Shown here piece by piece: positions 1 through 64,000 of a DNA stretch of 64,000 bases. Positions within the stretch are counted from its first letter, which is position 1. Every line of letters starts with the position of its first letter. This DNA is from Myxococcota bacterium (lineage in GTDB: Bacteria; Myxococcota_C; UBA6777): NCBI GenBank assembly GCA_023150835.1, contig JAKLKB010000024.1, forward strand, positions 11,106-75,105. The letters run 5' to 3'. The notes under the pieces were generated by a model that was not told where the DNA came from, searched no databases, and saw only the letters and a program-made list of their open reading frames with translations. Position numbers and translations under genes: made by a program.

Positions 1-1
1 T

Positions 2-916
2 GTGTTGGAAACCCGCCCTTTACCCGGATCGGGGGCCGGCCCAGAGCCTTCGCGTTGGGTGATCGGCTCCGAAGGGATCTTTGGCATCCTTACCGAAGCC
101 ACCATGCGCTTGCAAGATATCCCGCAGTATCGGTCCAAAGCGACGGTGTCGTTTGCGTCTGAACCTGCGGGGTTTGCGGCGGTTCGCCAGATCAGCCAAT
201 CCGGACTCTCTCCCGCCAACTGTCGGCTGATCTCTTCGATGGAAGCTTTTAGCATGGGAGCGGGCGATGGTCGCGAGACGATCTTGTTGTTGGGGTTCGA
301 GTCTCACGATCATCCGCAACAGCAGCGATTGGAGCGGGCCTTGGCGATCTGCGCACAGCACGACGGCTCGCCCAAAGTCTTGCAAGGTCGGGCCTTGGAC
401 GACGAAGAGGGCGATGCTTCGGAGCGTTGGAAACAGAGCTTTTTGTTGGCTCCGTACCTGCGCGATGCGATGCTTTGTTGTGGGATCTTGCTTGAAACCT
501 TTGAAACCGCCGTCACATGGGATCGTTTTGCTGCGTTCCATCAAGCCGTGATCGCGGCTGCGACGGATGCTTTGCAAGCACACTGCGGCGGAGGGTTGAT
601 CACATGGCGTTTTACGCATGTCTATCCTGACGGGCCTGCGCCTTATTACTCGGTGGTGGCTCCTGCCCGAGAAGGCCAAGAAGTCGAACAATGGGACGCC
701 ATCAAATCCGCTGTCTCTGACGCGATCCTCGCCTGTGGTGGCACGATTACACACCACCACGCCGTCGGCAAAGATCATCGACCTTGGTATACGCAACAGA
801 TATCCCCTCTCTTCGGCGAGATCCTCCACCAAGCCAAACGCACCCTCGATCCCGCGTGGATACTCAACCCCGAAGTCCTCCTCCCTCCCGACCCTCCTCA
901 CTCACAACGCTCTTGA
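2..916 (+). CDS. FAD-linked oxidase, AGPS-like (5' end cut by window)
   Basis: This is the C-terminal 304 residues of an FAD-binding oxidase of the alkyldihydroxyacetonephosphate synthase type. In characterised members this enzyme swaps the acyl group of acyl-DHAP for an alkyl chain, making the ether bond of ether lipids. VIGSEGIFGILTEAT near residues 20-34 matches the FAD-domain segment GSEGTLGIITEA of this family. THHHAVGKDHRPWY near residues 249-262 is the His-rich active-site stretch typical of AGPS. The frame is open to the window edge, so the true start lies upstream. Bacterial proteins with these motifs are often annotated as generic FAD oxidases, so the exact substrate is inferred. 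A 35-nt tandem repeat begins at the last codons and runs over the stop. Confidence 0.85.
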   Translation: MLETRPLPGSGAGPEPSRWVIGSEGIFGILTEATMRLQDIPQYRSKATVSFASEPAGFAAVRQISQSGLSPANCRLISSMEAFSMGAGDGRETILLLGFESHDHPQQQRLERALAICAQHDGSPKVLQGRALDDEEGDASERWKQSFLLAPYLRDAMLCCGILLETFETAVTWDRFAAFHQAVIAAATDALQAHCGGGLITWRFTHVYPDGPAPYYSVVAPAREGQEVEQWDAIKSAVSDAILACGGTITHHHAVGKDHRPWYTQQISPLFGEILHQAKRTLDPAWILNPEVLLPPDPPHSQRS

Positions 917-987
917 TGGACGCCTTTGCTACAAACCCACAACGCTCTTGACGGACGCCTTCGCTACAAACCAAAACGCTCTTGACA
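903..987 (+). repeat. 35-nt tandem repeat over the stop of the oxidase gene
   Basis: A unit containing AACGCTCTTGACGGACGCC starts at 903, recurs at 938 and recurs partially at 973. The first copy overlaps the final codons and TGA of the upstream gene. The third copy ends in TTGACA (982-987), which could act as a -35 for the CBS gene, but no good -10 follows at 17 bp. Confidence 0.75.
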
Positions 988-1057
988 AATTCTCCGAACA
1001 CGACGAACGATCGGTCCGCTGATCTTGTTTTGCCCTTCGACCGCAAAGGAGTTTGTC

Positions 1058-1492
1058 ATGGAGATCCCCAAGTTTCTACGCGAACGTGCTGTCCAAGCCA
1101 TCGATTCATTGCTTACCATCCAAGAAGCCGCCGGCCTGATGCAGATACACAACGTCGGTGCTTTGCTGGTGATCGAAGATGGCCGACTTGTCGGCCTGAT
1201 CTCGGAACGCGATATCGCTTGCAAAGTCGCCGCAGAAGGTCGTGATCCAAGCACCACCCTTGTCCAACAAGTTATGACCTCCGAAGTGATCTCCGTCGTC
1301 GAAACCGATTCCCTCGAATATGCGATGGAGCTGATGCAACGCCACCACATCCGTCACCTCCCGATGATGCGCGACGGCCAAGTCCTCGCCATGCTCGGCC
1401 TCCGTGACCTCTGTGAACTCCGCGTCAAGCTCCTTCACAGCGAAAACCGCAATCTCGCTTCCATCGTCGCTCTCCACGATCAAGACGCCTGA
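1058..1492 (+). CDS. CBS-pair (Bateman) domain protein
   Basis: This 144-residue protein is almost entirely a tandem pair of CBS domains. The first spans about residues 8-65 (GALLVIEDGRLVGLISERD) and the second about 70-130 (IRHLPMMRDGQVLAMLGLRD). CBS pairs normally bind adenosine nucleotides and act as energy-sensing modules. There is no attached enzyme, so this is a stand-alone CBS protein whose partner is unknown. The ATG at 1058 is chosen because AAAGGA lies 7 nt upstream; an in-frame TTG at 1025 lacks such a site. It follows the oxidase gene by about 140 nt of repeat sequence and is probably transcribed separately. Confidence 0.88.
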   Translation: MEIPKFLRERAVQAIDSLLTIQEAAGLMQIHNVGALLVIEDGRLVGLISERDIACKVAAEGRDPSTTLVQQVMTSEVISVVETDSLEYAMELMQRHHIRHLPMMRDGQVLAMLGLRDLCELRVKLLHSENRNLASIVALHDQDA

Positions 1493-1493
1493 T

Positions 1494-1590
1494 CCCGCCT
1501 CTCAAGCCCAACTACACCCCGCCTCTCAAGCCCAACTACACCCCGCCTCTCAAGCCCAGCCACACCCCGCCTCTCAAACCCAACTAGGTA
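1494..1590 (+). repeat. 24-nt tandem repeat, four copies
   Basis: Four head-to-tail copies of a 24-nt unit built on CCGCCTCTCAAGCCCAACTA begin right after the CBS stop codon. The period is a multiple of three, so one forward frame reads an eight-residue repeat (ASQAQLHP), but no ribosome binding site supports a gene here. Confidence 0.85.
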
Positions 1591-1616
1591 CTCCTATCCC
1601 ATCGGATTGACGCGGT

Positions 1617-1765
1617 TGCTAAAAAAAGCCGTGTTCGCGCTCCTTCAAGCGACAGAGCCGTTGGTTTGAAAGACTTGTGCTCTTTTCGCCCCTCACGGGG
1701 TCAAGGGGCGGCAGTCTATGGCGGGGTTTGGGGCAACGCCCCACAAAAATCATCGAACCGCATCA
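1617..1765 (+). repeat. Interspersed repeat family A, copy 1
   Basis: The roughly 150-bp block contains GTGTTCGCGCT, CTTCAAGCGACAGAG, ACGGGGTCAAGGGG and a palindromic GGGGCAACGCCCC. The same ordered blocks recur at 11965-12115 and 37138-37290 in this direction, and at 9964-10112 and 20630-20788 inverted. It fills much of the 587-base gap between the CBS and methyltransferase genes; bases 1766-2079 show no clear gene. Confidence 0.8.
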
Positions 1766-2079
1766 CTCCTCCCCTCATCGAAAAAACACCTTGAGTCCCC
1801 TTCTTTTTTCGTTGCGATCTCCGCCGACTGTGTAGTTTTCGTAACACTTGTACAAGAAAAAAGATCGTGGTATGACAGCCACGCGTTACGCCGCAATGCC
1901 ATTCAGTGCGTGACCAAGCAAGAGGAGGTGCTGGGTTTCGCAAGGATTCTTTTGGACTTGTTTGGTGCGCGTAGCGCTTGAATAACAAGCCATTGAGATG
2001 CCTTAGAACACATCATCTTGAGAAAAACATTGAAGAGGCGGAGGTGTCGCTGCGTTTTGCATGAGGGAGTTTTACATCG

Positions 2080-2739
2080 ATGAGGGCGTACGTCATGAGT
2101 GGGTATGATCGTTTTTCTGTAGGAGATCGAGGAAGCCTGTGGGTGGAGTCGCTGGTTTCTCCTTATCGGCGCGAAACCATCGAGGCATTGGGGGATTGTG
2201 CGGGAGGGGCTGTATTGGATCTCGCTTGTGGAGAAGGTGAGAACTTTGATCACTGGCGTTTGGGGTCGAAACATGCGCCCGCATGGGTGATCGGTGTGGA
2301 CGCCTCGATCCGCAAGCTGCGCGAAGCCCACCAGCGCGTCCGTCAAGGCGGGTGGAAAAATGCAGTCCTTCTGCAAACCGAAGATTATGCTTTGGAACAG
2401 CCGTTGTTTTCGGAGTATTGGCGAAGCGATGGTTTTGATGGCGTGGTGTGTACGTTGGGGCTGACGGCTCTCCAAGATTGGGAACAAGTGTTCTCAAGAT
2501 CTTTTTCCTTATTGAAGCCGGGTGGGCGATTCGCGATCTTGGATCGCTATACCAGCAAAGACGAATCCAATCCCGCTTCCGAAGGCACCAGTCCCGCGCC
2601 CGATTTTACACGCCGTGTCTGGGAATCCTTGGAACGTGCTTGCGATGACTTCCAGATGCGCTTTTTGGATGCTTCCCCCCGCGCTCTCGGCGGAAACCTC
2701 TATCTCGCTTCGGGAAGACGCAAACTGATCGCCCACTAG
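2080..2739 (+). CDS. SAM-dependent class I methyltransferase
   Basis: A 219-residue Rossmann-fold methyltransferase. VLDLACGEGENFDHW (about residues 45-59) is motif I, the glycine-rich SAM-binding loop. VIGVDAS is the acidic end of strand 2, FDGVVCTLGLTALQDW is motif II/III, and LLKPGGRFAILDRY is the post-motif signature common in methyltransferase type-11/25 families. The substrate cannot be read from the sequence. ATG at 2080 has a weak GGGAG upstream, while an in-frame ATG at 2095 is preceded by GAGGG, so the start is uncertain by five codons. It stands alone, with repeat DNA on both sides, and has no visible operon partner. Confidence 0.85.
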   Translation: MRAYVMSGYDRFSVGDRGSLWVESLVSPYRRETIEALGDCAGGAVLDLACGEGENFDHWRLGSKHAPAWVIGVDASIRKLREAHQRVRQGGWKNAVLLQTEDYALEQPLFSEYWRSDGFDGVVCTLGLTALQDWEQVFSRSFSLLKPGGRFAILDRYTSKDESNPASEGTSPAPDFTRRVWESLERACDDFQMRFLDASPRALGGNLYLASGRRKLIAH

Positions 2740-2837
2740 ATCGCGCTTGCTTTTTTCTCCAATCGTTCCGCATCGACAGATATCGCCAAAACATCTTGAT
2801 AGGGCCCGGGTATGGGGTTTTTGTCTACTGATCCGCC

Positions 2838-3022
2838 CGTTGTGTGCGACCTATGTAGGGGCAGCCCCCTGTGGCTGCCCAATAAAAGGGCGTCTGCGTA
2901 AAGATGTAGGGGCAGCCCTCTGTGGCTGCCCAATAAAAGGGCGTCTGTGTAAAGATGTAGGGGCAGCCCCCTGTGGCTGCCCAATAAAAGGGCGTCTACA
3001 GCAGATCGCACCTACCCTTCCC
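2838..3022 (+). repeat. TIR/hairpin repeat element with core amplified three times
   Basis: The left end reads GATCCGCCCGTTGTGTGCG, as in the complete element at 17659. The hairpin core GTAGGGGCAGCC...GGCTGCCC then occurs at 2855-2880, 2906-2931 and 2957-2982, a 51-nt period. The right arm GGGCGTCTACAGCAGATCGC matches the copies at 49138-49502. This is one element whose core has been tandemly amplified. It ends just before the ribosome binding site of msrA. Confidence 0.8.
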
Positions 3023-3045
3023 TATCAAAAGAAGGAGGCGTTTCG

Positions 3046-3744
3046 ATGCGTTTGTTTGTATTCGTGAGTTTGTTTGGCCTTTTGCTTGCCAAGGTGGAGA
3101 TGTGTTCGACCCATCCATCGCTACCCGCTGAAGTGCGTGCGGAAACACCCGCCCAAGAAGACAAGTATGCGATCCCACCGCTGCCGCGTGTTCCAAACGG
3201 CGCAGAAGTGGCGATCTTTGCGGGCGGATGCTTTTGGTGCGTCCAACCTCCTTTTGACAAACAAAAAGGCGTGCTTGCCACAAGCGTCGGATTCACGGGC
3301 GGCAGCGAAAAGAACCCCACCTACAAAGACGTTGCCTACGGGCGAACCAGCCACACCGAAGCCTTGTTTGTGGTGTACGATCCAAAGCAGGTCACTTACG
3401 AAAAACTCTTGGATATCTTTTGGCGACAGATCCAACCCAACCAAAAAAACGGCCAATTTGCCGATATCGGGACGCAATATCGAACGGGGATTTTTTATAC
3501 AAACGCGGCCCAACGCCGCGCCGCTGAAGCCTCGAAAAAAGCCATCGCTGCGAGCGGTTGCTTTCTTGCCGATATCGCCGTCGAGATCTCCAAGGCCACC
3601 CCGTTTTATCCCGCAGAAAATTACCATCAAAAGTATTATCAAAAAAATCCTTCACATTATCTGCGCTACAAGATCGGCTCGGGGCGAGCAGGTTATCTCG
3701 CCGCTCGCTGGACAGAAAAAGGCTGTCGCCCCCTCCCCAAATAA
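3046..3744 (+). CDS. msrA: Peptide-methionine (S)-S-oxide reductase MsrA, exported
   Basis: MsrA reduces methionine-S-sulfoxide in proteins. AIFAGGCFWCVQPPFD (about residues 56-71) contains the GCFWC signature with the catalytic cysteine. GFTGG, the HTEAL segment and the YHQKY tail are further MsrA hallmarks. Compared with cytosolic MsrA, the 232-residue protein has an extra N-terminal 50 residues starting with a hydrophobic signal-like stretch (MRLFVFVSLFGLLLAKV), so it probably repairs proteins in the envelope. There is a Cys shortly after, but no clean lipobox. GAAGGAGG sits upstream of ATG 3046. No MsrB partner is present in the window. Confidence 0.93.
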   Translation: MRLFVFVSLFGLLLAKVEMCSTHPSLPAEVRAETPAQEDKYAIPPLPRVPNGAEVAIFAGGCFWCVQPPFDKQKGVLATSVGFTGGSEKNPTYKDVAYGRTSHTEALFVVYDPKQVTYEKLLDIFWRQIQPNQKNGQFADIGTQYRTGIFYTNAAQRRAAEASKKAIAASGCFLADIAVEISKATPFYPAENYHQKYYQKNPSHYLRYKIGSGRAGYLAARWTEKGCRPLPK

Positions 3745-3788
3745 GCACAGCGTCGGCGCTCGTTTCGACAGATGGGGCGTTTCTTTGG

Positions 3789-3912
3789 GGTGATACGATA
3801 TCCTGATGTTGCGAGATCGAGTTCGGGGATGCTCGCGAATCGATCAAGTCCAATCATCGGGGGTTTATACCGATCCGCTTGATCATGTATTGAGCGGATT
3901 TCGTAGGATGTC
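3789..3912. repeat. Degenerate TIR repeat element
   Basis: GATACGATATCC at the left and GGATTTCGTAGGA at the right form an imperfect terminal inverted repeat like those of the 47366-47520 element. The GTAGGGGC hairpin core is not recognisable inside. It lies between the convergent msrA and HEAT-repeat genes. Confidence 0.5.
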
Positions 3913-3914
3913 GT

Positions 3915-6236
3915 TCAGCGCTTGGCAGGTTGTGGCAAAGCCCGATGTTCCGAATGGGTGGCTGGGTCTGCGGCTTTGGCTACCACAAGCCGCTTGAGAG
4001 CCAACGCCGCGCTAACGCGTACTTCGTTATCTGTGTCCTCAAGAACCTCCTTCAACGCGGAAAGCACTTCTTTGGAACCCACCCCCACCTCGCCCAAGGC
4101 TTTTGCTGCGTTCTTGCGAACCAAACCATCTACGTCGCTGAGGGCGAAGATCAGCGCAGGGATCGCCGCACGAGCTTCTCCCTTCATCTTGCCCAGCGCC
4201 ACGGCTGTATCGTGGCGCAGTTTGTTCTCCGCGTCCTTGAGGAACCGAACCAAGGTCGGGATCGCTACACGAGCTTCCACACCTATCCCACCCAATGCCT
4301 GCACAGCATTTCTGCGAACCTCCCCGCCCTTGCGTCGAAGAGTTGAAAGAAGCAACGGCACCGCCGCCACCCCCATCTTCCCCAAGGCCCACACGATATC
4401 TCGGTGAACCCAACTTTCCCCGTCCTCAAGCCCCCGAATCAAGGCTGGAATCGCTTCTTTGGCTCCCACTCCCATCTTCCCCAAGGCCAAGGCCGCTCCC
4501 TTACGAGCGAAACTCTTTTTGTATTTGAGCGTCCGAATCAAGGCTGGGAGCGCGGCTTTTGCTTTTCCTCCCATCTTACCCAAAGCTAGGGCCGCATGAT
4601 AGGAGACGACGCCATCTTTATCCTTGAGAGTTCGAATCAAGGCAGGGATCGCAGAAGTGGCCTCAACGCTCATTTCCCCCAAGGCTTCGGCCACATCCTT
4701 ACGAACCCCGCTATCCTTGTCTTTGAGTAACCGAATCAATGTAGGGATCGCGGCTTTGGCTTCCGCCCCCATCTTCCCCAAAGCCCTTGCCGCGCTCCTG
4801 CGAACCCAGTAATCCCCATCACCGAGCGCCCGAATCAAGGCCGAGAGCGCAGCACGAGCCTCCGCTCCCATCCCAACTAACGCCTTCGCTGCATTCCAAC
4901 GAACATCGCTATCCGTGTCTTGTAGGGCTGCGATCAACGTCGGAACCGCCAACCCGCCGATCATTCCTAACGCCGATGCCGCGTACAAGCGAACGAAGCG
5001 ATCTCTGTCCTTGATCGCCTGAGCCAGAGCAGGGATCGCCACATGGGCCTCCCTTCCGATCCTTCCCAACGCCTGTGATGCACTCAAACGAACGTTGTTA
5101 TCCTTGTCTTGGAGAGCCTGAATCAGCGCAGGGAGCGCCGATCGAGCCTTCCTTCTCATACCCCCCAACGCAAAGATCGCAGCGTCACGAACATCGCTCT
5201 CCGTCTCGTTCAGCAGTCGCAACAGCAACGGCATCGCTGCATCGGCCTCTGCCTCCACCCCGATTTGCCCCAACGCAAAGGCTGCTTTTTTTTGGACATC
5301 CTTCTCTTTGTCTTGGAGAGCACGGAGCAGGGCTGGAATGGCTGCCTTCGCTCTTGCTTTCATCTCGCCTAGAGCCTCCGCTGCACCAACACGAACCTTT
5401 TTGTCCTTGTGTTGGAGGGCCTTGATCAGCGGCGCAACCGCTTCCTCGCCCATCAAACCCAAGGCCCAAACACCTCCCCTGTGATCGTCGCTGTTTGGGC
5501 TTTGAAGGAGTTCGATCAACAGCGGTATCATCCACTCGCCCATCTTCCGCAAGGCCAAGGCTCCACGAACGCGGATCTCGCGATGCTTTCCTCTAATTTG
5601 ATCAAGGAGGACAGGCAGCGCACCTTTGGCCGCCACACCCATCTTCGCTAACGCCTCCGCTGCCTCCAAGCCCACGTCGCGTTCTGGATCATCAAGAGCC
5701 GTGATCAGGGATGGGATCGCCTTCGTTCCTATTCGGCCCAAAGCATAGACCGCGCCCTTACGGACCAGACGTTCATGGTTCTTGAGTGATTCGACCAAGA
5801 CAGGGAGTGCCGCATCTGCCGACTCTCCCATCAAACCCAAGGCCCACACAACACGAGCGCGAACCTCCCCGTCTTTGTCCTTGACTGCTTGAACGAGCGC
5901 TGGGAACGCTGCACGAGCCTTCGGCCCGATCTTTCCCAACGCCCATGCTGCATACGAACGCACAGAGCGATCCCTGTCCTTGAGCGCCCGAATCAGCGCT
6001 GGGATCGCCGCTTTCGCCTCTTTTCCCATCCTCCCCAAGGCCCACGCTGCGTTTACGCGGGCTGAACTCTTCTTGCTCTGAAGTTGTTTTTGTAGGCCGA
6101 TAATTCGGTCGGTATTGCCCGCGTGAACTTTGGGGGAGAGGATAGTCAAGAGCCAGACAGCCACAAAAATTCGCCATCCTTGCTCCTGCATCCTCTTCCA
6201 TCGTCTCGTAAAAATCCGATGCGTCGTGCTTTCCAT
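3915..6236 (-). CDS. Exported HEAT-repeat protein, 22 repeats
   Basis: After an N-terminal basic region and hydrophobic segment (IFVAVWLLTILSPKVHA, likely cleaved after VHA), the 773-residue protein consists of about 22 consecutive repeats of 31 residues. Each has the PBS-lyase-type HEAT consensus AIPALIRALKD, a variable turn, then VRxxAAxALGKMG. Such arrays form a curved solenoid that binds proteins; no catalytic domain is present. ATG 6236 is preferred because AAAGGAG lies 9 nt upstream and it places the signal sequence near the N-terminus. It lies 53 nt downstream of the ClpX-like gene on the same strand, so the two are likely co-transcribed, although the signal peptide would put the products in different compartments. 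Confidence 0.85.
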   Translation of the reverse strand: MESTTHRIFTRRWKRMQEQGWRIFVAVWLLTILSPKVHAGNTDRIIGLQKQLQSKKSSARVNAAWALGRMGKEAKAAIPALIRALKDRDRSVRSYAAWALGKIGPKARAAFPALVQAVKDKDGEVRARVVWALGLMGESADAALPVLVESLKNHERLVRKGAVYALGRIGTKAIPSLITALDDPERDVGLEAAEALAKMGVAAKGALPVLLDQIRGKHREIRVRGALALRKMGEWMIPLLIELLQSPNSDDHRGGVWALGLMGEEAVAPLIKALQHKDKKVRVGAAEALGEMKARAKAAIPALLRALQDKEKDVQKKAAFALGQIGVEAEADAAMPLLLRLLNETESDVRDAAIFALGGMRRKARSALPALIQALQDKDNNVRLSASQALGRIGREAHVAIPALAQAIKDRDRFVRLYAASALGMIGGLAVPTLIAALQDTDSDVRWNAAKALVGMGAEARAALSALIRALGDGDYWVRRSAARALGKMGAEAKAAIPTLIRLLKDKDSGVRKDVAEALGEMSVEATSAIPALIRTLKDKDGVVSYHAALALGKMGGKAKAALPALIRTLKYKKSFARKGAALALGKMGVGAKEAIPALIRGLEDGESWVHRDIVWALGKMGVAAVPLLLSTLRRKGGEVRRNAVQALGGIGVEARVAIPTLVRFLKDAENKLRHDTAVALGKMKGEARAAIPALIFALSDVDGLVRKNAAKALGEVGVGSKEVLSALKEVLEDTDNEVRVSAALALKRLVVAKAADPATHSEHRALPQPAKR

Positions 6237-6289
6237 CGAATGTTTCTCCTTTGGTAGGCGAACCCTGATTAGAAACCTCACGGCTTGGC

Positions 6290-7771
6290 CTAAATCGGTG
6301 TGATCCAAAGGGCAGAAGTGGGATGGTGGCCTTCAACGATATCGCGGGTGAGCGTCAGGGTGCGGATGCCTTCTCGCGAAGGGATCTCATAGAGGATATC
6401 GAGCATGAGCTCTTCGAGGATCATGCGCAATCCGCGTGCGCCGACTTTTTGGCGCAAGGCTTTTTCCGCGATGGCATCAAGGGCTGCCGGTTCAAAGACA
6501 AGCTGGACGCCTTCAAAGGACAACATCTGCTTGTATTGGGCGACGAGGCTGTTTTTGGGTTCCGTCAAGATCCGCACCAGCGCCGCATGATCGAGCGGAT
6601 CGAGTGTTGCGCATACAGGCAACCGCCCGATCAACTCGGGCAACATCCCGTAGCGAACGAGGTCTTCGGGCAAGACTTGTCGGAGTAGATCGTCGGTGGA
6701 TACGACCGATGCAAGCAGATCGCCGATCGCTTGTTCTTGCCCTGCAAGGCGGCGAGCGATGATCTCTTCAATGCCTACGAAGGCTCCACCACAGATGAAA
6801 AGGATGTTGGATGTATCGATCTGTACGCCCTCATCGCCTGATTGGCTGCGCCCCCGTGTACCCGGCAGGATGGCGCTTGTACCTTCGAGCAGTTTGAGCA
6901 GAGATTGTTGGACGCCTTCACCGGAGATATCCCGTGTGGCCGAAGCGGAGGGCTTTCGAGCGATCTTGTCGATCTCGTCGATGTAGAGGATCCCCCGTTC
7001 GGTTCTTTGCTTGTCGCCTTCTGCCGCTTGGTAAAGCCGCGTCAACATCTGTTCGACATCTTGGCCGACGTAGCCCGCTTCGGTCAGCGATGTCGCGTCG
7101 GCCATCGCAAACGGAACATGCAGACTGCGCGCAAGAGATTGTGCCAACAGCGTCTTTCCTGTGCCGCTTGGCCCGATCAACAGCACATTCGATTTGTGCA
7201 GTTCAACCCCGTAAGCAGGGCGCTTTTGCATGTATTCCACACGGTGATAATGGCTGTACACGGCCACCGCAAGTTTCTTTTTGGCCTGTTCTTGGGCGAT
7301 TACATACCGATCCAGAAACTCCTTGATGGCGCGTGGGGTCGGAGCGTAGCCACAAGGGCGCTTTGGCAACGGAGGCGCGGAACGCACAGACGAAGAAGGC
7401 TCCTCGTGTATCGGTTGCGAAAGCGGCGTAGGCTCCTCGTGTATCGGTTGCGAAAGCGGCGTAGGCTCCTCGTGTATCGGTTGCGAAAGCGGCGTAGGCT
7501 CCGCGTGCATCGGTTGCGAAAGCGGCGTAGGCTCCGCGTGTATCGGTTGCGAAGGCGGCGTAGGCTCCGCGTGTATCGGTTGCGAAGGCGGCGTAGGCTC
7601 CGCGTGTATCGGTTGCGAAGGGGAGGGATGGAGGGGGGGGCCATCGTCGGGGGTCAAAGAGCGAAGGGTGAGCGGGTGGTTGTCCGCATCTTGCGCGATG
7701 AAGGGTTGGATCGATCGGGCTTCGGAAGATGCAGGAAAATGCACGCGTCGATGAGGGGCGATATCCTTCAA
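6290..7771 (-). CDS. ClpX-like AAA+ unfoldase lacking ClpP-docking features
   Basis: The C-terminal 350 residues are clearly ClpX-type AAA+: Walker A GPSGTGKT, pore loop GYVGQD, Walker [17 protein letters not shown] and the sensor-2 segment GARGLR. Three ClpX functions look lost. The four-cysteine zinc domain is replaced by a Pro/His/Glu-rich region with seven 11-residue repeats (SQPIHAEPTPP). The RKH loop ([10 protein letters not shown] in the clpX at 35741) is replaced by GRSQSGDEGVQ. The ClpP-binding IGF tripeptide reads IGD. It is therefore likely a ClpP-independent unfoldase or remodeller. The start is uncertain: TTG 7771 has GAAAGG 9 nt upstream, while a longer frame to 7978 runs through 40-nt tandem repeats. 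It lies between pyk and the HEAT-repeat gene. Confidence 0.85.
   Translation of the reverse strand: MKDIAPHRRVHFPASSEARSIQPFIAQDADNHPLTLRSLTPDDGPPLHPSPSQPIHAEPTPPSQPIHAEPTPPSQPIHAEPTPLSQPMHAEPTPLSQPIHEEPTPLSQPIHEEPTPLSQPIHEEPSSSVRSAPPLPKRPCGYAPTPRAIKEFLDRYVIAQEQAKKKLAVAVYSHYHRVEYMQKRPAYGVELHKSNVLLIGPSGTGKTLLAQSLARSLHVPFAMADATSLTEAGYVGQDVEQMLTRLYQAAEGDKQRTERGILYIDEIDKIARKPSASATRDISGEGVQQSLLKLLEGTSAILPGTRGRSQSGDEGVQIDTSNILFICGGAFVGIEEIIARRLAGQEQAIGDLLASVVSTDDLLRQVLPEDLVRYGMLPELIGRLPVCATLDPLDHAALVRILTEPKNSLVAQYKQMLSFEGVQLVFEPAALDAIAEKALRQKVGARGLRMILEELMLDILYEIPSREGIRTLTLTRDIVEGHHPTSALWITPI
7397..7622 (-). repeat. 33-nt in-frame tandem repeat inside the ClpX-like gene
   Basis: About seven copies of a 33-nt unit encode the 11-residue repeat SQPIHAEPTPP or SQPIHEEPTPL. 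Codon-level sequence is nearly identical between copies, so expansion is recent. It occupies the place where canonical ClpX carries its zinc-binding domain. Confidence 0.85.
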
Positions 7772-7835
7772 TGTTCGGAGCCTTTCGTTTGGGTGGGGTG
7801 GTGGGCGATTTGATCCGTTGCCGATCCCGAATGTA

Positions 7836-7977
7836 CGACAGTAGGTGGTTTGAGCCGAGTGTACGACAGTGGGCGATTTGAGCCGTTGTCGAACCCGATC
7901 GTACGATAGTGGGTGGTTTGGGCCGTTGTCGAACCCGATCGTACGATAGTGGGTGGTTTGGGCCGTTGTCGAACCCA
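7836..7977. repeat. 40-nt tandem repeat between pyk and the ClpX-like gene
   Basis: Three and a half copies of a 40-nt unit contain GTACGATAGTGGGTGGTTTG. The period is not a multiple of three, which argues against the longer N-terminal reading of the ClpX-like gene through this array. The array starts directly at the pyk stop codon. Confidence 0.85.
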
Positions 7978-7980
7978 AGG

Positions 7981-9459
7981 CTACAACATCAGCGGCGACA
8001 AGACAGGGACGGTGTGGGGTTGTTCGGGGGGGCCGCCTGTGACGTAGAGCAAGAATTCCCCTTCGGTGGAGATGTGGTGTTTTTGGGCGAGGGTGGCGGT
8101 CAGTTGATAAGGGTCGTCAAATTGTTCGGGTGAGACCTGTGTGGTTTGGACGCCCCAACACAACGCAAGACGGCGACAGATCGCGGGATCGGTTGCGGCG
8201 GCAAGGATGGGAGCGGCGGGGCGTTCACAAGAGATCATCACAGCGGTTTGTCCTGTGTGGGCGGGGACGATGATCGCACGAACGGAAAGCTCGCGAGAGA
8301 GTTGTGCGGTTCCACGGGCGATGGCTTCGCTGATCTGGAGGTCGCGGGTTTTTTGGCTGGTGGCGGGGGTGGGGTGCTTGACAAGGTCGCCGAACTGGCT
8401 TTGTTGCCATTGATGCCCTTCGACCATACGCAGCACACGGCCCATCGTCTGGACGGTTTCGATGGGGTAGAGTCCCGAGGCGGTTTCTGCGGACAACATC
8501 ACCGCGTCGGAACCCGCCATCGCAGCGGCTGCAACGTCCGTCACTTCAGCACGAGTCGGGCGAGGGCTTTGGATCATCGACTCCATCATCTGTGTTGCGA
8601 CGATGACTTGGCGGTTGGCTTCGATGGCTAGGCGGATCATGCCTTCTTGGAGTAGGGGGACTTCTTCGGCGGGCATCTCTACGCCCAGATCGCCGCGTGC
8701 GATCATGATGCCTTGCGAAACTTCGAGGATCGGACCGAGGTTTTTGACCGCCTCAGGCTTTTCGATCTTGGCGATAATCGGGATATCCACCCCTTCTTCT
8801 TTTAATAGAGCTTGCAGATCAAAGATATCTTCAGGGCGGCGAACAAATGACAACGCAAAGTAATCCACCCCCAGCCGAGCCGCAAAACGAGCATCTTCTC
8901 GATCTTTTTCTGTGAGCGCTGGCGTAGAAAGCGAAACTCCCGGAAGATTCAACCCTTTGCGATTGGTCAACCTCCCTCCCACCCGCACCACGCAATGGAT
9001 CTCGGTCCCTTCGACCTCGCGGACTTCCAGCATCATCTTTCCGTCGTCCAACAGCATCTTGTCGCCCCGCCCAACATCTCCCGCAAGTGCCGCATACTCC
9101 GAAGGAATCAGCCCTCTTTCACCTTCAACGGGCCGCACCGTCACAGTCACCGCTTCGCCTTTTATCAGATCGATCCCCCCCTCTACAAAATGCCCAACGC
9201 GGATCTTGGGACCGCACAGATCCGCCAAGATCGCAACATGGCAGCCTTTTTGCGCGCTGATCTCTCGGATCCGATGCAACACTTCGGCGTGCTGTTCGTG
9301 CGTTCCATGCGAAAAGTTCAGGCGAAACACATCCACCCCCGCCTCCACAAGCTCCGCAAGGACCGCTGCTTCGCGGGATGACGGACCGACCGTTGCGATG
9401 ATCTTGGTGCGGCGATGGATCAACGCTGTGCGCGATAAATCGAGTGCAAGAGGTCTCAT
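7981..9459 (-). CDS. pyk: Pyruvate kinase
   Basis: Catalyses phosphoenolpyruvate plus ADP to pyruvate plus ATP, the last step of glycolysis. The 492-residue length is normal. TKIIATVGPSS opens the TIM barrel, VFRLNFSHG and ILADLCGPKIRVG are conserved substrate and metal regions, and IPIIAKIEKPEAV is the family signature with the catalytic lysine. IMIARGDLGVEMP follows, and the C-terminal allosteric domain is complete. ATG 9459 is chosen because AAAGGAG lies 8 nt upstream. A longer frame upstream only translates the repeat array. The gene is followed on the same strand by the ClpX-like gene after a 40-nt tandem array. Confidence 0.96.
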   Translation of the reverse strand: MRPLALDLSRTALIHRRTKIIATVGPSSREAAVLAELVEAGVDVFRLNFSHGTHEQHAEVLHRIREISAQKGCHVAILADLCGPKIRVGHFVEGGIDLIKGEAVTVTVRPVEGERGLIPSEYAALAGDVGRGDKMLLDDGKMMLEVREVEGTEIHCVVRVGGRLTNRKGLNLPGVSLSTPALTEKDREDARFAARLGVDYFALSFVRRPEDIFDLQALLKEEGVDIPIIAKIEKPEAVKNLGPILEVSQGIMIARGDLGVEMPAEEVPLLQEGMIRLAIEANRQVIVATQMMESMIQSPRPTRAEVTDVAAAAMAGSDAVMLSAETASGLYPIETVQTMGRVLRMVEGHQWQQSQFGDLVKHPTPATSQKTRDLQISEAIARGTAQLSRELSVRAIIVPAHTGQTAVMISCERPAAPILAAATDPAICRRLALCWGVQTTQVSPEQFDDPYQLTATLAQKHHISTEGEFLLYVTGGPPEQPHTVPVLSPLML

Positions 9460-9494
9460 CCGAATGACTCCTTTGGTTGAAGAGGCCAACCGTT

Positions 9495-9945
9495 GATAAG
9501 GCGCGTATGGGGGCCTGCCCCTACGAAACACCGTGTGATTTCCAATACGTAGGGGCAACCATGTGTGGTTGCCCTGTTGCTGGGGTTCGTTCAAAACGTG
9601 TGATTCCCAACACGTAGGGGCAACCCCCTGTGGTTGCCCTGTTGTTGGGGTTCGTTCAAAACAGACGGCGATGAAGAGGTCACCGACGCAACAGATCGAG
9701 GGCAGGCACACCTGTCTGCCCCTACGAAGCACCGTGCGATTTCCAATACGTAGGGGCAACCATGTGTGGCTGCCCTGTTGTTGGGGTTCGTTCAAAACAG
9801 ACGGCGATGAAGAGGTCACCGACGCAACAGATCGAGGGCAGGCACACCTGTCTGCCCCTACGAAACACCGTGCGATTTCCAACACGTAGGGGCAACCAGG
9901 TGTGGCTGCCCTGTTGTTGGGGTTCGTTCAAAACAGATTCCTCGA
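9495..9945. repeat. Hairpin repeat array with 136-nt tandem units
   Basis: The 692-base gap between pyk and the NADAR gene is repeat DNA. GTAGGGGCAACC...GGTTGCCC hairpins at about 9550 and 9614 are followed by two 136-nt units starting at 9638 and 9774 and a partial third at 9910. Each unit carries GGTTCGTTCAAAACAGACGG, a GGGCAGG/CCTGTCTGCCC hairpin and a GTAGGGGCAACC hairpin. Long open frames here (GCPVVGVRSKQT-like) are translated repeats, not genes. Confidence 0.85.
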
Positions 9946-9963
9946 CCCTCCGGTGTTTCCGCC

Positions 9964-10112
9964 TTAACAAGGCGCGTATGGGGTCTCACCCCACGCCCCA
10001 CCATAGAGCTTTGCCCCCTTGACCCCGTATCGGCGAAGCGAGCATCGTTCTTCACACAAACGACTCGGTCGCTTGAAACAGCGCGAACACGGGGGTTTTA
10101 CCCCACCGCGTG
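9964..10112 (-). repeat. Interspersed repeat family A, copy 2 (inverted)
   Basis: The reverse complement carries the ordered family A blocks: CCCCCGTGTTCGCGCTG, TTCAAGCGACCGAGTCG, ATACGGGGTCAAGGGGGC, and a GGGGCGTGGGGTG block. It joins directly to the hairpin array on its left and ends about 40 bases before the NADAR gene. Confidence 0.8.
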
Positions 10113-10151
10113 ACACTTATCCAACACAGGAAATGAGGACGGGAATCTGAT

Positions 10152-10598
10152 ATGGCGATCTACTTTTACGCAACACGCGGAAAATACGGCTGTTTCTCCA
10201 ACTTTTCGCGTCACCCGATCCAGATCGACGGAAAGGTCTGGCCCACAACCGAACACTACTTCCAATCACAGAAGTTCGCTGGAACCGCGTATGTCGAGCG
10301 CATCCGCCAAGCCAAGACGCCCACCGAAGCCAAAAAACTCGCGTGGAAAAGTACAGCTCCTTTCCGCGCAGATTGGGATGCGATCCGTGACGAAGTGATG
10401 CGGCGTGCCGTGTTTTGCAAGTTTTCCTCCCACCCCGATCTGCGCGAGATCTTGTTGTCCACAGGTGACGAAGTGCTGATCGAAAATGCGCCCGAGGATG
10501 CTTATTGGGGCTGTGGAGCCGATGGCAACGGTGAAAACCGACTCGGCAAGATCTTGATGGAAGTTCGTGAAGCACTACGCGCCGAAACCATCGACTGA
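10152..10598 (+). CDS. NADAR-family protein (YbiA-like N-glycosidase)
   Basis: The NADAR/YbiA family acts on ADP-ribose- or riboflavin-pathway-type N-glycosides. E. coli YbiA hydrolyses early riboflavin biosynthesis intermediates. The 148-residue length fits the family. GCFSNFSRHPIQIDG near residues 13-27, WPTTEHYFQSQKF (30-42) and the closing AYWGCGADGNGENRLGKILM (about 119-138) are its three characteristic blocks, with conserved Glu and Trp residues. The Shine-Dalgarno sequence upstream is weak. The TGA stop coincides with the first three bases of a repeat element end (TGATACGAAATCC). Confidence 0.9.
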   Translation: MAIYFYATRGKYGCFSNFSRHPIQIDGKVWPTTEHYFQSQKFAGTAYVERIRQAKTPTEAKKLAWKSTAPFRADWDAIRDEVMRRAVFCKFSSHPDLREILLSTGDEVLIENAPEDAYWGCGADGNGENRLGKILMEVREALRAETID

Positions 10599-10700
10599 TA
10601 CGAAATCCGCAGGGCGCGTGACCGCAAAACGTAGGGGCAGAACCCCGTATCTAACACTCAGTTAGAACCCCGTACTTGCCCAACGATAGGGCGTCTTCAT
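10596..10700 (+). repeat. TIR repeat element, left part, starting at a stop codon
   Basis: TGATACGAAATCCGC matches the terminal repeat of the other elements, and its TGA is the stop codon of the NADAR gene. CGTGACCGCAAAACGTAGGGGCAG and a GGGCGTCTTC right-arm block follow, but the core stem is replaced by a duplicated AGAACCCCGTA segment. No clear right terminal repeat was found. Confidence 0.65.
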
Positions 10701-10728
10701 CGTTTCGAGCAGGGTTTTTGCGCCAAGT

Positions 10729-11508
10729 CTAGGGGGCGGAGAAGCGGACTTTTGCGCCCCAAGACCAATCGTTGTGGTAGCCTGCGATCGGGCGGAAGGT
10801 CGCACGGGGAAGATGTTTGGCGAGGTTTTGGGCATGCTCGAAAGGGATCACTTCGTCTCGTTGCGCGGCAAATATCTCGATCGGACCGCGATAATCTCGA
10901 AGTGATGCGATATTGTCCCAATCATCGCGCAACAACCAGCGCACAGGCAAAAACGGCAAGCGTCGTGCGGCCACGTCTGCAAGCCGATCATACGGCACCA
11001 CCAGCGTGATCTTGTCCGGCGGAGGCGATTGCGCCGCAAGGAAGGAGGCTGCGCCGCTACCGATCGATTCGCCCACCACACAGATCGGGTGTTTGGGATA
11101 AGTGCTGCGCAACAGCTTGTAAGCTTCGATCGCGGCTTGATCAAAGGCGGTGCGTGAGGGACTTCCTTTGCGTTGACCATAGCCGGGATATTCGAGCAAG
11201 TAGACCGTGTCTTCCGCAGGAAACGAGGGCATCGCATACACCCGATCTGCTGCTTGGCCTGCATTGCCGTGCATCATCAACCAGATCGCTTTTGGGGCGG
11301 GGCGTTGACGCACAAACCCGATCACCTCTTCGCCGTTCTTCCAAGGCATCAGCGCGTGGGTTTGGGTGTGGTGCGATGGGAAAAACAACAGCTTTCGTTG
11401 AATTGCGGTGATCATCAGCAACAAAGCTCCATACACACCGACCGTCACAATGAGACTGCGAACAAGCCAATGTTTGGTTTGAGGGGACTGCACAGACGAC
11501 TCTTGCAT
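10729..11508 (-). CDS. Membrane-anchored alpha/beta hydrolase
   Basis: A 259-residue alpha/beta hydrolase related to the ABHD13/BEM46 and peptidase S33 group. One N-terminal membrane segment (SLIVTVGVYGALLLMITAIQ, about residues 17-36) is followed by the RKLLFFPSHH motif common in this family. The nucleophile elbow is VVGESIGSG (serine about residue 150). The acid is in AAQRDEVIP and the histidine in GYHNDW near the C-terminus, so the triad looks intact. The substrate is unknown. ATG 11508 is preferred with AAGGGA 6 nt upstream; an upstream in-frame ATG would place a long basic tail before the membrane segment. No operon partner is visible. Confidence 0.85.
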   Translation of the reverse strand: MQESSVQSPQTKHWLVRSLIVTVGVYGALLLMITAIQRKLLFFPSHHTQTHALMPWKNGEEVIGFVRQRPAPKAIWLMMHGNAGQAADRVYAMPSFPAEDTVYLLEYPGYGQRKGSPSRTAFDQAAIEAYKLLRSTYPKHPICVVGESIGSGAASFLAAQSPPPDKITLVVPYDRLADVAARRLPFLPVRWLLRDDWDNIASLRDYRGPIEIFAAQRDEVIPFEHAQNLAKHLPRATFRPIAGYHNDWSWGAKVRFSAP

Positions 11509-11730
11509 GGGTGTTCCCTTGGGTTGGGAGCGTTGGTGGAACAAGTGCGATGGTTCTTTGATGGGGCGCGACGCCATACTCCGCAAGGTCTTCTTTTGTG
11601 GGAAGTGCTCTTTTACAGAGAGCTACGCCCTTAATCCCCCCTCGCCTCCGCAGCGCAGCGTCGCGGGGAGAGGGGCAGGGGGTGAGGGGTAAGAAGAGCG
11701 CGAATCCTCTTTTGATCAGGCTGCTTCTTG

Positions 11731-11940
11731 GCAAAGTAGGATGCGAGCATCCTCTCAGGTACGTTCCTTCGTGCAAAGTAGGATGCGGGCGTCCTCTCAA
11801 GCACGTTCCTTCGTGCAAAGAAGGATGCGGGCATCCTCTCAGGTACGTTCCTTCGTGCAAAGTAGGACGTGGGCATCCTCTCAGGTACGTTCCTTCGTGC
11901 AAAGTAGGACGTGGGCATCCTCCCGAGTACATTCCTTGCC
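11731..11940. repeat. 42-nt tandem repeat, five copies
   Basis: Five contiguous 42-nt units contain AGGATGCGGGCATCCT, itself an inverted repeat, followed by CTCAGGTACGTTCCTTCGTG. The period is a multiple of three and frames stay open on both strands. No start with a ribosome binding site is present. There are no spacers, so this is not CRISPR. The 635-base gap to 12143 also holds family A copy 3. Confidence 0.88.
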
Positions 11941-11964
11941 TACAAGCCAAACAGCACGGACTTG

Positions 11965-12115
11965 TAGGCAAAAACCCCGTGTTCGTGCTGCTTCAAGCGA
12001 GAGAGTCGTTGGTTTGAAACCCCTGTGCTCTGTTCGCCAACAAGGGGTCAAGGGGCGATAGTCCCTTGCGGGGTGTGGGGCAGCGCCCCATCAACACTAT
12101 CCAACCACGTAAGTC
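11965..12115 (+). repeat. Interspersed repeat family A, copy 3
   Basis: Contains CCCCGTGTTCGTGCTGCTTC, GAGAGTCGTTGGTTTGAAAC, AAGGGGTCAAGGGGCGATAG and the palindromic GGGGCAGCGCCCC block, ending in ACGTAAGTCCGATACAC. The last block also closes the partial copy at 55487-55567, which helps define the right boundary of the family. Confidence 0.8.
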
Positions 12116-12143
12116 CGATACACACAAAGAAAAAAACAGTGCG

Positions 12144-12965
12144 TTATGGGGTGGGTTTGTTGGGAGTTGTGGGGGGGGGCTGCGTGGGGTTGCGTTCGGG
12201 GTTGATCTTGGGGAAGAGTTCTTCGGCGTTGGGTGGGCTGCCGAGCAGGAAGCGTCCTAAGTCGGCGATGGTGTTGTAGTGTTGGCTCCAAAGCGTAAAG
12301 CTGCGCCACCAAAGATCGCGGGGGCTATTTTGGGCGGGGGCTTTGCCGTCGTCGGAGAGCAAGACGATCAATTCGTGGGCTTCTTGTTGTGCTTTTTTGA
12401 TCTGGGCTTCTTGGAGATAGGGGATCGCGAAGGCTTGTGTGGGGTATTGGAGGAAGAGATCGCCCCACCACAGGACGTCTTCGGCATCGTCGCGAGAGCC
12501 TGTGCCTTTGGTGATCTTCTCGATCTGTTTTTGGAAGGCGTCACGTTGTTCTTGGGAGAAGATGGTTTCGTCGAAGAAGAGTGCTTGTGCCCAGCGGGTG
12601 AAGCGGCGGTCGTGAGATCGGACGATCTGGCTGAGTTCTTGGCGTCGTGCGAGCTGCTTGGGGGTCCAAGGCTTTTCTTGATCGAGATCGGCTTTGTAGT
12701 ACACAAAGGTACATTCAGGAAGCTGATTCCATGCGCGCTCGTATTCTTGGAGGGTGTCGCCGTGGAAGCGGCGTTTGGCTTCGGCTTGGAGGGGATGGAA
12801 GTTTTGCAGCGTTTGCCGAGTGAGAGCGAGCGCACGGGTTCGTGAAACGCGAGGCCGCAAACGTTCTTTTTCTTGGATCTGGGCGAGTTTTGCTTGGTAG
12901 CGAGAGGACAGTTCAGAGAGGGTTTCGTCGTTGGGAAGGGGCAAGAATTCGTCTTGCAAAGTCAT
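12144..12965 (-). CDS. Uncharacterised soluble protein
   Basis: A 273-residue protein that I do not recognise. It has no signal peptide and no membrane segment. It is rich in charged and aromatic residues, with helical stretches such as LSSRYQAKLAQIQEKERLR (about residues 18-36) and tryptophan-containing blocks (ALFFDETIFSQEQRDAF; DVLWWGDLFLQYP). The C-terminal 20 residues are Pro/Thr/Asn-rich and low in complexity. ATG 12965 is selected because AAAGGAG lies 8 nt upstream; the longer frame runs into repeat DNA. It is monocistronic as far as can be seen and is preceded by an inverted hairpin-repeat element. No function is proposed. Confidence 0.75.
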   Translation of the reverse strand: MTLQDEFLPLPNDETLSELSSRYQAKLAQIQEKERLRPRVSRTRALALTRQTLQNFHPLQAEAKRRFHGDTLQEYERAWNQLPECTFVYYKADLDQEKPWTPKQLARRQELSQIVRSHDRRFTRWAQALFFDETIFSQEQRDAFQKQIEKITKGTGSRDDAEDVLWWGDLFLQYPTQAFAIPYLQEAQIKKAQQEAHELIVLLSDDGKAPAQNSPRDLWWRSFTLWSQHYNTIADLGRFLLGSPPNAEELFPKINPERNPTQPPPTTPNKPTP

Positions 12966-13045
12966 CGATCCGACTCCTTTCGTGGTTTGGGTTTGTTTGA
13001 CAAGGACGGCAACCATTAAGACGAAATCTTTGGTTGAAGTCAATC

Positions 13046-13217
13046 CCATAGGTAATAGGGCAGCCACAGGGGGCTGCCCCTACATCTTTACGCAGACGCC
13101 CTGTAATAGGGCAGCCACAGGGGGCTGCCCCTACATCTTTACGCAGACGCCCTGTAATAGGGCAGCCACAGGGGGCTGCCCCTACATCTTTACGCAGACA
13201 ACGGGCGGATCTCGTAT
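13046..13217 (-). repeat. TIR/hairpin repeat element with three cores (inverted)
   Basis: Three 51-nt units carry GGGCAGCC...GGCTGCCCCTAC and TTTACGCAGACGCCCTG, followed by the terminal repeat GGCGGATCTCGTAT, whose end lies at 13207-13217. It is the reverse complement of the arrangement at 2838-3022. The rest of the 12966-13437 gap holds a short TTTTCCGTG repeat and no gene. Confidence 0.8.
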
Positions 13218-13437
13218 GAGGCTCCCTTTTGTGCTTTGCGAAGTGTGAGACTCCCTTCTGTCGTTTTCCGTGTTTTCCGTGTTTTTCGTGGACTTGTCTT
13301 GTGGGGAGGAGAGGGATGGGGCTAAGATAGGGACACACCTTGCCGAAGTGAGGTTGTTGTTGAGGTCGTCTGTGTCGTCGAACAGGACAGGCCCGTTGAC
13401 GGAAAGCCTGTTCTCCATCCCAACCGATTGAGGCGTT

Positions 13438-16400
13438 ATGTACAACCATCTTCCAATCTACCAAGCCCCGTATCCGAAAGATATCTTGCGTTCGCCTGAT
13501 CCGCATGTGTTTTTTGCTTCGTTTGATTTCTTGCTTGAAAGCGACCCGAGCTTTGGCGGTTTGGGGGCATCGTTGACGATGCTTCACGCGATGATGACGA
13601 GGCCCCAGTATCTCGTTTTAGTCAAAAAGCTCCCGCTGGCATCGCAGGATCCGAAAGCTTTTTTGGCGTATGTTGTTTGTGTGCTGTACGACGCCGAGAG
13701 GGTGGAGGCGTTGCCATCGGAGGTTGCAGAAGGCTTCGCCCGATTTCTTTCCAAAGCGGAGGGGGGCGCGCTTGAGCGGGCAGCGGAACGCTTGGCGCGT
13801 TATTTGTTGATCTTTGGGCCTCAACAACTGGTGTCGGGCCATTCGGCCTTTTCGCAGCGTTTGGGGCTGTTGCGCGAAGCGTTGTTGGTATGGATCGGGA
13901 CTTTTCCTGTGGAACACCCGCCAGACGATCAAGCGATCCGGGATCAGTTGTGGGCGATCGTGCCGCATTATTTTCCTGAGCATTTTCCGCATCTCTTCCC
14001 AAAAAACGAGCGTGTCGAGGATACGGATTCGTGGAAAGATACGTTGGTGACGGGGGTGGATCTGCGGGGCAGACTTTCGACCTCTGTTGAACCGCCAGCC
14101 TCCTTTGAACCCCTTGAACGGCCAGCCCCGCTTGATCCGCTTGATCCGCTTGCATGGAGAGGGGAGCGATGGGAGCGTTTGAGCGCAGCGGAAGACGATT
14201 TGGATACAACGATCACGACGGGAGGATGGACCGTTGGGGAGGCATCCGACGAAGGAGCCATGTTTGGGGAGAGTCCTGACGAAGACAAGCCGAGCGGTGC
14301 GGTGCTTCCTGTGTTGTCCCGTTCGCCTGTCGTGAAGCCCGAAGCCGAAATACGCGAGGCGGGCTACGGTTTGCGCCGAGGTCAGCCGTTGGTGGAGGAA
14401 CGCCCAGCGGATGCACAAAAATCCGAAGATTGGGGAGAGGACAGCGATGATCTCCGTGTGGATGAGCTTGTTGAGTACGACGAGGAAGAAGCGGAGGAGA
14501 CCTCAGAGGCCGTTCCTGCCGATGAAGTGATTCTTACGGGTCTGCCGAAACCTGCCCCGCGCCCTGCCGACGATATCCTGAGCCGCTCGATGCCTTCTGG
14601 TGCGAAACCCAAGCCCGCTCCGCCGCCTTCGTATGAAGTGGGACGTTTGAGTTTGGAATCCAAGCCCGTTCCCCCCTCTGTTGTCGAGAAGCCGCCGTTG
14701 CCCGAAGAACCTCCGTCGATGCAGCCGTTTGATTACACCAGTACGACGCGAGCGGGGGTGCTTCCTCCGACGACCTTCCCCATCCCACCCGGTGCGCCGC
14801 CGCTTCCACCGCAAACTTCGGCAGCGCCGCTTCCACCGCAAACTTCGGCAGCGCCGCCTCCCCCCCCGAAAACCTCGCAGTTGCCCCCTGCTCCGCAGAA
14901 ACCCTCGGCAGCGCCGGCAGCACGTGGAGGAGTCGCACCTGTCCCGATGCGTTTCGAGCGTGACGAACACACCGTGCTATCAAGCACAGGTCAATTCGAT
15001 GCTTTTCAAGGCACACCAGTGGAGGATCGTTCGACGACAACGAAGACGGAAACCGCGAAGGCCCCGCCGCTTCCCTCTGGGGGAGCGCCCGCTGCTCCGT
15101 TCGGTGGACTTCCTGCCAGCACACCACCGCTTGAACCTTCGGGATATGCGGCCCCGATGCCTCCCACCTCCCGCTCTTCGGGATATGCGGCTCCGATGCC
15201 TCCCCCTCCGCCACCTCCTCCGATCTCTTCGGCAGATGCGGCTCCGCCCGCTGTGTCTGCACCTGCTGGACCACCTGCCTTTCGTGGACCCGCAGCACCC
15301 GCGCCTGCGCCCGCAGCACTCGCGCCTGCGCCCGCAGCACCCGCGCCTGCGCCCGCAGCACCCGCACCTGCGCCCGCAGCACCCGCACCCGCACCTGCGC
15401 CTGCGTCCGATGCACCTGCCTCTGTCGCAGCGCCTGCACCCGCAGCACCTGCGAGACGGAGTGGTGGGGCGGCTCCGTCGTTGGGCAAAGGGGCGTCTTC
15501 TTTGGGTCCACAAAGCGGAGAAGTCGCACCAGAACTGGACGATTCGAGGGACTTGGGCGGAATATCCGATCGTGAACGCAACCGCGCTCCGATGAGAGCA
15601 GCGGCGAAGCGCAGCGACGAAGCTCGCGGTGAGGCCTCGTCCAAAGATGGAGCAAAGCGTAGCGACGAAGCTTTGTTGAAAGACGCGCTGTCGACGGAGG
15701 AGGGTGCGGGAACGGGCTTTGAAGAAAAAGCGAAAAAGAAAAGAAAGGCCGCAGACAAGTACTCCGAAGAGATGGAGAAAGAGCAAGCCGAGGCACCTCG
15801 CCCCGTAGAAGAGGGCGGCGAACAAGAGATCACGCGCAGCCAACAAGAGCTTCGCCTTGAAGAACAAAAGGCGACACTCAGCGAGCAAGACGGCCAACAA
15901 AAGCTGATCCGCAGAGAACGAGAGATCGAGCGAGCGCCCGCCAAAGAAGCCAAAGCGGAATTCGCGCAGCTTCCCGATGAAGAAGTCGCTTCTTCCGTTC
16001 TCGAAGAAGATGCTCCGTCGATGAAAGCGGATCTGGCGCAGTTTTCCGATGGAGAAGCGGCCTCTCCCGTTCTCGAAGAAGCGAGAGAGCCGAGGGCGCC
16101 CGACAAAAAATCTCTTTCGGGTGCTGCGGGTGGAGACGCCGATCTTGGCCCATCTGCGGAAGTTTCTGAACCATCGCCGATGCGTTCGTCCTTGCCGATG
16201 CCGCCAGCCCCGTCGATGCCGCCAGCCGAGATACCTCCGATCGCGTTGGGAAAAGCTCCCTATCCCCAACAAGCTCCGATCGAGGCTCCTGCGCGTTCCA
16301 AGTCAGCGTTTTCTGCGTTGGGTCGGATCATCTCGACGATCTTGATGTTCCCATTGATCGTGTTGGCTGCGCCGTTTGCGGCGTTGTACTGGGTGGGAAA

Positions 16401-17643
16401 GCAGATCAAACGTGGCGTGGGATGGATGTTTTCACGCAGTCGGGCAGCGTTGGAGAAGAAAGCCCAAGAAAAGGGCGTCAAACTGTACGAGTTGTTTTTG
16501 AGTGAAGAAGCCACAAAGCCCGGGCCGATCGAACGAACCATCGCACAATCGAAAGTGCTATTGCGTGTGGTCTCGGCGTTTTTTGGGTTGTGGACGGTGG
16601 CGCTGTTGTGCTTTGTGGATGCGGTGTTGTCGGTGTTTACGCAATATGCGCACAAGCTGTTGGGTTATTGGAAGACGTTGAAATCCAAAGGCAAGACCTT
16701 TTTGCGCAAACGCAATCGCACGCTGCATCAAGGAATGGCCGAAGATCTGATGAAGTTGCGTTTGCAGCTTTCGCAGCTACTGCTGATGCCGGGGTTTTCG
16801 CCGCAAGAATGTGCGGCGTCGATCTCGAAAGAAGAACTCAAAGCGTTGGTGCTTTCGCCAACATTTCCGTTGCATCAAGTCCTTGAAGCGCGATGCCGCC
16901 TCGATGAAGTGAAGACCGATATCGGAGGGCTTTCGAGCTTTCATCTCCAGACATTTCTGAAAAAAGCGGTAAAAGGTGGGATCTTGCAGGTTGGCGAAAA
17001 GATCCTTGATCTGTTTAAGCACATCGTCCCCAATCCTTTTTTGTTTGTGCGTGGGTGGAAGGATCTGTATCTGATGTGGCGTTATATGCGCTATTCTCGG
17101 CGCGAGTTGCTTGAGATGTATGCGCGTCTTGTGGATGACTTTCAGACCTTGCTTGCGATGTCGCTTGAATCCGCCAACGCCAAAGACGCCGAAAAGGATG
17201 TCGCCCCCGAAACCATCGAACCTGTCTTGATGGCGCTGTTTCCGTATGAAGAAGCGTTGTTTGAGCGGCTGGGTTTGCAGAGAAACAGCTTGTTGCAAAA
17301 AAGCGAGATGAACCAGCGTCTTGCTGTCGAAGCGACACAGCGGGATATGCAGCGGTTGTTGCAGGTGATGTGTCTTGCAGGGCGCTTTTTGTTGCCGCAG
17401 CGTTGGTCGCGGGCTGAACTGCTGCTCGAATACCAAGCGATGTCCGCCAACAACCGTTTTTCGCCGCAAGTTGCCCTCGAAGTCGAGGCTTGGCTCGATC
17501 AAGAAGTCAAGCAGATCATCGACTCCACCAAGATCCTCGCCCCCCATGAAGAATTCGAAGCACAGCTCCAAGAAGAGGCCCTCCGAAAGTCTCGACAACG
17601 CGCCCTGCGTAAGATCGTCAAACAACGTGGCTTTTGGGTCTGA
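13438..17643 (+). CDS. Very large uncharacterised protein with disordered Pro/Ala-rich middle and membrane segment
   Basis: A 1401-residue protein of unknown function. Residues 1 to about 200 are folded-looking and helical, starting MYNHLPIYQAPYPKDILRSP. Residues about 220 to 960 are low-complexity, with acidic stretches, proline runs, repeats of PQTSAAPLP, APAPAAPAPAP and SSGYAAPMPP, then a Glu/Lys-rich part. At about 965-985 a hydrophobic segment (ILMFPLIVLAAPFAALYWVG) is followed by a basic stretch, a second hydrophobic segment near 1045 (VVSAFFGLWTVALLCFVDAV), and a helical C-terminal domain of about 330 residues. It is probably an inner-membrane protein with a long flexible cytoplasmic linker. 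GAGG lies 5 nt before ATG 13438. It stands alone. Confidence 0.82.
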   Translation: MYNHLPIYQAPYPKDILRSPDPHVFFASFDFLLESDPSFGGLGASLTMLHAMMTRPQYLVLVKKLPLASQDPKAFLAYVVCVLYDAERVEALPSEVAEGFARFLSKAEGGALERAAERLARYLLIFGPQQLVSGHSAFSQRLGLLREALLVWIGTFPVEHPPDDQAIRDQLWAIVPHYFPEHFPHLFPKNERVEDTDSWKDTLVTGVDLRGRLSTSVEPPASFEPLERPAPLDPLDPLAWRGERWERLSAAEDDLDTTITTGGWTVGEASDEGAMFGESPDEDKPSGAVLPVLSRSPVVKPEAEIREAGYGLRRGQPLVEERPADAQKSEDWGEDSDDLRVDELVEYDEEEAEETSEAVPADEVILTGLPKPAPRPADDILSRSMPSGAKPKPAPPPSYEVGRLSLESKPVPPSVVEKPPLPEEPPSMQPFDYTSTTRAGVLPPTTFPIPPGAPPLPPQTSAAPLPPQTSAAPPPPPKTSQLPPAPQKPSAAPAARGGVAPVPMRFERDEHTVLSSTGQFDAFQGTPVEDRSTTTKTETAKAPPLPSGGAPAAPFGGLPASTPPLEPSGYAAPMPPTSRSSGYAAPMPPPPPPPPISSADAAPPAVSAPAGPPAFRGPAAPAPAPAALAPAPAAPAPAPAAPAPAPAAPAPAPAPASDAPASVAAPAPAAPARRSGGAAPSLGKGASSLGPQSGEVAPELDDSRDLGGISDRERNRAPMRAAAKRSDEARGEASSKDGAKRSDEALLKDALSTEEGAGTGFEEKAKKKRKAADKYSEEMEKEQAEAPRPVEEGGEQEITRSQQELRLEEQKATLSEQDGQQKLIRREREIERAPAKEAKAEFAQLPDEEVASSVLEEDAPSMKADLAQFSDGEAASPVLEEAREPRAPDKKSLSGAAGGDADLGPSAEVSEPSPMRSSLPMPPAPSMPPAEIPPIALGKAPYPQQAPIEAPARSKSAFSALGRIISTILMFPLIVLAAPFAALYWVGKQIKRGVGWMFSRSRAALEKKAQEKGVKLYELFLSEEATKPGPIERTIAQSKVLLRVVSAFFGLWTVALLCFVDAVLSVFTQYAHKLLGYWKTLKSKGKTFLRKRNRTLHQGMAEDLMKLRLQLSQLLLMPGFSPQECAASISKEELKALVLSPTFPLHQVLEARCRLDEVKTDIGGLSSFHLQTFLKKAVKGGILQVGEKILDLFKHIVPNPFLFVRGWKDLYLMWRYMRYSRRELLEMYARLVDDFQTLLAMSLESANAKDAEKDVAPETIEPVLMALFPYEEALFERLGLQRNSLLQKSEMNQRLAVEATQRDMQRLLQVMCLAGRFLLPQRWSRAELLLEYQAMSANNRFSPQVALEVEAWLDQEVKQIIDSTKILAPHEEFEAQLQEEALRKSRQRALRKIVKQRGFWV

Positions 17644-17658
17644 TTCTGCTTAGGGGTT

Positions 17659-17773
17659 ATACGAGATCCGCCCGCTGCGTGATCGTAAAAAAGTAGGGGC
17701 AGCCCCCTGTGGCTGCCCAAGCACAGGGCGTCTTCGCGCTCTCCTTCGATCACAGATCACTTGGATATCGTAT
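17659..17773 (+). repeat. TIR/hairpin repeat element, best complete copy
   Basis: The 115-bp element has terminal inverted repeats ATACGAGATCC (17659-17669) and GGATATCGTAT (17763-17773). Between them lie GCGTGATCGTAAA, the hairpin core GTAGGGGCAGCC...GGCTGCCC and the right arm GGGCGTCTTCGCG. It starts 15 bases after the 1401-residue gene. Its right end lies inside the convergent gene 17757-18305, supplying that gene's last codons and stop. Confidence 0.85.
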
Positions 17774-18305
17774 TATCGTCGGAGGGTGGGGGATTGCGGG
17801 GGAGGATTTGGTAGCCACAGCCTTTGAGAAGGTGGGGGCGGCTGGTGAATTCGATGCGGGGCCATTGGCGGCAGATGGCGGGCCGAAGGGGATATTGCCC
17901 GCAGCGTCCGTCTTTTTGGAGGTATCGGCAACTCATGACTTTGACGACTTCGCCGTTGGGGCCTTCGGCATCGAAGCCGCGAGAATAAAAGCCGTGTATA
18001 TCTGTATGCCACCACAGCCAGAACGCCCGAAACCAAGGCCATTTGTCCAAGATCGGAGGCCATTGCATCAGGATGTAGTGGCAGCAATGACCGCGTTGTT
18101 TGCAGCCGCCTGTGATCTTGTAAGGGGGAGGGGAGAGGGTTTGGATGATTTTTTGGACGACCAGATCGAGCAGCATAAAAGGCAGGACAAGGGCTTTGAG
18201 AGCGAAGCGAAGGGGCGCGGGGGTGCGTTGTGGGGGGATGCCTTCGGGTGGAGGGCCGGGCTGTTGAGAGGATTCGGTGCGCCAGTGATGCGAACGGGCA
18301 GGCAT
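17757..18305 (-). CDS. YkgJ-type cysteine-cluster protein
   Basis: A 182-residue member of the putative zinc/iron-chelating (YkgJ, formerly UPF0153) family. The cysteine pattern is spread through GGCKQRGHCCHY (about residues 66-77), VMSCRYLQKDGRCGQYPLRP (about 122-141) and AICRQWP. The N-terminal half of the cluster sits after a hydrophobic helix (ALKALVLPFMLLDLVVQKII), so it may be membrane-associated. The biochemical role of the family is not established. The start ATG 18305 has AAAGGA 6 nt upstream. The last codons (encoding DDNTISK) and the stop lie in an inserted repeat element, so the native C-terminus has probably been changed. Confidence 0.82.
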   Translation of the reverse strand: MPARSHHWRTESSQQPGPPPEGIPPQRTPAPLRFALKALVLPFMLLDLVVQKIIQTLSPPPYKITGGCKQRGHCCHYILMQWPPILDKWPWFRAFWLWWHTDIHGFYSRGFDAEGPNGEVVKVMSCRYLQKDGRCGQYPLRPAICRQWPRIEFTSRPHLLKGCGYQILPRNPPPSDDNTISK

Positions 18306-18366
18306 GGGGGTTCCTTTACAGGGGCGGTTGGTGGGGCAGAAGATCGCTCATCGATCTTTTAATTTT

Positions 18367-18534
18367 TCAAAATGGAGCAAGCATAGCAAAAAGGCGTCTG
18401 TGTCGGGTTGGCTTGTGAAAGAGTGCGTAGTAAGCTGCCGATACAGCGCGACGAAGGCTTGCTTGTTTGGGGCGTCTGGGTTCGTTTTGTGCGAGTCTTT
18501 TGGCTTGTGAAAGAAGATCTTCTGCGTACCCCAC
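18367..18534 (-). pseudogene. Truncated HEPN-domain protein
   Basis: A 55-residue remnant begins at GTG 18534, with AAAGGAG 8 nt upstream, and reads GYAEDLLSQAKRLAQNE... then SLRRAVSAAYYALFH. This is the conserved N-terminal helix pair of HEPN proteins of about 140 residues. The frame then leaves the family sequence and stops, so the second half, including the usual R-x4-6-H ribonuclease motif, is missing. The start lies 14 nt after the 101-residue gene, so the two form an operon. It is probably a non-functional relic; a frameshift is also possible, but no continuation was seen in the other frames. Confidence 0.55.
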
Positions 18535-18547
18535 TTGATGCGCTCCT

Positions 18548-18853
18548 TTAGGATACAACGAGGCGTTCGAGGTGTGCTTGTTCTTGGAGTTCGGCTTCCG
18601 TTTTGAAGTGGATATAGGGCCACGCATCCAAAAAGAAGGGCTGCCATATTTCTTCGATCTTTTGCCGTAGGGTTGTGCGTGTTTGCTTGGATTGTGCGTT
18701 GGTGGTGGCTTTGAGGACGATCCAAAGCCACAACGCATGGTCGCCTGTCGAGTCAAGCGCGTATTCGTACTGGATTTCTTTGACTGCGTTGGTAGGCATC
18801 GCTTGTTGGATCTCTTTGAGCGCTTTCTCTAAGGAATTTTTTTGTTTTGGCAT
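18548..18853 (-). CDS. Small HEPN-partner protein, function unknown
   Basis: A 101-residue soluble protein. Its layout resembles the short proteins that commonly precede HEPN genes: an N-terminal amphipathic helix, then a strand YEYALDSTGDHALWLWIVLKA, then a helix and a FFLDAWPYIHFKTEAEL tail. It lacks the GSxxxGxxxxSDxD motif of minimal nucleotidyltransferases, so it is not a classical MNT antitoxin. AGAGAGG lies just before ATG 18853. It is directly upstream of the truncated HEPN gene and downstream of gspN on the same strand. The family assignment is from memory of the pattern and should be treated as tentative. Confidence 0.6.
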   Translation of the reverse strand: MPKQKNSLEKALKEIQQAMPTNAVKEIQYEYALDSTGDHALWLWIVLKATTNAQSKQTRTTLRQKIEEIWQPFFLDAWPYIHFKTEAELQEQAHLERLVVS

Positions 18854-18961
18854 GAAAACCTCTCTGTTAACTAGTATTTACTCCGATCTCGGTCCGAGAA
18901 GACATGGGTTCGAGCAAGTTAGAGCAGCGGGTGCGTTTTGTCACGGTGGCTTGGGGGCCGT

Positions 18962-19984
18962 TTAGCGGGGAGTGAAGCGAGGTTGGCCGTAGAAAGGGAA
19001 GTAGACGTTGTAAGTAATGTATCCATCGGGCTTGGGGGTGGGTAAGGCCCCGAGTCCGACTTTGAGGAGAGAGTCGGGTTTGAGGGAGTTGATGAAGTCT
19101 TTTTCGATCTTGAAGCGGATATCGCCGCGAAAGATGCTGTAGCGGAAGTTGGGGTTGAGTTGGATCTTGCCTGTCACTTGGAGGTCGATATCGCCGCCAA
19201 ATGCGCGAACATTGGAGAGATCGGCGATAGCTTTTTCCATTTTGATCTCGATATTGAGGGTGCCGAGGTTGAGGCGTGGGACGGGGAGTTCACCCATCTG
19301 GCCGGCGGGGAAGTAGCCCGGGCCGATCGAGAAGTTGCGGATCGTGAGTTTGATCTTGCCGGTGCTACGGTTGAGATCGATGGCGTTGGGAGGTGGGCGA
19401 AAGGTGGGGCGTTTGTTTTTGCCTTGTGGAGCGGGGGCGTTGGTGGGAGGGAGTAGATCGAGGTTGATATCGCCGCGAACGGCACCGAATACAGGGGCAA
19501 AAAGGATCTCAAGCAGCGGCTTGGCGTCGGGGTTTTTGAGCATCTTTCCGCTGGTGGGGCCGAGAAGGGCGAGTTGTAAGCCGTCGAGGTTGGCTTGGAC
19601 GGAGATCTCGTTTTTTCGGGAGCGAGAGAACGAGCCGTTGAGTTCGCCGCTGGCGATCTCGGCAAAGAAGGAAGCCGAGAGACTGCCCCAGAGTAAGGGG
19701 AAGATGGAGAGTCGAGCGCGGACTTGCGGGATCTGAACTTCGGCGATGCCCTTGGGGACGAGACGTTGGAGGTTGAGGTCTTGGATGTGTACGCCCGTGA
19801 GGTAATAGGGGCGAAGGTCGTTCATTTGGATGCGGGTTTGGGTGGCGCGTTGGACGGGAACGGAAAAAGCGTCAAAAAGCCGTCTGTAGGGGAAAGTTTG
19901 GTAGAGGAAGAACAGAAAGGAAAAGAAAGCGAGGGCAGCATAAGCTGTCCAACGGAGGAGCTTTTGGAGACGTTCTCTTTGCAT
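18962..19984 (-). CDS. gspN: Type II secretion system protein GspN
   Basis: GspN is an accessory component of the type II secretion inner-membrane platform. The 340-residue protein has one N-terminal membrane helix (AALAFFSFLFFLYQTFPYRR, about residues 16-35). A long beta-rich periplasmic domain follows, with RLFDAFSVPVQRATQTRIQ and ARLSIFPLLWGSLSASFFAE, recalling AsmA-like GspN proteins. A Pro-rich insert lies near residues 175-200. It is the last gene of the gspC-N operon; its start is 7 nt after the gspM stop, so translation is probably coupled. The assignment rests on position and the GspN-like fold pattern. Confidence 0.85.
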   Translation of the reverse strand: MQRERLQKLLRWTAYAALAFFSFLFFLYQTFPYRRLFDAFSVPVQRATQTRIQMNDLRPYYLTGVHIQDLNLQRLVPKGIAEVQIPQVRARLSIFPLLWGSLSASFFAEIASGELNGSFSRSRKNEISVQANLDGLQLALLGPTSGKMLKNPDAKPLLEILFAPVFGAVRGDINLDLLPPTNAPAPQGKNKRPTFRPPPNAIDLNRSTGKIKLTIRNFSIGPGYFPAGQMGELPVPRLNLGTLNIEIKMEKAIADLSNVRAFGGDIDLQVTGKIQLNPNFRYSIFRGDIRFKIEKDFINSLKPDSLLKVGLGALPTPKPDGYITYNVYFPFYGQPRFTPR

Positions 19985-19991
19985 GACGGCC

Positions 19992-20567
19992 TCAGTTTTG
20001 GGCGAGATCGTAAGTGGAGACAGTGGCGTTAAAGTCGGGCTTTGCGGGTTCAGAGAAGTTGGGACTCATGCGAAGCTCGCGGACTTTGACGATCTGGCCG
20101 GAGTTTTCGATGCCATCGAGAAAGCGAGCCAGAGCGCCCAGATCGGCAGCGGTGATACTGATACGGACGGAGCGTTCGCGTAGGCGAGAGGCGTTGGGGG
20201 CGGCGGAAGGTGCATCGGAGACGGGATTCATGGAGGAGATATTGATGCTGTGTTTTTGGCTGAGTTGATCGAGAAAGGTGATGAGGTTGAGGCGTCCGGC
20301 TTGTTTGATGCGCTGTTCGAGGCGTTCGACTTTGCGTTTGGCGACTTCAAAGCGGCTTTGGAGTTGGGCGATCTGAGCCAGTTGTTTGACGAGTTCTTGG
20401 TTGCTGCTTTCGCGGCTTTTGAAGCTACCGCCGATCACAAGGTCGCCGATGTAAAGGAGCAAGAGCAGGCCGACGACACCGATGATCAGGGCCAAGACAC
20501 GATCACGCGGAGATTGTTGTTCGAGATAAGCGGTGACTTGATCAACCTTTTCTTCAAAGAAAGCCAT
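19992..20567 (-). CDS. gspM: Type II secretion system protein GspM
   Basis: GspM is a bitopic inner-membrane platform protein that pairs with GspL. The 191-residue protein has a short cytoplasmic N-terminus, one membrane helix (VLALIIGVVGLLLLLYIGDL, about residues 24-43), a periplasmic coiled coil rich in Lys/Gln/Glu and Arg (about 50-95), and a ferredoxin-like C-terminal domain ending in VRELRMSPNF. This is the typical GspM/PilO architecture. A family A repeat separates it from gspL by about 220 bases, but gene order and strand still support one operon. Confidence 0.87.
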   Translation of the reverse strand: MAFFEEKVDQVTAYLEQQSPRDRVLALIIGVVGLLLLLYIGDLVIGGSFKSRESSNQELVKQLAQIAQLQSRFEVAKRKVERLEQRIKQAGRLNLITFLDQLSQKHSINISSMNPVSDAPSAAPNASRLRERSVRISITAADLGALARFLDGIENSGQIVKVRELRMSPNFSEPAKPDFNATVSTYDLAQN

Positions 20568-20609
20568 AATGCTTGCATTCCTTGTGGTATAGGGCAGTTT
20601 GCAGGTGTC

Positions 20610-20808
20610 TCAGCAGTCAAGGGGGCTGCATTGTTCGGTCGAGGTTGTGGGGCTTTGCCCAACGCCCCGCGCCCTTAGCGCGGCTGCCTTGACCCCGTAT
20701 TGGCGCGGTGTTCCTTGGTTTTTCAATCGAACAGCCTTGCCGCTTGAAGTGGCGCGAACACGGGGGGTTTTGTCCACAGCCCATTGTTTCAGCAGTCAAG
20801 GGGGCTGC
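20610..20808 (-). repeat. Family A repeat, copy 4, flanked by 20-bp direct repeats
   Basis: The inverted family A element occupies about 20630-20788, with GTTGTGGGGCTTTGCCCAAC, CTTGACCCCGTATTGG and GCGCGAACACGGGGGG. It is bracketed by identical 20-bp copies of TCAGCAGTCAAGGGGGCTGC at 20610-20629 and 20789-20808. The second copy is the end of gspL including its stop, so the insertion duplicated the last 20 bases of that gene. Confidence 0.85.
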
Positions 20809-22417
20809 GCAGGCGGAATTCGTATTTGTTTTGTTTGCCAGCGGCGCGTTGGACGACACCTTCGGGCATCTTGGCGAAACATTTGTATTCTTTGAGATTT
20901 TGTTGGATCTGTGAAGCCGCAGCATACGAATCGGTTTCGCCTTCAAGCTCGAAGTTTCGGGCGTTGATGTTGAGGCGTGTGATCTCGATCTTGAGCTTTT
21001 TGTCTTTGGCGAGGCGAGAGACGCGGTCGTAGATCTCGAGGAACATATCATAAGCGCTAATGGTAGGGATGACGGCTTGTTCGCCGGTGCCTTTGGCTTT
21101 TTGGATCTCTTCGAGCATGATGTTGATGCAGCGGGTGGGATCGGAGATGGGCTGTCCAAGGATCTGCTGACAGCGGCGTTCGACTTCACGTTGGAGTTGT
21201 GTGTTTTCTTTGGAGAGTGCGTAAAAGCCGGTAAAGACGGAGGTCATCAGCAAGACCAACAAGATGGCGGAGCCGATCACAAGGCTAGGGATGCGATCTT
21301 TGAGGAATTGGAGATCGCCTTTGTAGGCGAATTCACGTGTGCGGAAGTTGATCTGGGCAAATCGAGAGCGAGAAAGGCCGCGAAGGGCGAGAGCAAGGGC
21401 TTTATGGAGTGGGGCGTCTTGTTGGGGCCAAGCCAAGCCTTCGGCGGTGGGGATGTGTTTGGGTTGGAGCGGTAAGACGCGGAGATTGAGGCGCTGGGCG
21501 AGAAATGTAGCGATGCCTCGGAGCATGGCTCCGCCGCCTGTGATGTAGAGGGTTTGGAGTTGCTGGCTTGCGCGGCGTTGGAGGGCCGCAAAGGAGCGGC
21601 GAAGTTCGGTGAGGATGGGAGTAAAAGCGCGTTGGACGGATTGGGTTTCGGGGGAGTCGATAGCGCCGGGTGGAGCGGCGAGATCGATCTGATTCCATAG
21701 CGTCTCGTGGGCTTGGTGTGGATGGATCTGGTGGGTGGTGATGAGGGCTTGGCGAAGTTGGCGGGTGCCGCGTTGGATCGAGCGGACAAGCTCGGCGCGA
21801 ACGGGTTCTTTGGGATCTTGGGGGTAGCGGCGGAACAGGGTGAGTGTGGTGTGTCGGAAACCAAGGTCGAGGACACCCCATGTTTCTTCGTCAGGTCCGG
21901 GTTCACAATCGGGAAAGAGATGGGTGTAAGGCAGTCCGTCAAGCATCAAGACGCGGGGATCGACAGCGGCTTCTTGGAGGCTGCGGAGGTAGGAGCCGAC
22001 TTCTTCGATGGGGGCGTTGCCGACGAGTACACGGGAGCCTTCTTTGGTGGATTCGATGAATTGGTAGTCATAGATCAGGTCTTCGATCTCGAAGGGCGAC
22101 ATCTCATCGAGTTGGAAGCTGAGGACTTGCTCGATCTTTGCGGTGTCAGAAAAGGGCAGATCGATCACGGCGCTTGCGCCGATGGATCCCGGGAGAGAGG
22201 TGATGATCTGTTCGACAGGTCCGATGGTTTGGAGCGTTTGTGCGATCGCTTGTTTGCGAGCGTTTTGGATGGATTCGGCCTCGGTTTCGGGGCCGTCGTC
22301 GAGGGGTATCGCTTCGAGGTGGTAGGCTTCGACGTTGTATTGACGGCCCGTCTGTTGAAGAACCACAGCTTTGATGGAAGCCTTACCGATATCGAGTCCG
22401 AGGATGCGTTGGGCCAT
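20789..22417 (-). CDS. gspL: Type II secretion protein GspL, PilM-like with fused periplasmic domain
   Basis: GspL links the cytoplasmic ATPase GspE to the membrane platform. This 542-residue protein has a PilM-like actin-fold cytoplasmic domain, with ILGLDIGKASIKAVVLQQTG at residues 4-23, WGVLDLGFRHTTLTLF (about 185-200) and LYITGGGAMLRG (about 293-304). A membrane helix follows (SLVIGSAILLVLLMTSVFTG, about 388-407), then a periplasmic coiled coil and a small alpha/beta domain. It is the fused PilM/PilN-like form seen in deltaproteobacterial systems. The last codons and stop are duplicated downstream next to an inserted repeat. Confidence 0.9.
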   Translation of the reverse strand: MAQRILGLDIGKASIKAVVLQQTGRQYNVEAYHLEAIPLDDGPETEAESIQNARKQAIAQTLQTIGPVEQIITSLPGSIGASAVIDLPFSDTAKIEQVLSFQLDEMSPFEIEDLIYDYQFIESTKEGSRVLVGNAPIEEVGSYLRSLQEAAVDPRVLMLDGLPYTHLFPDCEPGPDEETWGVLDLGFRHTTLTLFRRYPQDPKEPVRAELVRSIQRGTRQLRQALITTHQIHPHQAHETLWNQIDLAAPPGAIDSPETQSVQRAFTPILTELRRSFAALQRRASQQLQTLYITGGGAMLRGIATFLAQRLNLRVLPLQPKHIPTAEGLAWPQQDAPLHKALALALRGLSRSRFAQINFRTREFAYKGDLQFLKDRIPSLVIGSAILLVLLMTSVFTGFYALSKENTQLQREVERRCQQILGQPISDPTRCINIMLEEIQKAKGTGEQAVIPTISAYDMFLEIYDRVSRLAKDKKLKIEITRLNINARNFELEGETDSYAAASQIQQNLKEYKCFAKMPEGVVQRAAGKQNKYEFRLRSPLDC

Positions 22418-22447
22418 AGGAGATTCCTTACAAGCGAGAGCATGGGG

Positions 22448-24226
22448 CTATTGGAGTTGCCAGAAGTAGACTTTGCGAGCGCCGCGAGGCTCCATAAAGA
22501 TCACGGCTTGGATGCGGCGTTGGACACGACCGACTTGTCCGACGGCTTCGACGCGAAAGAGGTCGGTGTCGGTGGTGAGGGTGATACCTGTATTGCGGTT
22601 CATTGTAAAGCGCGGAAGCTGTTGAGGGTTGATCTGCTGCTGCATGTTGGTGGCCCCGAGTCCTTGGGTGAGGTTGGAGGGGAGGACGTTGGGATTTTCG
22701 CACCAGTTGAAGAAAGCGTTGTCGTCCTCGAAGCCGAGGTAGTTTCGCCATGTCTCCATTGCTTGGACGAATTGGAGGAAGGCAGGTTGTAGAAAGATGC
22801 TTCGATCGAAGGGGGGTTTGGGGACACCGTGAGCCATGACAAGACCGCGCAGGATGTTGATGTCGGCTTGTTGGATGTTGATCCGCAAGGGGCCGTAAAC
22901 GGTGAAGAGATGGCCGAAGGTTTGGAAGAAGATATCGTCCACGCCGTAGATCAAGCGAAGCTCTTTGACCGAGTCGAGATAAGAGTTTTTGGTGTAATAG
23001 CCTTTTTCATCGTAGCGGTATTTGGAGTCTTCGGTGTTGCTGTCTTCGCCAGCGACGCGGTTGTCTGGGTCGATCCAGTCTTGTATGGCGGAGATCTGTT
23101 CTTGTCGTGTGATGCGAGTGCCGTCGGCGCGAGGGTTTTCAAACAGGGGATTGTAGCGTGGTGGGGCAAAGATGGCTTCTAATTGTTTGCGCAAGACCAA
23201 GGCTTCACGGGCGCTGTAGAAGTGGTTGAGATTGAGTTTGGCGCTTTCATCGGTGAGCGTTGCGGAAAAGCGGCCACTAAAATCTCCGAAGGGATAGAGT
23301 TGGCCTTGGTCGGTGGTACGGCCTTTGTCTTTGTCTTCGTCTTTGTTGCGTTTGGCTCGACCAAAAGCACCGCCCGCGATGGACTTGATTAGGTCGGAGT
23401 TGACGGGGACGATGCTCCAAAGCTGAAAGCGATTGAGCAACATGGCGAGTTCGGGGCGTCCACCAAGCATCTGTTTGATGCCTGCTTTGAAGGTGGACTT
23501 GATCTTGCGGAACTTGTGTTCAAAGGACAGCAAGAGGTGGGTGAATTCGAGGGAGGATCGGGCGAGGTATTCGGCACGCAAGGCATCACGGGAGTTTGCG
23601 GCCATTTGAAGTTGGACACGCGCATCGAATTGGAGTTCGAGCGTCAGGGAGGTGGCGAGCATCAACAAGCTGAGAACAAGCAAAAGAGCGAGGCCTCGGC
23701 TGCGCTTGGCTTGCAAGCCGATCGGCGCGGAGGGGATCGTGGTTGGGGTGGTGTTGTCGTCATAGGCGGAGGGATGGGGTGTGGAAAGACGGGGGAGAGT
23801 GGTTGAAGTGGCCGAAGTGGCGGAGGGATGAGTGAGCGTGGTCGAAGTGGCCGAAGTGGCGGAGGGATGAGTGAGCGTGGTCGAAGTGGCGGAGTGATGG
23901 GGCGTTGTCGCACGAGCGATGTTGCGAAGGCGAGGCGAAGGAGCGATGGGGATGCCCCAGAGATGGGTGCGGCGGCGTGGTGGGCGCGTTGTGGAGGCGG
24001 AAGCTGTAGGGAGAACGGTGTTTGTTGTGGAGGCGGAAGCTGTAGGGAGAAAGGCGGTTGTTGTGGAGGCGGAAGCTGTAGGGAGAACGGTGTTTGTTAT
24101 CGAGGCGGAAGCTGTAGGGAGAACGGTGTTTGTTATCGAGGCGGAAGCTGTAGGGAGAACGGTGTTTGTTGTGGAGGCGGATATCGTGGGTGGGTGGGTG
24201 GGGGAGGTGTATTTGTTTTGGGGCAT
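22448..24226 (-). CDS. gspK: Type II secretion minor pseudopilin GspK with repeat-rich N-terminal extension
   Basis: GspK caps the pseudopilus tip. The family core starts at KRSRG followed by LALLLVLSLLMLATSLTLE, the prepilin-peptidase site and hydrophobic helix. The large alpha domain insert of GspK follows (SAKLNLNHFYSAREALVLRK; QDWIDPDNRV). From ATG 24226 the protein has about 178 residues before the cleavage site. These consist of 12-residue (TASASTTNTVLP) and 13-residue (SATSATSTTLTHP) tandem repeats, whereas normal leaders are under 30 residues. A TTG at 23716 would give an eight-residue leader, but lacks a visible ribosome binding site. Which start is used is unresolved. The ATG lies 15 nt downstream of the gspJ stop. 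Confidence 0.87.
   Translation of the reverse strand: MPQNKYTSPTHPPTISASTTNTVLPTASASITNTVLPTASASITNTVLPTASASTTTAFLPTASASTTNTVLPTASASTTRPPRRRTHLWGIPIAPSPRLRNIARATTPHHSATSTTLTHPSATSATSTTLTHPSATSATSTTLPRLSTPHPSAYDDNTTPTTIPSAPIGLQAKRSRGLALLLVLSLLMLATSLTLELQFDARVQLQMAANSRDALRAEYLARSSLEFTHLLLSFEHKFRKIKSTFKAGIKQMLGGRPELAMLLNRFQLWSIVPVNSDLIKSIAGGAFGRAKRNKDEDKDKGRTTDQGQLYPFGDFSGRFSATLTDESAKLNLNHFYSAREALVLRKQLEAIFAPPRYNPLFENPRADGTRITRQEQISAIQDWIDPDNRVAGEDSNTEDSKYRYDEKGYYTKNSYLDSVKELRLIYGVDDIFFQTFGHLFTVYGPLRINIQQADINILRGLVMAHGVPKPPFDRSIFLQPAFLQFVQAMETWRNYLGFEDDNAFFNWCENPNVLPSNLTQGLGATNMQQQINPQQLPRFTMNRNTGITLTTDTDLFRVEAVGQVGRVQRRIQAVIFMEPRGARKVYFWQLQ
23795..24195 (-). repeat. 36-nt and 39-nt tandem repeats in the 5' part of gspK
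   Basis: About five units of 36 nt around GGAGGCGGAAGCTGTAGGG lie at about 23995-24190. Two and a half units of 39 nt around GTCGAAGTGGCCGAAGTGG lie at about 23800-23895. Both periods keep the gspK frame open. Near identity of copies indicates recent expansion. Confidence 0.85.
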
Positions 24227-24241
24227 GGTGTGGGCCTCGTT

Positions 24242-25009
24242 TTATTGGCGTTGAAGTGCGCCTTGCATCACGACGCGGGTACGGGTGAGGAAGGTGGTTT
24301 CTTCGCCGCTGGGGTCGGCGACGGTGAGTTTGATCTCGATGAGGGAGGGCATGATCACACGTCCGACGTTGTTTCCGATGCGTCCGCCGAACTCGACTTT
24401 TGTGGTGTCCCAGTTGTCGATCCAGTCATTTTTGCGTTTGTCCCAAAAGCGGAAGGTCAAGCGTTTGACGCGCTCAAGCATGACATAAGCGACACCGCCG
24501 CGTTCGGGTTCGTGGTTGATGACGGGGTTGACGCGGCGCAGGAGCAGGTGGACTTTGGGGTCTTTGGGGCTGGGTTTGCCGTAATACTCGACGATGGCTT
24601 GGTCGGACTCACGGGCATTTCGGACCATGCGGACATGGGAGAAGGTGGAGAACAAGAGTCGGCTGACGGGGGCGTCGGGAGTGCTGCGAACGAGGGTGAG
24701 GGGGATGCGGCTGAGGTCGGTGACGGCGCTCCCGGGGATGCTGACATAGGTCATGGCGATCTCACGGGCCATACGGTCGAGGACGACGCGAGCGCCGTGG
24801 TAGCGGTCGTTGATCTCGCCGATGGTTTCGCGGGCATTTTGAGTGCGAGCGATCACGCCGATGGTCGCGACGCCAAGCATACCGATCAGAAAGACGCTGA
24901 TCATGATCTCCAACAAAGTCATCCCGGCTTGGGCGCGATAGAGTCGGAGGGATGGCCGAGATCGGTGAGGGATCAAGGGGTGGATTGTTGGTTGTTTTTG
25001 TCGGGGCAT
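24242..25009 (-). CDS. gspJ: Type II secretion minor pseudopilin GspJ
   Basis: Minor pseudopilin of the GspI-J-K tip complex. The prepilin site is QAG followed by MTLLEIMISVFLIGMLGVAT, with the conserved Glu at +5. The leader from ATG 25009 is 29 residues, long but usual for this operon. The globular domain of about 215 residues includes DRMAREIAMTYVSIPG and LERVKRLTFRFWD, typical of GspJ. The first 37 nt overlap the end of gspI, indicating translational coupling. Confidence 0.92.
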   Translation of the reverse strand: MPRQKQPTIHPLIPHRSRPSLRLYRAQAGMTLLEIMISVFLIGMLGVATIGVIARTQNARETIGEINDRYHGARVVLDRMAREIAMTYVSIPGSAVTDLSRIPLTLVRSTPDAPVSRLLFSTFSHVRMVRNARESDQAIVEYYGKPSPKDPKVHLLLRRVNPVINHEPERGGVAYVMLERVKRLTFRFWDKRKNDWIDNWDTTKVEFGGRIGNNVGRVIMPSLIEIKLTVADPSGEETTFLTRTRVVMQGALQRQ

Positions 25010-25635
25010 GTTCCGGGATTCCCTGTCTGCTCGTCAAAGCAGAAAAAGTGTGTGACCACACGGACATCTTGGTTTTGTTTGCCATCTTGCCATTTGACGA
25101 CGACTTCGAGTTCGCGGAGGGCTTCTTGGAGTTGCTCGAAGATCACCTTCATTTGGGACTGGATCATGCCGGAAAAGGGGCCGAGCATACCTGCGATACC
25201 GGAGGGATCGGCATTTTGCATCGGTACACCGAGGCTTCCCATCAGAGAAGAGGCTTGTTTGGCTTTGGCTTCGGGGTCGTCGTCGGGACTGCCGCCAAGT
25301 CCGGGGATATCGTTGGGGGTGGCGAACTCCACGCGCTTGATGCAGTAGCGCCAAGTGAAGCGGCGAAACTCTTTGCCTTCTTTTTCGAAGTCCCCGTCTT
25401 TGCAGGAGCTTTTGGAGAGTCCAAAGTTGGTGCGTCCATCTTCGATCTCTTGGATCAGTTCGGCCATGCGAGCGCGGGCAAGCTGTGTGGCGGAGGTGAG
25501 ATCGCGTGCGTAGACGGTCATCAAGGAGCTTCCGCCTTGGGAGTCAAGGATCACCATCATGCCCATCGAAAGGATCGCGACGGCGATCATGACTTCGAGG
25601 AGGGAGAAGCCCGCTTGTTTACTTGCGGATATCAT
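24973..25635 (-). CDS. gspI: Type II secretion minor pseudopilin GspI, enlarged
   Basis: The short leader MISASKQAG is followed by FSLLEVMIAVAILSMGMMVI, a canonical prepilin-peptidase site with Glu at +5, and then SATQLARARMAELIQEIEDG, typical of GspI. The protein has 220 residues, against about 120-130 for enterobacterial GspI. The extra length is a Gly/Pro/Met-rich region at about residues 112-165 (IPGLGGSPDDDPEAKAKQAS and following). It overlaps gspH by 17 nt and gspJ by 37 nt within the operon. Confidence 0.92.
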   Translation of the reverse strand: MISASKQAGFSLLEVMIAVAILSMGMMVILDSQGGSSLMTVYARDLTSATQLARARMAELIQEIEDGRTNFGLSKSSCKDGDFEKEGKEFRRFTWRYCIKRVEFATPNDIPGLGGSPDDDPEAKAKQASSLMGSLGVPMQNADPSGIAGMLGPFSGMIQSQMKVIFEQLQEALRELEVVVKWQDGKQNQDVRVVTHFFCFDEQTGNPGTCPDKNNQQSTP

Positions 25636-26389
25636 CGTCGTCTCCTTTGTTCATGCGTGCGTAGGAGTCGCGCAGATCGAGTTTTTTGTTGTGGACGGTG
25701 ACGTGACCCGTCAGGGGTTTGACTTCGAGGGAAAAGACGGTTTTGCCGGAGTCTTGGAGGTAGATCACGGCGCGTTCGCAGTATCCGAGTGGAAAGCAGT
25801 GGAGATAGACGTAGCGGGGGCCTTGTTTTTTGGAGTACGGCTCTTTTTGGTGGGCGACATAGATCGACTCAAAGGACACGTCGGTGGGGAGTTTTCGGGT
25901 TTTAAGCAAGCTACCATTGAATTCGGCGAAGGTGGCTTTTTTGACTTCGAGAGAGATGGGGGGTTCTTCGCCCCAAAAGCTTTGTTGGACGGTGGGAGTG
26001 GGCGTTTGTTGTTTGGCCTCGTCTTGGCGCTTTTTTTCGGCGTCGTCTTCTTTCTTTTTGGCCTGTCTTGCGGTGGATTGCTCGCTATCGATCAGGCATT
26101 CGCCATCGGTGGAGGCTTCGACTTTGTAGGTGTCTTTGTGGAGGTCGAAGACAAGGCGCATACACAAGCCTTTGAGGGTGGCTTGGTGGTGGAGGTAGCG
26201 CAGGGTGCCAGAGAGTTTGGTGGAGGCTTCGCGGAGGCGCATGTGCGTTAGGTTGTTGTAGGCAGGGATAGAGACGCCCATGATCAAGCCGATGATGACG
26301 AGGGTGATCATGATCTCCATGAGTGTCATCCCACGCATCGTCCGAAGAGATGGTCGAAGTGTGTTTGGAAGAAGTGTGGGCTGTTGCAT
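25619..26389 (-). CDS. gspH: Type II secretion minor pseudopilin GspH
   Basis: The leader of about 20 residues ends TMRG before MTLMEIMITLVIIGLIMGVS, a standard pseudopilin cleavage site. LREASTKLSGTLRYLHHQA and FSLEVKPLTGHVTV belong to the GspH globular domain. The 256-residue length includes a lysine/glutamate-rich insert (ARQAKKKEDDAEKKRQDEAK, about residues 103-122) that may be a flexible loop. ATG 26389 has AAGGA 6 nt upstream; an earlier ATG at 26491 lacks support. It lies between gspG and gspI in the operon. Confidence 0.9.
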   Translation of the reverse strand: MQQPTLLPNTLRPSLRTMRGMTLMEIMITLVIIGLIMGVSIPAYNNLTHMRLREASTKLSGTLRYLHHQATLKGLCMRLVFDLHKDTYKVEASTDGECLIDSEQSTARQAKKKEDDAEKKRQDEAKQQTPTPTVQQSFWGEEPPISLEVKKATFAEFNGSLLKTRKLPTDVSFESIYVAHQKEPYSKKQGPRYVYLHCFPLGYCERAVIYLQDSGKTVFSLEVKPLTGHVTVHNKKLDLRDSYARMNKGDDDDIRK

Positions 26390-26432
26390 GGGGCGTCCTT
26401 GGGTGCGGAGGTTTGGAGTGAAGGGAGGCGGA

Positions 26433-26879
26433 TCACTCTTTTTCGCAGCGGATATCTTTGGTGTTGTACTCGGTGCCACCTTCTTTTCCATCGGAGCCGA
26501 GGGAAAGCACGTCGGGGGAGTTGGGGTTGGTGAGGCTCGGGTTGCGGTAGAAGTAGTCGAAGTTCCAAGGATCTTTGGGGATCTTGCGACCAGCCCACGT
26601 TCCCGAAGTGACGAGGGCGTTGAGTCCTTCGCTGTTGGAGGGGTACGATCCTTTTTTCAAACGGTAGAGTTGAAGGGCTTTTTCGATGTTGCAGACTTGG
26701 GAGCGTGCGATCTCGATCTTGCTTTCTTCAAAGTAGCGGATCAAGCGGACACCTGCGAGGGTTCCGATCAATCCGATGATCACAACAACAACCATGATCT
26801 CGATCAAGGTCATCCCGCGCTGTGTGCGGCGTTTTTGGAGGTTTTGGGGTTGGGGCTTTGGCATGGGCATCGGTTTCAT
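26433..26879 (-). CDS. gspG: Type II secretion major pseudopilin GspG
   Basis: The main subunit of the pseudopilus. A Pro/Met/Lys-rich leader of about 22 residues ends RTQRG before MTLIEIMVVVVIIGLIGTLA. The conserved GspG features follow: IEKALQLYRLKKGSYPSNSE, LVTSGTWAGRKIPKDPWN and a C-terminal acidic calcium-site region (SLGSDGKEGG). The mature size of about 126 residues is typical. ATG 26879 is chosen for AAAGGAG about 11 nt upstream. It is separated from gspF by 205 nt containing a short CATCCATGTGTGGGG-like repeat and no gene. Confidence 0.95.
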   Translation of the reverse strand: MKPMPMPKPQPQNLQKRRTQRGMTLIEIMVVVVIIGLIGTLAGVRLIRYFEESKIEIARSQVCNIEKALQLYRLKKGSYPSNSEGLNALVTSGTWAGRKIPKDPWNFDYFYRNPSLTNPNSPDVLSLGSDGKEGGTEYNTKDIRCEKE

Positions 26880-27084
26880 TCGAGGAGCGCTCCTTTCGGA
26901 AGGTTGGACTCGCACGGTGTGGCGAGGTTCGCCGAGGTCGGCATATCGGAGGACATAGGCCAAAGGGCTGAACGGTGTGGAGGATCAGCCTCGGATGGCG
27001 TATTTGAGAACAGGGACCAAATGGCCGATGTATGGGGCTGCTCATCCATGTGTGGGGATGGTCAGCCATGTGTGTTGTGGTCGA

Positions 27085-28353
27085 TCATCCACGTATGGCG
27101 TTATTGAGCTGCATAATGGGCATCATGATACTCATGATGATAAAGCCGACGACAACGGCCATGGCGACGAGGATCAAAGGTTCGAGCAAAGAAGTGAGTT
27201 GTTGGACACGGGTTTCGACTTGGGATTCGTAGGCGACGGCGACGTGACCGAGCATCTCTTCGAGGTGTCCGCTGCGTTCGCCGATGGTGATCATATGCCC
27301 GACGATCGGGTCAAATTCGCCGCTGCGTTTGAGAGGGACAGCGAGGGATTCGCCTTCGCGGACGTTGTCACGGGCGTCTTCGATGACTTTGGCGAGGACG
27401 GTGTTTCCGACGATGGTCTTGACGATATCCATCGCGGCAAGCATCGGAACACCGGAGGAAAGCAAGGTGGCCATGGTACTGGCAAAGCGGGAAGTGGCGA
27501 CCATGCGGACAAGGCCACCAAAGATCGGGACACGCAAGACAAATCGGTCATAAGCGGCGATGCCTTTATCGGTCTTGAGGTAGCGTCGTAAGGAGTAGAT
27601 GCCAAAGCCGATCAAGGGAAAGACGATAAACCAGTACGAGCTCATCAGGTTGCTGACGGTGATCAGGGCTTGGGTGTAGACGGGGAGTGTGGCGTTGATA
27701 TCTTCGAATAGCTTGGTGATCTTGGGGACGACGAAGGTCATCAGGATGATGACGATCAAGACGCCAACGCCCGACATGACGGCAGGATAGACGAGAGCGC
27801 CCGAGACTTGGCGGCGCAGAGCCATCTGTTTTTCGTTGAATTCGGCGAGGCGATAGAGGACTTTTTCGAGAGCGCCAGCGGATTCACCAGCGCGGACCAT
27901 GTTGACATAGAGGTTATCGAAGGCAGCGGGATGTTCTCGCAAGGCTTCGGCGAGTGGGGTGCCTTCGTTGACGCGCTCTTTGATCTGGGAAAGGATGCGT
28001 TTGAATTTTTCGTTGTCGGTCTGATCGGTGAGTGCGGTCAGGCTTTCGACGAGGGGGATGCCTGCGTTGGTCAGGGTCGCAAGTTGCCGAGTGAAGAGGG
28101 CGATCTCTTGGAGGGTGACGCGCTGGAAATACTTGGCGAAGTCGATCTCTTTGTTGAGCAGGCCATCGGATTTTTTTTCATTGCCGACCAGCTTCTTTTT
28201 GTCGACGGTGCCCGCTTTGCTTTCGTAGAGGTCGGTAAGAAAGATGCCTTCTTTGCGCAAGAGGGTTTTGAGCATACGGGGGTTGTCGGCTTCTTTGACG
28301 CCCTTGACCGTCTTTCCTTGCTGATTCAGTCCTTTGTACTCATAAGCGGGCAT
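27085..28353 (-). CDS. gspF: Type II secretion inner-membrane protein GspF
   Basis: GspF is the polytopic platform protein contacting GspE. The 422 residues open with MPAYEYKGLNQQGKTVKG, the standard GspF start. Two homologous helical domains follow, each followed by membrane helices: FTRQLATLTNAGIPLVESL, then VYPAVMSGVGVLIVIILMTF, and in the second half MATLLSSGVPMLAAMDIV with the final helix LILVAMAVVVGFIIMSIMMP. Length and layout are normal. ATG 28353 is preceded by AAAGG at 8 nt. Confidence 0.96.
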   Translation of the reverse strand: MPAYEYKGLNQQGKTVKGVKEADNPRMLKTLLRKEGIFLTDLYESKAGTVDKKKLVGNEKKSDGLLNKEIDFAKYFQRVTLQEIALFTRQLATLTNAGIPLVESLTALTDQTDNEKFKRILSQIKERVNEGTPLAEALREHPAAFDNLYVNMVRAGESAGALEKVLYRLAEFNEKQMALRRQVSGALVYPAVMSGVGVLIVIILMTFVVPKITKLFEDINATLPVYTQALITVSNLMSSYWFIVFPLIGFGIYSLRRYLKTDKGIAAYDRFVLRVPIFGGLVRMVATSRFASTMATLLSSGVPMLAAMDIVKTIVGNTVLAKVIEDARDNVREGESLAVPLKRSGEFDPIVGHMITIGERSGHLEEMLGHVAVAYESQVETRVQQLTSLLEPLILVAMAVVVGFIIMSIMMPIMQLNNAIRG

Positions 28354-28436
28354 AATCCAAACCTTTGTGATGGCGAGGAGATCGTTTTGTCGCCTTTGTG
28401 TGTGCGCAGGTCACGGGAGATCGGGTGGTTTTGAGA

Positions 28437-30230
28437 TCAGTCGCGGTCTTCGGAGGTGACGCGGCTGATCTCTTCGATGCTGGTGATGCCTTGGAGAACT
28501 TTGCGAGCGCCGTCATCGCGGAGGGTGAGCATACCTTTTTGGACGGCGACTTGTTTGATGCGGCCGGAGGGTTCGCTGCGCATGACAAGAGAGCGGATAT
28601 CGTCATCCATGAGCAAGAGTTCGTAGATGCCTGAACGACCGCGATATCCTTTGTGGTTACATTCAGAGCATCCGTTTTCTTTGGGCTGATAGACGGTGTG
28701 GTGAGCGAGATCTTGGGGTCGGATGCCGATCTGTGCAAGCTCCGAAGGAGTGGGGGTGTAAGGTTGTCGACAATGCTTGCAGAGTCGGCGCACGAGACGT
28801 TGAGCGAGGACACCGATGACAGCGGAGGAAACGAGGAAGGGTTCGATCTGCATATCGATCAGTCGGGTGAAGGCGGTGGCGGCGTCGTTGGTGTGGAGGG
28901 TGGTAAAGACCAAGTGTCCTGTGAGAGAGGCTTGGATGGCGATCTCGGCGGTTTCGCGGTCACGGGTTTCACCGATCAAGATGACATCGGGGTCTTGGCG
29001 CAAGAAGGCGCGTAGTCCTGTGGCGAAGGTGAGTCCGATCTTGCTGCTGACTTGCATCTGTCCGATGCCTTGGAGTTGGTATTCGACGGGATCTTCGACG
29101 GTGAGGATGTTTTTGTCGGGGGAGTTGATCTTGCTGAGCGCAGAATAGAGGGTGGTGGTTTTTCCTGAGCCGGTGGGGCCTGTGACGAGGATGATGCCGT
29201 GGCTGCGGTAGAGCAGGCGTTCAAAGCCTTCGCGCATATCTTCGGAGAAGCCGATCTGATCGAGGTCAAGGAGGACGTTGGATTTGTCGAGGAGTCGGAG
29301 GACAGCGCGTTCACCGTGTCCGGTGGGGATGGTGGAGACACGCAGGTCGATATCTTTGCCTGCGCTTTTGAGGCGGATGCGTCCGTCTTGAGGGAGGCGT
29401 TTTTCGGCGATATCGAGTTTTGCCATGATCTTGATACGGGCGGCGATATGGGCTTGTGCGCGTTTGGGGACGGAGGCGACTTCTTGGAGAACGCCATCGA
29501 TGCGAAAGCGGACTTTGACTTCTTTTTCAAAGGGTTCGATATGGATATCGGAGGCTTTTTCTTTGATGGCGCGGTAGATCAGGGTGTTGACGAGGCGGAT
29601 CACAGGGGCTTCGTCATCGGATGCGTCCAAGAGGTCCATCGCTTCGTCAAGATCGTCAAGTTCGTCTTTTTGTTTTCCGACGTCTTCGAGTTCTTCTTGA
29701 GCGCCGTCAAGTCCGAAGTTTCCACGTGCGATATCGTAGGCTTGGTTGATGACGTTGAGGAGTTTTTGTTTGGGGTAAAGCAGGGGGATGGGTTCGGCGT
29801 GGAAAAGAAGCTGGATCTGGTCGAAGGTTTCGAGGTCATAGGGGTCAGCGCAGGCGAGGGTGATACAGCCGTCTTCGAGTGAAAGAGGGAGGACACAGGC
29901 TTGTTTCGCGAAGGCGATGGAGATGCGTTCAAGTAGCGAAACGTCGATTTGTCGGGGATCGATGTGTGTGGCGTAGGGGATATCGAGTTGTTCGCTGCGA
30001 GCGATCAAGAGTTCTTCTTCGGAGACGGCTTTGAGGGAGATCAAGATATCTTCGAGAGGCTCGCCGCGTTCGAGGACGAGGGCTTCGGCTTGGGCGAGCT
30101 TTTCGGGGTCGAGCACTCCACGACGCACAAGGATCAGCTCGAAGGGGAGGTTGACGAGCGCGCCCATCGGAAGGGAAGACATCTGCGTGTGTTCGCCGAA
30201 AGAAGAGGGGGTTTGCGATGTCGAAGTCAT
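28437..30230 (-). CDS. gspE: Type II secretion ATPase GspE
   Basis: The hexameric cytoplasmic ATPase driving pseudopilus assembly. The 597-residue protein has an N-terminal GspE domain (about 20-180). The catalytic core follows, with Walker [16 protein letters not shown] (about 349-363), Asp box VEDPVEYQLQGIGQMQV, Walker B LRQDPDVILIGETRD and the His box. The four-cysteine zinc element LCKHCRQPY...GCSECNHKGYRGR (about 496-548) is present, as expected for GspE rather than PilB. The start ATG 30230 has AAAGGAG upstream. gspD ends 50 nt upstream. Confidence 0.96.
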   Translation of the reverse strand: MTSTSQTPSSFGEHTQMSSLPMGALVNLPFELILVRRGVLDPEKLAQAEALVLERGEPLEDILISLKAVSEEELLIARSEQLDIPYATHIDPRQIDVSLLERISIAFAKQACVLPLSLEDGCITLACADPYDLETFDQIQLLFHAEPIPLLYPKQKLLNVINQAYDIARGNFGLDGAQEELEDVGKQKDELDDLDEAMDLLDASDDEAPVIRLVNTLIYRAIKEKASDIHIEPFEKEVKVRFRIDGVLQEVASVPKRAQAHIAARIKIMAKLDIAEKRLPQDGRIRLKSAGKDIDLRVSTIPTGHGERAVLRLLDKSNVLLDLDQIGFSEDMREGFERLLYRSHGIILVTGPTGSGKTTTLYSALSKINSPDKNILTVEDPVEYQLQGIGQMQVSSKIGLTFATGLRAFLRQDPDVILIGETRDRETAEIAIQASLTGHLVFTTLHTNDAATAFTRLIDMQIEPFLVSSAVIGVLAQRLVRRLCKHCRQPYTPTPSELAQIGIRPQDLAHHTVYQPKENGCSECNHKGYRGRSGIYELLLMDDDIRSLVMRSEPSGRIKQVAVQKGMLTLRDDGARKVLQGITSIEEISRVTSEDRD

Positions 30231-30280
30231 GGGGGCTCCTTTGTAAGCAACGGAGAAAGATATCCACGAGTGCAGCAGCG

Positions 30281-32755
30281 TTAAGGGGCTGTGGTCTTGG
30301 GTGAAGAGTTTGCGTTGTTTTTCTTTTCGTTGTTGTCGTTTTGAGCGGGGGAGAGGCCTTTGTTTTGCATCTCTTTGGCATCGGCATCGGCTTGTTTGAG
30401 ACGGGCATCGACGCGCTCAAAGATGCCGGGTACACGGTCTTCACGGACATAAGGTTTGACGTTTGCGCGGGTGTAGGCGTAAAACCGCTCAAGGAACTGT
30501 TGTCGTTCTTCCATTTTTTTGCGAAAGATCTCGCGGAAGTCGTGCATACTGGTGATGACGTAGGGGGTCATAAAGACGAGTAGATTGCGCTTTTCGACGA
30601 CGCGGTTTTGGACGCGAAACAGCGCGCCAAGTAGCGGGATATCGCCGAGTACAGGGACTTTGGAAGAGCCGTTGGTGAGTTTGTCGCGGATCAGGCCACC
30701 GATGACGATGGTTTGTCGGTCTTTGGCGAGGACAACGGTTTTGATCTTGCGCTTTGCGGTGGTGGGTCCGAGTTCGGGGTCTTGGGCGGCGAGTTCGGTG
30801 AGTTCTTGTTCAAAGTCGATGCGGATGTAGGAACCTGCGTCGATCTGGGGTTTGAGTTTGAGTGTGAGAGCGACGTCTTGGCGTTGGATGTTTCGGATGG
30901 CTGGGACGCCAGCGACGCCACCTGTAAAGGTGGTTCCTGCGATGAAAGGGACGTTTTGGCCGACTTGGAGGGTGGCTTCTTCGTTGGCGGTGGTGAGGAT
31001 GTGTGGGGTCGAGATCACGTCGACATCGCTGTTGCTTTGGAGGGCGCGTAGGAGGACGCTAAAAGAAGGGAGGCCGATGGCGCTATTGCCAAAGAGTCCG
31101 GCAGTTCCGGGGACTTGAGCGCCTTGGAGTCCAAAGGCAAGGCCGGTGAGGGCGGAGGGGTCGAGGACGAGGCTGTTTTGCCCGCCGAGTTGTGTACCGA
31201 GCAGGCCGACGGTGGGTTGGGCGGTATCGCCTGTGAGGTTGTTTCCGAGGCTAAAGGTCAGTCCGAGATCGCGACTTTTGTCGACGCTGACTTCGAGGAT
31301 GACGATCTCGACGAAGACTTGTTTGCGAGCGATATCAAGTTGTTGGATGATGCGGCTAAGGCTTTCATAATCGCGGCGACTGGCAACGATCACAAGGGAG
31401 TTGGTGGCTTTGTCGGCGGTGATCTTGACTTCGCCTTCAAAGAGCTCGGAGGCTTTCTTTTGTCCGATAGAACGGCGGGGAGTGCGTGCGCGGTTGGCGG
31501 TGCCTTGGGTGAGTTGGGAGAGCGTTTGAGCGAGTTCGTCAGCGGTGGCGAACTTGAGGTTGTAGACGCGGATCTGTCCGTCGTCAGGGATGGCGATATC
31601 GAGGTCGTTGACGAGTTTGGTGACGCGCTTGAGTGCGCGGGGATTGCAGAGGACGATGATCTGGTTGGTGCGTTCGTCGGCGACGATCTTGGTGATGCGG
31701 TTGGGATCGCCAGAGTCGTCGGCGGAAGTTGCGGGAGAGACGGGGCTTGAGGGTCTGGGAGAGCGGATGGTTCGGACGATGCGAACGGGGCGGATGTGGG
31801 CGGGTTGAGCGCCGACTTGGAAGAGTTGTTGGACGCGAGAGGCGATCTCTTGGGCTTGGGCATAGCGGACTTGGAGGATGTAGAGTTGGTCTTTGGTGGC
31901 GGCTTGTTCGATATCAAGAGAGCGCAGTAGCGCAACAACACGCCGGATGTTGGGGCCGTAGTCGGTGATGATCAGAACGTTGCTTCCTTGGTAGGGGAAG
32001 ACAGAGCCAGCGGTGACGAGTTGGCGGATCAGGCCGGAGATCTGGTTGGGATCGAGGAACTTGAGTCGATAAAGATAAGTGACCATCTCGTCGCGGGTGG
32101 GGACAGATCGGAGGTTTTCGTTGGTGATGGTGGTGATGGGGCTTTGTCGGGCGGTGGTGTCGGGGATGATCTTCCAGAAGCGGCCTACACGCAGGGCGAT
32201 CATTTGATTTTCGCGCAGGGCGGTAAAGAAGGCTCGGTAGGCATCGCTGAGAGGGACCTTGGATGGGGAGATGATGTGGAGCGGGCGGCCTCGGACTCTG
32301 TCGCTGACGATAAAGTTTTGGCAGGTTTGTTTGGCGATCAGTTTCACGACATCAAGAACAGAACCGGCCTTTAAGTTGAATGCGACTGGGTGTTTCCATT
32401 TGGGTTTTAGGCAGTTGTCGTCGCTGGTTACGCGGGTGGTTCCGGCGTTGTCGTTGCCGCCGAAGAGCGGAGAGGGGGCAGGTCCACCGAGGCGGAGGTT
32501 GCCGGGGCGAAAGCGGCGAGGGCGGCGGGGCTTGCGTTGTGCAACGCGGTATCGGCGAGGTGTGAGCGCAGAGCGATATCGTTGTGTGAGGGGGGGGTTG
32601 CGTGGAGTGTTGGTAGAGCGTGGGTGAGGCAAGGGAGCGCCGAGGGCCGAGGGAGAGCCGATCCCTGATAAGCCGACGGAGAGGCAAAAGGACACCGCGA
32701 TCCAACGGGTGAAGGGGCGAGTGAAAAGTTGAGGGAGAACACGAGCGATAAACAT
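30281..32755 (-). CDS. gspD: Type II secretion secretin GspD
   Basis: GspD forms the outer-membrane channel. After a signal sequence (WIAVSFCLSVGLSGIGSPSA), the 824-residue protein has a Pro/Arg-rich linker, the N0 domain (about 110-190), three N1-N3 repeats (YILQVRYAQAQEIASRVQQL; RVYNLKFATADELAQTLSQL; KATNSLVIVASRRDYESLSR) and the secretin domain from KQVFVEIVILEVSVDKSRDL. NVPFIAG, TVVLAKDRQTIVIGGLIRD and the closing LLVFMTPYVI are conserved. A Lys/Asn-rich tail of about 90 residues ends the protein. ATG 32755 places the signal peptide correctly and has AGAGAG upstream. Confidence 0.95.
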   Translation of the reverse strand: MFIARVLPQLFTRPFTRWIAVSFCLSVGLSGIGSPSALGAPLPHPRSTNTPRNPPLTQRYRSALTPRRYRVAQRKPRRPRRFRPGNLRLGGPAPSPLFGGNDNAGTTRVTSDDNCLKPKWKHPVAFNLKAGSVLDVVKLIAKQTCQNFIVSDRVRGRPLHIISPSKVPLSDAYRAFFTALRENQMIALRVGRFWKIIPDTTARQSPITTITNENLRSVPTRDEMVTYLYRLKFLDPNQISGLIRQLVTAGSVFPYQGSNVLIITDYGPNIRRVVALLRSLDIEQAATKDQLYILQVRYAQAQEIASRVQQLFQVGAQPAHIRPVRIVRTIRSPRPSSPVSPATSADDSGDPNRITKIVADERTNQIIVLCNPRALKRVTKLVNDLDIAIPDDGQIRVYNLKFATADELAQTLSQLTQGTANRARTPRRSIGQKKASELFEGEVKITADKATNSLVIVASRRDYESLSRIIQQLDIARKQVFVEIVILEVSVDKSRDLGLTFSLGNNLTGDTAQPTVGLLGTQLGGQNSLVLDPSALTGLAFGLQGAQVPGTAGLFGNSAIGLPSFSVLLRALQSNSDVDVISTPHILTTANEEATLQVGQNVPFIAGTTFTGGVAGVPAIRNIQRQDVALTLKLKPQIDAGSYIRIDFEQELTELAAQDPELGPTTAKRKIKTVVLAKDRQTIVIGGLIRDKLTNGSSKVPVLGDIPLLGALFRVQNRVVEKRNLLVFMTPYVITSMHDFREIFRKKMEERQQFLERFYAYTRANVKPYVREDRVPGIFERVDARLKQADADAKEMQNKGLSPAQNDNNEKKNNANSSPKTTAP

Positions 32756-32800
32756 CCGATCTCTCTTTTCTCGGGGTTGGTGTCTTCTCGGCAAAGGGGC

Positions 32801-33763
32801 TTATTCTTTGATCTCGTAGCGCATATCCACGACTTTTCCGCCGCGTTGGACGGAGACGTTCAACGAGGAAGCGGACATCAGGTTGCTGTAGGCTTCGAGG
32901 GCTTTTTGGGGGCTGTTGAACTGGTAGCCGTTGATCTGGCGGATCACGTCGTCGTTCTTGATACCGATCTTTTCGTAGAGTGATCCGGGTCGGATGCTGT
33001 AAATGCGAAAGCCAACGGGCTGTCCTTTTTCAAAGAACGGAACGATCGCGGCTTTGGAGGCGAGGAGGTCGAGTCGTTCGGTGACTTTGGAGATAAAGTC
33101 GCGGGGGATCTGGTAGCGGCCATTTTCGACTTGTCGGACTTTGCTGGTGTCAAAGTCGGTATCGCGGAGTTTTCGGTATGTATTGTAGTAGTTGTCTTGG
33201 TAGTTGTTGCCGAGCTGTCCGGCTTTTTTACCGATTTCGATAAATTCGAGTCGGCCTGAGCCGCGATCGACTTTGAGGAAGCGCGGTTCGATCTTGCAGA
33301 TGCGGATGCCTTTGTAGACCTCGTCCGTTCGGACGACGATCACTTGTCGATCGATCGCGTCGTAGAGGGCGGCGACGCTGAGTGTTGGATCTGTTGCGGC
33401 GACGGTGCCTTTGAGTTCGAGAGGAAGGGTTTTGGATTCGCGGTATCCGCCAGCGGGACAGGTCGCTGTTTTGGGATCGTTGGGTTTTTCTTTCATTTTG
33501 TCTGGTTCTTGGCGTGGGGGGGGCGGTTGGAGGGGGGCTTGGTTGGGATCGAACAGGTTGGCTTGGTTGAGGACGGCGAATTGGGCGGTCTTCTTTTGAA
33601 GAGGCGACTCCATCGGGCCGTCGGAGACGACGATGTAAGGGATGGCAGGGGGAAGGGAGGCGCGTACGGCTTGGCTGACGGTCGCAGCGAGAAAGTAGCT
33701 GCTGCTCAAGACAAAGAGCAGCTTAAAGCTCCAAAAGTGTGTCTTAAACAACAGTTCAAACAT
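32801..33763 (-). CDS. gspC: Type II secretion protein GspC with PDZ domain
   Basis: GspC bridges the inner-membrane platform and the secretin. The 320-residue protein has a single N-terminal membrane helix (LLFVLSSSYFLAATVSQAVR) and a Pro-rich linker. The homology region follows (about 105-170, PLELKGTVAATDPTLSVAAL, a GspD-contacting fold). The C-terminal PDZ domain (about 235-320) includes FRIYSIRPGSLYEKIGIKND and DVIRQINGYQFNSPQKALE. It is the first structural gene of the operon, with GAGGTGAAAG before its ATG. Confidence 0.93.
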   Translation of the reverse strand: MFELLFKTHFWSFKLLFVLSSSYFLAATVSQAVRASLPPAIPYIVVSDGPMESPLQKKTAQFAVLNQANLFDPNQAPLQPPPPRQEPDKMKEKPNDPKTATCPAGGYRESKTLPLELKGTVAATDPTLSVAALYDAIDRQVIVVRTDEVYKGIRICKIEPRFLKVDRGSGRLEFIEIGKKAGQLGNNYQDNYYNTYRKLRDTDFDTSKVRQVENGRYQIPRDFISKVTERLDLLASKAAIVPFFEKGQPVGFRIYSIRPGSLYEKIGIKNDDVIRQINGYQFNSPQKALEAYSNLMSASSLNVSVQRGGKVVDMRYEIKE

Positions 33764-34078
33764 CTTTCACCTCGGACGGTAGGGGAGATTCGGCGAACAA
33801 GCCTCTCACTTGAGAGCAGCGAAGGGACAATGCCTTCGGCTTGGCTGCTTTTTGGGAAGGCCGCGCACCAAGCAAGAAAACGGCGTCTGGCAAAAAGCAA
33901 GCCAATCACAAGATACAAGTGATTTTTGTTGTGTGTTCCAGAGAGAGAAAGCGAGGCGTGGTGGTGATGTGGAGGCCACAGCGCTGGCGCGGTCTGTTTT
34001 CTGGAGGGCGCGGCGTAGCATAGGATGCCTTGGGGCGGGATGCAAATGTTTGACATCTTGTCAACGTGGTGGGGAGGG
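33764..34078. other. Intergenic region upstream of the secretion operon
   Basis: This 315-base gap separates the activator gene from gspC on the same strand and would hold any promoter specific to gspC-N. A perfect inverted repeat lies at 34050-34064. I found no convincing sigma-54 promoter (TGGCAC-N5-TTGC) here, although the neighbouring regulator is of the sigma-54 type. No gene is seen. Confidence 0.6.
34050..34064. promoter_or_regulatory. Perfect palindrome TTGACA-TCT-TGTCAA
   Basis: TTGACATCTTGTCAA is a 6-3-6 inverted repeat 287 bases upstream of the gspC start and 15 bases past the activator stop. Each half reads as a -35 hexamer, but no -10 follows at 16-18 bp on the minus strand, so an operator is as likely as a promoter. 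Confidence 0.4.
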
Positions 34079-35566
34079 CTATGGCAAAGAAGCATCTGGA
34101 GCGTCGTTGGGGTGGATGGGCCGTTCGGTGCCTTCGGAACCGTCGATTGGTAGGGGTTTTTCGTCTTCGGTTTTTTCATCTTCGGGTTTTTTGTCGCTCT
34201 CTTTGTCGCCGTCTTGAAAGGCTTCAATCTTGCGATAGATGGTGCGGGTGGCGACGCCAAGGAGTTGGGCGGTGAGTTTTTTGTCGCCCTCAGTGCGGCG
34301 GAGAGTTTCGCTGATGACGTGGCGTTCGATCTCATCGAGCGGAGTCCCAAAGGGGATAATAAAGTAGTTCCCATCGGTGTTGGTTTGATGGACTTCGGGC
34401 GGGAGATCGGAGGGTTTGATGTGTGTGCTGGGAGCGAGGACGACAGCGCGTTCGATCACATTTTCGAGTTGGCGGACGTTGCCGGGCCAAGCGTATTGCT
34501 TGAGGATCTCGATGGTTTCTTTTTCGAGATGCAAAAGGGGCTTGCGGTTTTTTTGGGCGTATTTGTCGAGGAAATGTTGAGCGAGCAGGGGGATATCGTC
34601 GGGGCGTTCGCGCAGAGGGGGGATATGGATCTCGATCACATGGAGTCGATAGTAGAGGTCTTCGCGAAAACGGCCTTGTTTGACTTCTTGGCGGAGGTTT
34701 TTGTTGGTTGCGGCGATCAGGCGGATATCGATGGGGGTGGAGAGTGTACCGCCGAGCCGCTCAATCCGACGGCTTTGGAGGACACGCAGAAGCTTAACTT
34801 GTACGCTGGGCACGATCTCGCCGATCTCATCGAGGAAAAGGGTTCCTGCGTGGGCCAGCTCAAATCGACCGGGCTTTGCGTTGTTTGCGCCCGTGAATGC
34901 GCCTTTTTCGTAGCCAAAGAGTTCGCTATCAAGGAGGGTTTCAGGAAAGGCCGCGCAGTTGAGGGCGATGAACTTTTGATGGCCTCGGTGACTCAGGCGA
35001 TGGATCTCGCGGGCGATGAGTTCTTTTCCTGTGCCGGACTCGCCTTGGATCAAGACGGTTGCGTCGGTGGGAGCGGCTTGTTTGACGATATCCATCGTGC
35101 GTCGGAGGGCTGGGCTTTGGCCGACGATCAAGGGGGTTTCTTCGATATCTTGGAGGCGTTGTCGGAGATGTTGGTTTTCTTGGAGCAAAGAGGAGCGGTC
35201 AAGGGCTTTTTCGACGAGTTTGAGGATATCGCGGCGTTTGAGTGGTTTGGTGATAAAGTCGTACGCGCCTTGTTTGATCGCTTCGACAGCGCGCTCGATG
35301 CTGCCGTAGGCGGTCATGGTGATAACTTCGGTGTGTGTGGAGATAGCTTTGATCGCTTTGAGCAAGGATAGCCCGTCCATTTGGGGCATCATGATATCGC
35401 ACAACACCACATCGATCGGATGTTGGCGAACGAGATCCAAGCCTTCTCTCCCGTTTGCTGCGGTGAGTACGTTGTAGCCTTCGCGTTGAAAGATACGGCT
35501 CAACGATTCGACGTTTCCGGGTTCGTCATCGACGATTAGGACGGTGTAGCTGTGTGCGTTTTGCAA
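34079..35566 (-). CDS. NtrC-family sigma-54-dependent response regulator
   Basis: A 495-residue transcription activator with three standard modules. The receiver domain (1-120) has the acidic pair DDE, phospho-acceptor Asp in VVLCDIMMPQMDG, TMTAYGS and the KPL lysine. The AAA+ domain (about 145-385) has Walker A GESGTGKE, the sigma-54 contact loop GAFTGA, and GTLFLDEIGE. A Fis-type helix-turn-helix follows (about 425-450, KKLTAQLLGVATRTIYRKIE). An acidic tail rich in Lys/Glu/Asp/Pro ends it, which is unusual. Translation starts at TTG 35566 behind GAGGA. It precedes gspC on the same strand, suggesting control of secretion. No histidine kinase is adjacent. Confidence 0.93.
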   Translation of the reverse strand: MQNAHSYTVLIVDDEPGNVESLSRIFQREGYNVLTAANGREGLDLVRQHPIDVVLCDIMMPQMDGLSLLKAIKAISTHTEVITMTAYGSIERAVEAIKQGAYDFITKPLKRRDILKLVEKALDRSSLLQENQHLRQRLQDIEETPLIVGQSPALRRTMDIVKQAAPTDATVLIQGESGTGKELIAREIHRLSHRGHQKFIALNCAAFPETLLDSELFGYEKGAFTGANNAKPGRFELAHAGTLFLDEIGEIVPSVQVKLLRVLQSRRIERLGGTLSTPIDIRLIAATNKNLRQEVKQGRFREDLYYRLHVIEIHIPPLRERPDDIPLLAQHFLDKYAQKNRKPLLHLEKETIEILKQYAWPGNVRQLENVIERAVVLAPSTHIKPSDLPPEVHQTNTDGNYFIIPFGTPLDEIERHVISETLRRTEGDKKLTAQLLGVATRTIYRKIEAFQDGDKESDKKPEDEKTEDEKPLPIDGSEGTERPIHPNDAPDASLP

Positions 35567-35740
35567 GGGGTCCTCGCGATTGTTTTTGGAGAGATTTGCG
35601 CTTTTTCTCAGAGATCAGGCATCCTAAGGATGGATCGTGCTTGACAAGCACGGTGGAAAGACCGAAAACCACAAGATCGACGCTGTTTCCCGTTTTGATC
35701 TTTTCATCTGATCGGGCAAACCCGATCCATTGAGGCTCCG

Positions 35741-36991
35741 ATGTCCAAACAGAAAGGCCAATCGAACAAGCGACTTAGCTGTTCGTTTTGTCACAAGAAC
35801 CAACATGAAGTACGAAAGCTGATCGCTGGACCCAACGTATACATCTGCGATGAGTGTGTGCAACTGTGCAACGACATCATCGCCAACGCATTTGACCCCG
35901 AAGAAGCACGCCCGTCACTGGATATCCCCAAGCCGATCGAGATCAAAGAATTTTTGGATCAGTACGTCATTGGTCAAGATCTTGCGAAAAAAGTCCTGTC
36001 TGTCGCGGTGTATAACCATTACAAGCGGGTCGAATGCCGGCCTCGTACGGGGGAAGTCGAACTTCAAAAGTCGAATATCTTGTTGGTGGGACCGACAGGT
36101 TCAGGGAAAACGTTGCTTGCACAAAGCCTCGCACGTTTTCTGGACGTGCCTTTTGCGATGGCCGATGCAACGACCTTGACCGAGGCCGGTTATGTCGGCG
36201 AAGACGTCGAGAATGTGTTGGTGAGCCTATTACAAGCCTCGGATTACAAGCTGGAGCGAGCCGAGCGAGGCATCGTATACATCGACGAGATCGACAAGAT
36301 CGCTCGAAAAAGTGAATCCGCTTCGATCACTCGCGATGTTTCTGGCGAAGGCGTTCAACAAGCCTTGTTGCGGATGCTGGAGGGGACGGTTGCCAATGTC
36401 CCCGCCAAAGGGGGCCGCAAACATCCCCACCAAGAGTTTATCCAGCTCGACACCACGAATATCTTGTTTGTGGTGGGCGGAGCTTTTCACGGCATCGAGA
36501 AGATGATCGAAAAGCGGATCGCAGGAAGTCAGATCGGATTCCATGCGACTGTCCGTAGCAAGAAAGACTTTCGACTGGGTGAGCTTCTGCATCAAAGCGA
36601 ACCCGAGGACCTAATTAAGTTTGGTTTGATCCCCGAGTTTGTTGGACGCTTGCCTGTGGTGGCCACGATGGATGATCTCGACGAAGCCTCTTTGCTTCGT
36701 ATCCTCAAAGAGCCTAAAAATGCGCTGGTTCGGCAGTACGAAAAACTCTTTATGATGGAAGGCGTCGCGCTACACTTCACCGAAGAAGCGCTCAAGGCGA
36801 TCGCCAAAAAATGCATGGAACGCCAAAGCGGCGCACGCGGCTTGCGCGCCATCATGGAATCCGTCATGCTCGACGTGATGTACGATCTCCCCTCCCTTGA
36901 AGGCGTCAAAGAGTGCATCATCGACGCCGACGTCGTTCTCCATAGCGCCCCACCCACCATGATCTACAAAGAACACAAAAAATCCGCTTGA
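35741..36991 (+). CDS. clpX: ATP-dependent Clp protease ATP-binding subunit ClpX
   Basis: Canonical ClpX of 416 residues, the unfoldase that feeds ClpP. The N-terminal zinc domain has CSFCHKNQ and ICDECVQLC (about residues 14-45). The AAA+ domain shows Walker A GPTGSGKT, pore loop GYVGED, Walker [12 protein letters not shown], the RKH loop [10 protein letters not shown], the ClpP-binding IGF loop ([10 protein letters not shown]) and sensor 2 GARGLR. Every functional loop is intact, in contrast to the paralogue at 6290-7771. clpP is not in this window. It is transcribed divergently from the sigma-54 activator; TTGACA at 35641-35646 might be its -35, but the -10 is poor. Confidence 0.97.
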
Positions 36992-37137
36992 ACGTTGCCG
37001 AACGCTTTGCTCTGTGGGAGAGCTTTGCTCTGTGAAAGAGCCTTGCTCTCCCCCTCGCGGCAGCAGCGAGGCTTTGCGATTTTTTGGATCTTGGGTAAAA
37101 AGGTGGGAGAACGCAGAAGAAACGGAGGTGGGAGTGG

Positions 37138-37290
37138 CGCGGTGGGGAAAAACCCCCGTGTTCGCGGTGCTTCAAGCGACAGAGCTTTTCGGGTGAAAAA
37201 CGTTGTTCTCTTCGCCGATACGGGGTCAAGGGGGCTGGGACCCCTTGCGGGGTATGGGGCAGCGCCCCATCAGAGCGATGGTGGCCTATC
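37138..37290 (+). repeat. Interspersed repeat family A, copy 5
   Basis: AAAACCCCCGTGTTCGCGGT, GCTTCAAGCGACAGAG, GATACGGGGTCAAGGGGGC and GGGGCAGCGCCCC appear in family order. The 368-base gap between clpX and rpsI also contains three short direct repeats of GCTTTGCTCTGTG type at about 37010-37055 and no gene. Confidence 0.8.
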
Positions 37291-37359
37291 CGAGCGATGA
37301 TAGCGCACCATCCGAACGGGGTAGGGCTTGATCCAATCGAGCGATCGCGTTTGAGAGGA

Positions 37360-37974
37360 TTAACGCTTGGAGTACTGGAAGCGTTTGCGGGCTGCGGGGC
37401 GACCGTATTTTTTACGTTCTTTGACGCGGGCATCGCGGGTGAGGAGTCCAGCGCGTTTGAGGGCGAGGCGGATCGGGCCGCTGTTGACGTTGCCGGCTTC
37501 GTCGAGCTTGCCGTATTGGGGATTTTTGGCGAGTTCGAAACGGGCCAAAGCACGTGCGATGCCGTGACGGATGGCACCTGCTTGACCGCTGTGACCGCCG
37601 CCGCTGACGTTGACGAACACATCGAATTGTTCGAGCATTTTGGCGGCTTCAAAGGGTTGTTGCACGATCATACGGAGGGTTTGACGGCCAAAGTACTCGT
37701 CGAGTGGGGTGTAGCGGAAGGCTTTTTTGCCGGTGCGAGCGGTGCGGGGGACGCCGAATTCGCCCTCTTGGAGTTTGGGGGAGAAGATGGCTTTTTCTTC
37801 GACGGTTTCGCCGCTACGGGGATCGGTGTAAGAGACAGTAAGATCGGCGCTTTTGGGCATGACGCGCCATTTGCGGATATGGATCTTGCCCGAGCCGGGG
37901 ACAAGGATCACGCGAGCCACGGAGGTTTTGCGTTTTCCGGTGGCTTGCCAACGCTCGCCTTTTACGATCATCAT
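37360..37974 (-). CDS. rpsI: Small ribosomal subunit protein uS9, enlarged
   Basis: uS9 sits in the 30S head, with its C-terminal tail reaching the P-site. Family blocks are clear: [20 protein letters not shown] near the start, [27 protein letters not shown], and the end [18 protein letters not shown] with the conserved KR tail. At 204 residues it is about 70 longer than usual. The extra sequence is mainly a block of about 50 residues between KIHI and EYFGRQT, containing [19 protein letters not shown], plus a smaller insert after FELAKN. AGGAG lies upstream of the tandem ATG codons. It follows rplM by 15 nt, the standard rplM-rpsI operon. Confidence 0.96.
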
Positions 37975-37989
37975 GACGGTGTACTCCTA

Positions 37990-38430
37990 TTAGCCTTTGA
38001 TTTCAAGATTTTGAGGTTGTTGCGCTTGGTGAGGATGCTCGGGGCCGGTATAGACTTTGAGTTTGCGGATCATCTGGCGCCCGATCGAGTTTTTGGGGAG
38101 CATCCCTTTGATGGCGAGGAGGAGCACGTCTTCGGGTTTGGTTTCGAGCATTTGGCGTGCGGTGCGTGTGCGGAGTCCACCCGGGCGACCCGTGTGTTTG
38201 CGGTACAGTTTGCGGTCGAGTTTGCGGCCCGTCAGTTTGAGGTGTTCGACGTTGATCACGACGACAAAGTCGCCGCAGTCGATAAAGGGAGTGAACTCGG
38301 GTTTATTTTTGCCCCGTAGGACAGAAGCGATATGAGCGGCGGCGCGTCCGAGGACTTGGTCTTTCATATCGACGACATACCACTTGCGCTCTTGTTGCGC
38401 GTTTTGTTCGTTCGGCATAAACGTTTTCAT
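37990..38430 (-). CDS. rplM: Large ribosomal subunit protein uL13
   Basis: A 146-residue uL13 of normal length. KWYVVDMKDQVLGRAAAHIA (about residues 16-35) and the highly conserved DFVVVINVEHLKLTGRKL, YRKHTGRPGG and MLPKNSIGRQMIRKLKVY segments identify it. ATG 38430 is used, with ACAGG upstream; a longer frame adds 26 unrelated residues. It is the first gene of the rplM-rpsI operon, with a long upstream leader. Confidence 0.96.
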   Translation of the reverse strand: MKTFMPNEQNAQQERKWYVVDMKDQVLGRAAAHIASVLRGKNKPEFTPFIDCGDFVVVINVEHLKLTGRKLDRKLYRKHTGRPGGLRTRTARQMLETKPEDVLLLAIKGMLPKNSIGRQMIRKLKVYTGPEHPHQAQQPQNLEIKG

Positions 38431-38804
38431 GTTAAAAACCTGTGTTCTTGTGCTTGTCTGCGCCAAATTTTCGAGGTTCGTTCGCCGCGAAGGACGGACG
38501 TTACCCAAAAGGAATCGGTTGTAGGACAGGCATTTGGCTAAGGGATAGAGAAAAGAGGCTTCCGTCCTTTGGGTCAGGAAGGGTGCGAAAACAGAACGTG
38601 ATCTTGTTTGAACCGAGCGAGAGAGGTCACCAGCGTCTCAAAGTGGTGTAACGGGGCTTCGAGGCGGGATCGATTCGATCTCGCGAGCGTTGCTTTGGGG
38701 GGAGGTGATCGCGTTGGCGGTGAAAAGGCTCGCCAAACACCTGTTTTCAAAGCGAGGGAAGGTTCTAACCGAAAGCATCGATCTTGTCAAGACGATTTGC
38801 GAAG
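38431..38804 (-). other. Long untranslated leader region of rplM
   Basis: No gene is seen in this 374-base gap. A good sigma-70-type promoter at 38762-38790 points at rplM and would give a leader of about 325 nt. It contains several short inverted repeats, such as GCGTTGGCGGTGAAAAGGCT. A structured autoregulatory leader is possible, because uL13 represses its own operon in E. coli, but no specific motif was matched. Confidence 0.4.
38762..38790 (-). promoter_or_regulatory. Putative sigma-70 promoter for rplM-rpsI
   Basis: On the minus strand TTGACA (38785-38790) is followed after 17 bp by TAGAAC (38762-38767). The -35 is a perfect consensus match and the -10 matches four of six. It lies between the 48-residue membrane protein gene and rplM. 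Confidence 0.5.
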
Positions 38805-38951
38805 TTATTGCAGTTTATGGACAAAGATCGCGTAAAGGATGATAAAAACGCTCAGAGATCCGAGCCAAAGCATCAAGAAACCGGTGGGGTCTTTACGTGG
38901 CGCGGTGGTGGTGGTTTGATGGGCGTCCGTTTTTTTGGGGGTGCTACTCAA
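38805..38951 (-). CDS. Tiny single-pass membrane protein (48 residues)
   Basis: Starting at TTG 38951 with AAAGGAG 7 nt upstream, the frame encodes 48 residues. A Thr/Pro/Lys-rich hydrophilic N-terminus (SSTPKKTDAHQTTTTAPRK) is followed by one hydrophobic helix (FLMLWLGSLSVFIILYAIFV) and a short tail HKLQ. This looks like a genuine small membrane protein with its C-terminus near the helix, reminiscent of CcoQ/CcoS- or YnhF-sized proteins, but no family is assigned. It lies upstream of the rplM promoter on the same strand and is divergent from the gene at 39025. Confidence 0.6.
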   Translation of the reverse strand: MSSTPKKTDAHQTTTTAPRKDPTGFLMLWLGSLSVFIILYAIFVHKLQ

Positions 38952-39024
38952 GGCGAGACTCCTTTGTGGTACGTTTGTGCGTTGTGCGTGTCAGCGGGTA
39001 TGGCAAAGACGCGCTTGGACAAAG

Positions 39025-39726
39025 ATGGGAGATCATGTGTTTTTGGTTCGTCTTGTCAAGTGTGGTGTTGTTTTTTGGCAGGTGTGGTGGGGTGTGGCGT
39101 GGGTGTGGCTTGTTGGTGCGGGCTGTGTTCCGCGAGTACGCTTGCCCGAGCCTAGGCCCTTTGTGGAAGATCGAAATAGCGGCGATGCGGCGTATCGTGC
39201 GTTGTTGTCGCGTGGTTATGCGCAGGCTCAAGCGGAGGCTTGGGAGCAGGTTGCGGCGTGTTGGGATGTTCGTGGAGCGTGGGGAAAGTTGTTGTACCAA
39301 GTGGAGTTGATATCGGGGCAGATCCCGCGTTGTCGTTTGGTGCGGATGACGTTGCATTATCAAGAGCACCGTCCGACGGCGAGTTGGAGGCGGTTGTTTG
39401 CGTTGCAACGCGATCGCTTGTTTACGGCGCAAGATGCGTACACTTTTTCGGCGCAAGTCGCACAAGAGCGAAAGGTCTTGCGTCGGCAGTGCGCAGAGGC
39501 GTGTCCGTTTGCTTTGCCTGCCTACATCGGAGCGTATCGAGGGCCGATGATGTGGCTGATGACGCGAGAACAATCCGAGCTACCGCCCGATACTCGCACT
39601 CCCCCACTGCCGCGCAGCGTACCACCGCAGCGCAGCGCACCACCGCAGCGCAGCGTACCACCGCAGCGCAGCGTACCGCCACCGCGTGATCTGCCCACCA
39701 CTCGGCAGGTTCGGCCTTCGCCGTAA
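39025..39726 (+). CDS. Putative lipoprotein, uncharacterised
   Basis: A 233-residue protein with an N-terminal hydrophobic stretch rich in tryptophan and valine (VVFWQVWWGVAWVWLVGAGC), ending in a cysteine that could be the lipidation site, although glycine at -3 is atypical. The middle is Arg/Gln-rich and helical (SRGYAQAQAEAWEQVAACWD; FALQRDRLFTAQDAYTFSAQ), recalling repeat-scaffold lipoproteins. The C-terminal 40 residues contain four 6-residue PPQRSV repeats from an 18-nt tandem array (about 39603-39680). ATG 39025 has only a weak site; GTG 39037 with GGGAG 5 nt upstream is an alternative. corA starts 20 nt downstream, so they are probably co-transcribed. Confidence 0.65.
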   Translation: MGDHVFLVRLVKCGVVFWQVWWGVAWVWLVGAGCVPRVRLPEPRPFVEDRNSGDAAYRALLSRGYAQAQAEAWEQVAACWDVRGAWGKLLYQVELISGQIPRCRLVRMTLHYQEHRPTASWRRLFALQRDRLFTAQDAYTFSAQVAQERKVLRRQCAEACPFALPAYIGAYRGPMMWLMTREQSELPPDTRTPPLPRSVPPQRSAPPQRSVPPQRSVPPPRDLPTTRQVRPSP

Positions 39727-39746
39727 ACAACCAAGAGGATCGTGAT

Positions 39747-41027
39747 GTGAAAGATCAAAACAAACGAAACAAGCCAAGGAAGCGGGATTCTCACACGGGT
39801 ATCACGGCACTTGCGCAAGGCGGAGGGCATCGGCACTCGAAAGAGGTCGAGGCGTTTTCTTCGCAGACGAGCGCACAGGGGCAGGCTGCTGTGGTCGGCG
39901 AGAGAGTGATGACGTCGGTCGGTGAGGCCCACGTCGCGCAGGTCGAGGGCCATCTTGTGTTGGACCCGAAAGAACACGGTGGGGGGGATATCCATCCGTT
40001 GAATGATCCGCAGGACGTGCGGTTTTATGGGATCGCCTATTGTTCGGCTTGGATAGAGGAGCGGGCATTTGAGGACGAAGGAGCTTTTTTTGCGTGGAAG
40101 CAAGAACTGAGCAAGCGTGCGCCGAGCGAAGAGGTGATCTTTTGGTTTAACATCAACGACAACATGGACAAGGAGATGCTTGCGCGTGTGCAGCGGCGTT
40201 TTGATCTGCATCCTTTGGTACGCGAAGATATCTCGGATGTGCGCCAACGCCCGAAGTTCGAGGAGTACGAGCAAAGCTTATATATCTTGTTGAAGATGTT
40301 GACGTACAGCGAAACGAAAGAGGCGATGGAACGCGAGCAGATCAGCATCTTTTGGGGGCGGGATTGGGTGTTGACGATCCAAGAGCGCGAGGGGGATGTG
40401 TTTCAGCATCTGCGCCGCCGTTTGCGCGAAGGGATCGGGCTTTTGCGCAAAAAAGGCTCGGATTATCTGGTGTACGGTTTGTTTAGTGCGATCTTGGATC
40501 AGTACTTTGTGGTCTTGGATCGTTTGAACGATCGGATCGAAGAGTTGGAAGATGCGTTGTTGGAACAGACGGGGCATCGGGAGCTTTTAGAAGATCTGTA
40601 TCTGTTGCGCCGCCAGTTGATGCGTGTTCGCAAGGCGGTGTGGCCGGTGCGTGAGATCGTGCGCGGGATGCAGGAGTGCGAGAGTCCCATCATCCAAGAA
40701 GCGATGTCTGCGTATCTGCGGAATCTCTTGGATGAGTCGATGCAGATTGGGGATATGGTCGAAAACGCTCGTGAATTGGCAGCGAGCTTAATGGATCTGC
40801 ACTTGTCTACGGTGAATGCGCGGATGGGAGTGGCGATGCGTTGGTTGGCGATGGTGTCGTTGACCTTCGTTCCGCTGAATTTGATCGCGGCGATCTATGG
40901 GATGAACTTTAAGTATATGCCTGAGTTGCAGTGGAGATACGGATATTTTGGGATCTTGGGTTTGATGGTGTTCATCGCGTCGGGTTTGACGTGGTTGTTT
41001 TATTCGAGGGGGTGGTTTCGCTCTTGA
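39747..41027 (+). CDS. corA: CorA-family magnesium/cobalt transporter
   Basis: A 426-residue divalent cation channel of the inner membrane. The signature GMN appears in IAAIYGMNFKYMPE between the two C-terminal membrane helices (WLAMVSLTFVPLNLIAAIYG and YFGILGLMVFIASGLTWLFY). The long helical cytoplasmic domain includes REDISDVRQRPKFEEYEQSL and IEELEDALLEQ, as in CorA. An N-terminal extension of about 85 hydrophilic residues, His/Gln/Gly-rich, precedes the core. It starts with GTG 39747 behind AGAGG. The TTG of the next gene overlaps its TGA stop by 4 nt. Confidence 0.93.
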   Translation: MKDQNKRNKPRKRDSHTGITALAQGGGHRHSKEVEAFSSQTSAQGQAAVVGERVMTSVGEAHVAQVEGHLVLDPKEHGGGDIHPLNDPQDVRFYGIAYCSAWIEERAFEDEGAFFAWKQELSKRAPSEEVIFWFNINDNMDKEMLARVQRRFDLHPLVREDISDVRQRPKFEEYEQSLYILLKMLTYSETKEAMEREQISIFWGRDWVLTIQEREGDVFQHLRRRLREGIGLLRKKGSDYLVYGLFSAILDQYFVVLDRLNDRIEELEDALLEQTGHRELLEDLYLLRRQLMRVRKAVWPVREIVRGMQECESPIIQEAMSAYLRNLLDESMQIGDMVENARELAASLMDLHLSTVNARMGVAMRWLAMVSLTFVPLNLIAAIYGMNFKYMPELQWRYGYFGILGLMVFIASGLTWLFYSRGWFRS

Positions 41028-42826
41028 AGCAGGTATGGGCGTTGTCGAGCGTGCGTTGGTGGCGAGACGTGGCGGGTGGACGTGTCGAGATCGTCTTGAG
41101 CGAATGGGGCGGAGAAGCCTTGGAAGAGGAGGACGTGATCTCTTTGAGGGAAGGCATGATCTTGTGTGGAGGACCGATCCCTTCGGAAGAATCGACATCG
41201 TATGGGTTGATCTACGATGGCCGAGAGGCTCCGTTGGCGATCGCATCGGTGCAATTGCAGGAGCAGCGTGATTATGTGCTGGAGGTCTTGTGGGAGGGGG
41301 AGGGCGAGGCTCCGCAGTTTGCGTGTTTTCCGCAGTTTTCGTCTGCGGTCTTTCATGCGCATCGGACTCGTCGCAAGGGCGTGATCGCGGGGGGAAAGTT
41401 GAACTTTCGGGATTATGTGGGAGGGGCTTGGTTTGAGGTGGATTGGGGCGGTCGGGCGATGTGGCGGGAATCGGTCGAGGTGCGCTCGAAAAAGTTGGAT
41501 TATTTGCAGGAGTATGTGGTGTTGATGGAGGACTTGGCTGCACAGGCAACAGCGCTGTTGTTTCAAGTCAAAAGCCCCGTGTATGCGGTCTTTCAACAAG
41601 CCCGTGCGGGTCGTGCGCGGGCGGGCTTAGAACACTTTTTGTTGCTGCGCCATGTGTTGCTCGATCCTTCGATGGATGCGGCTTTTTGGGAGATCGCGCA
41701 ATCGCCCATCCAAGCCCTTCGCCAAGAACAGCGTTGGCGACCTACTGCACAGGTCTCTTCAATCGATCCGCGCTCTTGGTTGCGAGGGTTGCACAAAGGT
41801 GGCGTGTATCGGTCTTTTCCAGAGAATGCGGCGACGGGCGCTAACGATCGATGCCTCGAACCTCGCCGAAAACTGGGGCATCACGGAACATCGGAGCGTC
41901 ACGATATCTTGCCGACTCAAGTCGTGCCGGCGCGGTTGCCTGTTTGGGCCAAGACGTGGACTTCGGATACCTCGGAAAACCGCTTTGTGTTGTGGCTGCT
42001 CGATTCGTTGTCGCGGATATTGGAGGAGATGAGACAGGTGTTTCGTCGGGCTGGGGAAGTCGGTTATGTGGGGGAGTTGGAGCGGTTGGGTCGTTTGTGT
42101 GAAGTGTGGCGTACGCGATTGCCCTTTGCAGGGGAGGTTCCGTCGGAGTGGCCGCGTGTGTTTCCATTTGCGCATCTGCGGGGGCGGGCAGGTTATCGCG
42201 AGGTGCTGGCTTGTTCGGAGCGGATGTCTTCGATCTTGCAGCTTTCATGGGAAGAGGGGGCGCAAGCGATCGCAGGGCCGCTGCGGGATATGGCGAAACT
42301 TTACGAATACTGGGCTTTTTTTGAGATATGGCGGGCATTGAACAAGATCGCAACGCCGACGGGACCTGTGTTTCCACAGACGGTCGAGGAATCACAGGGG
42401 CTTGTGTTGCGGCTCAAGCGCGGCGCGGACAGTGCGCTGCATTTTGTCTCTGGGGACTTGGTGTTGGTGTTGTACTACCAACTGCGTTTTGAGGTGGGAG
42501 GCGGGATCTTACAATCATACTCTGTGCCGATGACACCCGACTTTTCGATCGTGTTGCGGCGGAAAGAACAGGTGTTGGGCGTTTTGTGTTTTGATGCAAA
42601 GTATCGGCCTGAAGGGTCGCTCGAAAAGATGCACGCCTATCGGGACGCGTTGCGGGGTGCGTTGGGGGTTTATTTGCTGTACCCGGGAGATCCCCAAGAA
42701 CCTGTGATCTTTACGCAAGATCCGAATCGTCCGCTGTTGGGGGTTGGCGCATTCCCCTTGCGTCCGCAACCCTCGGCTCGCCAATGGCTTCCTGCCTTTT
42801 TGTCGGTGATCTTGGAACAAGTTTAG
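41024..42826 (+). CDS. DUF2357 / McrC-like PD-(D/E)XK nuclease, orphan
   Basis: A 600-residue protein with the layout of DUF2357 proteins carrying a C-terminal PF04411-type nuclease. The N-terminal half is beta-rich. The middle is helical (FVLWLLDSLSRILEEMRQVF; LYEYWAFFEIWRAL, the latter typical of the family). The nuclease core is MTPDFSIVLRR followed by LGVLCFDAKYRPEG, giving the D...(D/E)xK pattern, and then MHAYRDALRGA. Related proteins form the nuclease half of McrBC-type restriction systems with an AAA+ GTPase, but no such partner lies next to it. The probable TTG start at 41024 overlaps the corA stop, and the ribosome binding site is weak. Its function here is inferred only. Confidence 0.75.
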   Translation: MKQVWALSSVRWWRDVAGGRVEIVLSEWGGEALEEEDVISLREGMILCGGPIPSEESTSYGLIYDGREAPLAIASVQLQEQRDYVLEVLWEGEGEAPQFACFPQFSSAVFHAHRTRRKGVIAGGKLNFRDYVGGAWFEVDWGGRAMWRESVEVRSKKLDYLQEYVVLMEDLAAQATALLFQVKSPVYAVFQQARAGRARAGLEHFLLLRHVLLDPSMDAAFWEIAQSPIQALRQEQRWRPTAQVSSIDPRSWLRGLHKGGVYRSFPENAATGANDRCLEPRRKLGHHGTSERHDILPTQVVPARLPVWAKTWTSDTSENRFVLWLLDSLSRILEEMRQVFRRAGEVGYVGELERLGRLCEVWRTRLPFAGEVPSEWPRVFPFAHLRGRAGYREVLACSERMSSILQLSWEEGAQAIAGPLRDMAKLYEYWAFFEIWRALNKIATPTGPVFPQTVEESQGLVLRLKRGADSALHFVSGDLVLVLYYQLRFEVGGGILQSYSVPMTPDFSIVLRRKEQVLGVLCFDAKYRPEGSLEKMHAYRDALRGALGVYLLYPGDPQEPVIFTQDPNRPLLGVGAFPLRPQPSARQWLPAFLSVILEQV

Positions 42827-42855
42827 GCGTTGCAAGGGGATGAGCGTGGCTTGGA

Positions 42856-42885
42856 TTGACAGATTTGATTTTTCGCTTGTATGTA
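42856..42885 (+). promoter_or_regulatory. Putative promoter upstream of the 43029 gene
   Basis: TTGACA (42856-42861) is followed after 18 bp by TATGTA (42880-42885), about 140 bases before the ATG. The -35 is perfect and the -10 is partial. Confidence 0.4.
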
Positions 42886-43028
42886 CATCGTACCATCCGA
42901 GAGATAGGCAGGTTTGGTTTTGTCCTGCGAGGCTTGACCTGTTGCTTGGAGCTTGGCAGGCAGAGCGCTGTCGCCCGTGATGCAGGCCAAGGGGCTTGAC
43001 CCGTTGAGCGGAGCTTGGGAGGCGTTGG

Positions 43029-44360
43029 ATGATCAAATGGTTCGCGCTATTGGGATGTTCGGTGATCGCCTTTGCGTTGTTGGGGGGGGCTTATGCGTAT
43101 TGGCGGGCCAATCCACCGCTGCCCGTCGAGGCCGAACGCTACAAGAAGGTGAGTTTGTTTGTGCCGCCCAACCCGCCTTCTTCCGCCGAGATGGAAGAGT
43201 ACCTTCGACAGAGCGGTGATATGGAGATGCGCAATATGCGCAACCTCGATCACATCCGCACCAAGATCCAATCGGGGCGTTGGCCTGCTGAGATGGAGTT
43301 GTTGTCGTGGGTTCAAGCCACCGATCTAGATCTCAAACGCTTTGAAGCGGCCTTGCGTTCGAAGGGCTGTTTTCCGCAAGAAAAAACCACACGCAGCGCG
43401 AGCGAACAGGGCGATACGCGGCGTTTTCGGTACTCGCGCTTTGTCTGGGGGGTCGAGTTGATCACGTACCAATCGTTGCTGTTTTTTCGGCGTGGTGCGG
43501 CTCCAGAGGCGATCAAACGGCTGGAGATGTTGCACGAGAACTTGTTGCGCTACGAGATGGCGTGTGGGGCTTCGCTGTTGGTGGTCAATGTGATCTCGGC
43601 TTCTGTACAGGTGTTTTTGGATGGCGTGCTGTTTTCGCTGCGGGCTGATGGACTGACGCAAGAAGAGCATGGGCGTCTGTTGGATATCTTGTTTGCGTGG
43701 GCGACGCGCCCGCCGTTGTCTTTTGCGATGGCGCTGCGTCAAGAAGCCCATCAGGCCAAGAAGATCATCGATCTCTTTCGCCAACAGATCAAAAACAAGA
43801 TCCAACAAGCACAGCACGACGAGCAGGCGATCCCGAAAGAGGTCGGCGATGAATTTATGGATCAAATCCATGTCATTGATTTTGCCCAAACCAAGGACTT
43901 GATCGAACAAAAGTATCGTTGCTTGGTCGCCAAAGTCGAGCAACCTTTGTCGCCTGATACCTTTCAACCTTGTCCTGTCGAGCGTTATCTCCGTCGGCTG
44001 CGCAAGAAAAAGAAAGGGGAGATGTTGCTGATGTTGCGCCGCAACGTCGTGGGGCATTTTTTGCTGGCGCAGATGACGCCACGTTATCGGACGTATCTGT
44101 TGAACTGGTATGCGTCGAGATGTCGGGCCGCAGCGCATCTGGCGTTGTGGTATCGGTCTTTGAGAGCGCAGGACAAAAAGCTCGCTCCTTCGCGTTATTT
44201 GTTTGAGCCAGAGAATCCTTACACGCGGGAGCCTTTTGGCGCTTCGCTGGAACAGGTGTGCGCCTTGCCTTTGTGGATCGCGCAGGTGTATCCACAGGCC
44301 GAAGGGATCGCCGAGCGCAGCCGCCCACCGCTACCTGCGCGATTAAAGCGCGTCGAATAG
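43029..44360 (+). CDS. Uncharacterised membrane-anchored protein
   Basis: A 443-residue protein with one N-terminal membrane helix or uncleaved signal (FALLGCSVIAFALLGGAYAY) followed by a large helical domain. There is no recognised motif. Arg/Lys-rich segments (YLRRLRKKKKGEML) and amphipathic helices (KKIIDLFRQQIKNKIQQAQH) are prominent, and cysteines are few. GGGAGG lies 7 nt before ATG 43029, giving a confident start. It follows the nuclease gene by 202 nt containing a possible promoter. Proteins of this kind with a short anchor and helical periplasmic domain are common in Myxococcota; no function is proposed. Confidence 0.75.
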   Translation: MIKWFALLGCSVIAFALLGGAYAYWRANPPLPVEAERYKKVSLFVPPNPPSSAEMEEYLRQSGDMEMRNMRNLDHIRTKIQSGRWPAEMELLSWVQATDLDLKRFEAALRSKGCFPQEKTTRSASEQGDTRRFRYSRFVWGVELITYQSLLFFRRGAAPEAIKRLEMLHENLLRYEMACGASLLVVNVISASVQVFLDGVLFSLRADGLTQEEHGRLLDILFAWATRPPLSFAMALRQEAHQAKKIIDLFRQQIKNKIQQAQHDEQAIPKEVGDEFMDQIHVIDFAQTKDLIEQKYRCLVAKVEQPLSPDTFQPCPVERYLRRLRKKKKGEMLLMLRRNVVGHFLLAQMTPRYRTYLLNWYASRCRAAAHLALWYRSLRAQDKKLAPSRYLFEPENPYTREPFGASLEQVCALPLWIAQVYPQAEGIAERSRPPLPARLKRVE

Positions 44361-44459
44361 AAGGGGCTTGGCGACGATGTTCTCTCTTGTGGGGGTTGGG
44401 CGCTGGTCTTGGCTGTGTTAGGGTCGCCTTCTTTGTTTGTGTGCATGGGCTACACGATT

Positions 44460-44574
44460 ATACGAGATCCGCCTGTTGTGTGATCGTAAAGATGTAGGGG
44501 CCGACCCCTGTGTCTGCCCAAGAATAGGGCGTCTACATACTCTCCTTTGTGTACACATTACTCGGAGATTGTAT
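44460..44574 (+). repeat. TIR/hairpin repeat element, complete copy
   Basis: ATACGAGATCCGCC at the left and GGAGATTGTAT at the right bound a 115-bp element, the same length as the copy at 17659. The core is degraded (GTAGGGGCCGACCCCTGTGT) but the right arm AGGGCGTCTAC is kept. Confidence 0.75.
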
Positions 44575-44604
44575 AACGCGTTCATTTGGAAAAAGGAGCT
44601 TTGG

Positions 44605-45297
44605 ATGTTTGGCTACACACGGTGGTTGATCGGTCTGATCGGTTTGGGGGGCGGTTGGTTTGGGGCCGCCGCAACAGTTCACGCGGATGAGTTGAGTTTG
44701 CGTATCAAAGTCCCTTCGGGCATCTCGGATCGGGGTGGGATGCAAAAATTACTCACCAAGGAGTTGCGCAAAAACTTGCTTGAGCAGGGGTTTGTGATCC
44801 GACCAAGCGCCAAGTTTTTGTTGGCGATTACCGCTGATGTCGAAGAATCGGGCGGAGAAAGCGACCCACCTTCGTGTGTGGTTGCCTTGCGCTTGCAGAT
44901 GGTGTTGATGCCCCAAAATCGAGAAGTGTTTACAGCCTCTGCCAACGGGCGTTCGGGCTTTAATCGCCCCACCCCGATGGATCGCGCAAAACGCATGACT
45001 TTGCGTACACAATCCACCGCTTACGCTGCGCGCTCTTTGATCAAGCCCTTGCGCGGTTATATGGAACAAGTCAAAGAAAAGATGAGTAGTCTTGAAAAAG
45101 GCCAAGTCCTCGGTCGTGCCTTGGGTAAACCCGGACGGCGCTCGGCAGGTGGCACAGGCAGCGCCTCCGCAACCCCCGCACGGCCCGGAAAGCCCTTGCC
45201 GGGACGTCCACCCCTCCGAAAGCTCCTCCCTGCCGGCATGGACAACGACGGCAACAAACCTCCCCTCGCGATCGATTCTGAACCCTCCAAGCCTTGA
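44605..45297 (+). CDS. Exported protein of unknown function
   Basis: A 230-residue protein with a clear signal peptide (WLIGLIGLGGGWFGAAATVHA, probable cleavage after VHA). The mature part begins DELSLRIKVPSGIS and contains a compact alpha/beta region (KELRKNLLEQGFVIRPSAKF, then LLAITADVEE and CVVALRLQMVLM). This resembles periplasmic domains that bind or assemble envelope components, but no family is recognised. The C-terminal 60 residues are Gly/Pro/Arg-rich and probably disordered. AAAGGAG lies 6 nt before ATG 44605. It converges with the TldD-like gene, whose stop is 10 nt away. Confidence 0.7.
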   Translation: MFGYTRWLIGLIGLGGGWFGAAATVHADELSLRIKVPSGISDRGGMQKLLTKELRKNLLEQGFVIRPSAKFLLAITADVEESGGESDPPSCVVALRLQMVLMPQNREVFTASANGRSGFNRPTPMDRAKRMTLRTQSTAYAARSLIKPLRGYMEQVKEKMSSLEKGQVLGRALGKPGRRSAGGTGSASATPARPGKPLPGRPPLRKLLPAGMDNDGNKPPLAIDSEPSKP

Positions 45298-45307
45298 GCT
45301 TCTTTGG

Positions 45308-47164
45308 TTAGGGCTTTGCGGGGGCGGATTTTCTCGGCGGGGCAGGCTTTGTGGCGAAGGGGAAGGGCAGTTCAAAAGCTTTCTTTTCGGTGACTTTTTT
45401 GCGGAGAAGGCTGATGCGTTGGATCAGCAGGCTCGGCGAAACAACGGCGATGTTGATATTGCCCGAGTCTTCGCCATCTGCGCCATTAAACACACCATCG
45501 TCGTTGCCTGTCGCCACGATCCCGCGCATGAGTTGCATCGCATCCATCCGCAGGGTCAGCCCTTTGAGGGGCTTTTCTTGGCCCGTTTGTACATCGATCT
45601 GGAGCACTTCGTCGGGATTGGCGCTGTAAAGTGTGCCGCTGACTTGGCTGTAGCCGCTGAAACGCTTGAGGATATAAGCGTACCGCTGGCCTTGTTGTTT
45701 GGCTTGTTCGAGCAGTTGTTTGCGCAACACGCTCAAGGGAAAGGCGCGCTTGCTTTTGACAAAGGTGGTTCCGGGGCGGCTAATCGGTTGTTCACCAAAG
45801 GCGGCGCGTCCATGCCCGTTCGAGCGCTTGCGATCCTTGTAGGGTTTTCGGGACATATAGAGCTCTTTGAGTACGCCGTCTTGGATCATCGTAAGAGGGC
45901 GCGCCTTTACCCACTCGTCGTCGTAGAGATAGTGGCTGTTGAGGGGGGTTTTTCCCCAGTAGGTCTGTGTGGGATCGTCGATCACGCTCAAAAATGACGG
46001 GATGATCGGCTTACCCAGTTTCTTTTCAAAAAATCGCGCATCATTCGGTCGCAAGAATCGGCCTGTTGAAAGCCGCGCCATCAAGATATCGAAAAACATC
46101 GCGCCACTCAACATCGGGTCCACGATCGCTGGGCCTTCGTCTGGATCGCCTTCTTCGCTTTGAACGCGGCGCTTGAGTTCTGCCAAGATCTCGTCGTAGG
46201 TGGCTTGAAGCTGCTGTTCTGTCGGTAGCTCCGCCTCGGTGCGCACAAAGCCGTTGCGCGAAGCGGTGAAGTATTCGTTGTTTTTGCCCAGATACGCCAG
46301 TGATATCGACCACAAAAGGCCGTAGTGACGCAGCAACACACGCGAGCCATCGTTGCCCACGCCCAACAGAACGTTGTCTTCTCCGTCGATATGTACTTTG
46401 CTTTCGATCACACGGGGGTTTTGGCGCTGCGATCCCGAGATGCGGCGCACGATGCCTTTCCATTTCTTTTTGTCGAATTGCAGCAGCGGATCGAGCGGCG
46501 CTTCGTAGCGTGTCGGCGGCTCTTTGGTCAAGTCGCCCGCTTTGTCGAGTTGTTTGGGCTTGATGCTTCGGACGTAGCGTTTGCGCCAATAACGTGCGGT
46601 CGATACGCGGTAGGCGTGATCGGTTTGTTGCCACAGCAGCTTTTTCAGATTTGGGGCCGATGTATCCGTAAAGATCACATCACCCGAAGGCAGCAGCGTT
46701 CGGGTAATGCTCCAATCATATCCGTCCGAACCCGTCTGATCGAAGGCGTGATCGCCCACACGCATCTCTACACGCACTTGATGCGAAGGCTTGTTTCGGT
46801 TGTCGGCTGTGTTGGTCAGCACGCCCTCCGCTGCATGGATCACCAAACCCCGACGCTGAAGCATCCGATAACGCAGCGAGTACACTTTGGGGATCGCCCG
46901 CTTCGCGAAAAACCCCATGTAGCGCTTTTGTTCGCTCTCCATCAGATCCAACAGTTGCTTGGTTTGGGCTTTTCGTTGTGCAAGATCAACGTATGGCTTC
47001 GGCTTTTTGGCCTTGGATGCGGCCTTGGGGGTCTCTGCCTTCGGGGCGGCTCGGTGGCTCGGGCGGGAAGCGGGGGTGGCTTGCGTGGGTTGGCTGATCA
47101 GCACACCAGCCAAGCCGAGAAGCAGAAAAACACTGCGCGCTGCGCTCTTGCGTCGCTTCAACAT
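45308..47164 (-). CDS. Exported TldD/PmbA-related protein lacking the zinc motif
   Basis: A 618-residue protein with a signal peptide (VFLLLGLAGVLISQPTQA) followed by an Ala/Lys/Pro linker. The middle and C-terminus follow the TldD/PmbA (peptidase U62) layout: LRYRMLQRRGLVIHAAEG, VRVEMRVGDHAFDQTGSDGY, the domain joint MIQDGVLKELYMSRKPY and the RSNGHGRAAFG segment. Where active members have HExxxH, this protein reads MLSGAMFFDILMARLSTGRF, with no such histidines. It is therefore probably not a zinc protease, or has changed function. TldD and PmbA are normally cytoplasmic, so export is also unusual. ATG 47164 has AGGAG 5 nt upstream. Confidence 0.78.
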   Translation of the reverse strand: MLKRRKSAARSVFLLLGLAGVLISQPTQATPASRPSHRAAPKAETPKAASKAKKPKPYVDLAQRKAQTKQLLDLMESEQKRYMGFFAKRAIPKVYSLRYRMLQRRGLVIHAAEGVLTNTADNRNKPSHQVRVEMRVGDHAFDQTGSDGYDWSITRTLLPSGDVIFTDTSAPNLKKLLWQQTDHAYRVSTARYWRKRYVRSIKPKQLDKAGDLTKEPPTRYEAPLDPLLQFDKKKWKGIVRRISGSQRQNPRVIESKVHIDGEDNVLLGVGNDGSRVLLRHYGLLWSISLAYLGKNNEYFTASRNGFVRTEAELPTEQQLQATYDEILAELKRRVQSEEGDPDEGPAIVDPMLSGAMFFDILMARLSTGRFLRPNDARFFEKKLGKPIIPSFLSVIDDPTQTYWGKTPLNSHYLYDDEWVKARPLTMIQDGVLKELYMSRKPYKDRKRSNGHGRAAFGEQPISRPGTTFVKSKRAFPLSVLRKQLLEQAKQQGQRYAYILKRFSGYSQVSGTLYSANPDEVLQIDVQTGQEKPLKGLTLRMDAMQLMRGIVATGNDDGVFNGADGEDSGNINIAVVSPSLLIQRISLLRKKVTEKKAFELPFPFATKPAPPRKSAPAKP

Positions 47165-47365
47165 GCGGACTCCTGTCGATTGTGGGTCTTGTCGTCGCAT
47201 TGATCCTAGGAAAAGGCCGATATCGCGGGAAACCATAAGCAGACATCTTTTCGGCTTGCGTTTGCAGAGTCCTACGCAGCGCCTCCGATGTCAAGGTGGG
47301 GGTGATGCCGCCTCAGAAGGGCGACAGACACGGCTTTTGCGAACTCCTCAGGTGTCAAGACGGAT

Positions 47366-47520
47366 GTGATACGATATCCAGTTGATGTGTGATCGCGATG
47401 TTGATGCGATCCGCTGTAATTGCCCTATTGGGGGGCAGCCACAGGGGGCTGCATTTGAGGGCAGCCACAGGGGGCTGCCCCTACGTTTTATGACCGCGCT
47501 GTGGGCGGATTTCGTATCAC
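47366..47520 (-). repeat. TIR/hairpin repeat element with 14-bp ends and two cores
   Basis: GTGATACGATATCC (47366-47379) and GGATTTCGTATCAC (47507-47520) pair at 13 of 14 positions. Two GGGCAGCC...GGCTGC hairpin cores lie inside. The right terminal repeat supplies the TGA stop (47517-47519) of the lipoprotein gene. The rest of the gap, 47165-47365, shows no gene. Confidence 0.85.
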
Positions 47521-47849
47521 TTCGGCGTATAAACGCAGGTCTTGGCGTTGATCATGACCTGATATTCGGCCTGACAGGTGATTACTGCACCTTCGTCAGC
47601 GCGGCGGATGCACAACAGCTTGGCGTCTTGATCGGGGTTTCCGTTCCCCGCCGGTACTTGATCGCAACACTCGCGCAACGCCACGCAACATTGGCTGTTG
47701 TCCGAACCTGCATCCGCTTCGGGGTTGCTTGGTACAGGCCGACAACGCGGATCATACGGGTCTTGGCAGCCCATCGACACCCAACAGCCCACAAACACAC
47801 TCCATAAACCCCAAAAGATCATCCCGCGCAGCGCTCCAAACTTACGCAT
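47517..47849 (-). CDS. Small cysteine-rich lipoprotein
   Basis: A 110-residue lipoprotein precursor. The signal (MIFWGLWSVFVGCWVSMGC) ends in a cysteine fitting a lipobox of S-M-G-C type. The mature part has nine further cysteines, with NSQCCVALRECCDQVP and LLCIRRADEGAVITCQAEYQ, suggesting a disulfide-linked fold. The family is unknown. GGAGG lies 6 nt before ATG 47849. The stop codon and the preceding lysine are at the edge of an inserted repeat element, so the C-terminus may be non-native. It is divergent from cysE. Confidence 0.75.
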   Translation of the reverse strand: MRKFGALRGMIFWGLWSVFVGCWVSMGCQDPYDPRCRPVPSNPEADAGSDNSQCCVALRECCDQVPAGNGNPDQDAKLLCIRRADEGAVITCQAEYQVMINAKTCVYTPK

Positions 47850-48022
47850 CAAAAACCTCCATCGCTTGTCGTGCAGCATCCTGTTGATTCTGTACACACA
47901 AGCACCTCAAACGCACGGACTTTTTTCGGGACTGTTGCCTCTTGTGATCGCAAAGACCTATGATGCCGCGACACGCGGCCCAAAAGGGCCATCTTGAGTT
48001 TAGAAAAGAAAGGTACACGATC

Positions 48023-49051
48023 TTGAGTGCCACAAAAACCTCCGTTCCATCGAGTCGAAACGCAGTCCACCTGAGCGTTGTCTCCGCAGATACCGACCCT
48101 TCCACTCACTCGCACGAAAGCGAAGATGCGCCCCTTGATCTGCGCGAACTCGTCGATGCTTTGTGGGTCGCAGATCGCTGCACCCAAAGCCCTCTTCCTT
48201 ACACCCATCCTGCCGTGCGCGGTGTCGCTTTGCCTTCCCGACAAGCCGTCTTTGAGATGATGGATCTGATGCTCGCCGTGTTTTTCCCCGGCCACTTTGG
48301 GCGCTCTGATCTGTCCGAGTCGACCATGCCTTTTTATCTTGGCTCCACCCTCGATCGCCTGCTCCAGCTTTTACAAGAACAGATGAAACGCGGCTTGTAC
48401 TTTGTGTGTTCCCACCACGACCAAGAAACCTTGTGCGCTTGTGACGGCAAAGCCGAACACTTGACACGGCGTTTTGCTCGCCAACTCCCCACCATCCGAC
48501 GCTTTCTTTGCTCTGATGTCCACGCTGCCTACATCGGCGATCCTGCCGCCTTGTCCAGCGATGAAGTGATCTTCTGTTATCCCGGACTCTTCGCCATCGC
48601 ACACCAACGTGTCGCACACCAATTCTACCAAATGGGCGTCCCCATCTTGCCCCGCATGATCACCGAACGCGCACACTCCCTGACAGGGATCGATATCCAT
48701 CCCGGGGCCTCCATCGCCGAAGGGCTGTTTATCGATCACGGAACGGGCGTTGTCATCGGTGAAACTGCTGTCATCGGAAAGCGTGTCCGCCTCTATCAAG
48801 GTGTCACCCTCGGCGCAAAAAGTTTCCCCCTCGACGAACACGGCAACCCCATCAAAGGCGTCAAACGACACCCCAACCTCGAAGACGAAGTTATCGTCTA
48901 CTCTGGCGCCACCATCCTCGGTGATATCACCATCGGCGCTGGTTCCGTCATCGGCGGAAACGTCTGGGTCACCCACAGCGTCCCTCCCCACAGCCGTATC
49001 ACCCAATCTTCCCATCGTTCCGAGTTGTTTGAGTCGGGTGGCGGCATCTGA
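48023..49051 (+). CDS. cysE: Serine O-acetyltransferase (CysE/EpsC type)
   Basis: Acetylates serine with acetyl-CoA, the first step of cysteine synthesis. The 342-residue protein has an N-terminal helical domain of about 200 residues, longer than enterobacterial CysE. The left-handed hexapeptide-repeat domain follows, with LTGIDIHPGASIAEGLFIDH, GTGVVIGETAVIGKRVRLYQ and GVTLGAKSFP. Catalytic His/Asp residues lie in DIHPGA and IDHGTG, and KRHPNLEDEVIVYSGATILG follows. Start TTG 48023 has AAGAAAGG 9 nt upstream; an ATG 63 nt further upstream lacks a site. Its stop is followed by TGATACAAAACC, a degenerate repeat end. Confidence 0.93.
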   Translation: MSATKTSVPSSRNAVHLSVVSADTDPSTHSHESEDAPLDLRELVDALWVADRCTQSPLPYTHPAVRGVALPSRQAVFEMMDLMLAVFFPGHFGRSDLSESTMPFYLGSTLDRLLQLLQEQMKRGLYFVCSHHDQETLCACDGKAEHLTRRFARQLPTIRRFLCSDVHAAYIGDPAALSSDEVIFCYPGLFAIAHQRVAHQFYQMGVPILPRMITERAHSLTGIDIHPGASIAEGLFIDHGTGVVIGETAVIGKRVRLYQGVTLGAKSFPLDEHGNPIKGVKRHPNLEDEVIVYSGATILGDITIGAGSVIGGNVWVTHSVPPHSRITQSSHRSELFESGGGI

Positions 49052-49137
49052 TACAAAACCATCGCTCACGAAAAGCACGCAAAAGAGGGATATGGGGCAG
49101 TGTCCTGCAAGACCAAGGAAAGAGGAGGAGGAGGGAG

Positions 49138-49502
49138 ATGCGAAATCCGCTTATCGTGTGCGTCAAAATGTAGGGGCAGCCCCCTGTGGCTGCCCGACCA
49201 CAGGGCGTCTACAGCGGATCGCTCCTATCCTTCGAACACACATTTCTAGGATATCGCATGATCCGAAATCCGCCTATCGTGTGCAATATGTAGGGGCAGC
49301 CCTCTGTGGCTGCCCGACCACAGGGCGTCTACAGCGGATCGCTCCTATCCTTCGAACACACATTTCTAGGATATCGCATGATCCGAAATCCGCCTATCGT
49401 GTGCGCCAATATGTAGGGGCAGCCCTCTGTGGCTGCCCGACCACAGGGCGTCTACAGCGGATCGCTCCTATCCTTCGAATACACATTTCTAGGATATCGC
49501 AT
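49138..49502 (+). repeat. Three tandem copies of the TIR/hairpin repeat element
   Basis: Copies at 49138-49259, 49261-49379 and 49381-49502 each run from a (ATGCGA or ATCCGA)AATCC end, through GTAGGGGCAGCC...GGCTGCCC and AGGGCGTCTACAGCGGATCG, to GGATATCGCAT. The ends read ATGCGA/TCGCAT here instead of ATACGA/TCGTAT elsewhere, a paired change. The array fills the gap between cysE and the next gene; bases 49052-49137 show nothing. Confidence 0.9.
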
Positions 49503-49506
49503 GAGA

Positions 49507-51339
49507 TCAGCTATGGCGGGAGGTGTGTTCAAAGACTTCGAGTTTGAATTCGCCGATGGGGTCTTCGGAGAGTTCGAGGATGCTGTGGTAGCTGAGATGA
49601 TCGGATTTGAGTTCGGGTTCTTCGGGGAGTTGTCGAGCGACTTCGTAGGCGAAGTGTTCGAGTTTTTGTTCGTCGGTATCGGGGGAACTGATGGCGAGGA
49701 TACCGTTGAAGGGGGCGAAGATACGGACGCGATCACCGAAGCGGATCTTGAGTTTGGACAGAGCGCCTTTGAGCAGGGCGGGGTGAGCGGCGATGGAGGC
49801 GGCGTCACGGCCCATCAGAGCGACCATTTGGATACCACGCAAGAAAGAGCGGCGGGTGGTGTAGCGCAGTTTGTAGTGGTGTAGGGCAAGATCGCGTTGG
49901 AACAGGGCTTCGGCGCGATCGATATCGCCGTTGACCATGCGCAGACCGTAGATGGTGTCGTGTTCGCATTCGTCGGTAAAGATCTCGAATAGGCCATCTT
50001 TGCGTTCGCGAAACAAGAAGGCTTCGGGTTCTTGCATCATCTCGGCATAGCAAGATTGGAAGCGTTCGCGGGACATCAAGCGTTTGCCGACGTAGCGCAG
50101 AGATTCCGAGGTCTTGTTCGAGACCAACCAACTCACCAGCCGCGAAAGGGCTTGATCGTCGGTCGGGTCGATATGATCGGCGATATGAGCGAAGGTCAAT
50201 AACTCCAACGGATTTTCGTTGCGAAACACCATCAGCTTGCCAAAGTCAGCCCATTGTGTCGAAAAGCCGGGTGGAAGCCGATTGAGGAAGCGTTCGTAGA
50301 CGCGCTCTTCTTTTTGTAGGGCTTTGACGATGCGTTCCATCGTGAGCCAGATCTGATCGCTGATCAGCCGGCCTTTGTAGATGGCGAGCAGTTGGAGCAA
50401 TTCGAGTGGTGGAAAGCGACGAGATAACCCCGTTGTGGTGCTGATCCACCACGCGGGTTCGCTGTCGTCTTGGCCGTAGACTTCGTTGATCTCGACTTGG
50501 AAGTGCGCCGCTGCGTTTGCAAAGTGTTGCATCGCGAGGCTGTCGATGGAAAACACGATGGCTTGGAGTTTTCCTTCGCGCAGAGACTCCGCAAGGCGTG
50601 GGTCGAGCCAGTCCGCATAGATGCCGTGATCGAGGCCCACCGCTTTGCGTTGATCGAGCGGCCAGCGGTCGATCCCGACGAGGCGACGGCGAGGGATGCT
50701 TTCTTTTTGAAAGAACTGCCAAAAGTCTTCGCTTGCGAGTTCGCGCATTTGACATTCAACTTGTACGCTGTCCTTTTCTTGGGTCGCAAACAAGAAATGT
50801 CCTTCATCCACGCGCAAGAACGCCGCTCCGTGTTCTTCGGCATCCAACAGCACTTGTCGCCATGATGAACGCACCGAAAGAACCCGCCCGATCTCTTCGA
50901 GGCAAAGCGCATCATCTAAAAAGATCGGCGCTGTATCGGGTGGACGGGTGCGGAAGTAGTCTGGATGATCGCGGAAAAATTGGATCGGATCGGGTGTCGC
51001 ATCAAAACGAAAGCGGATGCGTTGGACTTCGCCTTGATCGAAGGTGAAGTCGCACAAGATACATCCCGAATGATCGGGCATTCCGACACCGAGCACTGCG
51101 CGGCGGGCATCATTGGGTGATGAGGCACGACCGCACTTGGTGCAATGAGTGTCGATGTGCCGCGTGATCTGGTGGATCTCTTCGATCAGCTTCTCGGGTT
51201 GCAGATCATCGATCTCGATCTGCCGTCGTGATGGATAGTAATAGCTATGTTCGCAGGTGCATTGCATCACAACGTAAAATACATACGAAACAAAATACGG
51301 CTGCTCGGGGCTTGGGATGATCGAGGATGGTTGGGCCAT
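49507..51339 (-). CDS. Large soluble protein with N-terminal zinc-ribbon-like cysteines, unknown
   Basis: A 610-residue protein without signal or membrane segments. Near the N-terminus a CpXC-like treble is visible (VVMQCTCEHSYYYPSRRQIE, then HIDTHCTKCGRASS and CILCDF), probably binding zinc. The rest is mixed alpha/beta, with a histidine-rich segment (HIADHIDP) and a C-terminal RFGDRVRIFAPFNGILAISS block. I do not recognise the family. CpXC-containing proteins of similar layout occur in Myxococcota, often in multiple copies, but their role is not known. ATG 51339 has AAAGAGG 8 nt upstream. A repeat array begins 5 nt after its stop. Confidence 0.72.
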   Translation of the reverse strand: MAQPSSIIPSPEQPYFVSYVFYVVMQCTCEHSYYYPSRRQIEIDDLQPEKLIEEIHQITRHIDTHCTKCGRASSPNDARRAVLGVGMPDHSGCILCDFTFDQGEVQRIRFRFDATPDPIQFFRDHPDYFRTRPPDTAPIFLDDALCLEEIGRVLSVRSSWRQVLLDAEEHGAAFLRVDEGHFLFATQEKDSVQVECQMRELASEDFWQFFQKESIPRRRLVGIDRWPLDQRKAVGLDHGIYADWLDPRLAESLREGKLQAIVFSIDSLAMQHFANAAAHFQVEINEVYGQDDSEPAWWISTTTGLSRRFPPLELLQLLAIYKGRLISDQIWLTMERIVKALQKEERVYERFLNRLPPGFSTQWADFGKLMVFRNENPLELLTFAHIADHIDPTDDQALSRLVSWLVSNKTSESLRYVGKRLMSRERFQSCYAEMMQEPEAFLFRERKDGLFEIFTDECEHDTIYGLRMVNGDIDRAEALFQRDLALHHYKLRYTTRRSFLRGIQMVALMGRDAASIAAHPALLKGALSKLKIRFGDRVRIFAPFNGILAISSPDTDEQKLEHFAYEVARQLPEEPELKSDHLSYHSILELSEDPIGEFKLEVFEHTSRHS

Positions 51340-51480
51340 ATCGTGATCCTCTTTGGGCAAAGGAGGGACGGGGGACGCATCGGACTTCAACACCATCTTA
51401 GAAGCAGGCCGTAGGATCGCAAATTTTTCACCCTTCTGCTTTTCGTAAAACGACAGGGTTGTTTTCTTGGATGGTGCGCT

Positions 51481-51550
51481 GCCCTAAACCCCACGCCCTT
51501 TGTTCGGCCCCCTAGACCCCGCATTGGCGAAGGGTGAATACACAGTCGAT
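51481..51550 (-). repeat. Interspersed repeat family A, partial copy
   Basis: AACCCCACGCCCTTTGTTCG, CTAGACCCCGCATTGGCGAA and GGGTGAATACAC correspond to the inverted family A blocks seen at 9964, but the distal half is missing. It lies between the convergently placed ends of the 610-residue protein promoter region and the RCC1 gene. Confidence 0.6.
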
Positions 51551-51575
51551 TGTTCGTACAGGTGGAATCTTTGCA

Positions 51576-53780
51576 TCATTCGGGGTATTGGACTTTGGCA
51601 GGGGTTGAGATCGAGTCCGAGGAGCCATCTCCGAGAAAGCCGTTGCCTCGGTATCCCCAGCAGTGAGTCGTGTTGTTTTTCAACACGGCGCAAGTGTGGA
51701 ATTTGCCAGCGGAGATCTGCTGAACATCGGACAAGGAGGCGAGCTTGGTGGGGCTGTTGAGGAGGGGGGTTGATCCCTCGCTGGCTTGATTTTGGTCGTT
51801 TTTGCCCCAGCAATAGGCTGTGCCATCTTTGACAACGGCGCACGTGTGTTCGTTTCCGCCCGATACCTGCACGACACCGGTCAAGTTTGGAACTTGGACG
51901 AGTTTGCGTGGCTCCGTGTCAGCTTTGCCGAGTTGTCCTGAAGAGTTGTCTCCCCAACAGGTGACCGTTCCGTCTTGGCGGACTGCGCAGGTGTGCGCAG
52001 TCCCAGAGGAGATCTGTTTGACGTTTTCGATGCCTTGGATTTTTTTCGGGGCTTCACCACAAGAAACGAAACTGTCGCAGAATTTCTGCATGGCCTGTCC
52101 TTCACGGTTCTCTCCCCAACAATACACACTTCCATTGTTATCAAGAGCGCAGGTGTGTTTCGAACCAGCCGAGATTTGCAGGATGTTGTTGAGATAAGGC
52201 ACACGGACGGGGTGAGCGATGTGTGGGTTGATGTGTACGGTGTCGGGTTCGAGCCCGATGCCGAGCCGCATATCGGACTGAGCGCCCCAACAAGCCACAT
52301 ATCCGTCGTTGAGGACAGCGCAAGTATGTTGGCCGCCTGTTGATATCTGTTTGACGTTCGCGAGCTGGACGACAGGTATGGGGGCCAAGCGCTTTTCTTG
52401 CGTGTTGTCTCCAAGTTGTCCAAATTCGTTATCCCCCCAACAATGGGCCGTTCCGTCGTTGAGGACAGCGCAGGTTTGAGCCGCACCTACGGAGACTTGT
52501 TTCACGTTGGCGAGAGTCGCGACTTGTGTGGGGGCTCCTCCCTGTTGTGATGTGCTGCCGAGTTGCCCAAAATCGTTGTTTCCCCAGCAGTGTGCGGTGT
52601 TGTCTTCGAGAACGGCGCAAGAGTGAGAGGAGCCAGCGGAGACGCTTTTGGTCTTTGTAGAAAGTTGCGCTTGGATCGGCTTTTTAGCGTTTTGGTGGGT
52701 GCCGTTGCCCAATTTCCCTAAACCGACTTCTCCCCAACATCGGGTGGTTCCGTCTTTGAGTGCGACGCAGGTATAACAGCCTCCTGCGGAGGCGTATTGC
52801 ACTTCGGACAGCTCACCGATCTGCACAGGGCTTGTTTGATGGCGGGACGAGGTGCGATCAAGCTGCTTACAGGTGTTGTCTCCCCAGCAATGGAGGCTTC
52901 CGTCTTCGAGCGTGGCGCAGGTGTGATGATGACGAGTGGAGATGTGTTTGGCGTTGGCGATGCCTTTGACTTGGACGGGGGTTGTGCGGTTTTCGGTGGT
53001 GCCGTCTCCAAGCTCTCCTTCTGTATTGAGTCCCCAGCATCGGACGGTACCGTCTTGGAGTAGCGCGCAGGTGTGCGCATGGCCGATCTCGATCTGCTTG
53101 GCGTTTGTGAGGCCCTTGACTTGGACGGGGGTTGTGCGGCTTTCGGTGGTGCCGTCCCCAAGCTCTCCATACGAATTGCCTCCCCAGCATCGGGCCGTTC
53201 CATCGTTGAGCAGCGCGCAGGTCTGGTAGTTGGCAGCGAAGATCTGCTTGATGTCGGTGATGCCTTTGACTTGGACGGGGGTTGTGCGGCTTTCGGTGGT
53301 GCCGTCCCCAAGCTCTCCTTGACTGTTGTGCCCCCAGCATTGGGCCGTTCCGTCTTGGAGTAGCGCGCAGGTGTGCCAGTAGCCTGTGGATATCTGCTGG
53401 ACGTTCTTCAACGGCTGGATCAGCACAGGTTTGGTGTCGGAACCCTTTGAGTTCTCGCCTGTGTAACCGTGAATTCCCCAACAGAAGACTGTTCCGTCTT
53501 GGAGCAGCGCGCAAGTGTACCGGTAGTTTAAAGATATCTGCTTGACTTTGGACAGACCTTTGATTTCCACAGGGGTGCTTCGGTTCTCTTTCGTTCCATC
53601 CCCCAATTGTCCATCCGAGTTGTTGCCCCAACAGTACACGCTTTCGTTGGAAAGTATCGCGCAAGTGTGTACCATTCCTGCGGAGATCTGCATGGTGGTT
53701 GGTGCATGAGAACAAGCAGGCAAGAGCGCACCAAGGGCGAACGCGCAGAAGATAGATCGCCACGAGAGTTTTTCGATCAT
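51576..53780 (-). CDS. RCC1-repeat lipoprotein, 14 repeats with paired cysteines
   Basis: A 734-residue lipoprotein precursor with signal SIFCAFALGALLPAC (lipobox LPAC). The mature protein is 14 RCC1-like repeats of about 50 residues following HTCALLQDGTVRCWGxNxxG with QLGDGT. Fourteen repeats would make two seven-bladed propellers. Every repeat has one Cys before the turn and one in CWG, spaced 11-12 residues, so each blade can hold a disulfide, consistent with an extracytoplasmic location. Secreted RCC1 proteins of this style are common in Myxococcota; binding partners are unknown. ATG 53780 has GGAGG 6 nt upstream. Confidence 0.88.
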   Translation of the reverse strand: MIEKLSWRSIFCAFALGALLPACSHAPTTMQISAGMVHTCAILSNESVYCWGNNSDGQLGDGTKENRSTPVEIKGLSKVKQISLNYRYTCALLQDGTVFCWGIHGYTGENSKGSDTKPVLIQPLKNVQQISTGYWHTCALLQDGTAQCWGHNSQGELGDGTTESRTTPVQVKGITDIKQIFAANYQTCALLNDGTARCWGGNSYGELGDGTTESRTTPVQVKGLTNAKQIEIGHAHTCALLQDGTVRCWGLNTEGELGDGTTENRTTPVQVKGIANAKHISTRHHHTCATLEDGSLHCWGDNTCKQLDRTSSRHQTSPVQIGELSEVQYASAGGCYTCVALKDGTTRCWGEVGLGKLGNGTHQNAKKPIQAQLSTKTKSVSAGSSHSCAVLEDNTAHCWGNNDFGQLGSTSQQGGAPTQVATLANVKQVSVGAAQTCAVLNDGTAHCWGDNEFGQLGDNTQEKRLAPIPVVQLANVKQISTGGQHTCAVLNDGYVACWGAQSDMRLGIGLEPDTVHINPHIAHPVRVPYLNNILQISAGSKHTCALDNNGSVYCWGENREGQAMQKFCDSFVSCGEAPKKIQGIENVKQISSGTAHTCAVRQDGTVTCWGDNSSGQLGKADTEPRKLVQVPNLTGVVQVSGGNEHTCAVVKDGTAYCWGKNDQNQASEGSTPLLNSPTKLASLSDVQQISAGKFHTCAVLKNNTTHCWGYRGNGFLGDGSSDSISTPAKVQYPE

Positions 53781-54480
53781 AACGAACCTCCGGGTTGTTA
53801 GGCGTGAGGCCCAACATGGGCCGATATCCACGCATGAAGTTTCTAGGTTTTCCCTGTTTTATGGGCTTCGATGTAAGGCAAGTCCTCAAATCCCCAGACT
53901 TTCAAACGCAGAAGTCATGTTTCGCCTTTTTAGAAAAGTAGCGTTAAAAAGTCTTTGTTTTTGATGGCAGTCGTGCTATAAATCAAAAGGCGTGCCAGAT
54001 AGCCTTGAGCGACGGGTTGGAGGGCGAAACTTCAAGCGGAAAGGCCAATAGAGAAGGGCGTGGCGTGGGGGGGGATTGCTTGGGATGGGTGGGCAGAAGC
54101 TGGTTTCGATAGGCGCAAGCCTGCTCCGATCAGGCGAGAGCAGGCTCCCACAGGCGAACGGCTGCTCCATCTGGAGTGGTGTGGTATCCGTCAAGCGCGA
54201 GATCGAAGTGATCAGGGCAGGCTCCCTCGTGGCTCCACCAAAACAGAATCGCAGCACGCGAACGCACCGATAGGTTGAGCGCACTTCTTTCGGATCTCGT
54301 GTTGGTTTGTCGATTTTCTCGAAGGCGGTTGTTTCTTTCGCTTTTTTCTTGTACGCTCCCCTCCATCTTTTTTTGCAACCCTGTCTTTGCTCCCTGATGG
54401 CCCATACAAGATCCTGCCCGCAAGCCGCGACCGCGTAGGGGCTGTCCCCATCACTCAACGAAAACACTTTGGAGGTTCCG
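53781..54480. other. 700-base region without a supported gene
   Basis: I see no frame with a plausible start, family or codon pattern. A short motif around GCAGGCTCCCACAGGCGAAC recurs loosely at about 54115-54235 (GCCTGCTCC, GCAGGCTCC, GGCTGCTCC), like a degraded repeat. An open minus-strand frame of 174 residues crosses it but is low in complexity and starts inside the next gene's leader. Confidence 0.55.
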
Positions 54481-55182
54481 ATGGCTCTCCCTAAATCCAA
54501 CGCGCCGACCCAACAATACTATCGCTCTGGCATCCACCTTGAGGCCATGCTCGATCTCGAAGATTGCACACGCGATCTGCTGCCCTCGATCGCTACCCAC
54601 AACGAACACTTCGCCTCTCTGCTTGCCCAAGACGATAAACTCCAAGCTCTTTCCATCAAAGCCTATGCTCGCCTTCTTTGGGCAGACAACCATCTCGATA
54701 ACCTCGTCCGTGATCTCTCCGCTGATCTCAAAAAGATCGATCGCCATCAACCCACCCTCCGCGCCCACGAACGCTTTTTCCCCGAAGGCGGCTTTGCCGG
54801 CGTCATCCAACCCTCTGGACGCGCTGTCTCCTCAGAGATCGACACCCTGCGCAAGCGGTTCCCCGTCCTCGATGACCTTTGCTCCCAAGCCCCTGAACTC
54901 GCCGCGCATCTCCAAAGCCTCGAAGCCGCTTGCAAAACCGCCGAAGCCGCTCTCGCTGCCGTCACTCGCCTCGATCAACAACGCGCCCAACTCAGCGTCG
55001 AGGCCGACATTCTTCGCAACGCATGGCGCACCGCTGCCTACCAGATCGAAGGCGAACTCAATCGTCGATTCCCCGGTCGCAAAGATATCGTCCGTGATTT
55101 CTTCTACTCCCCTTCGTCTGAATCCTCCACCGCCACCGCTTCCGATGCTCCCACACCGCCTTCTCCCAACCAACCTTCCTGA
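54481..55182 (+). CDS. Coiled-coil protein of unknown function
   Basis: A 233-residue, mostly helical protein with no signal or membrane segment. Heptad-like stretches are LDLEDCTRDLLPSIATHNEH, AAHLQSLEAACKTAEAALAA and TRLDQQRAQLSVEADILRNA. The last 25 residues are Ser/Thr/Pro-rich. TTGGAGG 5 nt before ATG 54481 gives a clear start. It resembles short helical proteins of unknown function common in Myxococcota, but I cannot name a family. It is followed directly by a 42-nt tandem array. Confidence 0.72.
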   Translation: MALPKSNAPTQQYYRSGIHLEAMLDLEDCTRDLLPSIATHNEHFASLLAQDDKLQALSIKAYARLLWADNHLDNLVRDLSADLKKIDRHQPTLRAHERFFPEGGFAGVIQPSGRAVSSEIDTLRKRFPVLDDLCSQAPELAAHLQSLEAACKTAEAALAAVTRLDQQRAQLSVEADILRNAWRTAAYQIEGELNRRFPGRKDIVRDFFYSPSSESSTATASDAPTPPSPNQPS

Positions 55183-55239
55183 ACCTCGTACGCCCTCGCT
55201 GCCTCGGAATTCTTCGTTCTCCCGCACAAAAGCTCTCCT

Positions 55240-55430
55240 CCCACTCGGGCAAAAGCCGTTCGTGCGCTTCAACGAAGTTTTCCCGCTCGGGCAAAAGCCG
55301 TTCGTGCGCTTCAACGAAGTTTTCCCGCTCGGGCAAAAGCCGTTCGTGCGCTTCAACGAAGTTTTCCCGCTCGGGCAAAAGCCGTTCGTGCGCTTCAACG
55401 AAGTTTTCCGCTCGAACAAAGGCCGTCCGT
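55240..55430. repeat. 42-nt tandem repeat, four to five copies
   Basis: Units of 42 nt contain CTCGGGCAAAAGCCGTTCGT and GCGCTTCAACGAAGTTTTC. Copies start at about 55240, 55282, 55324 and 55366, with a degraded fifth. As at 11731-11940, the period is 42 and frames are open on both strands (minus strand reads FVEAHERLLPEREN). No spacer is present. Confidence 0.88.
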
Positions 55431-55486
55431 CTACCCGACCCCGCTAGGCTCCGCGAGAAACCGAAAACCGTCTCGCAACCCAAGCG

Positions 55487-55567
55487 ATACGAAATCCGAA
55501 AGATGTGTGATCAAGGCGCGTATGGGGTGGAACCCCACAAAAACCATCGAACCGCGTAAGTCCGATG
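55487..55567 (+). repeat. Chimeric fragment of the TIR element and family A
   Basis: GCGATACGAAATCC, a TIR-element end, is followed by AAGGCGCGTATGGGGT and CCCCACAAAAACCATCGAAC, both from the ends of family A, and by the boundary block GCGTAAGTCCGAT. The middle of family A is absent, as if deleted between the two short GGGG/CCCC arms. Confidence 0.6.
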
Positions 55568-55900
55568 CTATTTGTTTTGGAGAGCGCAGCCAGCGCGGGG
55601 GCTGATGTAACGGGCGGTAGAGGAATTCCAGAGCATAAGGGCGGTGGCGGTGGCGGTGACGGATTTGGTGGGGGTGTCGATGTGGATGCGGCTGTAGGGG
55701 AGGACTTGTCGGACGTAGCGTTTGCAATCTTCTTCGGGTCGTCGGGTGACAAAGAGGCAGGAGCAAGTGTTTTGGGCGTACCAAGCGGAGTTGAGTTCGG
55801 CGAGGTTGCGGAGGTTGCGGCGATTTTGGAAGAGCCAAAAGCCCGTGAGAAGGAGAAAGAAGAACAGGACGGTGGCGAGCCACTTGAGGATGCGTTTCAT
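55568..55900 (-). CDS. Small membrane-anchored protein of unknown function
   Basis: A 110-residue protein with one N-terminal membrane helix (LATVLFFFLLLTGFWLFQNR) and a small extracytoplasmic domain with four cysteines (NTCSCLFVTRRPEEDCKRYV and a C-terminal Cys). Its start lies 18 nt after the stop of the upstream oxidase-like/hydrolase fusion gene, so they form a two-gene operon. GGAG lies 10 nt before the ATG. The CxC motif might bind metal or form a disulfide. The family is unknown, but the pairing with a beta-lactamase-domain protein suggests it assists that protein. Confidence 0.65.
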   Translation of the reverse strand: MKRILKWLATVLFFFLLLTGFWLFQNRRNLRNLAELNSAWYAQNTCSCLFVTRRPEEDCKRYVRQVLPYSRIHIDTPTKSVTATATALMLWNSSTARYISPRAGCALQNK

Positions 55901-55918
55901 CGGCGGTTTGCTCCGTGT

Positions 55919-58657
55919 TTAGGGTCGTTGGGATGCGGGTTGGAGGGGGACTTGGGGCGGTGTTTTGGAGGGAGGGTTGTTGGGAGCGGGGGTGGGGGGA
56001 GAGCGACGGGCTTCGAGATCAGGCTTTCCTGTGGGGGAGGGAGGGAGTTTGGTTTGGACGGCGTTGAAGAGAAGCTCTAAGAAGCGTTCTTCTTTGAAGG
56101 TGTCGTCGCGGTTGTCGGAGGTGAGGACGACGACGAGATCGTGGGAAGGGAAAGCGTAGATGCGCTGGCCCCAATGGCCGCTTGCGCGGAGCATATCGCG
56201 GGGGGCTTTGGGAAAGCGAGGGGGGACGTTGTTTTCGGGGCGCCCGACGTTGAGCCACCAATGCGCGCCGTATTCGCCTTTTTCGTCTGCGGGTGGAACG
56301 GTGGCGGTGAAAGCGACCCATCCTTCGGGCAAGAGGCGCTTGTTTTCCCACAGGCCGTCGTTGAGGTAGAGGTAGCCGAACTTGGCCAACTGGCGGGGCG
56401 ATGCGTAGAGATAAGAGGAACCGACGACGTTGTTGGAGCCGTCGCGTTGCCAAGTGACGTTTTTCATGCCGATGCGATCGAAGAGATGGGTCCACATCCA
56501 TGTGTCCATGTTTTGGCCTTTAAGGGCGGAGCGCAAGACGGCGACGGCGAGATTGCTGGTGCCGCTGGAATAGTACCAATGGGAGCCGGGCTGGAAGCGC
56601 ATGGGTTGTTGGGCGGCAAAGGCTCCCATATCTTTGCGGCCTTCGCTGTAGAGCATGGCCAAGACAGAAGAATCGAAGAAAGAGGCTTCGTAGCCTTCGC
56701 GCCAAAAGAGGCCGGGGGTCATTTGGAGGAGATGGCGGATCGTGATGGTTTTGTGTTGTCCGCGATCCAAGGGCTTGTAGAGGGTGGAGGCGGGCTGATC
56801 GAGCGAAAGCAGTCCTTGTTGCTTGGCGATACCGTAGAGGGCGTTGACGAAGCTTTTGCTGACAGACCAAGCGAGATGGGGGCGATCTTTGTCAAAGCCA
56901 CGAGCGTATTTTTCAAACGCGAGATAGCCGCCTTTGACGATCACCAAGCCGTCGGTACGGATGCCTTTGCGATCTTGGTCGTTGCCTGTACGGGCAAAGG
57001 TGTATTGATCGAGTGCTGCGAGGGCTTTGGCGTTGATGCCGAGGTCTTCGGGCTTTTTGGTTTGCCATTGTTGGGTCGGCCAGTAGGTGCGGTTGCGTAC
57101 GACGGGAGAATAGGCGGTGATGGCTTGGCCCAAGGTCTTGAGGCCGACGGGGAGGGGGTTGGGTTCGGGCTGTTTACAGGCGATGAGCCAAGGAAGGCAA
57201 AGCAAGCAAAGAAGGGGTGTAAGGTGAGAGGGCAGGGTGAGGGGAGTGGTTTTGAGGGAGGCATAGGGTCGGTAGATGCGGAAGAAAGCGAAGAGAGCGC
57301 GTGCGGCGAAGAAGAAGCCAGCAAGTTGAAGGAATCGCGGAAGCAAGGGGCGAAGGGAGTCACGGGGGGCGCCTGCGTCTTGGAGGGTGACGTGGAGCAT
57401 GGTCTCAAGCCAAAGGCCAAGGGTCCAAAAGCCGACAGCAAGAAGACCATCGCGCCATTGTGCGCGGAGGGTGTGGTTGTGTTTTTGGGTGTGTGGTTGG
57501 CCCAAGGCGATCAGGAGTGCGGTTTGGAGCCAAAAGGCGGAAGTAGCGAGCCAGAGGAGTTGTCGAGCGATGATCCATGTGGGGCTTGGGTGGTAGCCCG
57601 CGACACGAAGCACAGAGAAGACCGCGCCTTCAAAGGCCAAGAGCAAGAGTCCAGCGATCCCAGATTGGAGAAAGTTTCGCCAAGGATGATCTTTGTCAAA
57701 CCAAGCAGGTCGCCAGTCGACGCTGAGCGCCCAAGGAGGGAGTTGGAGCGGCTGGTTTTCATCGAGTTGAAGGGTTTGGAGATGCTCCATCTCTTGGGGA
57801 TGTTTGAGGTGTGCGGTGTATTCTTGTGGATGTTGGGACCAAGACCAGAGATGGAGGGCGATCACGAAGATCGCGGCGGCAAGGACAAAAGGAGCGCCGA
57901 TCAAGAGGCCGACGCGCAAAGCGCCGCCCGAAAAGAAAGGAGCCGCAAGGGGCATCGCCAAGAGGTAAGCCCAAAGAGCGATCTGCAAAGCGCGGGTTTC
58001 TGTGGTGGCGATCTGAAAGCGCGAAGCAGGCAAGAGCAAAGCGAGGACAGGAAGCAAAAGCCCCAAACCAAGGAAGAGATCGAGGAAAGCACTCGAAAAG
58101 ATATCGGCAGTCAAAGAGAACGAACAGAAGCCAAGCAAGCCGAGCGAAAGCGTCCACATCCCCGCACAAAACAGCCAAAAGCTGACGGAGTTTTGGAACC
58201 ATGATGTTTTGGGGAAGTTGGCGACAAAGATCCCAAGATGAAGCAAAGCGCTACAGAGCAAAAAGCCGTAGGCTACAGGAGACCACGGCAGATTGGGGCG
58301 GATGGTGAATTCGCCAAACAAAGTGAACAAGACACCAACGAAGACGCCCATCTGCCAGAGCCAGAAGGCGACTTCCCACAGCGGGAAGAAGGCAAAGGTC
58401 GAACGATGAAGCGAGCGGACGCGCAAGAACCACGCCCCAAACAAAAGAGGAAAGCAGCCACCAAAGACCAACAGGTTGGTCGTGGAAAAGCTTAGCCGCC
58501 CAAAGGGAAGGATGGTGAAGTGTTCGAGCAAGGCGGGCCAGAGATGTTGTATCGTGGCGAAGAAGCCCGCCAAGCTACCGAGCGCAAGCCAGCCAAGGGC
58601 AGCGCGCAGATTCCATTGCCAGATGCGTTGTTGAAATTCTTCGGTACACCAGATCAT
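55919..58657 (-). CDS. Fusion of degenerate heme-copper-oxidase-like membrane domain and serine beta-lactamase domain
   Basis: A 912-residue protein. Residues 1 to about 530 hold 12 predicted membrane helices. The first resemble CcoN-type oxidase subunit I (HLWPALLEHFTILPFGRLSF and VFGG), but the heme-ligand histidine of the family's FGRLRPLHTN is replaced (GRLSFSTTN), and no HxH pair is visible. A 13th helix ending in a lipobox-like PWLIAC leads into a beta-lactamase/S12 domain of about 350 residues with SxxK in LAWSVSKSFVNALYG, YSS in WYYSSGTSN and a final HWG. The hydrolase would be periplasmic, anchored by the helix. ATG 58657 is preferred; further upstream the frame is repeat DNA. Confidence 0.8.
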   Translation of the reverse strand: MIWCTEEFQQRIWQWNLRAALGWLALGSLAGFFATIQHLWPALLEHFTILPFGRLSFSTTNLLVFGGCFPLLFGAWFLRVRSLHRSTFAFFPLWEVAFWLWQMGVFVGVLFTLFGEFTIRPNLPWSPVAYGFLLCSALLHLGIFVANFPKTSWFQNSVSFWLFCAGMWTLSLGLLGFCSFSLTADIFSSAFLDLFLGLGLLLPVLALLLPASRFQIATTETRALQIALWAYLLAMPLAAPFFSGGALRVGLLIGAPFVLAAAIFVIALHLWSWSQHPQEYTAHLKHPQEMEHLQTLQLDENQPLQLPPWALSVDWRPAWFDKDHPWRNFLQSGIAGLLLLAFEGAVFSVLRVAGYHPSPTWIIARQLLWLATSAFWLQTALLIALGQPHTQKHNHTLRAQWRDGLLAVGFWTLGLWLETMLHVTLQDAGAPRDSLRPLLPRFLQLAGFFFAARALFAFFRIYRPYASLKTTPLTLPSHLTPLLCLLCLPWLIACKQPEPNPLPVGLKTLGQAITAYSPVVRNRTYWPTQQWQTKKPEDLGINAKALAALDQYTFARTGNDQDRKGIRTDGLVIVKGGYLAFEKYARGFDKDRPHLAWSVSKSFVNALYGIAKQQGLLSLDQPASTLYKPLDRGQHKTITIRHLLQMTPGLFWREGYEASFFDSSVLAMLYSEGRKDMGAFAAQQPMRFQPGSHWYYSSGTSNLAVAVLRSALKGQNMDTWMWTHLFDRIGMKNVTWQRDGSNNVVGSSYLYASPRQLAKFGYLYLNDGLWENKRLLPEGWVAFTATVPPADEKGEYGAHWWLNVGRPENNVPPRFPKAPRDMLRASGHWGQRIYAFPSHDLVVVLTSDNRDDTFKEERFLELLFNAVQTKLPPSPTGKPDLEARRSPPTPAPNNPPSKTPPQVPLQPASQRP

Positions 58658-58824
58658 GTGTTTTGTCTCGTGCGAGGGTAGGCGGTTGAGGCCACAAAAA
58701 AAGCAGGCGGCAAAGCCAAGTCGTGCGGTGGGATGGGATGGATGGAACGGAGGTACCGCAAGGATTGGGTTTGCGATGTGTGGTGGGATTGTATTCGTTC
58801 GGCGCGTTCGGTCAAGCAAGAAGA

Positions 58825-59049
58825 ACAAGGCTGCATCGATTTTCGTGCGTGTAGCGGTGTTGCAAAGGAAGGGTGAGAAGAGCAAGGCTGCATCGATTTT
58901 CGTGCGTGTAGCGGTGTTGCAAAGGAAGGGTGAGAAGAGCAAGGCTGCATCGATTTTCGTGCGTGTAGCGGTGTTGCAAGGGAAGGGCGAGAAGAGCAAG
59001 GCTGCATCGATTTTCGTGCGTGTAGCGGTGTTGCAAGGGAAGGGCGAGA
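58825..59049. repeat. 57-nt tandem repeat, four copies
   Basis: Copies start at about 58825, 58882, 58939 and 58996 and contain GGCTGCATCGATTTTCGTGC and GTGTAGCGGTGTTGCAA. The period is a multiple of three (plus frame reads KAASIFVRVAVLQ). It lies between the divergent fusion-protein and kinase genes, so it sits in their shared promoter region. Confidence 0.88.
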
Positions 59050-59142
59050 TCTGGCCTCTTGCGGATGATGGAGTCGCGGGTTATCAAAGAGTGTTGGTTT
59101 AGGTGTGAAGAAGGCGGATTGAGTCGGGAGAACAAGCTGCGG

Positions 59143-61797
59143 ATGCCGAAGCAAAGTTGGCAACCATGTTGGTCGTGTGGGAACAGTGTGGCGTTGGGAA
59201 CACGCCGTTGTCCTCATTGTGGGGCATCGCAACAACGCGAGCAGACCGATCATCTATCAGGTCGATACCTCGGGGGATATCAGTTGGTTCGCCGCATCGG
59301 GCATGGCGGGATGGGGATGGTGTACGAAGCGGTTCACTTGCAATCAGGTTATCATTACGCGCTCAAGATCTTGCATCCGCAGATCTGCGAGGACGAAGTG
59401 ATGATCGAGCGGCTTCGTCGAGAGGCGCAGATCGCAACGACGCTGCGGCACAAGCACCTTGTGGAAGTGTACGAGTTGGGATTCGACGAGGGGTTGGGTT
59501 ATTTCCTTGTGATGGAGTTGTTGCAAGGGGATGAGTTGGCATCGTTGATGGCGAGCTATCCCGTGATATCGCTCGGTCGGGTGAGGGAGATCGTGGCGCA
59601 AGTGTGCGATGGTTTGGAGACAGCGCACCGTTTTCATGTGGTGCATCGGGATCTCAAGCCGGGGAATGTGTTTTTGTTGCAGCCCGAAAGCGGCCATGCG
59701 TACGTCAAGCTGCTGGACTTTGGGATCGCAAGGATCTTTGCCCAAGAAGGGCAGGCGCAACAGCTTACAGGGATGGGTTCTTCGTTGGGTACGCCCGATT
59801 ATATGCCGCCTGAACAGATCATGGGAAAGTTGGACACGATCGGGCCTTCGTCGGATATCTACTCGCTTTCCGTGATGATCTTTCGGGTGTTGACGGGCGT
59901 CTTGCCGCTCGACGGGCGGAATCTACTCAAGCTACTCAACCAAGTGATGTTCAAAAAGCCGCCGCGCCTTTCGGATTATGCGCCGATCTTCCAAGGCTCT
60001 TGGTTGGAAGATCTGATCTATCAAGGGATGGCAAAACACCCGCACGAACGGCCCCAAAGTATCGAAGAGTTTTCCTCGCGTTTTGAAGAAGCCTTAGAAG
60101 GCGATCCGCGCTTGTACCCGTTGCTCGAAGAGGGAAGTCGCCCCGGCTGGACTCCCAACCACCAAGTCCTCAAGGCCGAAGAAGGCGCAGGAGAAGAGGC
60201 GGACGAAGCTTGGATCGAACAAGAGCATCCACCGAGTTTTCATTTTGGCGGTGAAACCTACCGATTTGAAGGCTCGGAGTTGATCTCGGATAGCTCGGAT
60301 CATCAGACGGCGATCTCTCGTGTACCCGAAGTGGCGACAAGGGGTGGGGCAGAAGAGGCTGTGGATGCGGAGCTAGAGCAAGGTGTTTTGTACGGTGGTT
60401 CAGCACAACACGCCAGTCACGGAGGGCATGAGTCGCCAGATCTGCCTGCGAATGGATACCGTCACCCTTCGATGGTTCCGGGATATGGAGACGATGAAGA
60501 AGGGCCGACACGGGTGAGTCGAGGTGAAGCGGAGAACCTTCCCACAGGTTCAATATCGAACGCATCGACAGGATCCGCATCCAAAGCACCGAGCGGCTCG
60601 GCCTTGGGAGGACCCGCAGGGGCAGCGCTTGGTGAGAGCGGACCCACCTATCCTGTGGGGGTGCGCGCTGAGTCCGAAGGCAAGGGCGCTTTTTCACGAG
60701 CCGCAAACCGAGCGACGCCGTTGTGGGAGGCGATGGGTGGGGTTCCGCAAGAAGCGGCTTCGAGCAAAAAGCTGAGAGCACCGACCTCTTCGTCATCGAT
60801 CGCGATCCCGCCCGCATCGCCCGCGACCGCTTCGACTGCGGGGGCTTTTTCGCCCGCATCGCCCGCGACCGCTTCGACTGCGGGGGCTTTTTCGCCCGCA
60901 ACACCGTCCCCTGCATTTGCGCCGGCTTCTCCACCTTCTCCACCGTATTCACCGCCGCCTCCGTCTCCGTCTTCTGCACCTTACGCTGCGCAAGAGTCCG
61001 TGTCGAAGATCGACGAACCCACGCGCAGCGTCCGCGTTCAACGCAACGTGCCGCCCTCGTCCTTGTTGGCGGATATGGCGGAGCTTGCTTCGGCTGCTCC
61101 TTCGGAAGCCACAGCGTTGTTGAAACCCTCGGAAGCGACAGTGATGTTGCCAGCGGGAGCATCGTTGACGCCGACGGAGTCGACGGTGATGTTGCCAGCG
61201 GGCTCGGTGGCTTCGGGTGGGCCAACCGTTCAGACGGCCCGTAGCGGTGGAAAAACAACGGTCGAGCGGAAGTCTTCGCGGGTTCCCAAGCCATTGGCGG
61301 GAGGGATGGACGTGAAGGAGGGCGATGCAGGTTCGCCGTTGATGACAGCGCGTCTTCGTGTGAGTGAGCCTGTTGCAGCCAAGCCACCGTCGGGACTGGG
61401 GAGTTTGTTGCTTGGATTTTTGTTTGGGATCTTTTTGATCGCGGGAGTCTTGGTGGCGTGGTGGATGATGCGGGGGTTTTGGACAGAAGGCGGGCAGGGC
61501 GGAGCCGATGCACAAGCCGCCAAGCAGGATTATCGGCTGGAGATCCGCAGTCAGCCCGAAGGGGCGCGAGTGATGGTGCAAGGCCGATTCTTGGGGAATA
61601 CGCCGATCGTGGTCACGCGCAAGTCAGGGGATATCTTGGACTTTGTGGTGCTCAAAAACGGCTATTCGATGGCGGCAGAAACATGGGAAGCACAGAAAAA
61701 TGAGACGCGCCGCGTGATCTTGTTGAAGACAGGGCCTCAACGCCCTCAACCGCCCCAGCGCTCGCCATCTCGGACGCCCTCCCTTCCAAGGAACTAA
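59143..61797 (+). CDS. Ser/Thr protein kinase with zinc-ribbon start and C-terminal PEGA domain
   Basis: A bacterial Hanks-type kinase of 884 residues. An N-terminal zinc ribbon (PCWSCGNS, RRCPHCGAS) precedes the kinase domain (about 42-300): glycine loop GHGGMG, Lys in YALKIL, HRDLKPGN, DFG in LLDFGIAR and GTPDYMPPEQ. A disordered Ser/Ala/Pro region of about 400 residues follows, with two near-identical ASPATASTAGAFSP repeats. Then come a membrane helix (LLLGFLFGIFLIAGVLVAWW) and an extracytoplasmic PEGA domain (IRSQPEGARVMVQGRFLGNT). Such kinases are abundant in Myxococcota. ATG 59143 is chosen because it keeps the zinc ribbon at the N-terminus. Confidence 0.92.
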   Translation: MPKQSWQPCWSCGNSVALGTRRCPHCGASQQREQTDHLSGRYLGGYQLVRRIGHGGMGMVYEAVHLQSGYHYALKILHPQICEDEVMIERLRREAQIATTLRHKHLVEVYELGFDEGLGYFLVMELLQGDELASLMASYPVISLGRVREIVAQVCDGLETAHRFHVVHRDLKPGNVFLLQPESGHAYVKLLDFGIARIFAQEGQAQQLTGMGSSLGTPDYMPPEQIMGKLDTIGPSSDIYSLSVMIFRVLTGVLPLDGRNLLKLLNQVMFKKPPRLSDYAPIFQGSWLEDLIYQGMAKHPHERPQSIEEFSSRFEEALEGDPRLYPLLEEGSRPGWTPNHQVLKAEEGAGEEADEAWIEQEHPPSFHFGGETYRFEGSELISDSSDHQTAISRVPEVATRGGAEEAVDAELEQGVLYGGSAQHASHGGHESPDLPANGYRHPSMVPGYGDDEEGPTRVSRGEAENLPTGSISNASTGSASKAPSGSALGGPAGAALGESGPTYPVGVRAESEGKGAFSRAANRATPLWEAMGGVPQEAASSKKLRAPTSSSSIAIPPASPATASTAGAFSPASPATASTAGAFSPATPSPAFAPASPPSPPYSPPPPSPSSAPYAAQESVSKIDEPTRSVRVQRNVPPSSLLADMAELASAAPSEATALLKPSEATVMLPAGASLTPTESTVMLPAGSVASGGPTVQTARSGGKTTVERKSSRVPKPLAGGMDVKEGDAGSPLMTARLRVSEPVAAKPPSGLGSLLLGFLFGIFLIAGVLVAWWMMRGFWTEGGQGGADAQAAKQDYRLEIRSQPEGARVMVQGRFLGNTPIVVTRKSGDILDFVVLKNGYSMAAETWEAQKNETRRVILLKTGPQRPQPPQRSPSRTPSLPRN

Positions 61798-62175
61798 TGT
61801 TGCTGTGTGAGTATGTCCGTCCGCTGCTCGATGTCCCGATACACGGGCGGTTCGCGAACCGCCCCTACGCAAACTTCTGTTGTTGTGTGAGCGTGTCAGG
61901 GGAGGGAGAGAAAGTCGGAGGCAGCGAGGTTTTGGTTTTCCATGCCGCACGCTGTGGACGGGTTTCGTATAACGTTCTCAAACAAGACTGAGACAGGCCG
62001 AAGAAGTAAGCAGGGGACAGGCGTTCGTAAGAGAAAGCATCGAGGTGGTGTTTTTTTTGTTTGGTTGTTTTGAGCGGGTGTGGTACATCTTGCGCCCAAA
62101 AACGAAGGCTTGTGAGATCTCGATCAAGCCGGGTTTGAGTGGAGAAAAGTCCCGTAGGATAGGGGAAAGACAACG
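61798..62175. other. Intergenic region with degraded hairpin repeat
   Basis: A perfect 20-bp palindrome GGGCGGTTCGCGAACCGCCC lies at 61845-61864, followed by CTAC, the hairpin-core boundary used elsewhere in this window. GATACACGGG at 61839 and GGTTTCGTATAACG at 61960-61973 may be worn terminal repeats. TTGTTGTGTGAGCGTGTC echoes GCTGTGTGAGTATGTC 76 bases earlier. No gene is seen. Confidence 0.6.
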
Positions 62176-62883
62176 ATGCACGATCCAGAGCGCAACCCAG
62201 AACAAGCCTCACCGAAAACTGTCGAAGGCGAACGTATCGCTGCCGAGGCGCTTGTCGCAAGTGGGGAGAAGGCAGCCGAGGAAGCTGAGACGCTCGTTGA
62301 AGGCGAAGGCATCGCAGCCGAGGAAGCCGATCTCGAAGTGCCAGAGTTTGATGAGTTCGAGACGATCGAGGGGGAAGAAGGCCGTCGAGAAGGAGCGGTG
62401 TTTGTGGAACGCAGTACACGTGGGGCGTGGATCGTGATCGGCTTGACGTTGTGTCTGTCGTTTGGTTTGGCGTTGTTTTCTTACTCGCAATTAAAGACGT
62501 CCTCGCGTTATATCGAGTCTTCGGTGTATGGGTTTACGGAGTACGGCAAAAAGCTCGATGTTGTGGGCTGCGCAGAGAAAGCGTTGCAATGGAACCAGCA
62601 ATGTACGGCCCTCAAGAGTTTGTGTGTGGCCTCGCTGCAACGACTGGTGGGTGCGTGTTTGAACGCAAAGCAACGCATGGAAACATGCAAGCAAATGAAT
62701 CTGGGGCGAAACCAAGGGAACTTTACGTTCATGCGCTGCAAGCCCAAAAATCTGCAACGCGATCGAGACGCCAAAAAAGCCTGTGCGTATGCGTACGGGG
62801 CGGTGTGGAGTTATTGTCATCTGGTCCGTCGCCTTGGGAAAAAAGGTCTGCCGATGCCTGTGATCGTCGCGCCAGCGAAATAA
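62176..62883 (+). CDS. Single-pass membrane protein with cysteine-rich periplasmic domain, unknown
   Basis: A 235-residue bitopic protein. The first 80 residues are acidic and Glu/Ala-rich, with near-repeats of EGEGIAAEEADLEV type. A membrane helix (AWIVIGLTLCLSFGLALFSY, about residues 84-103) follows. The C-terminal 130 residues contain ten cysteines (VVGCAEKALQWNQQCTALKS, LCVASLQ, KQRMETCKQM, FMRCKP, KKACAYAYGAVWSYC) and many basic residues, suggesting a disulfide-rich extracytoplasmic fold. The ATG has AGGGGAAAGA upstream. ctaB begins 15 nt downstream, so the two are probably co-transcribed. No family is recognised. Confidence 0.72.
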   Translation: MHDPERNPEQASPKTVEGERIAAEALVASGEKAAEEAETLVEGEGIAAEEADLEVPEFDEFETIEGEEGRREGAVFVERSTRGAWIVIGLTLCLSFGLALFSYSQLKTSSRYIESSVYGFTEYGKKLDVVGCAEKALQWNQQCTALKSLCVASLQRLVGACLNAKQRMETCKQMNLGRNQGNFTFMRCKPKNLQRDRDAKKACAYAYGAVWSYCHLVRRLGKKGLPMPVIVAPAK

Positions 62884-62898
62884 AGAAAGAGGTTGATC

Positions 62899-63819
62899 AT
62901 GTCATCCGTTCAAACCGCGAGTGTGATGCCGATACCTGCGATCCATCCGCCTGCTTGGCGTGATTATCTAACGTTGACCAAGCCTCGTATTACAGCGATG
63001 TGCCTGATGATGACGGCGGGTGGGTATTGGCTGGCGATGAGCCGTTTTTCTGGGCTGCATCTGCTGTGGACTTTGCTCGGAAGTGCGGCGGTGGTGGCGG
63101 GTTCTTGCGTGCTGAATATGTACGCAGAGCGCGAGAATGACAAAAAGATGCGTCGAACAGCCCAACGCCCCCTTCCTGCGGGTCGGATGGCGGCATGGAA
63201 AGCGCTGGTGTTTGGCGTGGTTCTTTCGCTCGCAGGGACGGCGTTGTTGGCGGTGTTTGTGAATGTGTTGACGGCCTCGTTGGGAGCGATCGCGCTGTTT
63301 TCGTATGTGGGGCTGTACACGCCGCTCAAGCGCAAGACTTCGCTGTTTTTGTTGATCGGCACGATCCCGGGAGCGATACCTCCGTTGATGGGTTGGACCG
63401 CTGCGACGGGCGCGATCGAGTTGCCGGGCATGATGTTGTTTTTTGTGCTGTTGGCGTGGCAGCTACCGCATTTTCTGGCGTTGTCGTTGGTGTGCGAACG
63501 CGATTACGAGCAAGGCGGGATCCAGATCGTGTCGTTGGTACGTGGCGAGCGGAATGCCCGATTGCAAGCGTTGTTTTATTCGGTGATCTTGCTGGGAGTG
63601 AGCCTTGCGCTGGTGCCGTTTAAGGTGGCGGGTTGGTTTTATTTTTTCGCGGCGTTGGGGTTGGGGGTGTGGTTTTTGGTGATCGCGTTGCAGGGCTTGT
63701 CGGCTACGGCTCCAAAGCGTTGGGCGCATCGCTTTTTTTATGCTTCGTTGATCTATTTGCCGGCCTTGACAGGCGCATTGATGATCGACGCGATGATCCG
63801 CTTTTCTTATGGCGCATAA
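62899..63819 (+). CDS. ctaB: Protoheme IX farnesyltransferase (heme O synthase)
   Basis: Converts heme B to heme O by adding a farnesyl group, for heme-copper oxidases. The 306-residue UbiA-family membrane enzyme has YLTLTKPRITAMCLMMTAGG near the start, the Asp-rich substrate site NMYAERENDKKMRRTAQRPL (about residues 73-92), YTPLKRKTSLFLLIGTIPGA and LAWQLPHFLALSLVCERDYE, all CtaB hallmarks. About eight further hydrophobic segments follow. ATG 62899 is preferred with AGAGG at 6 nt; TTG 62893 is two codons earlier. No oxidase subunits are adjacent in the window. Confidence 0.95.
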   Translation: MSSVQTASVMPIPAIHPPAWRDYLTLTKPRITAMCLMMTAGGYWLAMSRFSGLHLLWTLLGSAAVVAGSCVLNMYAERENDKKMRRTAQRPLPAGRMAAWKALVFGVVLSLAGTALLAVFVNVLTASLGAIALFSYVGLYTPLKRKTSLFLLIGTIPGAIPPLMGWTAATGAIELPGMMLFFVLLAWQLPHFLALSLVCERDYEQGGIQIVSLVRGERNARLQALFYSVILLGVSLALVPFKVAGWFYFFAALGLGVWFLVIALQGLSATAPKRWAHRFFYASLIYLPALTGALMIDAMIRFSYGA

Positions 63820-64000
63820 TCCGATCTCCGAGAGATGCGCGATCGAGATACCAGCAGGATTTGCTGTGGCAGTCCTTTTGTTGGGCAGCCACACCTTGCT
63901 GCCCCTACATTTGTATGGTCGCATGATGTAGGGGCGGTACGCGAACCGCCCGATTCTTGGGCAGCCACAGGGGGCTGCCCCTACATTTGTATGGTCGCAT
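63820..64000. repeat. Hairpin repeat cluster running into the window edge
   Basis: GGGCAGCCACACCTTGCTGCCC, then CTACATTTGTATGGTCGCAT (63903 onward) repeated at the very end, with GTAGGGGC plus a GGTACGCGAACC stem between (63928-63951) and another GGGCAGCC...GGCTGCCC core. Several stem variants occur side by side. The element is cut by the window end. Confidence 0.75.

Follow-up and report, generated by a model that had tools for sequence, protein, structure and literature searches.

A ClpX-lineage AAA+ protein without the zinc domain and the IGF motif in Myxococcota_C, a candidate ClpP-uncoupled unfoldase

Introduction

The contact between ClpX and ClpP has been described for Escherichia coli, where the IGF loop packs its residues I268, F270 and V274 into ClpP, and where, in the account given in PMC7112951, the substitutions I268L, F270L and V274A cause severe ClpP-binding defects and an altered loop length lowers the affinity for ClpP. 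Replacement of the RKH motif of ClpX by AAA abolished the degradation of an ssrA substrate and made ATP hydrolysis about fivefold faster (PMC7112951). In Streptococcus pneumoniae, the I267E substitution, which is used for uncoupling ClpX from ClpP, leaves the ATPase in place and blocks proteolysis by ClpXP (PMC12211083).

Natural ClpX homologs that lack one or several of these elements are also known. Yeast MCX1 has no IGF motif, and its role is believed to be that of an unfoldase only; mitochondrial ClpX unfolds ALA synthase to a limited extent and thereby activates the enzyme (PMC10886707, PMC7077987). Myxococcus xanthus contains an extra, unlinked copy, ClpX3 (MXAN_2743), which is 43.5% identical to E. 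coli ClpX and in which neither an N-terminal domain nor an RKH motif is present; the gene can be deleted but is required for normal growth at 36 °C, and the IGF motif is not mentioned in its description (PMC11423568). A search of open-licence full-text papers brought up no bacterial clade of ClpX proteins devoid of IGF.

Here, we describe a ClpX-type gene, clpX-C, located at positions 6290 to 7771 on the reverse strand of the window, by which we mean the whole 64,000-nucleotide stretch that was analysed from contig JAKLKB010000024.1 of a Myxococcota bacterium (GTDB phylum Myxococcota_C). The comparison within the phylum covered five genomes from one family and three genera, here called G000 (the genome of the window), G001 (its congener), G002, G003 and G004.

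Results

ClpX and ClpP genes in the genome

Among the 239 contigs of the assembly, which total 7.56 Mb, we counted four ClpX-type genes, here called clpX-A to clpX-D, as well as genes for HslU and two ClpP proteins. ClpX-A is canonical, and its gene adjoins clpP and a trigger-factor-like gene elsewhere in the genome than the window. The gene for ClpX-B, a second full-length ClpX with zinc domain, RKH and IGF, is located at 35741 to 36991 on the forward strand of the window. The initial annotation had reported an intact clpX beside a second ClpX-type ATPase in the same window; both are there and the gene at 35741 to 36991 is complete, but this intact copy is not linked to clpP. ClpX-D is a distant zinc-less and RKH-less copy that retains LGF or IGF. 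It is encoded at 1942 to 3078 on the forward strand of locus L010 and also at loci L061 to L064, so that all five genomes of the phylum contain it, and it has relatives in other phyla (L183, L190).

Two further observations were made at related loci. A zinc-bearing relative, ClpX-E, encoded in G004 (L065, 2280 to 3440, reverse strand), has Walker B changed to LLILDGMQ and sensor 2 changed from GAR to GAW, and the IGF loop is missing; this degenerate protein is probably ATPase-dead. Near clpX-A, clpP and tig on contig C235 of G000, a gene for a UDP-glucose/GDP-mannose dehydrogenase (L009, 2869 to 4953, reverse strand) was split by an intein-like insert, for which the match to PF14890 was below the cut-off of that profile.

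ClpX-C belongs to the ClpX lineage and retains the motor motifs

The open reading frame was found at the coordinates given by the initial annotation and the gene is real. It encodes 493 amino acids from a TTG codon at position 7771, nine bases downstream of a Shine-Dalgarno-like GAAAGG (7786 to 7781), and since both are unchanged in the congener G001, the annotated start is supported; an upstream extension to the TTG at 7978 would cross 28- and 40-bp intergenic repeats. Membership in ClpX was assigned by scores above the cut-offs of the curated NCBIfam profiles, which were 489.6 bits for PRK05342 (cut-off 359) and 471.8 bits for TIGR00382 (cut-off 370.75).

The closest solved structures were likewise ClpX chains. 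The AAA+ core of ClpX-C (residues 142 to 483; 6323 to 7348, reverse strand) was modelled by AlphaFold2 with a mean pLDDT of 76, and the first Foldseek matches to this model were the ClpX chains of ClpXP structures, with E-values from 1e-36 to 1e-30. The TM-scores to these chains were near 0.5 with large rmsd values, which suggests that the two AAA+ subdomains are turned differently in the model, so that the comparison supports the fold only. By descent, ClpX-C is a ClpX-lineage protein, which is not to be filed as a ClpXP subunit.

In the alignment, the motifs of the AAA+ motor were intact, as the initial annotation had proposed. These are, all on the reverse strand, Walker A (GPSGTGKT, residues 200 to 207; 7151 to 7174), the pore-1 loop (GYVG, residues 233 to 236; 7064 to 7075), which is GYMG in G003 and G004, Walker B (ILYIDE, within the longer stretch ILYIDEID, residues 261 to 266; 6974 to 6991) and the GAR of sensor 2 (residues 444 to 446; 6434 to 6442).

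The zinc domain is missing and the repeats do not replace it

The C4 zinc domain is absent from ClpX-C: a search of the whole genome with PF06689 yielded matches above the cut-off in ClpX-A and ClpX-B only, Pfam scans of three ClpX-C proteins detected no zinc domain, and it was missing in all four orthologs. The same genome-wide search rules out a zinc domain concealed upstream or in another frame. In place of this domain, the initial annotation had seen seven PIHAEP repeats. These units correspond to a 33-bp minisatellite of 6.8 copies with a 97% match (7397 to 7619, reverse strand), translated as SQPIHxEPTP[PL] and located in a low-complexity N-terminal extension. The minisatellite is specific to the genus, with about two degenerate units in the G001 protein and none in the orthologs of G003 and G004. 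Since the repeats are scarce or absent in orthologs that all lack the zinc domain, the loss of the domain stands but its substitution by the repeats does not, and a role for them as a functional stand-in was rejected; from these comparisons, they are read as a recent expansion within the low-complexity extension rather than a replacement domain.

The IGF motif is lost in all orthologs and the RKH motif in one genus

At the position of the IGF loop, ClpX-C contains AGQEQAIGDLLASVVSTDD (residues 343 to 361; 6689 to 6745, reverse strand), from which IGF is absent. None of the four ClpX-C orthologs, which cover all three genera, contained IGF, whereas in the same alignment xGF was kept in 83 of 83 canonical ClpX proteins, in ClpX-A, ClpX-B and ClpX-D (5 of 5 each) and in all 14 zinc-less ClpX-like proteins of other phyla. 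In further sequence sets, two outliers to xGF were observed, YGY in L043 and MGI in L203. The replacement of IGF by IGD, as first proposed, is thus correct in the loss of IGF but not in the new motif, since the loops of G003 and G004 are of unrelated sequence and IGD is not conserved. Judged from the alignment, the conserved feature at this position is the absence of IGF and not the presence of IGD.

In the window protein, the loop can be aligned in more than one exact register, with either IGD or QAI in the place of IGF, as might be expected if the differences were an artefact of the alignment or of the gene call. However, xGF was found nowhere in the loop region of the four orthologs in any register, and the clpX-C locus has no zinc-domain match, which makes an artefact extremely improbable and also speaks against the concern, raised with the initial annotation, that the loops are merely misaligned.

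The identity between genera was only 24% in the loop of ClpX-C compared with 66% in the remainder of the protein, the corresponding values being 62% and 81% for ClpX-A and 73% and 79% for ClpX-B. An altered loop could in principle still dock ClpP or another peptidase ring; in the AlphaFold2 model, this position is still a flexible loop, with a pLDDT of less than 50, and the genome contains a second ClpP. Neither the sequence nor the length of the loop is conserved between genera, though, which would be unexpected for a docking element under selection, and we regard such docking as quite unlikely.

The position of the RKH loop in the window protein is occupied by GRSQSGDEGVQ (residues 307 to 317; 6821 to 6853, reverse strand), as the initial annotation had noted. 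This applies to the window protein and not to the group, because the RKH motif is missing only in the genus of the window, G003 having RKH and G004 KKH. With RKH or KKH still present in the other two genera, its loss is read from the alignment as more recent, a later event than the loss of the zinc domain and IGF.

The changes in the window protein were concentrated in these loops. Of 113 near-invariant positions defined on 94 canonical ClpX proteins, 10 fall in the RKH and IGF loops and 103 in the rest of the protein; the window protein differed at 7 of the former and 7 of the latter (P = 9e-6, Fisher test), and the same test gave P = 0.005 for G003 and P = 0.0007 for G004, although these tests are not independent because the ClpX-C proteins are related.

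Origin and selective constraint

Of the five genomes of the phylum, all but G002 contained an ortholog of ClpX-C, and all three genera were represented, two of the four orthologs being from congeners. They scored 731 to 750 bits with a profile built from the four sequences, while no ortholog was found among 381 genomes outside the phylum, in which the best match, at 533 bits, was a normal ClpX. The four proteins formed a single clade with an SH-aLRT support of 99, placed beside the ClpX of Acidobacteriota rather than ClpX-A or ClpX-B. An Acidobacteriota-like origin is suggested by the tree (SH-aLRT 95.5), and a duplication of ClpX-A or ClpX-B is not favoured by it, although approximately unbiased (AU) tests reject neither the grouping of ClpX-C with ClpX-A (P = 0.147) nor that with ClpX-B (P = 0.274).

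The relationship to the paralogs also bears on whether ClpX-C could join ClpX-A or ClpX-B in mixed hexamers, where each ring would carry fewer IGF loops and fewer zinc domains and would in this way tune ClpXP activity or substrate choice. The AAA+ core is approximately 55% to 57% identical to ClpX-A and ClpX-B, and the ATP-binding and sensor motifs are all kept, which speaks for such rings. The grouping with Acidobacteriota-type ClpX speaks against it, within the limits set by the AU tests, and we consider mixed hexamers unlikely.

In the comparison of G000 with G001, dN/dS was 0.018 for ClpX-A, 0.027 for ClpX-B and 0.118 for the core of ClpX-C, and 0.35 to 0.56 for its N-terminal extension with the repeats. 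The core of ClpX-C thus behaves as a constrained, working protein, under weaker constraint than ClpX-A and ClpX-B. In favor of a paralog decaying towards a pseudogene are a dN/dS above that of ClpX-A and ClpX-B, an N-terminus full of minisatellite and the absence of the gene from G002. Nevertheless, the reading frame is open in four genomes and three genera, the dN/dS of the core is low, the catalytic motifs are all retained and the changes are clustered in two loops, so that decay appears very improbable.

Gene neighborhood

A comparison of the neighborhoods in G000, G001, G003 and G004 revealed no conserved operon partner of clpX-C that could serve as a clue to its substrate. The neighbors were pyk and a gene for a HEAT-repeat protein in G000 and G001, an anti-sigma-like gene in G003, and ion-channel and thioredoxin-like genes in G004; since the neighborhood differs between genera, it suggests no substrate. 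The HEAT-repeat protein directly downstream of clpX-C in the window (3915 to 6233, reverse strand) has 17 HEAT_2 stretches and a dN/dS of 0.525 versus G001, and it is probably secreted. Minisatellites flank pyk at 7827 to 7976 (28 and 40 bp) and at 9532 to 9937 (65 and 136 bp), the latter with units resembling GTAGGGGCAACCAC. In G003 only, a short sigma-region-4-like open reading frame and a zf-HC2 anti-sigma-like gene are located directly upstream of clpX-C (L052, 2220 to 4141, forward strand).

Discussion

We consider it probable that ClpX-C is a ClpX-derived, ATP-driven unfoldase or remodeler that does not pass its substrates to ClpP. The missing IGF motif strongly suggests that ClpX-C would not bind ClpP, and the case for uncoupling is built on the loss of IGF in every ortholog together with a motor that is intact and under purifying selection; it also counts in favor that ClpX-A and ClpX-B are still available as partners of ClpP. 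On the other side stand the weaker constraint on the core than on the paralogs, the unconserved neighborhood, the lack of the gene in G002 and the small number of orthologs, four. The ClpP-independent unfoldase of the initial annotation gains from the loss of IGF in four of four proteins over three genera while other ClpX-type groups keep xGF, as a reading of sequences. Its second element, substrates of its own, is plausible; because the loss of RKH is confined to one genus, it is the missing zinc domain that carries this idea for the group as a whole.

Such a protein would assemble into hexameric rings, thread selected proteins through the pore and let them go unfolded or remodeled. The outcome may be the disassembly of complexes or the loading of a cofactor, as for Mcx1 acting on ALA synthase, and degradation coupled to ClpP would be left to ClpX-A and ClpX-B. 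Adaptors that bind the zinc domain could not be used, this domain being missing, and in the genus of the window the loss of RKH should also lower the recognition of ssrA tags.

Compared with canonical ClpX, ClpX-C shares an AAA+ core of about 50% to 63% identity with Walker A and B, pore-1 and sensor 2, but has neither zinc domain nor IGF and, in the genus of the window, no RKH. The loss of the N-terminal domain and RKH has a precedent in M. xanthus ClpX3, which by its description (PMC11423568) resembles the window protein in both respects; zinc-less proteins of other phyla, such as L172 to L174, keep xGF, unlike ClpX-C. The I267E variant of S. pneumoniae is an engineered single change, whereas the loss of IGF in ClpX-C is natural and extends over the clade.

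The working mode of ClpX-C would be most like that of Mcx1, which is likewise described as a ClpX-family motor without IGF (PMC10886707). Mcx1 is, however, eukaryotic, and no ClpP is known from its organism, whereas the host of ClpX-C encodes two ClpP proteins together with two complete copies of ClpX; Mcx1 and ClpX-C likely arose independently, and membership of ClpX-C in the Mcx1 lineage does not appear likely. We lean slightly towards the broader reading that ClpX-C is a bacterial counterpart of Mcx1. In this reading, the ClpX unfoldases of the clade, found in one small phylum, are uncoupled from ClpP and dedicated to remodeling specific proteins rather than degrading them, beside an ordinary ClpXP.

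The ClpP-independent roles of bacterial ClpX have been called relatively unexplored (PMC12211083). This is partly because a single ClpX usually performs both jobs, and a natural ClpX without ClpP docking beside ordinary ClpX in one cell would represent a genetic separation of the two, with an order of loss that can be read across three genera, the zinc domain and IGF first and RKH afterwards. The substrates of ClpX-C would reveal the use that a bacterium makes of a pure ClpX remodeler.
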